IMG/VR virus record: IMGVR_UViG_3300021379_001501
Span: 1-23,240 of that record
DNA length: 23,240 bases
Strand: one strand, 5' to 3'
Origin: a virus
How positions within the stretch are numbered: the stretch's first letter is position 1; each line of letters starts with the position of its first letter. Position numbers and translations under genes: made by a program. Under the pieces are notes generated by a model. The model saw only the letters and a list, made by a program, of their open reading frames with translations, was not told the DNA's origin and did not search any database. Shown here piece after piece: positions 1 to 23,240 of this stretch.

Positions 1-21
1 TCCCTAAATTATTGTTTTTTT

Positions 22-372
22 TTATTTATCTTCATAATATTTTTTGTATTCTAAAATTATAACTCTCTGTTCACCAATATATCTTTTCATATCATTTACA
101 ACTAGTGACAAATTCTTATAAGATTCTTCATCAACTGCGAACAAAGCAACACTCTTGCCACCTTCTCTTAGTTTCTTTACCACTTCTTCATAATTTTCGG
201 GGGTCACAACTAAAAATTCAAAATCTACCCAATTTACAGGTTTTGGCATAGGAAGATTCAAAGGAACCTTTTCTGTAAAAACCTGTTCTGTAACTACAAC
301 TTCTTTTGGCGTGAATGCAGAACAACCCGCCAACAAGAAAATCGAAGACATTAGTATATATTTATTCATCAT
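22..372 (-). CDS. Outer-membrane lipoprotein, spanin-like partner
   Basis: A 116-residue protein with a lipoprotein signal: MMNKYILMSSIFLLAGC, lipobox LAGC with Cys17. Ser18 after the cysteine favours outer-membrane sorting. The mature part has KVPLNLPMPKPVNWVDF (about 35-51) and a compact C-terminal alpha/beta-like region with ENYEEVVKKLREGG. Rz1-type o-spanins are usually shorter and proline-rich, so this one is unusually large, and the call rests on the pairing. It overlaps the membrane coiled-coil gene by ATGA. The stop lies almost at the left edge. Confidence 0.68.
   Translation of the reverse strand: MMNKYILMSSIFLLAGCSAFTPKEVVVTEQVFTEKVPLNLPMPKPVNWVDFEFLVVTPENYEEVVKKLREGGKSVALFAVDEESYKNLSLVVNDMKRYIGEQRVIILEYKKYYEDK
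23..30 (-). promoter_or_regulatory. Possible late-promoter variant GATAAATA
   Basis: GATAAATA overlaps the end of the lipoprotein gene and would serve the next gene, which begins beyond base 1. The same variant precedes the 937-residue gene. Confidence 0.35.
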
Positions 373-773
373 TTATTTTCCATTATACTGTCTGAAGTCA
401 ATTCTTCTATTCCTGCCTTTAAACTATTTTCAATATCTTTATTGATTATTCTTTGTACTAGTCCAGGCTTATTTTCTGCAAGATAACCAAGATCGTGTTC
501 TGATAACTTATTTCTCAAAACATCTACTTCGTTGTTTAACTTTCTACTTTCTTCCGTTACTCTACTATTTGCTTCTCTAACTTCTACAATTTCTTCATTC
601 AATCTTTCAATTTCTTGATCTTTTGAATTCACCGCCGTTTCTAACAATACATTGTTTTTAGCCAGTCTGTCAACATCTTCTTGCAAATTTTTTACATATA
701 AGTAACCACCACCGGCAACCGATAGTATTACTAATACAAGTGCAATCTTTGCTCCACTGAAAATACCCATCAT
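369..773 (-). CDS. Inner-membrane spanin-like protein
   Basis: A 134-residue protein with one N-terminal transmembrane helix (about 7-27, ALVLVILSVAGGGYLYV). A long charged coiled coil follows (about 30-95). The C-terminal part has HDLGYLAENKPGLVQRIINK. This is the layout of Rz-type i-spanins, which sit in the inner membrane with the coiled coil in the periplasm and help disrupt the outer membrane at lysis. The overlapping lipoprotein gene just downstream is the expected partner. No holin or endolysin gene is in the window. Two adjacent ATGs (773 and 770) are possible; 773 gives the ATGA overlap. Confidence 0.7.
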   Translation of the reverse strand: MMGIFSGAKIALVLVILSVAGGGYLYVKNLQEDVDRLAKNNVLLETAVNSKDQEIERLNEEIVEVREANSRVTEESRKLNNEVDVLRNKLSEHDLGYLAENKPGLVQRIINKDIENSLKAGIEELTSDSIMENK

Positions 774-1675
774 AAATCTCTATGTAAAATTATCATTGTT
801 CCGTGTTGTTGATCTTGTAAAACTATTCTCTTATTGGGGTTAGATTTTATGTATCTTCTGATATCGACAGCATCATCCTTTTCGATGAAGTTCTCCCATC
901 TACCATACTTCTTCTTGCCCCTCATAAATTTATTAAAAGAATCTGGTTTTACCTTGAATATTTTCATTCCTGCAAATTGGTGTGGGTCTTGAATAAATCC
1001 ACCAACATTAGAAGAATCTCCTACTACATTTGCAATGTCTTCAACAACAAATTCTTCCGCTATTTCTGGGTATGTCTGTTTCATAATCTTTGCAAGAGTT
1101 CTTCCATCCACTCCAGAATATGTTTTTGCAATCTGGTCAGAATAATAATTAATACTATGTCTCAATCCTCTTCTGCCACTTTCTTTCTTTTTTCTCTGCA
1201 AAACTTTTAACAAAGTATCAAGAGCGTGGTCGTATACTTTCTTTTTGGCAGTTTTTGATTGAACGGTATTTATTACATCATTATACCACATTTCATTTAA
1301 AGGTTCAACCTCTTTGTTGTGGTATTCTTCTTCTAAAATATTAATATAATCCAACAATGCAACCTCTAACAATTGCAAATCTTCTTGTTTTAAATTTTCT
1401 TTGTTTTCTTTTAGAAGTGCCATTGCAGCTGCATAAGTCGCAATTCTAGATCTACCGCCTGGAAATTTTTCTAAAATTCTTTTGAGATTGAAAATAATCT
1501 TATGGAAAACAGTAAATGATTTTTTTTCTGCATCCGTTTTCAATTGATTAGATTTTTTCAACTTGTTTCCCTTGTCATCAATAATACCATTCTTAAACGC
1601 CTCGGTTTCACTCCAAGGCGTTGTTAGAAGTTTAATAAATTGATATGCAAGGTAGGCATTAAATACTGATGCCAT
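770..1675 (-). CDS. Conserved late phage protein, probably virion-related
   Basis: A 301-residue protein. The N-terminal region FNAYLAYQFIKLLTTPWSET (5-24), then KNGIIDDKGNKLKKS and FNLKRILEKFPGGRSRIATY (62-81), is a pattern I associate with T4-like marine phages. The C-terminal third ends in RIVLQDQQHGTMIILHRDL and is less basic. No enzyme motif is visible. GGAGAG five bases before the ATG is a good ribosome-binding site. Its stop overlaps the spanin-like gene as ATGA. A structural role is inferred only from its place in the late block. Confidence 0.8.
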   Translation of the reverse strand: MASVFNAYLAYQFIKLLTTPWSETEAFKNGIIDDKGNKLKKSNQLKTDAEKKSFTVFHKIIFNLKRILEKFPGGRSRIATYAAAMALLKENKENLKQEDLQLLEVALLDYINILEEEYHNKEVEPLNEMWYNDVINTVQSKTAKKKVYDHALDTLLKVLQRKKKESGRRGLRHSINYYSDQIAKTYSGVDGRTLAKIMKQTYPEIAEEFVVEDIANVVGDSSNVGGFIQDPHQFAGMKIFKVKPDSFNKFMRGKKKYGRWENFIEKDDAVDIRRYIKSNPNKRIVLQDQQHGTMIILHRDL

Positions 1676-2070
1676 TATATCTCTCCTAGAATTTGTGTTA
1701 TGTGACTGTCTCTTTCAATCATACTACTATCAATAACTTTACCATCAATTCCTTCAATTTTATTTGGTAATCTATTTAGAAATTCCAAAAACGTTGCAAG
1801 AATATAATGTTGTTCTTCATCAATTTTCAAAAACAAAACTCTATTACAAGGCAATGTATTTAATACATTTAGTAATACTACTAAGTGATTTATTATCAAC
1901 CTTTCCTTCAAAATGCCTTTAGTATGATACTTATGAAAAAGTCTTTTGACATATTTTATTCTTTTCATGTCATCAAGAAACTCTTCCATACTATGGCATT
2001 GAGGATTATCATAATGTTTCATTTGATAGTTGGCTACATTTGTCTCCGTCAAATTTTCAAATTTTTCCAT
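1675..2070 (-). CDS. Conserved marine T4-like phage protein, function unknown
   Basis: A 131-residue protein beginning MEKFENLTETNVANYQ, with L-x-E at residues 7-9 and a loose similarity to the capsid-targeting leaders upstream. The core KRIKYVKRLFHKYHTKGILK (about 36-55) is followed by KERLIINHLVVLLNVLNTLP. These are features of a helical family I associate with marine T4-like phages and cannot assign. No catalytic motif or signal peptide is visible. The stop overlaps the next start as TAATG. Confidence 0.8.
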   Translation of the reverse strand: MEKFENLTETNVANYQMKHYDNPQCHSMEEFLDDMKRIKYVKRLFHKYHTKGILKERLIINHLVVLLNVLNTLPCNRVLFLKIDEEQHYILATFLEFLNRLPNKIEGIDGKVIDSSMIERDSHITQILGEI

Positions 2071-2089
2071 GTTATATTTTCTTTTATTA

Positions 2090-2452
2090 TTATGATGGTA
2101 AAACCTCTGTTAATTCAGAGATCAAATCTTCTTTCTTTTTTCTTCTGTCCAATTCAATCCCATGTTCTCTACCAAGAGCTTCTAATTCAAGTTTAGTCAA
2201 ATTTTCTAATTCGCCAGGCCGATCAGATTCCTCTGAATCAGATTCTTCAGAACCAGATTCTGGTGTTTCAACAACCTCTACCTTTTTCTTCGCAGCAGAC
2301 TTTTTCTTTGGTGGTGCAAGTTCATCAATCTTATCTTTTAATCCATTGATTTTTTTGTATACTTCACCAGTTTTTTCGTTTTCCCATCCACGATTGGTCG
2401 CTACTGCGTTCTTCATCCACTTCGCTGGGGTCGCCCATTTAGGTAATGACAT
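2090..2452 (-). CDS. SAP-like small protein with lysine-rich linker
   Basis: A 120-residue protein. The N-terminal block PKWATPAKWMKNAVATNRGW (5-23) is followed by GEVYKKINGL. A basic/acidic low-complexity linker (about 46-80) leads to a C-terminal helix-extended-helix, LTKLELEALGREHGIELD then KKKEDLISELTEVL (about 85-118). That has the form of a SAP or LEM/Rho-N-like motif (first helix, GI turn, basic residues, LI-x-x-L). SAP motifs often bind DNA; here DNA binding is inferred. Its late position suggests a virion or packaging role. It starts 12 bases after the 937-residue gene. Confidence 0.75.
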   Translation of the reverse strand: MSLPKWATPAKWMKNAVATNRGWENEKTGEVYKKINGLKDKIDELAPPKKKSAAKKKVEVVETPESGSEESDSEESDRPGELENLTKLELEALGREHGIELDRRKKKEDLISELTEVLPS

Positions 2453-2464
2453 TTAAGTTCTCCT

Positions 2465-5278
2465 CTACTTTATATAATTTGCAATTTTTCTAGCTCTGGA
2501 TTTATTACCATATTTTTCCATCGCCATTTTTTCTACTTCTTGCTTGACTTGTTTTGTATTATATTTAGGGTTCATTTCTCTAACGATTTCTCCCATTTCT
2601 TTTGCATCTTTTTTATCTGCATTTTCAATGATTGTGTTGATTTCGTTAATCTCTTCCCTTTTCATAATTTTATACGCAAGGTCAACTAACTTAGGTAGTG
2701 GAAGTTTTTCCATTTTAGACTTATTAGAATCATTAACCTTATCGTATATTTGAACAACTGCAGATGCAGTAAACAAATCAACCATAGTCCCTTTAATTTT
2801 CTTTGCCTGTTTGTTATCAACGATATCTCTCATATCATCGATAATAGATTCTGTAAGTTGGAAATCTTCCATGCAATGTTGCGCCATTAAAGGACGGCCA
2901 ATCATTTGTTTTTTGCGAGACTTCGCAATTTTCAAAGTTTTCTTATCTTTAATTTTCATTGGTGGAAGTTGAGAAGTTGAAATGATTGACTTTGCACCCT
3001 TCTCATCAGAAGCAGTTCCAACAACCTTGTTATCATCAGCGGTATCATATACAATAAACGGTTCCTTTAACTCCACGAAAAGTTCTACTTCTTCTTTCAG
3101 TCCAAGTTTCTTTGCAAGGTCTGCAGCATCTTTACCCATTCCGTAAGAGTTGTCTTTAATTCTCTGTTTAAACCACTTTTTAATTACTGGACGAGCATCA
3201 CCCTTTGGATTTCTCTTACCAGCAGCATAAAGGTCGTCAAACAATTCATCGTCACCCAACAGACTATAAAGTGCATCTGTTGCGTCATCTCCCTCTTTTC
3301 CAAGAGTAATTGGTTTAGACATCAATTTCTTCAATGCAGTCACTTCGGATGACTTGTCAGCAAATGCCCAAGTACCTTCTTGCAAATCTTCATTTGTTAA
3401 TTGAATTGCTTTATAAACTGCAGGATCATCAGAAAGCCCTTTTGCAATCTTTTCAATTGTTTTAACAATCTGTGTCATATTCCCACCCTTCCAACGAGGG
3501 TCGTTTAGAACACCAAACGCCATCTTGTATTGTTTTTTGGAATATTTTTTCTCATTAAGATTTTCTAAGTCTTCAAATATCTTGGACGCTTGACGAAGGT
3601 TAATAGTATTAATCGTACCCATATCATCTAGAGTTCTAAATCTAATACCTCTTCTATCTAATTGCAATTCAACATCATATACTTTTCCGTCCTTTCCACG
3701 AATAGAACGTATAATTCCATTTTTAAGTTTTGGATTGCTACCCTTAATTTTTGGAGCAGCTTCTTGTAATTCTTCTTTGACAAATTTTGTTAGTGACACA
3801 CCCATATCTCCCCATGCTAGTGAAGCATCTCCACCTTTTCTACTGTATAAGAAAAATTTAGTTCTGTTGCGAGGATCGGTAGCAGAACCAAGAGAAACTT
3901 TTTCTACGTCATACTTTGCACTCTTCGACTTACCCTTTACAACCAAAGTCTCCTTATGTCCCTTTTTCATCGATGAATCAAAATGCACAGTTACTTTATC
4001 ACCCTTCTTCAATTTTTCAAAATCCTTACGAGCAACCAACATCTCACTTAAAACTTCTTCTTGATATAAATCCCACTCTTCGTGAGACATTGTTCCAACT
4101 TCTTCTTTATACATATTGAGTTCATATCTTTTGTTGTCCAAGTTTGCAACTTGAATTTGGACACCTCTAGATTTACCTCTCTTATCAGTACCCATTAAAC
4201 GATATGAATTTGTTTTTCCACTGGATGGTTTTCTAGGGCCCATAGCAACTTTATCATCAATTTCTTCTGGGTCAATTTCGATTCCAAACTTTTTCTTAGC
4301 AAAATCATATGCATGTTTCATTGCACTAGAAAAATCTTTATGATATAGTTCATATCCAGTTGACGATTTAGCCTCTTCCAACTCTTCTCCAACAAGTCTT
4401 TTTGCATACGCATCAAACGACTTTTGATCTTCTACAGAGTCTTTGCCTTTACCTTTACCTTGGAAAAGTTCTCTCCATGCCTTTCCGTTCTTATATTTTT
4501 TGAAGTATGCTTGCAGTTTAGCAGCAGTTTCCCTGTCAATATTTACAATTTCTTTATCATCATAGGATAAACTTCCAATTGCAGCTTTGCCGGCTTTAAC
4601 TTCCCAACGTTCTTCTAAAATTTTATTAAAAATTTCTTCAGTGGTAATATCTTCTTTTTTATATCCAAGTTTCTTCAATTTCTCTTTAAATGCAGACTGT
4701 CTACCATCAAATTGTTTTTCGTTAGAAAGGTCTTTTTTACCTTGGTCTTTATACATTAATTTCTGGAGTTTTTCTTTAAAGGCCTTTGTTCTACCGTCCA
4801 ACTTGTATTCTTCTTTTTCTACTTCATGATATCCTTTACCATCACAATGGTCACACCCTTTACCTTCGCATTCTGGACATTCAACCTTTTCCATTTCTTC
4901 TTTTTTGATTTCTATAGAATCTTTTACTGCATTTTCTAAGTGTCCTTTATCATCACACATATCGCATCCTTTACCTTCACACTTAACGCAAGGAATCTTT
5001 CCTTCTTTTACCGCCTTCGCAACTTTATCAGAAATCGTGACAGGGTACTCCTTATCGCCGAATTTGAATTTTTTCTTGCCCGCTGATTTTGCGGCACTAG
5101 CAGCCCCAATAAAGTCTGCGACATCTTCTTCCCTTACCTTTTTTGCAACATCCTTACTGATAGTAACAGGATACTCTTTATCGCCAAGTTTGAATTTTTT
5201 CTTACCAGCAGCTTGGGCGGCAGAAGCGGCCCCAATAAAGGCAGCAATATCTTCAATTGTCATATTCTTTTTAAACAT
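2465..5278 (-). CDS. 937-residue lysine-rich mosaic virion-type polyprotein
   Basis: No enzyme is recognised. The N-terminus holds two 42-residue tandem repeats (9-50 and 51-92). Two CxxCxGxGCxxC zinc modules follow (C97/C100/C105/C108 and C134/C137/C142/C145), like the DnaJ cysteine-rich motif. Next are two copies of an xDGRxxAFKEKLxKL helix (160-177 and 190-207). The remaining roughly 700 residues are small basic domains separated by L-x-E linkers ending near 223, 302, 412, 506, 576, 634, 739 and 810, for example ELEE/AKSS and LQEGTWAF. T4-type prohead protease cuts after (L/I)-x-E, so a family of internal peptides is likely. A large single structural protein is the alternative. It has its own late-promoter variant and a good ribosome-binding site. 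Confidence 0.85.
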   Translation of the reverse strand: MFKKNMTIEDIAAFIGAASAAQAAGKKKFKLGDKEYPVTISKDVAKKVREEDVADFIGAASAAKSAGKKKFKFGDKEYPVTISDKVAKAVKEGKIPCVKCEGKGCDMCDDKGHLENAVKDSIEIKKEEMEKVECPECEGKGCDHCDGKGYHEVEKEEYKLDGRTKAFKEKLQKLMYKDQGKKDLSNEKQFDGRQSAFKEKLKKLGYKKEDITTEEIFNKILEERWEVKAGKAAIGSLSYDDKEIVNIDRETAAKLQAYFKKYKNGKAWRELFQGKGKGKDSVEDQKSFDAYAKRLVGEELEEAKSSTGYELYHKDFSSAMKHAYDFAKKKFGIEIDPEEIDDKVAMGPRKPSSGKTNSYRLMGTDKRGKSRGVQIQVANLDNKRYELNMYKEEVGTMSHEEWDLYQEEVLSEMLVARKDFEKLKKGDKVTVHFDSSMKKGHKETLVVKGKSKSAKYDVEKVSLGSATDPRNRTKFFLYSRKGGDASLAWGDMGVSLTKFVKEELQEAAPKIKGSNPKLKNGIIRSIRGKDGKVYDVELQLDRRGIRFRTLDDMGTINTINLRQASKIFEDLENLNEKKYSKKQYKMAFGVLNDPRWKGGNMTQIVKTIEKIAKGLSDDPAVYKAIQLTNEDLQEGTWAFADKSSEVTALKKLMSKPITLGKEGDDATDALYSLLGDDELFDDLYAAGKRNPKGDARPVIKKWFKQRIKDNSYGMGKDAADLAKKLGLKEEVELFVELKEPFIVYDTADDNKVVGTASDEKGAKSIISTSQLPPMKIKDKKTLKIAKSRKKQMIGRPLMAQHCMEDFQLTESIIDDMRDIVDNKQAKKIKGTMVDLFTASAVVQIYDKVNDSNKSKMEKLPLPKLVDLAYKIMKREEINEINTIIENADKKDAKEMGEIVREMNPKYNTKQVKQEVEKMAMEKYGNKSRARKIANYIK
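4658..4801 (-). repeat. Duplicated DGR-AFKEKL helix repeat
   Basis: Two 18-codon copies at 4748-4801 and 4658-4711 share xDGRxxAFKEKLxKLxYK. The phase is 30 codons. Confidence 0.8.
4844..4990 (-). repeat. Duplicated zinc-finger-like CxxCxGxGCxxC modules
   Basis: The first module spans 4955-4990 and the second 4844-4879, 37 codons apart. Each has four cysteines and glycines in the DnaJ-like CxxCxGxG spacing. The second is followed by the complete DGKG; the first has DDKG. Confidence 0.85.
5003..5254 (-). repeat. Tandem 126-bp coding repeat (2 copies)
   Basis: Codons 9-50 and 51-92 of the 937-residue protein tile exactly end to end. Both contain FIGAASAA, AGKKKFK, GDKEYPVTIS and VAK. The copies are at 5129-5254 and 5003-5128. 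Confidence 0.9.
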
Positions 5279-5299
5279 GAAAAATCTCCGTTTTTTTAT

Positions 5300-5307
5300 T
5301 ATTTATC
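5300..5307 (-). promoter_or_regulatory. Late-promoter variant GATAAATA
   Basis: GATAAATA fits the NATAAATA late-promoter form reported for T4-like cyanophages. It lies between the 783-residue gene (TAG stop 5307-5309) and the 937-residue gene (ATG at 5278), about 22 bases before the start. GGAG (ribosome-binding site) lies seven bases before that ATG. Confidence 0.5.
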
Positions 5308-7658
5308 TATTTTTTAACCTTGGCCCACAAATCCGCATCACCAGTAGTTCTCGTTTTTCCACCTGTAATAAATGAATTCACCCTTGCAAACGCCCATTGT
5401 TGTGGAGTGGTTCCTGGCCTATGACCACCTTTCCATGCGGCCATACCTCTATCATATACCTTTTTCAGAATTTCATATGAAATGCCAGATTTATCTGCCT
5501 TCTTAACTAGTCCAGCAATCTTAGCTTCGTCTAGTGTCTCCGCACTATCTTCACCAAACATTTGCTTGTATTTCTTAGTATATTGTGAAGGTTTCGTTTT
5601 TGCATCTGCATCGCCAGGCGCTGGTTTATAAGAAGAGTCTTTTCCATCTGGCTTAGATGCCTGTTTTTTAAAGTGGGCAGCTCTTTTATCTTTAGTTGAC
5701 TTGGACATCTCATCACCATCAGCATCTTTTGCATAATACTTTTTTGGTTGAGATCCCTCTTTGTCTTTGATATCTGGGTCTTGAGTTGTCTTTCTTTCAA
5801 AAAGAAATTGAGAAAAACTTTTTATCTCTGCATCTTCGTTAACTGCCTTCATCACATCTTGCCAACTCATTTTATATGCTAGTTTGTCTCCAATCTTTCT
5901 CGCAAGCTTACGGCGAGCCGCAATCTTATCTTTTAAGGTTGGTTCAATAACATCTTTTTTCTTTTTAACTTTTACTGTTTTGGAAGACCCTCTTGGTCTG
6001 TGTAACCATGCAATCTCTTCTAAATCTTCTGTAGAATAACCAAGTTTCTTTTTCAGAATATTCATTGCAGTTGCCATCTTAACTTGCATCCACTCATCAC
6101 CGTATCTTTTCTTAAAATCATCATCTGGCAAATCTTTTGCAATCTTTTCTAAATCCTTTTCTCTTTCTGGATTCATCTTAAAATCTTCTGGAACACAATT
6201 AGGAACATCTTTACCACTCTTCTTTTTCATTCCTACTTGTTTGTAGCCAGGCCAACAATCTTCTATTTTATTACCGTCTTTGTCATATTTACCAGACTTC
6301 TTTTTAGCGATTGCAATTGCAGCCTGTTGGGCTCGAGATACACCTTCATCTTTTCCAGTAATCCTATCACGGAAATCTTTTTTAACTTCACCATCAGTAA
6401 CTTTCTCAACATCTTTAATAATCTTTGGATTTTTTAACATTTTGCGTAGGTTATTTTTAACTTCCCCAGCACTACTTGCATCTACATAAAAAGTGGGCAA
6501 TCCTTCAATATCTACTTGATAATTCGCTTCCTCAAGACTTTCATATTTCAATTCTTTACTTGATGTAGAAAAATTCTTTTTACGCATTATTGTTTTGTGA
6601 ACAACCTCAAAATCACCATTCTTATAATTGATAACTACAGGTAAATTTAAGTTGGTTGACATGTCTTTGAGAACTGCTTCGATGTCGGGGTTCGCCTTGA
6701 TCTGAGAACCCTTTTTCTTCTGAATCTTTTTGAAAAACTTTTGAAGTTCCGCTACTTTAATTTCTGGGTCATTTCTTTTATCATTCATTCTGTCAACAAA
6801 ATGTCTTGTAAATGTAACATCAATATCATACTTTGCAAGCATTCTATCTGCGAATTTTTCTAAATCGTCTATTTGTTTTTGAGACACTTCTTCATTGTTG
6901 TATATTCTTTTATACACAGTTGCATAATCGTCATCGATACCGATTTTAAAATCCAACTCTTTATAAACAGATTCTATTAACATTTCATCTTCGATATCTT
7001 CTACAATCTCTACAAATTCTGTTTCAATAAAACGTGAAAAGTCCGAATTAGTTGCTTCAAGAAACTCTGACAATTCTTCACTTATATTCATCGCCTTTCT
7101 AAGAGTATCAAATAATTTTTTTCCGTTAGACTTTTCAAACGCAGATGGTAAACCATTTTTAAAACTATCATAGTCATTTGCAGCAGCTGCAGCTCTCATC
7201 TTAGATGCAGACATTCCAGTAACACCTTCTGCATCTGGATCTCTTTCTCCTGCAGAGACTACTTCGATACCACCTTTAAAATCATAGAAACCATGACTTC
7301 CTTTTTTACCATTGTATTTGTTAAGTGTAGTTTTAAATTCTGTAACTCTATCTCCACCGACAACCATAATACATCTCTTATAACCCATATCATATAGCAT
7401 AGGCGCAATCATAAATGCAGTTTTTGCATTTCTATTAGAGATGATATTACGAGAATATTTTGGAAACATCTTTTTCATAAAACCAACTTTAGTTTTATGA
7501 TCTAAAGGATCCTTTTTGTCATTTTGCGAATGACTAGGAAATACCATAAAATCGGCGCCTTCTTTTTTGGCAACCGATGCAAGTTTTTCTATAAGTTTTT
7601 CGTGTCCTGTGGTTGGGGGATTAAACCTACCAAATGTAAAAACTACTGTATCTTTCAT
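5307..7658 (-). CDS. 783-residue mosaic protein: N-terminal nucleotidylyltransferase plus virion-type modules
   Basis: Residues 1-190 form a cytidylyltransferase/NMN-adenylyltransferase-like domain: VVFTFGRFNPPTTGH (TTGH at 16-19, the HxGH site with the first His replaced) and GMSASKMR (148-155, the ISxTxxR site). Further modules follow: one with FTRHFVDRMNDKRND (283-297), a basic one with DCWPGYKQVGMKKKSG and NCVPE (467-491), a lysine-rich one with SYKPAPGDADAKTKP (676-690), and a C-terminal one with RGMAAWKGGHRPGTTPQQWA (737-756). L-x-E sites at linkers (ending 198, 377, 548, 621, 711) suggest prohead-protease processing. IKSFSQFLFE at 612-621 is an internal copy of the capsid-targeting peptide. 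Substrate unknown; NAD or sugar-nucleotide metabolism is possible. Confidence 0.88.
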   Translation of the reverse strand: MKDTVVFTFGRFNPPTTGHEKLIEKLASVAKKEGADFMVFPSHSQNDKKDPLDHKTKVGFMKKMFPKYSRNIISNRNAKTAFMIAPMLYDMGYKRCIMVVGGDRVTEFKTTLNKYNGKKGSHGFYDFKGGIEVVSAGERDPDAEGVTGMSASKMRAAAAANDYDSFKNGLPSAFEKSNGKKLFDTLRKAMNISEELSEFLEATNSDFSRFIETEFVEIVEDIEDEMLIESVYKELDFKIGIDDDYATVYKRIYNNEEVSQKQIDDLEKFADRMLAKYDIDVTFTRHFVDRMNDKRNDPEIKVAELQKFFKKIQKKKGSQIKANPDIEAVLKDMSTNLNLPVVINYKNGDFEVVHKTIMRKKNFSTSSKELKYESLEEANYQVDIEGLPTFYVDASSAGEVKNNLRKMLKNPKIIKDVEKVTDGEVKKDFRDRITGKDEGVSRAQQAAIAIAKKKSGKYDKDGNKIEDCWPGYKQVGMKKKSGKDVPNCVPEDFKMNPEREKDLEKIAKDLPDDDFKKRYGDEWMQVKMATAMNILKKKLGYSTEDLEEIAWLHRPRGSSKTVKVKKKKDVIEPTLKDKIAARRKLARKIGDKLAYKMSWQDVMKAVNEDAEIKSFSQFLFERKTTQDPDIKDKEGSQPKKYYAKDADGDEMSKSTKDKRAAHFKKQASKPDGKDSSYKPAPGDADAKTKPSQYTKKYKQMFGEDSAETLDEAKIAGLVKKADKSGISYEILKKVYDRGMAAWKGGHRPGTTPQQWAFARVNSFITGGKTRTTGDADLWAKVKK
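5796..5825 (-). other. Internal capsid-targeting-like decapeptide
   Basis: Codons 612-621 of the 783-residue protein encode IKSFSQFLFE, matching the pattern K-(T/S)-(F/Y)-x-x-(F/Y)-(I/L)-x-E seen at the N-termini of neighbouring proteins. It lies between two modules and may mark an old gene fusion. Confidence 0.55.
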
Positions 7659-8041
7659 GACCCTGCTCTTGTAATTTTAGTGATTCTTTCAATCTGTTGA
7701 TTGATAATAGCCTCTCTGTTGGGCCAGTAAATATACTCTTTTTCCTTATTTTTCATTAAATTATTTAGAAGAGGCAAAATCAGATTCTCCACCTCTTGTA
7801 ATTTATTTGCGACAATAACCTTTTCGTTTTCATAGTAATCTTTTACTGTAGAAACTTCATCTAACATACTACCAAGTCGGTCTGCAAGATTATCCATTTT
7901 ATATTCTAAAAGTTTTACGCTCTCGCCTGTAGTCTCCAACTGAGAAGTCATCTCTTCAGTCTGTACAGATGTATTAGTTAATCCTTTAAGATCATCTTCA
8001 TCTACCGCTGTAAAACCAAAATCTATATCGTCTTGTGTCAT
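7655..8041 (-). CDS. Coiled-coil protein, conserved in marine T4-like phages
   Basis: A 128-residue protein. An acidic N-terminus, MTQDDIDFGFTAVDEDDL, is followed by a long predicted coiled coil (about residues 30-100). The C-terminal motif KEKEYIYWPNREAIINQQIE is one I associate with marine T4-like phages. No enzymatic motif is visible. It starts at an ATGA overlap with the cupin-like gene and its stop overlaps the nucleotidylyltransferase gene in the same way. It may be a scaffold or virion component, but this is inference from context. Confidence 0.78.
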   Translation of the reverse strand: MTQDDIDFGFTAVDEDDLKGLTNTSVQTEEMTSQLETTGESVKLLEYKMDNLADRLGSMLDEVSTVKDYYENEKVIVANKLQEVENLILPLLNNLMKNKEKEYIYWPNREAIINQQIERITKITRAGS

Positions 8042-8319
8042 GTGTCAAACCTATGAATTTTTATTTCTAATTTCCCACAGTCATATCCCTTTATGACTCT
8101 ATGAAAAACTCCTTTGTTTATTTTTAACATCATTCCTTCCAAGAGAGGGAAAGGAAATTCGTCATCATATTGAAAATGCCAATCATCAGATTTTAATATT
8201 TCAACCAATCTAGTTTCATTATCTCTGTGCCACACTAAATCATTTACATCAGCATCACCAGAAAATGTTCTCTTTACTGTTCTTTCATCAATTACTTCTT
8301 CAATATATGGAACCATCAT
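8038..8319 (-). CDS. Cupin-like small protein
   Basis: A 93-residue protein with the strand pattern of a single cupin barrel: VWHRDNETRLVEILKSDDWH (about 29-48), a glycine turn GMMLKIN, then GVFHRVIKG (about 70-78). Histidines H31, H48 and H73 could line a metal site, but the canonical cupin motif is not complete. The role is unknown; phage cupin-like proteins may bind sugars or small metabolites. Two adjacent ATGs at 8319 and 8316 follow AGGTGA, and either may be used. Its stop overlaps the next gene as ATGA. Confidence 0.75.
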   Translation of the reverse strand: MMVPYIEEVIDERTVKRTFSGDADVNDLVWHRDNETRLVEILKSDDWHFQYDDEFPFPLLEGMMLKINKGVFHRVIKGYDCGKLEIKIHRFDT

Positions 8320-8329
8320 AAATCACCTA

Positions 8330-8863
8330 TTACCAAAAAAAGTTACCACCACCACTTAATCCAAGTTGTTTTGCGTACTTTGGAAGTCTACATGCCCAAT
8401 AGCCTGGTTTTGTCTTATCGTTCTTTTGGTCGCAATTATGTCTTGCAACAAAACTCTTTCTTGCTTCTGGGTCATTAATCTTTGCAGTCAATCCTGTTGT
8501 ATCCCCAAAGGAAACCTTAATTACATTTCCCTTATCATTTTTAACATATACATAATACTTTTTCTTACCACCCCTCTTTGGAGAATTCAATTCCACATCT
8601 TCTTCTTCCATCAAAGGACAGTCCAAAGGAACATATTCCTGTTCCTCAAACATCGCCCACTCACCAATATCTGTTTGTAACATTTCTATGTCGTAAAGGT
8701 CAAACTCGACTTTACCCTCTTCGAATAATCTTCTTGCAACTCTAAAGGTTTCATAAAAATTATTTGAACCTAGACGAAAGACATTATCAATTAGTGGTAT
8801 TTCATTCTGTCTATGATACAACACCATTTCTTCTATATTTTGAAACTGTTTATAAGTTTTCAT
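8330..8863 (-). CDS. 177-residue protein with C-terminal virion-type domain
   Basis: The open frame reaches 8941, but the ATG at 8863 is chosen. It overlaps the phosphatase stop as ATGA, has GGAG about 11 bases upstream, and yields MKTYKQFQNIEEM, again like the T4 capsid-targeting leader with I-E-E at 10-12. The middle is acidic. The C-terminal domain (about 98-177) has KKKYYVYVKNDKGNVIKVSF, then FVARHNCDQ and YWACRLPKY, with a terminal GGGNFFW. I associate that domain with small proteins near the portal and protease genes of cyanophages. Its function is unknown. The two conserved cysteines suggest metal binding or a structural role. Confidence 0.75.
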   Translation of the reverse strand: MKTYKQFQNIEEMVLYHRQNEIPLIDNVFRLGSNNFYETFRVARRLFEEGKVEFDLYDIEMLQTDIGEWAMFEEQEYVPLDCPLMEEEDVELNSPKRGGKKKYYVYVKNDKGNVIKVSFGDTTGLTAKINDPEARKSFVARHNCDQKNDKTKPGYWACRLPKYAKQLGLSGGGNFFW

Positions 8864-9363
8864 CTCAATAACTTCTCCAATTCTCTCATAGTCTTCGCTG
8901 GATTGATATGACGAATACCAATACCACCTTTCGCTTCCCATTCTTTTATATTCTTAGGATAATCATCAATTAGAATATTTGGTTTATCATTTGTTGTAGC
9001 AAATTTCTGTTTATCTGCTCGTTGGACTAAATGTATTTTTCCATTCAATCTCAAATTTTTTGAAATCCAAAATCTTTTACCTTTTTGTGAGTTCGAATCT
9101 CTTTTTGAATATGCAGATAAAATATTTGCATTATATTTGTTTAACATTCTCCACATTTTTTCTGCACCAGGCATCCATGGAAGGGTATGCCAAAAATCTT
9201 TTTTAGATTTAATATCTTCCCATCTTTCTTCTTTATCAGTTGATGCAAAGTCTTTATTAAATGCATCTGTATATCCGCCTGTAAAATTACAAAGGACTTC
9301 ATCCATATCGCAGTAAATTTCTGGCATTTCTTTTTCAAGAATATACTGATTGAATGTTTTCAT
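8860..9363 (-). CDS. HAD-superfamily phosphatase (5'-nucleotidase-like), capsid-targeting N-terminus
   Basis: A 167-residue HAD phosphohydrolase. Motif I is YCDMDEVLCNF with nucleophile D19 and acid/base D21, and motif II is the serine in NILSAYS (S83). Motif III could be K127 in TNDKPN, and motif IV is LIDDYPKN (D133/D134), typical of 5'(3')-deoxyribonucleotidase-like proteins. The first ten residues MKTFNQYILE match T4 IPIII (MKTYQEFIAE) at M1, K2, T3, I8 and E10, with aromatic residues at 4 and 7. I-x-E ends at residue 10, so cleavage would leave an intact enzyme starting eight residues before D19. Its place beside a kinase and a ligase-like gene suggests end healing. It could instead be a plain nucleotidase. 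Confidence 0.85.
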   Translation of the reverse strand: MKTFNQYILEKEMPEIYCDMDEVLCNFTGGYTDAFNKDFASTDKEERWEDIKSKKDFWHTLPWMPGAEKMWRMLNKYNANILSAYSKRDSNSQKGKRFWISKNLRLNGKIHLVQRADKQKFATTNDKPNILIDDYPKNIKEWEAKGGIGIRHINPAKTMRELEKLLR

Positions 9364-9653
9364 TTCATCAAACCTTTTATTATTTTTAATGCCTTTTTAC
9401 CATCTGGGTGGTTCGGGTTAATACTGACTTCATCTCCGTTAACAAAATCAGAAATATTAGCTGACTTGCCAAGAGCAGTAATTGCTTTGTGTAATGGATC
9501 TTTTGGATCGTATCTTCGCTCAAAATCGGATTTTCCTCTTAGTTCTACCCAACTCTTTTCCTTAGTATCCCACATTTTAAGAACATCTTGCCCTTTGCCA
9601 CGAATCAATTTAAGTTTGATGCCTTCAGAAAGATACTGAGTAAATCCTAACAT
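9360..9653 (-). CDS. 97-residue protein with capsid-targeting-like N-terminus
   Basis: Begins MLGFTQYLSE, close to the T4 internal-protein leader MKTYQEFIAE, with L-x-E ending at residue 10. The remainder is a small basic domain with KMWDTKEKSWVELRGKSDFE at about 27-46 and a C-terminal NPNHPDGKKALKIIKGLMK. I recognise it only as a conserved marine-phage type of protein. If cut by prohead protease after residue 10, an 87-residue basic internal protein would remain. Start and stop both overlap their neighbours (TAATG, ATGA). Confidence 0.8.
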   Translation of the reverse strand: MLGFTQYLSEGIKLKLIRGKGQDVLKMWDTKEKSWVELRGKSDFERRYDPKDPLHKAITALGKSANISDFVNGDEVSINPNHPDGKKALKIIKGLMK

Positions 9654-10597
9654 TAGTCATCATCCATTTCGTCCATGATACTATAATCATAAACAGCATC
9701 AATGTAATCCTTGGCCTTTGTCACTTTAGAAACTACCCACGCCTCCATTTCATATTCGTCATTTTGTGGATTATCCACTTCTTCCATAAGTGCCTCTGCA
9801 AGTTCTGTAGACTTATTAGAAAGAATGATAAGTTGTCTCAACATCATCTCCAAACTATCTTGTGCAAACTCTGCGTCTTCTCTAATTAGTTCTTCTTTAA
9901 TTCCTCTGGCAGCCTTTTCTGCAGAAATCCATTTTTTTGCGACACTTTTAGTTGGTTTTTTCTTTGTCCATGTTCCAATGGTTCTATATGCCCTCATAAC
10001 ATCTCTTTCAAAATCAGCACCATCGGAGTTATCAATTACAAACATTTTTGATTTAAATGCAGACTGGAATTTTCCAATGTTTCCTTGAACACCTTTCCAC
10101 ATAGATTCAACTTCATTGTCTGGAAGACTTCTCGCCCTTAACCTATTTCGGTTTAATGCGGTATCTAAATCGGTGTTTACAAAAATCATTGCGGTTTCAT
10201 AACCCATCGCTTCTAACTTGTCTTTTTGTTTTTTAATTTTATCATAATCTTTTCCAGTACCATCGATAACAAGTCCAAGTCTACCCTTCATATATCCCGC
10301 CTGTTGCATCGCAGTAAGTGCCTTTGCTTTACCTCTTACTTGTTGTCCAAGGTCAGAGAAAATATCGTCTGGATTTCCTTTATCCAATCCAGCCTTATCT
10401 AATGCCCTTTCAAATGCAGGATCAGAGTTTACAACTCTCAATCCAAAAGAAGTAAGTGCAGTTCTACCTACAATAAAGGATTTGCCAGAACCTGGCCCAC
10501 CAGCGAGAAACACCGCCTTAAAGATGCCTGGGTCGTGTATGCCCTCATTTAAAGACTCTTCGTTCCTAAGATTTTCGATTATATTTTTTATATCCAT
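9653..10597 (-). CDS. P-loop kinase, zeta-toxin/polynucleotide-kinase-like, with virion-type C-terminal module
   Basis: A 314-residue protein. Walker A is GGPGSGKS at 33-40. NSDPAFE (57-63) fits the phosphoacceptor loop of zeta-toxin and PNK-type kinases. LVIDGTGKDYDK has D112, and the arginine-rich lid NRNRLRAR lies near 149-156. The phosphate acceptor (nucleic-acid 5' end, nucleotide or UDP-sugar) is not known. After I-R-E (238-240) comes a separate C-terminal helical module (about 241-305) with EAWVVSKVTKAKDYIDAVYD, a block I associate with marine phage virion proteins. The N-terminus has L-N-E ending at residue 18, another possible prohead-protease site. It overlaps the next gene as TAATG. 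Confidence 0.85.
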   Translation of the reverse strand: MDIKNIIENLRNEESLNEGIHDPGIFKAVFLAGGPGSGKSFIVGRTALTSFGLRVVNSDPAFERALDKAGLDKGNPDDIFSDLGQQVRGKAKALTAMQQAGYMKGRLGLVIDGTGKDYDKIKKQKDKLEAMGYETAMIFVNTDLDTALNRNRLRARSLPDNEVESMWKGVQGNIGKFQSAFKSKMFVIDNSDGADFERDVMRAYRTIGTWTKKKPTKSVAKKWISAEKAARGIKEELIREDAEFAQDSLEMMLRQLIILSNKSTELAEALMEEVDNPQNDEYEMEAWVVSKVTKAKDYIDAVYDYSIMDEMDDD

Positions 10598-10598
10598 T

Positions 10599-11852
10599 TT
10601 ACTTATCCCATGCCTTTGCTGCAGTAAAGTTATTGTAACTAAATTCCATTCGATCTACAATTTTGACGGCATTACCATTCGTATCAATTGCAACATAACC
10701 TTCTGGATTTGTCACTTCGTAACCGTTTTTTGTACGAACAAAAATCTGCGTTAATTGTTTAACACTATTTAGTTTATTTATAATGAGAGACTTGGCGTCA
10801 ATCATTTCTTCCATAAAATCGACAATTGCATATGCAACACTGTCTAATTTAATTAACTGCTTTACTGCATCATCTCTAATTCTCTCTTTATCTTTTCTTG
10901 CACCTTCGGTTTTTAATTTTGCAATTACCTTTTCGTCAAAAAACTTTTTAACATACATCGAATAGTCTAGATTTTTCATATTCTTTGTAGAAATATTCTG
11001 TCCTTCACGGATGTATGTATTGAGATAGGTTTTAAAACTTGCACCGGCGAGTCCTTTAATAAAAGTTTTATTTTGAAGTTGCATAAATGTTTTAAAATCA
11101 TTCGCCTTGATTTTCTTAAATTTTCTACCAACTTGAGACATTTGACCATTGAATGTTTTTAGTTCAGACGAAGTAAATTTTGCAGAACCAGAAACATCTT
11201 TATATGTTGCATCATCCATCCACACAGAAGATGTTTTCTTTAGCCCAGAAATATTAACACCAAAAGAAGCTGTCATTGATGGTAAATCTTTTCCAGAATA
11301 TGTTGTATGCCAAACAACACCGATTTTTGCAGCGTTGATCGCCTTTCCTAAATCAGAGTCTTTCTGAACTGCGTACATCAATGTATTTTGTTGAAATGTT
11401 AGATATGTCTCGCCATCAAGTGTTTTTTCCGACACATCGTCAGTAAACATCAAGTCGCCTTGAATTACCCCTTTGATTCCTAACTTGGAAAATTCTTGAA
11501 ATGCAACAGTAAATTTTGATTTTAAGGCAGGACTAAGTTTTGTATCTGCAGCAATCTCTGCCGTACTTTTATATAACAACGGAGTTTCATTAAATACAGA
11601 TTTTTTTGCAACAAAAAACTTGCCGTCACTTGGGTCAATTCCAGCGAATATGGCAGGAGCACCGTCCCATTTAACTGTCATGTTTACTTTAGCATCTGAG
11701 TTTCCAGCCAACATGTCTCTTAAAGATAAAAGAAATCGAACAGCGGCTCGACCACCATCGATTCCAAAGTTTAAAATTTCATCCTCAAGATGTTCTAGGT
11801 GTAAATTTTTTCCACCCTTTGATTCATTAAGATATTTTTTAAATGATTGCAT
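10599..11852 (-). CDS. Putative covalent nucleotidyltransferase (ATP-dependent ligase-like), capsid-targeting N-terminus
   Basis: A 417-residue protein with motifs in the order of DNA/RNA ligases and capping enzymes. Motif I is KWDG (K61, the predicted AMP-lysine) and a KKS patch follows at 83-85. Motif III is like IQGDLMF (130-136), IIIa like GVVWHTTYSG (178-187), IV PEGYV (383-387) and V AVKIVDR with K397. About 195 mostly helical residues separate IIIa and IV, far more than in T4 ligases. The N-terminus MQSFKKYLNE resembles the T4 capsid-targeting peptide, with L-N-E ending at residue 10. It starts at a TAATG overlap and is followed by the P-loop kinase. Ligase activity is inferred from motifs alone. 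Confidence 0.72.
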   Translation of the reverse strand: MQSFKKYLNESKGGKNLHLEHLEDEILNFGIDGGRAAVRFLLSLRDMLAGNSDAKVNMTVKWDGAPAIFAGIDPSDGKFFVAKKSVFNETPLLYKSTAEIAADTKLSPALKSKFTVAFQEFSKLGIKGVIQGDLMFTDDVSEKTLDGETYLTFQQNTLMYAVQKDSDLGKAINAAKIGVVWHTTYSGKDLPSMTASFGVNISGLKKTSSVWMDDATYKDVSGSAKFTSSELKTFNGQMSQVGRKFKKIKANDFKTFMQLQNKTFIKGLAGASFKTYLNTYIREGQNISTKNMKNLDYSMYVKKFFDEKVIAKLKTEGARKDKERIRDDAVKQLIKLDSVAYAIVDFMEEMIDAKSLIINKLNSVKQLTQIFVRTKNGYEVTNPEGYVAIDTNGNAVKIVDRMEFSYNNFTAAKAWDK

Positions 11853-13213
11853 TAGTAAAGTTTCCCGAATGGCCCAAATATTTTCCCCTTCTTTTGGGCA
11901 AGATATGTTAAAGTTGTTAGTAAGTCATCTCTTTTTTCATCGTTTGTGATAGAGACAATTTCACACACCAAATGAAGTTGCATCAACTTACTATGAGCAT
12001 AATCTGGTCTAGATGTATTAAATACCGATACCACATTTTTTTGAAACTGGTTTTCGGTTATTCCTGTATATTGTTTTACTTTATTAAATTTATATAAGAA
12101 TCTATTATAATCATTCATAAATTCTTGTTCAGATGTAGGATAATTTTTATTATCATTGTCCCAAGTAAGACCTTCGTCTGTAAAAACTTTTCTGGCCATG
12201 TCTAAAGGAACCTTACCAAGTCTTGCAGAAGTCGCACCCAAGTCTGTCCCTTCGATTTTTAAATTATTAAAACCAGCACTATTTTGTCTGATTTGAAATT
12301 TAATTTTTCCCTTTTTGCCTTCTACGACAATTTTGGTATCTGAGTTAACAAACTCTCCATTACCTTTTGTTTTTAAATTTAGATCAATATCAGAAAGTTT
12401 GAAATTATATTCTTTATCATCGAAAATATCCATATTTTCTAGATTCACAAGTTCCCATTTTGCAGTTCTCCCAGACATCTTTTTTAAGGAAATACCTACA
12501 ATTCTTCTTTCATGGAACATATCTCTTAGAATAGCGTTGAATTCTTCTAGAGAAGTTACATCATCTAATACTTTTTCTTTTAAAGTATTTTTTACTTTGT
12601 TAAGGTCAGATACTAACCATATGTCTGCAGGGTTCCAAGTATCTTTTTTTGCAATACCATATTTTTGTTTGCAAATCCCAGTGATATAATCCATAAACCC
12701 ACCATCTCTGGAGTAGTGTCCATATCTAGTATTTCCTACTTCTCTATATGTTGTGAGTTGTTGTTGAAAGAATGTATTTTCCCATTCTTCGTTCATTGCA
12801 GGATATATCGCCTTCAGATCATTGCGATATAATTTCATAAATGCACCTTGATTAGTATACCCATTATTTTCAATACTTTTTTGTATTGCAAAAAGAGAGG
12901 CGAGTTCTTGCATCTGGGTAGTTTTCCCATCAGAACCGCCTCCCATTCCACTAAAGGGTGCTTTATCTATTTGTGTCCACTTATACCCATTAAAAATGGG
13001 AAGGTACTGGCCACTTTTTGTTAAAGAACTTGTAACTCTAGGTTGCGATTTGTCCTTCACCGCCCCAAGAAACTTTTTTACTTCTGGAGTCAATTGAACT
13101 ACGGCTTTTGATCTATCCGAAAACTTTAGTTCTTTTTTACCATTGATAACATCCGCAACCATATTCAAATATGGTTTTTCAAACTTTGCTTCTTTTGCCC
13201 CAAGGTTTGCCAA
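11852..13213 (-). CDS. 453-residue late protein, possible PD-(D/E)xK nuclease fold
   Basis: The 453-residue reading frame begins with TTG at 13213, supported by AAGGG seven bases upstream; the next in-frame ATG is codon 18. The family is not named by me with certainty. Several local patterns suggest a restriction-endonuclease-like core: a helix TTQMQELASLFAI with E103, then WNPADIWLV with D197, then GISLKK (S242-x-K244). An E, D, (S/E)-x-K order is what PD-(D/E)xK enzymes show, but the assignment is weak. It is the first gene after the late promoter, and its stop overlaps the ligase-like gene as TAATG. A structural role is the main alternative. Confidence 0.8.
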   Translation of the reverse strand: MANLGAKEAKFEKPYLNMVADVINGKKELKFSDRSKAVVQLTPEVKKFLGAVKDKSQPRVTSSLTKSGQYLPIFNGYKWTQIDKAPFSGMGGGSDGKTTQMQELASLFAIQKSIENNGYTNQGAFMKLYRNDLKAIYPAMNEEWENTFFQQQLTTYREVGNTRYGHYSRDGGFMDYITGICKQKYGIAKKDTWNPADIWLVSDLNKVKNTLKEKVLDDVTSLEEFNAILRDMFHERRIVGISLKKMSGRTAKWELVNLENMDIFDDKEYNFKLSDIDLNLKTKGNGEFVNSDTKIVVEGKKGKIKFQIRQNSAGFNNLKIEGTDLGATSARLGKVPLDMARKVFTDEGLTWDNDNKNYPTSEQEFMNDYNRFLYKFNKVKQYTGITENQFQKNVVSVFNTSRPDYAHSKLMQLHLVCEIVSITNDEKRDDLLTTLTYLAQKKGKIFGPFGKLY

Positions 13214-13244
13214 TGGAATTCCCTTTTTACTAAGTTAATACCAT

Positions 13245-13252
13245 TATTTATA
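13245..13252 (-). promoter_or_regulatory. T4-type late promoter TATAAATA
   Basis: The minus strand reads TATAAATA, the exact T4 late-promoter octamer used by gp55/gp33/gp45-directed transcription. It sits in the 42-base gap between the oxygenase stop (13256) and the 453-residue gene (start 13213), so the start site would be near 13233. It is flanked by a 7-bp inverted repeat CCATTAT/ATAATGG (13241-13247 and 13262-13268). The octamer is AT-rich and can occur by chance; its position gives it weight. Confidence 0.7.
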
Positions 13253-13255
13253 ATT

Positions 13256-13906
13256 TTACATATAATGGAGATATGTGCCGACAACATACTTATCATCAGA
13301 CTTTGCGGGCATACATTGATGTGGGTGTGTCCAGAAAGGTGGCCAGATGGCAAGTCTTCCCTTAACTGGATTCACACTTAGATTATAATCTGGGAAAACA
13401 GTCTCCCCACCTTCTTCGACATCATTCAAATAAAAGAAACATGCAACAAATCTTTTTGCGGATAAGTGGTCTCCAACATCCGAATGATATTTAAAATCAT
13501 CATCAGAACCCTTAGTATATTTTTTCATTTTAATTTCTTCGTTGACACACTGGCCAGGAAAAAACATAATGTTATTATGTCTGCGATACATTTCAGTATA
13601 CTCAGAAATAATAGTTAAAAGTTTCATAGAAAATTCTTCAAACTCTGGGAACTTTTCAGATAGTTCTGGGTCAAAGAAATTTACTTCGGTGTATGTTCTT
13701 GCTTCGGTATTTACTTTTCTGTGATGTTCTTTTGCAACTTCAAACAAGTCAATCATCTTATTGCAATCTTCATCAGATAAAACATTATCCCAAACAGAAA
13801 TAAATGCTCGTTGCCCATCTGGTGGACGCATATCAAACTGATCTTCATCTACTTCGAAATGAACTGTTGTTTCTGCAGTAGTTGCAGTATTTGCTTCTTG
13901 TGTCAT
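13256..13906 (-). CDS. 2OG-Fe(II) oxygenase, prolyl-4-hydroxylase type
   Basis: A 216-residue non-haem iron dioxygenase. The iron triad is H141-x-D143 in YHSDVGD and most likely H196 in WTHPHQCMP. K206, ten residues later, fits the 2-oxoglutarate lysine of prolyl-4-hydroxylases. The double-stranded beta-helix core shows RFVACFFYLNDVEEGGETVF (152-171) and KGRLAIWPP. The first 25 residues look disordered. Marine T4-like phages often carry these enzymes, but their substrates (protein side chains or nucleobases) are mostly unknown. Coupled to gp41 by ATGA, it belongs to the replication transcript and not to the late block that begins just downstream. Confidence 0.92.
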   Translation of the reverse strand: MTQEANTATTAETTVHFEVDEDQFDMRPPDGQRAFISVWDNVLSDEDCNKMIDLFEVAKEHHRKVNTEARTYTEVNFFDPELSEKFPEFEEFSMKLLTIISEYTEMYRRHNNIMFFPGQCVNEEIKMKKYTKGSDDDFKYHSDVGDHLSAKRFVACFFYLNDVEEGGETVFPDYNLSVNPVKGRLAIWPPFWTHPHQCMPAKSDDKYVVGTYLHYM

Positions 13907-15279
13907 ATTTTTATCTCCACACTTCCAATTTTTTTCTTTCCTTCGTTTTGAAAATTCTTATAGGACGATGTACTCACCTCTTCTACGATATCATCTTGTG
14001 CAGAATTTTCTGCATCGTACAATCTCATCTTTGGCCTATCGATTCCAACAACAAATCGTTTATGATTATTAATGTCATTATATCTATTCTTCAACTGTTT
14101 AACCAAAATCTGATTCATGTCTTCCAACTCTTCAGTAGATATCAACGCAAACATCAAATCTGCAGTCGCAGGAAGTCCAAACGACTCTGAAGTATCTGTT
14201 AAGTCAACATCTGTATTTGAGTAACCAGAACGAGTGGTCTGTGTTGCACTGATGATAGGCACATCATTCTCAACAGCAAGTCCTCTCAGTTCTTCTGCAA
14301 TTGATTTTACAAGAGTATAGGAGTTTATACCAGCACCATAACGTATTCTTGCAGAACTACAAATATTCAAATAGTCGATGAATATTACATCTGGTACAAA
14401 GTTCTTTTTCAGATGCAATTCATTCAACAGATGTCTAAAGTGATTTGCATTCGCAACTGCGGTTGGATACTCTTTAATAATCAACTTACCAGTAGTTTTA
14501 TTTTTAATCTTTTCTATTTTCTTTTCGAATACAGACTTAGAAATATTTGCAACATCTGCAATCGAAATGTTAAGTAAGTTTGCATCAATTCTTTCTGCAA
14601 TTTTTTCTTCAGACATTTCTAATGTAATGTATAAAACGTTTTTTCCCATCATATAATGGTTTGCAGCAAGGTCACACATAAACAAAGATTTACCAACACC
14701 AGTACCAGCAAGAGCAACATTTAATGTTTTGTTCGATAGTCCACCTTTGGTAATTTGATTGAACAAGTCCAAATGGAAAGGTATCTTCTCTTCTACTCTA
14801 TTGTAAAACTCAAATCTAGTTTCAAAGTCATCAACAAAATCATGTCCAATATGTGTATCAAACGATACTGCAAGTGCGTCTTGTAATAGTTTCGGCAAGT
14901 CACCTTTTTGGTCTTGATGATCGTTCAATATACCAATTGATTTCATGACTGCATTATATAATGCACGCTCTTGACACCACTTTTCGGTATGATCTACTTG
15001 CCAGTCAGTTTCTTTCTCATCTGTTTCTTTTAATGTCTCAATGAGAGTAAGTGACTCTTTAAAATTATTTTCACTTAGACTAACATCATCTAATGATATC
15101 ATTAAAGAGTCTTTGGTTGGTGTAGTGTTGTACTTTTCAACATGACTACGAATCAACTCAAATATAACTTTGTTTGGTTCACTAGTAAAATAATCTTTTT
15201 CTAGGTATGGTAATGTTCTTCGCACATAATCTTCATTAGAATATAATGCACTTAGAATTATACTTTCACTTAATTCCAT
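13903..15279 (-). CDS. 41: Replicative DNA helicase gp41 (DnaB-like)
   Basis: A 458-residue hexameric 5'-3' helicase (T4 gp41 has 475). The N-terminal helical domain (about 1-140) is followed by the RecA-like motor. The motor has Walker A AGTGVGKS at 191-198, a conserved YITLEMSEEKIAERI at about 217-231 and Walker B DVIFIDYLN (297-305). The sensor-like ISATQTTRSGYSN follows. Domain order and spacing match gp41/DnaB. The start overlaps the previous gene by 14 bases and has only a weak ribosome-binding site (GCGGAT), so coupling is likely. The stop overlaps the oxygenase gene as ATGA. No primase gene (61) is in the window. Confidence 0.96.
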   Translation of the reverse strand: MELSESIILSALYSNEDYVRRTLPYLEKDYFTSEPNKVIFELIRSHVEKYNTTPTKDSLMISLDDVSLSENNFKESLTLIETLKETDEKETDWQVDHTEKWCQERALYNAVMKSIGILNDHQDQKGDLPKLLQDALAVSFDTHIGHDFVDDFETRFEFYNRVEEKIPFHLDLFNQITKGGLSNKTLNVALAGTGVGKSLFMCDLAANHYMMGKNVLYITLEMSEEKIAERIDANLLNISIADVANISKSVFEKKIEKIKNKTTGKLIIKEYPTAVANANHFRHLLNELHLKKNFVPDVIFIDYLNICSSARIRYGAGINSYTLVKSIAEELRGLAVENDVPIISATQTTRSGYSNTDVDLTDTSESFGLPATADLMFALISTEELEDMNQILVKQLKNRYNDINNHKRFVVGIDRPKMRLYDAENSAQDDIVEEVSTSSYKNFQNEGKKKIGSVEIKI

Positions 15280-15598
15280 TCAATTTATCCGCTTCATCAT
15301 AAAGTTTTTTTGCTTCGGACTCTAAAGTCTTCGCTCTATTATGTAGTTCTATAATCTTTTCTTCGTTAGTTAAAGTTTTTTTTTGATCGATCAAAGTAAT
15401 TGTTTCTGGTTCTTTGTCTTCAGTACCATAAACTTCTTTCCACTTATCTGCAGGACATCTTAGATTTGCAATCTTTGCTTTTGCAGGCATAAAACATCCA
15501 CACTTTTTACATACGAGGGCCAAACCTTGAAAGTGTTCACACCCTCTACAAGTATTAAGTCTTTGTTTATATACATGTTTAGAAGCAAAGATTTTCAT
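15266..15598 (-). CDS. Small zinc-ribbon-like protein between uvsX and gp41
   Basis: A 110-residue protein. The N-terminal half has six cysteines in the pattern CRGC (C17, C20), CKKCGC (C30, C33, C35) and RCPADKW (C48). This arrangement resembles small phage zinc-ribbon proteins. The C-terminal half (about 75-110) is a charged coiled-coil helix. It occupies the position of T4 gene 40 between uvsX and 41, but gp40 is a different, membrane-linked helicase assembly factor, and I see no sequence similarity. A role in helicase loading is only a positional guess. The ATG immediately follows the uvsX stop (TAGATG), and its end overlaps the gp41 start by 14 bases. Confidence 0.8.
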   Translation of the reverse strand: MKIFASKHVYKQRLNTCRGCEHFQGLALVCKKCGCFMPAKAKIANLRCPADKWKEVYGTEDKEPETITLIDQKKTLTNEEKIIELHNRAKTLESEAKKLYDEADKLNGIK

Positions 15599-16615
15599 CT
15601 AATTACCAACTCTATATTTCTTTTTCAAGAAGTCATTGAATTTAGAATCCGCCAATAAGTCTTTCCAAAACTCAGGGGTATGGGTTTCTTTTTCACGAAA
15701 CTTCTTATCATCAACCTCACCAGTTTCTGGATCAACCATTTGATACCATCCACCAGATCTAGATATTACACCATAATCTAGTGCCATGTCAAGAAGACCT
15801 GATGTTTTATCTACACCATTATCCCAAGATACGGAAATTGGAATTTTAGATTTTTCTTTAACAAACCTAGACTTCTCTACATTGATTACAAAATGATAAC
15901 CTTGGATTTCTGCACCAACTTTATCTTGTTGTCTACCTACAATCCAAATAGTATCTGCACTATAATACATTCCAGTACCACCAGAAACTACCTTTGTTGG
16001 ATACAGTCCTTGAGAATCGTATGTATGATTAATTGCAACCATTGGAATATCTTTCATTGTTAGATGCGGAGTTACCATTCTAAACAAAGACTTGAATTGT
16101 TTTGCTCTTGTCATATCGGCAGCAGACTTTTGATTCTCTGCATCCTCTACTTCTTTTTTGGATGCAAGGTTTCCTACAGAATCAACCATGATAAAAAGTT
16201 TGTCTTCTGTTTCGATTTCTTTTAATTGCGAAACTATATCAAATTTTAATTCTTCCAAATCAGTAACTGGAATATGTACAACTCTTGATGTATCGATGTC
16301 GAACACATCAAAATAATTTTGCGGCGTACCAAATTCACTATCATAAAAAAGTGCAACACCTTCTGGATACTTGTCAAGATATGCCTTCATCATAATCAAA
16401 CCAAATGCAGTCTTGAAGTGTTTACTAGGGCCTGCAATCATAGTCAACCCAGATGTATATCCTTTATCTAAAGAACCAGAAAATGCAACATTCACTGCAG
16501 GAATGTTTGTAGGAATATTATCCTTTTCGTGTAGAAACGGAGATTCGGAAAGAGTATTAACTCTCCCATCTTTGAAAGAAGTATTCTTTCTTAATTTACT
16601 CATTAGTCCAGACAT
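15599..16615 (-). CDS. uvsX: UvsX RecA-like recombinase
   Basis: A 338-residue RecA/UvsX-type strand-exchange protein for recombination-dependent replication and repair. The Walker A motif is GPSKHFKT at residues 62-69, the unusual form typical of T4 UvsX (GPSKSFKS). Walker B is KLFIMVDSVGN with D145. The region HTYDSQGLYPTKVVSGGTG (about 203-221) matches the DNA-binding loop area of the family. The ribosome-binding site GGAGA is five bases upstream of the ATG. It lies 12 bases after gp43 and ends directly before the Cys-rich gene. Confidence 0.96.
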   Translation of the reverse strand: MSGLMSKLRKNTSFKDGRVNTLSESPFLHEKDNIPTNIPAVNVAFSGSLDKGYTSGLTMIAGPSKHFKTAFGLIMMKAYLDKYPEGVALFYDSEFGTPQNYFDVFDIDTSRVVHIPVTDLEELKFDIVSQLKEIETEDKLFIMVDSVGNLASKKEVEDAENQKSAADMTRAKQFKSLFRMVTPHLTMKDIPMVAINHTYDSQGLYPTKVVSGGTGMYYSADTIWIVGRQQDKVGAEIQGYHFVINVEKSRFVKEKSKIPISVSWDNGVDKTSGLLDMALDYGVISRSGGWYQMVDPETGEVDDKKFREKETHTPEFWKDLLADSKFNDFLKKKYRVGN

Positions 16616-16627
16616 ATTATTCTCCTA

Positions 16628-19156
16628 TTAAAAAAAATCGTCTATTGTGAATATCTTTTCAACCTTCCATCCAATCGCATCGGTTATGGTTTTAATTGGA
16701 TCAAGGAAGGCCTTTTCGAATTGTTTTGTGTAATCAATGTAATCATTCAATCCAAACTCATCTGGAATAACTGACGCCATTGCAATGGTATTATTACCGA
16801 TTGGATTTGGTTCTTTAAGGTAAACAAACTTAATCTTTTCACCTTCTTGAATTAGTGGATATGTCATCTGAAGTTTGTGTTTCTTAACCAAATTATTGAA
16901 ATGAATGACACCCTTTACATGAATGGGCGTGCCCTTCTTGTATAGTTCTGCAGAATCGAAATACTTTCGTAATCCGTTGACACTTCTAGGAAATGCAACT
17001 TCGTCTACAGGGAAAGTTTTAAAGTCTTCTCTAAAAGTGTCGATAAACTGGATGAGTTCATCATTATTACCACCCATAATAACCCTAAAGGACTCTTTCA
17101 ACTTATCCCGACATGCAGCGGGGGTAGATGATCTAACGGCCTCGATACCCATAATTTTTAGGTCTGGTTCTTTATATCGAACGCCCTCACTGTCGTGGAC
17201 ATTTAGAATATATCTTTTCTTCGCAGTCCACAATCCTTTTGATGCAATCACTTCTCTTTTCATGAACATCTTCTGTTCATATGCATTCATATACGAAGCA
17301 AGCTCTTGATAACTACGATCAATAAAAGGTTCAATTTTCTCTTGGGCAACTCTATCAAGGAAGTTAACCACTCGCTCCGTTTGTACACTATCCTCACTCT
17401 CCTTGCCTGCAGTTCCTTGGTTAAACACTTTATGTACCAAGTCACCAAGAGTGACGTATATCGAATCCGTATCGCTTGCAATAACGTAATTCTTTTCTTG
17501 TTCATTTTGTAAAATTTTGTTGACATATTCATTTACCTTCTTTTCAATCCATCTGATAGATAACTGCCCAGATAGAGTGATAGATTCCGCCTGTCTGATA
17601 TCAAAATACCTAAAGTATTGATTCCCTAACGCACCATAAGCAGAGTTGAGAAGAATCTTTGCGGCCATCTGTTTGTTATTAAGTGCGGCAATCCTTTTGT
17701 CCAATTCTTTAGGATCACCATCACCATCAATTTTCATTTGTTTTGTCTTCAACATTTCCTTCTTATACAACACCCTGTCGTCATACATCTTTTGCATAAG
17801 TTTTGGAAGGAAACCTTTTTTATCATTATTATATAGAACGCCATTGGGGGTAAGTGACAAATTACTTTTAGAAATGATTTCTGTATTTGTTTTCATTTCT
17901 AATAAATCATTAACAGATGTATCTACTCTGTCAGTTTCAACTAAAGTTTCGGGCGAAATATTATACTGCATGATGAGGTGCGGATATAGACTGTTCAAGT
18001 CAAAAGAAACAATCCAATCATGCATCCCTACAGTTGGTTCTTTAACATAGGCACCAGCGTATGCGGCAGTCTTACTATTATTTCTTTTTGGGGGGATTAC
18101 AATGTTACCCTTTTTAAGGTGATTGAATGCAATTGAGTCCCATGTTTTAATTGGCGAAAATACCTCATCGTAGTTTACTCTCGCCTCATATGCAATTGTA
18201 ATCAACAGTTCCAAGAGTTTAAGTTTATCATCAAGTCTATCAACAAGTTCAACGTCTTTGATATTATAGTCAATATACTTTTGATAGTCCTCTTTGTAGA
18301 ACAAGTGCATGTGTGAGAACTCTGAGTGGTCTAACTTTCTTTCACCCAACTCAACAAAAGCAATATGATCGAGTCGATAACTTTCTCTTGTCACATAGGT
18401 AAACTTTCGATATAAATCGAGATAATCGACAATATTGATACCAAGCACATTAACTTGTTCTTGTAGTTGGCCACGAATGTTTTTTTGCATTCTATCTACA
18501 ATACCCCAAGGAGAAAGTCTTTTAGTATTGGATTCTCCAAGGATTTTTGTGATACGATTTACAAGATAACTCATATCAAACTGATTAACATTCCAACCAG
18601 TCACAATATCAATATCGGCCGCTTCCCACAAATTTAAGAAAGACTTGAGAAGTTCAATCTCACTGGTACATTTGTAATACTTAATATTAAGATGAGACAG
18701 AGACTCATTAGTGTTCTCCCAATCACCCAAACCAAGAACCGTGTACATACCATCATACTTAAGAGTAATGGCATTAACACGTTCTATTGCCTCTAGGGGG
18801 TTTGGGAAACCGTTTTCACACTCAACCTCAATATCAAGTGTTGCGATTCGAATCTTATCCAAATCGAATTCTAAGTCTGAATAATTATCTGCAATGTATG
18901 GATAAACAAACTGTGTCATGCCATAGAATGACATAATACCATCATTTTCTTTTATCTTTGCTCTCGCAGAAGATATATCTTTAAATGTAACTTTTCTCAA
19001 GAACTTCCCATCAAGAGAACGATGTGGCGTCTTTTCTTTTACCTCATAAAAAAGAGATGGTGAGTAAGAAGTTCGATACCTCTTACGCTCACCATCAACA
19101 GTTTCTTTGACAAGAATTTTATTTCCAAGATTTTGGATATTAGTATAAAATCGCAT
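16628..19156 (-). CDS. 43: DNA polymerase gp43 (family B, with 3'-5' exonuclease)
   Basis: The replicative polymerase, 842 residues (T4 gp43 has 898). Exonuclease motifs are in order: LDIEVE with D108/E110, WNVNQFD with D194, and YNIKDVELV with D301. Polymerase motif A is DLNSLYPHL (D386 onward), motif B includes KILLNSAYGALGN (about 500-512), and motif C is SDTDSIYV with D562/D564. The C-terminal end, KIFTIDDFF, resembles the short clamp-binding tail of T4 gp43 and would bind gp45. The ATG at 19156 has GAGGA just upstream and follows a near-consensus promoter. In T4 this gene directly follows regA; here it has its own promoter and an inserted island in front. Confidence 0.98.
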   Translation of the reverse strand: MRFYTNIQNLGNKILVKETVDGERKRYRTSYSPSLFYEVKEKTPHRSLDGKFLRKVTFKDISSARAKIKENDGIMSFYGMTQFVYPYIADNYSDLEFDLDKIRIATLDIEVECENGFPNPLEAIERVNAITLKYDGMYTVLGLGDWENTNESLSHLNIKYYKCTSEIELLKSFLNLWEAADIDIVTGWNVNQFDMSYLVNRITKILGESNTKRLSPWGIVDRMQKNIRGQLQEQVNVLGINIVDYLDLYRKFTYVTRESYRLDHIAFVELGERKLDHSEFSHMHLFYKEDYQKYIDYNIKDVELVDRLDDKLKLLELLITIAYEARVNYDEVFSPIKTWDSIAFNHLKKGNIVIPPKRNNSKTAAYAGAYVKEPTVGMHDWIVSFDLNSLYPHLIMQYNISPETLVETDRVDTSVNDLLEMKTNTEIISKSNLSLTPNGVLYNNDKKGFLPKLMQKMYDDRVLYKKEMLKTKQMKIDGDGDPKELDKRIAALNNKQMAAKILLNSAYGALGNQYFRYFDIRQAESITLSGQLSIRWIEKKVNEYVNKILQNEQEKNYVIASDTDSIYVTLGDLVHKVFNQGTAGKESEDSVQTERVVNFLDRVAQEKIEPFIDRSYQELASYMNAYEQKMFMKREVIASKGLWTAKKRYILNVHDSEGVRYKEPDLKIMGIEAVRSSTPAACRDKLKESFRVIMGGNNDELIQFIDTFREDFKTFPVDEVAFPRSVNGLRKYFDSAELYKKGTPIHVKGVIHFNNLVKKHKLQMTYPLIQEGEKIKFVYLKEPNPIGNNTIAMASVIPDEFGLNDYIDYTKQFEKAFLDPIKTITDAIGWKVEKIFTIDDFF

Positions 19157-19185
19157 GATTCCTCATTATGTAAATTACTAAGTGC

Positions 19186-19214
19186 ATTATATCACACAAC
19201 GCACAATAAGTCAA
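19186..19214 (-). promoter_or_regulatory. Sigma70-type promoter for gp43
   Basis: On the minus strand TTGACT (19209-19214) is separated by exactly 17 bases from a perfect TATAAT (19186-19191), in the 61-base gap before the gp43 start. Transcription would begin near 19179, leaving a short leader with GAGGA a few bases before the gp43 ATG. This is the best host-type promoter in the window. Confidence 0.8.
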
Positions 19215-19217
19215 TCA

Positions 19218-19562
19218 CTAAACTTTAACAAATCCGTGATTTCCGCCCTTTGGTGTTTTAAGTGTTGGGGTGCTTGGCGGGAGAACCAACCCACTACCAA
19301 ATATTTTATTGTATTCATTAGTCAACTCATTTACAGGATCGACAATAAATCCAACATATGACTTGGCGACTGTAATTCCATCTGAAGATTTTGTATATGG
19401 CATAAATGGGGCCAGACCTACTCTTGCAGTAGCGGTTGTTGTATCGGCATAAGAAGTGGCAATCTGACATACATCTTTTATGTAGATAGTGCCATCTTCT
19501 TTTTCCGATACATCACCCATAATCTCTTCGCCAGAAATTAGTCGAAGAACTTTAACTGCCAT
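19218..19562 (-). CDS. Conserved phage protein with LSm-like N-terminal strand pattern
   Basis: A 114-residue protein starting MAVKVLRLISGEEIMGDVSE. The strand pattern (hydrophobic strand, then GEEIxGDV) is what Sm/LSm-like beta-barrels use in their first two strands. The middle (GLAPFMPYTKSSDG) and the C-terminal part (VGFIVDPVNELTNEYNKIFG) resemble a protein family I associate with T4-like marine phages. The Sm link is inference; if right, RNA binding is possible. It overlaps the upstream gene by 11 bases, is the last gene of the accessory island, and lies just upstream of the gp43 promoter. Confidence 0.7.
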   Translation of the reverse strand: MAVKVLRLISGEEIMGDVSEKEDGTIYIKDVCQIATSYADTTTATARVGLAPFMPYTKSSDGITVAKSYVGFIVDPVNELTNEYNKIFGSGLVLPPSTPTLKTPKGGNHGFVKV

Positions 19563-19836
19563 CTGTTGTTTCTACAGGTTCTGGGGTTTCCGCAGTCTGT
19601 GGGACTGGTTGCTGTTGAATGTTTGCAAAATATTGAATTACAGTTTTCAATTTGTCTTCTGCCATTGCAAGGTGACAAACCTGTTCATCCATTTCTGCCA
19701 CAATATCACTATGTTCACCAACACCTACAGAATTTTCAAAATATGTTTGAAGATTTGCAATTGCCATATCTCTTTCATATTCATACTTTCTAATAAGTGC
19801 TCTCAATTTCATACTATTGGAATAATCGAACTTCAT
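19552..19836 (-). CDS. Small helical protein, function unknown
   Basis: A 94-residue protein, mostly helical (about residues 1-75), with a Pro/Gln/Thr-rich tail ending near PVPQTAETPEPVETTDG. The open frame extends to an ATG at 19872, but that start has no ribosome-binding site. I chose 19836 because GAGGAG at 19846-19851 lies nine bases upstream. An ATG at 19812 directly after the upstream stop lacks a Shine-Dalgarno. The chosen start gives a 23-base overlap with the upstream gene. No family recognised. Confidence 0.65.
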   Translation of the reverse strand: MKFDYSNSMKLRALIRKYEYERDMAIANLQTYFENSVGVGEHSDIVAEMDEQVCHLAMAEDKLKTVIQYFANIQQQPVPQTAETPEPVETTDGS

Positions 19837-20161
19837 CTGCTTTCGCTCCTCTTTTGATCCATTTCTTTTCATTTTTAATGTGTGTTCTTAAACGTTTTTG
19901 TAACTCTCTACTTTCTGTAGAGTCACCTAACCATTTAATAACTCTTCTTTCGAACCATGCCCACTCCATGTTTAATACTTTCTGTACAACATTTGGATGG
20001 GCAATTACGATTTTTTTGTTATTCAATAAGTCTTGAATTAAAAGGTCATTTGGCAATCCTGGCGAGAATTCAATATCTCCTAATTCTCCAGAATTATTAG
20101 AAACCTTATAAACCTTATCCTCACTCATTTCAATTTCGGTTTCTTGTTCTGTTAGTTTCAT
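19814..20161 (-). CDS. Conserved small phage protein, function unknown
   Basis: A 115-residue soluble protein without a recognised domain. The N-terminal third is acidic. The C-terminal half is basic and helical, with the pattern MEWAWFERRVIKWL at about residues 64-77 and KRLRTHIKNEKKWIKRG at about 89-105. A central stretch, GLPNDLLIQDLLNNKKIVIA, looks folded. It starts at the TAATG overlap with the Hc1-like gene, with AAAGGCGA upstream as ribosome-binding site. Its position in an early-gene island suggests an early host-interaction or regulatory role, but nothing in the sequence shows one. Confidence 0.75.
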   Translation of the reverse strand: MKLTEQETEIEMSEDKVYKVSNNSGELGDIEFSPGLPNDLLIQDLLNNKKIVIAHPNVVQKVLNMEWAWFERRVIKWLGDSTESRELQKRLRTHIKNEKKWIKRGAKADEVRLFQ

Positions 20162-20349
20162 TAACTGTCGCCTTTAACAATCCATTCTTTTTCGTCTTGA
20201 ATTTCTGCACGGCGTGTTTTACACAACTTCATCAATTCATTAAGGTGTTTTCTTGCACGAATTCCTGCAGACTTATTACCTTTTTGAAATTTCTCATTTT
20301 CTAATTTATATTGTTCTAACTCAATTGTTAGTTGGTCATGTGTTTCCAT
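20161..20349 (-). CDS. 62-residue basic protein resembling bacterial histone H1-like Hc1 domain
   Basis: A small lysine/arginine-rich helical protein. Residues 20-47 carry the pattern EKFQKGNKSAGIRARKHLNE followed by a helix with LCKTRRAEI. This resembles the N-terminal part of Chlamydia Hc1 (pattern EKGNKAAAQRVR). Hc1-type proteins bind and compact DNA. A role in nucleoid or phage-DNA binding is inference. The ATG is preceded by GAGG about nine bases upstream, and the stop overlaps the next start as TAATG. The match is from memory of the Hc1 pattern and needs a profile search. Confidence 0.55.
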   Translation of the reverse strand: METHDQLTIELEQYKLENEKFQKGNKSAGIRARKHLNELMKLCKTRRAEIQDEKEWIVKGDS

Positions 20350-20371
20350 TTTTTAATCCTCATCAAATGAT

Positions 20372-20398
20372 GGGGGGAATGGTTCCCCCCAATTTTTT
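20372..20398 (+). terminator. G6/C6 hairpin with T-tract, terminator-like on the plus strand
   Basis: A perfect 8-bp stem GGGGGGAA / TTCCCCCC (20372-20379 with 20383-20390) with a three-base loop lies just after the hsp20 stop. On the plus strand the stem is followed by AATTTTTT (20391-20398), the form of an intrinsic terminator. On the coding (minus) strand there is no T-run after the stem. It may therefore block antisense transcription, or protect or process the hsp20 mRNA 3' end. The stem is strikingly GC-rich for this AT-rich genome. Confidence 0.5.
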
Positions 20399-20864
20399 AC
20401 TCTGCCAAGAATTTTTTCTTTTTATTTGGCAGTCTTTTAGAACCACCGATATCAATTCGGCGAGGTTTCTTTTCTTCTGGAATTACATGTTCTAATTCAA
20501 TAACAAGTAATCCATTAACCAATTCCGCACCTACTACGATAATATCAGCATTTAATGTAAAGGTTCTTTCGAAGTCCTTTCCAGAAATACCTCTATGTAG
20601 GAATGCAGAATCGTTTTGTTTTTCTTGGACAGAACCTTTTACTCGTAGAATACTTTCTTTTACTTCTACTTCAAGTTCGTCTTCCGAAAATCCAGAAACT
20701 GCGATTTCGATACGATAGTTCGAATCTGTTTCTTTGATTACATTGTATGGGGGATAGTTTTGCGTTGTTGCTTGAGTCATTGCCTCAAGTTCATTAAACA
20801 ATCTATCAAACCCGACACTGTAACGCATAAATGGGTCTAAACTTCTTAATCTTGTACTAACCAT
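20397..20864 (-). CDS. hsp20: Small heat-shock protein (Hsp20/alpha-crystallin family)
   Basis: A 155-residue IbpA-like chaperone. The N-terminal GFDRLFNELEA (residues 18-28) is followed by an alpha-crystallin domain at about 38-127. That domain includes YRIEIAVSGFSEDELEV and the conserved NGLLVIEL (117-124). The C-terminal tail has an I-x-I anchor in RRIDI (135-139). Small heat-shock proteins hold unfolding proteins as ATP-independent oligomers. Homologues are a hallmark of marine T4-like phages, where a role in virion or scaffold folding has been suggested but not settled. The ribosome-binding site AGGAGG lies five bases before the ATG and is among the best in the window, consistent with high expression. 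It opens the accessory island between regA and gene 43. Confidence 0.95.
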   Translation of the reverse strand: MVSTRLRSLDPFMRYSVGFDRLFNELEAMTQATTQNYPPYNVIKETDSNYRIEIAVSGFSEDELEVEVKESILRVKGSVQEKQNDSAFLHRGISGKDFERTFTLNADIIVVGAELVNGLLVIELEHVIPEEKKPRRIDIGGSKRLPNKKKKFLAE

Positions 20865-20960
20865 GTTTTCCTCCTATATTTAGCAAGGTTTATGTACTGT
20901 CCCTTTCGGTAACATGTGAATTTTACTGCGATTGCACGATGGAATCCACTATCCATATAC

Positions 20961-20990
20961 TATATATAATCAATATATAATATTATTCAA
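20961..20990 (-). promoter_or_regulatory. Candidate sigma70-type promoter upstream of hsp20
   Basis: On the minus strand TTGAAT (20985-20990) is followed after 18 bases by TATATA (20961-20966). It lies at the end of the MazG-like gene, about 100 bases before the Hsp20 start. The region 20865-20969 is the longest gap in the window and is very AT-rich, so a chance match is possible. No strong terminator is visible in the gap. Confidence 0.35.
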
Positions 20991-21341
20991 GTCTGGTTGA
21001 AAATAATTTGGGCCTTTTAAAACTTTTCCATCTTCTCTATAGATGGGTTTACCATCAAGTCCTAATTTAGACATGTTTGAACGATGAACTTCATCAAAAC
21101 ATTTATCCAAATCAATACCGTAAGTATGTCCAGCTCCATACGTCACATACAGAATATCTGTAAGAGCATCTGCAACTTCAACCATGTCTTTATTTGCAAT
21201 TGCTTCAAAGAGTTCTTCTAATTCTTCTTTGATTAAATCGTAACGTAATGCACTTGCATCTAGGGTAGGAATCTCAGGCTCAGTTTTTACTTCCTGTCCA
21301 AATGTTTCCATAAATTGTTTTACTTTTTCAAAATTAGTCAT
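20970..21341 (-). CDS. MazG-like nucleoside triphosphate pyrophosphohydrolase
   Basis: A 123-residue all-helical protein with the metal-binding signature of MazG/PRA-PH pyrophosphohydrolases. The KEELEEL cluster (E39, E40, E43) is followed by ExxD in EVADALTDILY (E55, D58). A terminal block HRSNMSKLGLDGKPIYREDG is typical of phage members of the family. Such enzymes hydrolyse NTPs or dNTPs to monophosphates. In phages they may lower (p)ppGpp or clean up non-canonical nucleotides, but the substrate cannot be read here. I chose the ATG at 21341 because AGGTG at 21351-21355 gives a good Shine-Dalgarno nine bases upstream. The in-frame GTG at 21353 lies within that site. Confidence 0.82.
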   Translation of the reverse strand: MTNFEKVKQFMETFGQEVKTEPEIPTLDASALRYDLIKEELEELFEAIANKDMVEVADALTDILYVTYGAGHTYGIDLDKCFDEVHRSNMSKLGLDGKPIYREDGKVLKGPNYFQPDLNNIIY

Positions 21342-21362
21342 TAAGTAATTCACCTTTTCAAA

Positions 21363-21752
21363 TTATTTTTTTCTACCAATATTATACTTTGGTACTAACT
21401 CCCAATTATCTTTTTCTTTATGAGAAATGATTTTAATTTGAGAAATCGGGGCACTTTCAAATTCGTCTGTTTTAACGACATTGATCAATCCCCATTCTTT
21501 TAATAGATTTACGACTGTGTTCCTTCTTGCCCTATCATTATCAGAAAAGTCTGATGATTTTCCATCAAGTTTAAATAACTCTTTAAAATGAACGATGTAA
21601 TATTTTCCTTGTTTATGAAGAATATGGCAAGACTGATAAAGTTTTCTATCTTTTTTTGATGCGACACCAATTCTAGTTAGTGTCTCTCTAATTTTTAAGA
21701 AGTCTTCTTGATCACCAAGTGCAACTTCCACTAAAGTTTCTAGTACTGACAT
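21363..21752 (-). CDS. regA: RegA translational repressor of early genes
   Basis: A 129-residue protein (T4 RegA has 122). It contains the diagnostic core EDFLKIRETLTRIGVA at about residues 16-31, then LYQSCHILHKQGKYYIVHFK at about 38-57. The conserved KIISHKEKDNWELVPKYNIG follows near the C-terminus. RegA binds the ribosome-binding sites of early phage mRNAs, including those of the replication genes, and represses their translation. The gene lies right after gp62, as in T4. A GGCGGAT sequence upstream of the ATG is a plausible ribosome-binding site. In T4, regA is followed directly by gene 43; here six other genes intervene. Confidence 0.97.
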   Translation of the reverse strand: MSVLETLVEVALGDQEDFLKIRETLTRIGVASKKDRKLYQSCHILHKQGKYYIVHFKELFKLDGKSSDFSDNDRARRNTVVNLLKEWGLINVVKTDEFESAPISQIKIISHKEKDNWELVPKYNIGRKK

Positions 21753-21754
21753 AA

Positions 21755-22141
21755 TTATCCGCCTTTATTCATTTGACTCTTAATATCATCTATTTGTTCT
21801 TTTGTTAAGATATTAAGTGCCTGTTCTGTTTTTTTATTATTATATCCATAATATTCTTTTACATAATCAAAGTCATTATGAATAGTCTTTTTGTGCCATG
21901 GAGAAAATCTTTTCCTTGGACGTATACTATTTAGTAAATAATCGAATTGTAACTTATTATCAATATTATGATATTTGTTCATTTCATTGGCGTATAATAT
22001 AGTATCTTGAAAATTAGAATAGTTCTTATTTACAAGGTATGCTTGATAGTTTTTCTCCCACTGTTCATCATCACTATCCATCAACCTCTTTTTTGTATGA
22101 GAGATTGCAGGGATGTAATCTTTAAATAAATCGTAACTCAT
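21755..22141 (-). CDS. 62: Clamp loader small subunit gp62
   Basis: A 128-residue protein, clearly shorter than T4 gp62 (187) but similar in size to versions in marine T4-like phages. It starts MSYDLFKDYIPAISHTKK and carries the conserved block KLQFDYLLNSIRPRKRFSPW near residues 83-102. It has no ATPase motif. In the family, one gp62 joins four gp44 subunits to form the clamp loader. It overlaps the gp44 stop by ATGA and is followed two bases later by regA, as in T4. The small size suggests a reduced collar domain. Confidence 0.9.
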   Translation of the reverse strand: MSYDLFKDYIPAISHTKKRLMDSDDEQWEKNYQAYLVNKNYSNFQDTILYANEMNKYHNIDNKLQFDYLLNSIRPRKRFSPWHKKTIHNDFDYVKEYYGYNNKKTEQALNILTKEQIDDIKSQMNKGG

Positions 22142-23094
22142 TTCCAGTCACACTCTACCATTAATTCAGTAAGACATGCAACTAGATTGATTTCCTGATC
22201 GGCAACAAAGGCAGACTTATATGAATACTCTGCAATTGTTACGACTGCCTGAGGTATGGAAGATGGTTCCATATGGTCATACAGTCCATCATAGATACTT
22301 CTAAACAAAGTATTAGGGTCATTATCCAGATTTTGATTTACCCACCCACGCATCTCAGTAAACTTTTTATCTTTTAATGCAGATACCAATTTACCAAGAT
22401 TAATTTCACCAACACTAGTCAGAAGACCTTCATCAATCTCACCACCTATAGAGTAGCGTTGTAACTCATTTAAAACCCTTCTCCAATCTGGGAAGTGTTT
22501 CATTACAAGTTGTTGGATAACTTTTTCTTTATACTTGATATTTTCATTATCAAGAATCTTAAGAACCCTATTGTAAAAACCAGATGCAAGTTTTGGTTTA
22601 TCTTTTTTTGCAATCTTAAACTCTACAAGAGAACACCTACTATGAAGTGGTTCGATGATACGATTTTTAAAATTGCAAGTGAGAATAAATCTGCAATTGC
22701 CTGAGAATTCTTCGATAAACCCACGCAAAGCAGGCTGAGTCGATTGCGGATTGAGATAGTCTGCCTCATCTAGAATAATAACCTTTCCAAATTCTGCATC
22801 ATCACTCGCACTAAAACTTACAGTTGATGCATAGTTTCTAATCTTGGTTCTAAGGGTGTCGATGTTTCCATCTTCCGAACCGTTCACTAATATATAGTCA
22901 ACATTAAGTTCTTCACATAATGCTCTAGCGACAGTTGTTTTACCAATACCAGGCCCTCCTGCAAGGAGTAGGTTAGGAAGACTACCGTTCTCTACAAACT
23001 CTTTGAAGGTCGCCTTTAGGTCGTCCGGCAAGATACATTCGTCAATGGTTTTAGGGCGATATGACTCTACCCATAGATAATTGTCTGAACCCAT
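22138..23094 (-). CDS. 44: Clamp loader large subunit gp44 (AAA+ ATPase)
   Basis: A protein of 318 residues that is the ATPase subunit of the clamp loader, which opens gp45 and places it on primer-template junctions. Walker A GGPGIGKTT is at residues 46-54, Walker B VIILDEAD at about 105-112, and the clamp-loader SRC arginine-finger motif at 152-154. Length matches T4 gp44 (319). A GTG at 23100 is possible, but I chose the ATG at 23094 because a GGAG Shine-Dalgarno at 23102-23105 sits seven bases upstream. The gene starts two bases after the gp45 stop, and its own stop overlaps the gp62 start as ATGA. Both facts suggest translational coupling of the whole clamp and loader operon. Confidence 0.97.
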   Translation of the reverse strand: MGSDNYLWVESYRPKTIDECILPDDLKATFKEFVENGSLPNLLLAGGPGIGKTTVARALCEELNVDYILVNGSEDGNIDTLRTKIRNYASTVSFSASDDAEFGKVIILDEADYLNPQSTQPALRGFIEEFSGNCRFILTCNFKNRIIEPLHSRCSLVEFKIAKKDKPKLASGFYNRVLKILDNENIKYKEKVIQQLVMKHFPDWRRVLNELQRYSIGGEIDEGLLTSVGEINLGKLVSALKDKKFTEMRGWVNQNLDNDPNTLFRSIYDGLYDHMEPSSIPQAVVTIAEYSYKSAFVADQEINLVACLTELMVECDWK

Positions 23095-23096
23095 TA

Positions 23097-23240
23097 TCAC
23101 TCTCCATAAACAGAATCTTGTTCAAGTGTAATCCAATACTGAATAGGAAGTTTCTGATGACGAAAAGTCGAGATTTTGTTCTTAGAAATACTTACAGAAT
23201 AATCACCTTCGATAAGTTTCAAGTTTTCTGACTTGAAGAA
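23097..23240 (-). CDS. 45: Sliding clamp gp45, C-terminal fragment (cut by window edge)
   Basis: Translating the minus strand from the window edge gives about 47 codons ending in TGA at 23097-23099. The fragment contains ENLKLIEGDYSVSISKNKIS and then QYWITLEQDS. This matches the C-terminal domain of the T4-type sliding clamp gp45, where a strand-rich segment with the pattern NLK-DY-V-IS precedes a terminal YWI-LE. gp45 is the trimeric DNA clamp that tethers the gp43 polymerase and, in T4, also activates late transcription. The start lies outside the window. The stop is followed two bases later by the ATG of the gp44 clamp-loader gene, so clamp and loader are co-transcribed in the T4 order. 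Assignment rests on the short motif and on the context. Confidence 0.85.
   Translation of the reverse strand, partial: FFKSENLKLIEGDYSVSISKNKISTFRHQKLPIQYWITLEQDSVYGE

Follow-up and report, generated by a model that had tools for sequence, protein, structure and literature searches.

Unrelated enzymes encoded in the window, the whole 23,240-nucleotide stretch of DNA from a marine relative of bacteriophage T4 analyzed here, begin with a leader of the kind that serves as a head-loading tag in T4, which suggests that they are loaded into the head alongside the viral DNA and brought into the host on infection. It is likely that these leaders are T4-type capsid-targeting sequences marking a modular enzyme cargo, which is loaded in the prohead, cut by the prohead protease gp21 and delivered together with the DNA. 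The occurrence of the leader is wider than the preliminary description had noted, as it extends to relatives of the kinase, to leader-like sites within fused proteins and to cyanophage enzymes.

Three proteins of the cassette, all of whose features lie on the minus strand, carry the leader in its clearest form. These are the 417-residue DUF6267 protein (10599..11852), which starts with MQSFKKYLNE (11823..11852; predicted cut after residue 10), a 97-residue protein (9360..9653), which starts with MLGFTQYLSE (9624..9653), and a 167-residue NT5C-type HAD phosphatase (8860..9363), which starts with MKTFNQYILE (9334..9363). Reading of the open reading frames agrees with the preliminary description in that each has an aromatic residue at positions 4 and 7, I or L at position 8 and E at position 10. 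The corresponding strict motif, M-x-x-[FYW]-x-x-[FYW]-[IL]-x-E, is found in 3 of the 30 called ORFs of the window, which are adjacent and non-homologous, while 300 shuffles of the N-termini gave no match at all (mean 0.00, maximum 0). The resemblance to T4 internal protein III that had been pointed out is present in the T4 record, where both ipII and ipIII start with MKTYQEFIAE. In a 50-kb stretch of the T4 genome, the strict motif finds two of 67 coding sequences, ipII and ipIII, and misses ipI; the motif is thus specific, and its sensitivity is incomplete. According to the T4 studies summarized in the accessible part of PMC9026906, residues 4 and 7 are responsible for targeting, and residues 8 and 10 for cutting by gp21.

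The two other proteins that had been assigned to the same group depart from this register. The L-N-E triplet at residues 16-18 of the 314-residue P-loop kinase (9653..10597) is present as described; its leader (10544..10597) continues with G19, and E18-G19 is invariant in 12 aligned sequences. Relatives of the kinase start with MIRFKRFLEE|G and MKSLHSFLTE|G. The 177-residue protein (8330..8863) is the internal-ATG form of a 203-residue ORF, and its imperfect leader MKTYKQFQNIEE (8828..8863) retains the aromatic residues at 4 and 7 and is out of register for the processing residues at 8 (I/L) and 10 (E). It represents a weaker case because position 8 is occupied by Q and the candidate cut is shifted to I-E-E (residues 10-12). 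A relative of this protein in contig G010 starts with MKSFRQFQNIEE, and in Methylophilales phage Melnitz the protein is fused to the cytidylyltransferase. In Melnitz, the predicted cuts would fall after FLSE in gene 15, YITE in DUF6267 and LQE in the kinase. The cytidylyltransferase of the window has no leader.

The leader can be followed through the relatives of these proteins. For DUF6267, 80 loci were fetched with six search patterns, none of which lies within the leader, and the 76 with fitting spacing gave 49 unique leaders. Among these, E10 is present in all 49, residue 8 is L in 43, F in 3 and I in 3, residue 4 is F in 40, and residue 7 is F, Y, W, L, I, M or H in 39, while the positions beside the conserved ones vary freely. 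Five of the 80 loci gave no anchor; three of these carry leaders (L033, L034 and L042, e.g. MHDFTDFLTE|A), and in the other two (L024 and L049) the match begins within the gene. In 22 unique relatives of the 97-residue protein, a set mildly biased by the fact that one of its six search patterns is the leader itself, residue 4 is F, Y or L, residue 7 is Y or F, residue 8 is I, L or M, and E10 is fixed. By comparison of the sequences, the conserved positions of the leader are the targeting and cutting positions of T4.

The preliminary description held that homologues keeping the enzyme core and varying freely in their first ten residues would refute packaging. This is partly the case: DUF6267 has no leader in the five cyanophages S-SZBM1, S-CRM01, Syn1, S-PM2 and syn9, and the NT5C leader changes its form in more distant relatives. 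Within the 15 near-identical NT5C relatives, where the leader is retained, conservation is uninformative (the search pattern matched 21 of 25 loci, and the other four were left out). HTVC008M has neither the strict nor the relaxed leader, and L-V-E and L-K-E are still present there.

The proteins behind the leaders appear to be enzymes of several kinds. In 32 aligned sequences, the DUF6267 protein (Pfam PF19782, E 2.8e-98) keeps the motifs KWDGAP, GDLM, EG-V and K-VD without variation, and we take KWDG, GDLM, EG-V and K-VD to be the KxDG and further motifs of the RNA/DNA ligase-type nucleotidyltransferase superfamily. Neither a Foldseek match nor a sequence relative was found for it in the PDB at E 0.001 or better. 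A second look with VIA-align, in which RNA ligases reach Z of up to 7.4 and unrelated rows reach 6.4, is no more than suggestive of a ligase-like fold. The kinase (Pfam Zeta_toxin, E 1.4e-10) has no sequence relative in the PDB at E 0.01; among the Foldseek matches listed, zeta toxins lead by E-value and polynucleotide kinase by TM-score (0.72), with adenylate kinases near (TM-score up to 0.66). The phosphatase is matched by Pfam NT5C (E 1.4e-8) and by the PHROG 5'-3' deoxyribonucleotidase (E 8e-34). For the 97-residue protein, which has 181 related stretches in viral contigs, neither Pfam nor PHROG gave a match at E 0.01.

Leader-like L-x-E sites are also found at the junctions of fused proteins, where the leaders are retained. 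The 783-residue protein (5307..7658) has a cytidylyltransferase-like start and DUF5824 near its end, and contains SFSQFLFE at residues 614-621 (5796..5819). The module that follows this site is a separate protein in contig G004, starting with MRDYKQIFLNE, and separated modules in relatives keep the leaders as their N-termini. The 783-residue protein is probably a polyprotein. The multi-block 937-residue protein (2465..5278) has L-x-E sites near the ends of its blocks; in relatives, these blocks belong to proteins that are separate or joined in another way. In a boundary test of HSP ends against L-x-E sites, both may prefer E-rich linkers, to which the circular-shift null is blind. A P-loop kinase-like domain is joined with the phosphatase in one polypeptide in two relatives, L121 and L122, a parallel to which is the kinase-phosphatase of T4.

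The protease that would cut at these sites is encoded in a near-identical contig. Contig G001, which is 99.98% identical to the window, encodes a gp21 homologue, and its gp23 contains DQLNE|APTS, a predicted L-N-E|A cutting site. An 88-residue basic protein with a similar start adjoins gp21 in this contig. This arrangement would also be expected if the tagged proteins were packaged and cut as internal or core structural parts of the prohead, finished at assembly and never serving as effectors in the host. T4 core proteins are likewise gp21 substrates with several L-x-E sites (from the text available of PMC9026906), and the 783- and 937-residue proteins are rich in such sites. Catalytic-type motifs are nevertheless retained in DUF6267, the kinase and the phosphatase, and the tagged proteins of the related cyanophage S-CREM2 are annotated as enzymes as diverse as a SAM hydrolase, an APH/ChoK-like kinase and a cytidylyltransferase. 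A purely structural role is considered unlikely.

Published mass spectrometry of related phages offers an independent check on the leader as a putative capsid-targeting sequence. Leaders in S-CREM2 are MKNFSSFLTE, MKRFDAFLTE and MKDFDSFLEE. All three S-CREM2 proteins with the strict motif were detected, against a background of 52 of 219 ORFs (p 0.013); ORF14 has a GTG start and is counted here as strict, and if it is read as V the result is 2/2 (p 0.06). A broader pattern within the first 14 residues gave five detected proteins and one not detected (p 0.004). The virion-detected NMNAT of S-SCSM1 starts with MKSFLQFLKE and is the only strict match of that phage (1/1); with the broader pattern, S-SCSM1 alone shows no significant association (one detected, one not; p 0.33). 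The virion-detected cytidylyltransferase of S-SZBM1 starts with MRFRQFIIEA. DUF6267 was not detected in S-SZBM1 virions, and DUF6267 proteins are absent from the related-phage virion protein sets that were checked. The S-CREM1 virion list (14 proteins) was left out of the comparison.

These detections could be due to contamination, the window proteins acting in the infected cell only. In the available text, the S-CREM2 authors regard packaging as uncertain and allow for carry-over or contamination in part, and ORF13 was detected by one unique peptide and ORF154 by three. Yet the leader, which mass spectrometry does not use, predicts which S-CREM2 proteins are detected, and contamination appears improbable as the general explanation.

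The placement of a T4-type late promoter motif is consistent with packaging of the tagged proteins. The motif, TATAAATA (13245..13252), precedes the first gene of the cassette (11852..13213), which encodes a 453-residue protein (phrog_1462). This protein resembles, by eye, ORF90 of S-SCSM1, which is labelled a virion protein. In the window, ATAAATA shows no excess (6 found, 11.1 expected), and CTAAATA occurs 6 times with 5.7 expected. The motif stands before the homologous first genes in relatives and before S-CREM2 ORF6, ORF15 and ORF154, and in S-CREM2 it accompanies 12 of 50 virion-detected vs 10 of 149 called ORFs (p 0.0017). It is informative only through this placement at homologous first genes and the S-CREM2 virion association. 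Taken together, the conserved T4 positions, the virion detections in relatives, gp21 and the gp23 L-x-E site of G001 and the late promoter motif lend good comparative support to the earlier proposal that these proteins would be packaged and trimmed.

The leader might instead be an interaction motif with another purpose, such as binding to a common intracellular partner or to the tail, in which the L-x-E stays uncut. The material examined contains no measured cut N-terminus for the tagged proteins. On the other hand, E, the most fixed residue of the leader (49/49), is exactly the residue at which T4 cutting occurs (PMC9026906, in the portion at hand), and the same L-x-E recurs in G001 gp23 and at the junctions of the fused proteins; an uncut motif of this kind is very doubtful. 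Chance likeness in an AT-rich genome, to which a short motif and the commonness of F, K and I might contribute, was already disfavoured and is hardly credible given the shuffles, the agreement of the leaders at functional positions and their variation at free ones, and the tagging of unrelated families in several phages.

If the leaders are capsid-targeting sequences, it is possible to describe the fate of the cargo as follows. Late in infection, the ten-residue leader would dock each enzyme in the prohead core. During prohead maturation, the phage gp21 would cut after (L/I/F)-x-E, freeing the ligase-like DUF6267 protein, the P-loop kinase, the HAD phosphatase and the small 97-residue protein, and modules of the 783- and 937-residue proteins would probably be added through cuts at internal L-x-E sites. 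The freed enzymes may remain in the head and then enter the host alongside the DNA. The leader itself would be an address tag that can move between unrelated folds. Cutting of the tagged proteins, their presence in the head of their own virus, their ejection and their action in the host are steps that we infer. A more speculative and rather improbable extension is that the virion carries a kit for nucleic-acid repair, made up of the ligase-like DUF6267 protein, an end-healing P-loop kinase and the HAD phosphatase. Each would bear a cleavable tag for head targeting and be injected with the genome, and together they would heal and seal the breaks that host defences make in tRNA or DNA before any phage gene is expressed.

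Should the tag rule hold, sequence would predict the proteins that enter the heads of marine T4-like phages, and uncertain detections of enzymes in virion proteomics would become testable packaging predictions. The rule also suggests that ready-made phage enzymes could act ahead of phage transcription, and that a gene may gain or lose packaging through a ten-residue tag. A literature search by titles, beginnings of abstracts and passages found no report of capsid-targeting sequences from either cyanophages or T4-like phages of marine origin, nor was the word DUF6267 found in the literature searched.

Several known systems can be compared with the cassette. Among the prohead-protease substrates of phiKZ and SPN3US are ejection proteins that are cut back after a short motif with E as its last residue (excerpts of PMC9026906); the likeness drawn here is one of description, and both protease and motif have diverged. 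Polyvalent proteins of phages and conjugative elements, likened here by description, are multi-domain and predicted to be packaged and injected (sections of PMC5512222), but their processing is linked mainly to built-in peptidases. NMNAT/cytidylyltransferases and kinases of S-SCSM1, S-SZBM1, S-CREM2, S-SM1 and S-CRM01 were detected or reported in virions, and the gene neighbourhood in S-SCSM1, S-SZBM1 and S-CRM01 is that of the window cassette; the portions of these papers that were available mention neither a leader nor gp21 cutting. The Alt ADP-ribosyltransferase of T4, again likened by description, is an enzyme that is loaded into the core of the prohead, where gp21 trims it, and that is later ejected (passages of PMC9026906), but its propeptide has only seven residues and its C-terminus is processed too. 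The gp21-cut leaders of T4 IPI, IPII and IPIII likewise have ten residues; the T4 sequences show aromatics at 4 and 7, I or L at 8 and E at 10, and the roles of these residues are given in part of PMC9026906. The T4 leader marks small internal proteins, whereas that of the window marks enzymes of several folds and, unlike in T4, recurs in leader-like form within fused proteins and varies between lineages.

The window, an entire IMG/VR virus record of 23,240 bases, covers part of the genome of a T4-like phage. Its genes and their order are similar to those of Methylophilales phage Melnitz and, to a lesser degree, of Pelagibacter phage HTVC008M. Both phages are classed under Kyanoviridae; the kinase gene lies elsewhere in the Melnitz genome. 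A related viral contig, G001 (48,151 bases), is 99.98% identical across the full window and continues past it into head genes, the gp21 protease gene among them.

Three capsid-targeting-like leaders proposed in the preliminary description are confirmed: those of the DUF6267 protein (MQSFKKYLNE), the 97-residue protein (MLGFTQYLSE) and the NT5C-type phosphatase (MKTFNQYILE). The fourth, MKTYKQFQNIEE of the 177-residue protein, holds to the pattern only in part, departing from it at position 8. Matches to the strict pattern M-x-x-[FYW]-x-x-[FYW]-[IL]-x-E number 3 among the window's 30 called ORFs (mean after shuffling 0.00), 2 among 202 in Melnitz (0.02; one read from an internal TTG, three codons past the annotated start), 3 among 199 called in S-CREM2 (0.04), 1 among 261 in S-SCSM1 (0.07) and 0 among 184 in HTVC008M (0.03). 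In a 50-kb control stretch of T4 it picks out two of 67 coding sequences, ipII and ipIII, and misses ipI. Outside the cassette, a Melnitz RimK-like ATP-grasp protein (L002, 82-1131) has the leader-like start MTQKFSQFITEE, with an alternative TTG start in the ORF call.

According to a review of T4 head work, packaging of IPIII needs no more than its first ten residues; residues 4 and 7 serve chiefly targeting and 8 and 10 processing, and gp21 cuts after L/I-x-E (PMC9026906). Homologues conserve the leader at functional residues: 4, 8 and 10 in DUF6267 (49 unique leaders from viral contigs, retrieved with search patterns that excluded the leader) and 4, 7, 8 and 10 in relatives of the 97-residue protein (22 unique). 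In the DUF6267 leaders E10 is invariant, residue 8 is L, F or I (43, 3 and 3), residue 4 is F in 40 of 49, and 39 of 49 have an aromatic residue, L, I, M or H at position 7; residues 2, 3, 5, 6, 7 and 9 have 2.5-3.3 bits. The 97-residue relatives have F/Y/L at 4, Y/F at 7, I/L/M at 8 and a fixed E10-G11, with residues 2, 3, 5 and 6 variable (1.9-2.1 bits). The kinase E18-G19 is invariant in 12 aligned sequences, and the leader upstream differs: relatives have MIRFKRFLEE/G, MKSLHSFLTE/G and MDNFKEHLELME/G (slash, predicted gp21 cut), Melnitz MKTFAELQE/G and HTVC008M MIPFILKE/G.

Published virion proteomes of relatives bear independently on packaging. Table 3 of PMC10665884 gives 52 virion-detected ORFs of the 219 of S-CREM2. 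All three strict matches, the SAM hydrolase ORF6 (MKDFDSFLEE), the APH/ChoK-like kinase ORF14 (MKRFDAFLTE) and the cytidylyltransferase ORF154 (MKNFSSFLTE), are detected (hypergeometric p 0.013), as are ORF13 (MKDLHSFLTE; 1 unique peptide), ORF136 (MQTFSMFFSE) and ORF12 (record 7704-10313), annotated as a Cas9-type nuclease. ORF12 has an offset leader-like stretch, RFASFMAE/A, near residues 18-25, and S-CRM01 g128 starts similarly (WAKWSRG...LSLDSFIKE/A). A broader pattern occurs in the first 14 residues of 5 detected vs 1 undetected ORFs (199 called; Fisher p 0.004), and in the first 30 residues of 6 vs 3 (p 0.009). The authors of that proteome are undecided whether the enzymes are packaged or are CsCl carry-over (PMC10665884). 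In S-SCSM1 the sole strict match, NMNAT ORF91 (MKSFLQFLKE), bears a virion-protein label in the record; the association is not significant there (p 0.33), because the leader-bearing ORF30 (MKTFKQFMSE) is without that label, which 48 proteins carry in the record vs 45 stated in PMC9602691. In Table 1 of PMC9146016 the S-SZBM1 cytidylyltransferase (MRFRQFIIEA) is virion-detected and its leaderless neighbours 141 (DUF6267) and 142 are not; 139 is without a canonical leader, yet is detected. S-CRM01 carries the tag on the kinase PKN8 (MISFDQFLSE), g129 (MKKLDQFLTE) and a cytidylyltransferase (MKLFNQFFKE), with related forms on g131, g128 and g126. S-CRM01 and S-TIM5 virions contain kinases (PMC10665884), that of S-CRM01 being taken to be PKN8, and the cytidylyltransferase family T4-GC190 is present in S-SM1 virions (2010 cyanophage comparison, PMC3037559).

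Homologues keeping the enzyme and varying at the leader had been named as evidence against the capsid-targeting proposal, and DUF6267 gives both outcomes. The leader is absent in Syn1, S-PM2, syn9, S-SZBM1 and S-CRM01 and present in C48C1 (MMLDFKNFITE/Q) and Stenotrophomonas phage DLP6 (MMKFTQFLAE/S), which means that particular lineages have gained or lost the tag. The full leader is absent from HTVC008M by the strict or relaxed pattern, and diverged relatives of the NT5C phosphatase do not keep its leader in the same form. The 783-residue protein of the window has no leader at its N-terminus (MKDTVVFTFG); its Melnitz counterpart starts MKKFSEIIEA.

Leader-like stretches also lie inside fused proteins. 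At locus L050 DUF6267 follows another domain in one open frame (junction KLSFEQFIKE/DKAGKN), and at L249 and L259 the kinase follows other segments in frame (YIEE/G, MEE/G). The module following SFSQFLFE in the 783-residue protein is a separate protein in the related contig G004 (start MRDYKQIFLNE), and in Melnitz the 177-residue domain is fused to the cytidylyltransferase. Of 30 block ends in the 783- and 937-residue proteins, 13 fall no more than 8 residues from [LI]-x-E (circular-shift mean 5.2; 0 of 5,000 reached 13) and 15 fall that close to [LIVM]-x-E (7.6 expected, p 0.0004), excesses to which E-rich linkers favoured by both features, for which circular shifts do not control, could contribute. 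We infer that both are polyproteins cut by gp21. The 937-residue protein (window 2465-5278, minus strand) starts with two near-copies of the unit ADFIGAASAA-(Q/K)-(A/S)AGKKKFK-(L/F)-GDKEYPVTIS. Fusion proteins at L121 and L122 join an NT5C-type phosphatase to a P-loop kinase-like domain that has a leader-like start of its own (MLHFSEFNE); the junction reads KLSEE or KLQEE.

The G001 gp23 has DQLNE/APTS at the place of T4 gp23 FLTE/AEIG. An 88-residue, very basic protein encoded between the portal and gp21 genes (G001 39348-39614; MHSFLEFLEDDLDE... and MHSFLEFLEDDLDEAVKRK...) looks like an internal-protein candidate. The virion-labelled S-CREM2 ORF160 (record 128342-129235) and S-SCSM1 ORF97 (record 93121-93306) have stretches (GFTGAAAPEGPVAGYDPLM; GFTGSSAAEGPTAGYDPLM) common to the S-CREM2 major capsid protein immediately past its L-x-E site (GFTGAAAPGGPNAGFDPVM), as though the inner arm of that protein had been copied. 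TATAAATA, a late-promoter-type motif, begins about 38 bases upstream of the first cassette gene. Such a motif stands upstream of 8 of 53 called G001 ORFs, gp22 and gp23 included, and before the equivalent first gene of Melnitz and of the related contig G010; HTVC008M has CTAAATA there. The motif is not over-represented within the window. In S-CREM2, 12 of 50 called ORFs detected in virions have it upstream, against 10 of 149 that were not detected (p 0.0017), and ORF6, ORF15 and ORF154 have it.

As to the possible cargo, KWDGAP, GDLM, EG-V and K-VD are invariant in 32 DUF6267 sequences, segments which we take to resemble nucleotidyltransferase motifs. Foldseek gave no significant match for the DUF6267 model (mean pLDDT 78). 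VIA-align paired it with Naegleria RNA ligase (Z 7.4, rmsd 3.9, 179 aligned) and T4 RNA ligase 2 (Z 6.6, rmsd 4.1, 170 aligned), and RNA and DNA ligases occupy many rows; because DnaK rows reach 6.4, the ligase likeness of the modelled fold is suggestive only. For the kinase model (mean pLDDT 72), the matches listed are led by zeta toxins when ranked on E-value and by polynucleotide kinase when ranked on TM-score. A repair kit can be tentatively envisaged, since a ligase-like DUF6267, the kinase and the HAD phosphatase could conceivably make an end-healing and sealing set.

Among the papers searched, none was found to describe a T4-type capsid-targeting sequence on an enzyme cassette in marine T4-like phages. 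Judged by the conserved functional residues and the published virion proteomes of relatives, the cassette leaders appear to be the known T4 capsid-targeting device, here on marine T4-like phage enzymes predicted to be ejected with the DNA. The T4 review suggests that this sequence enables T4-like phages to package various proteins (PMC9026906).
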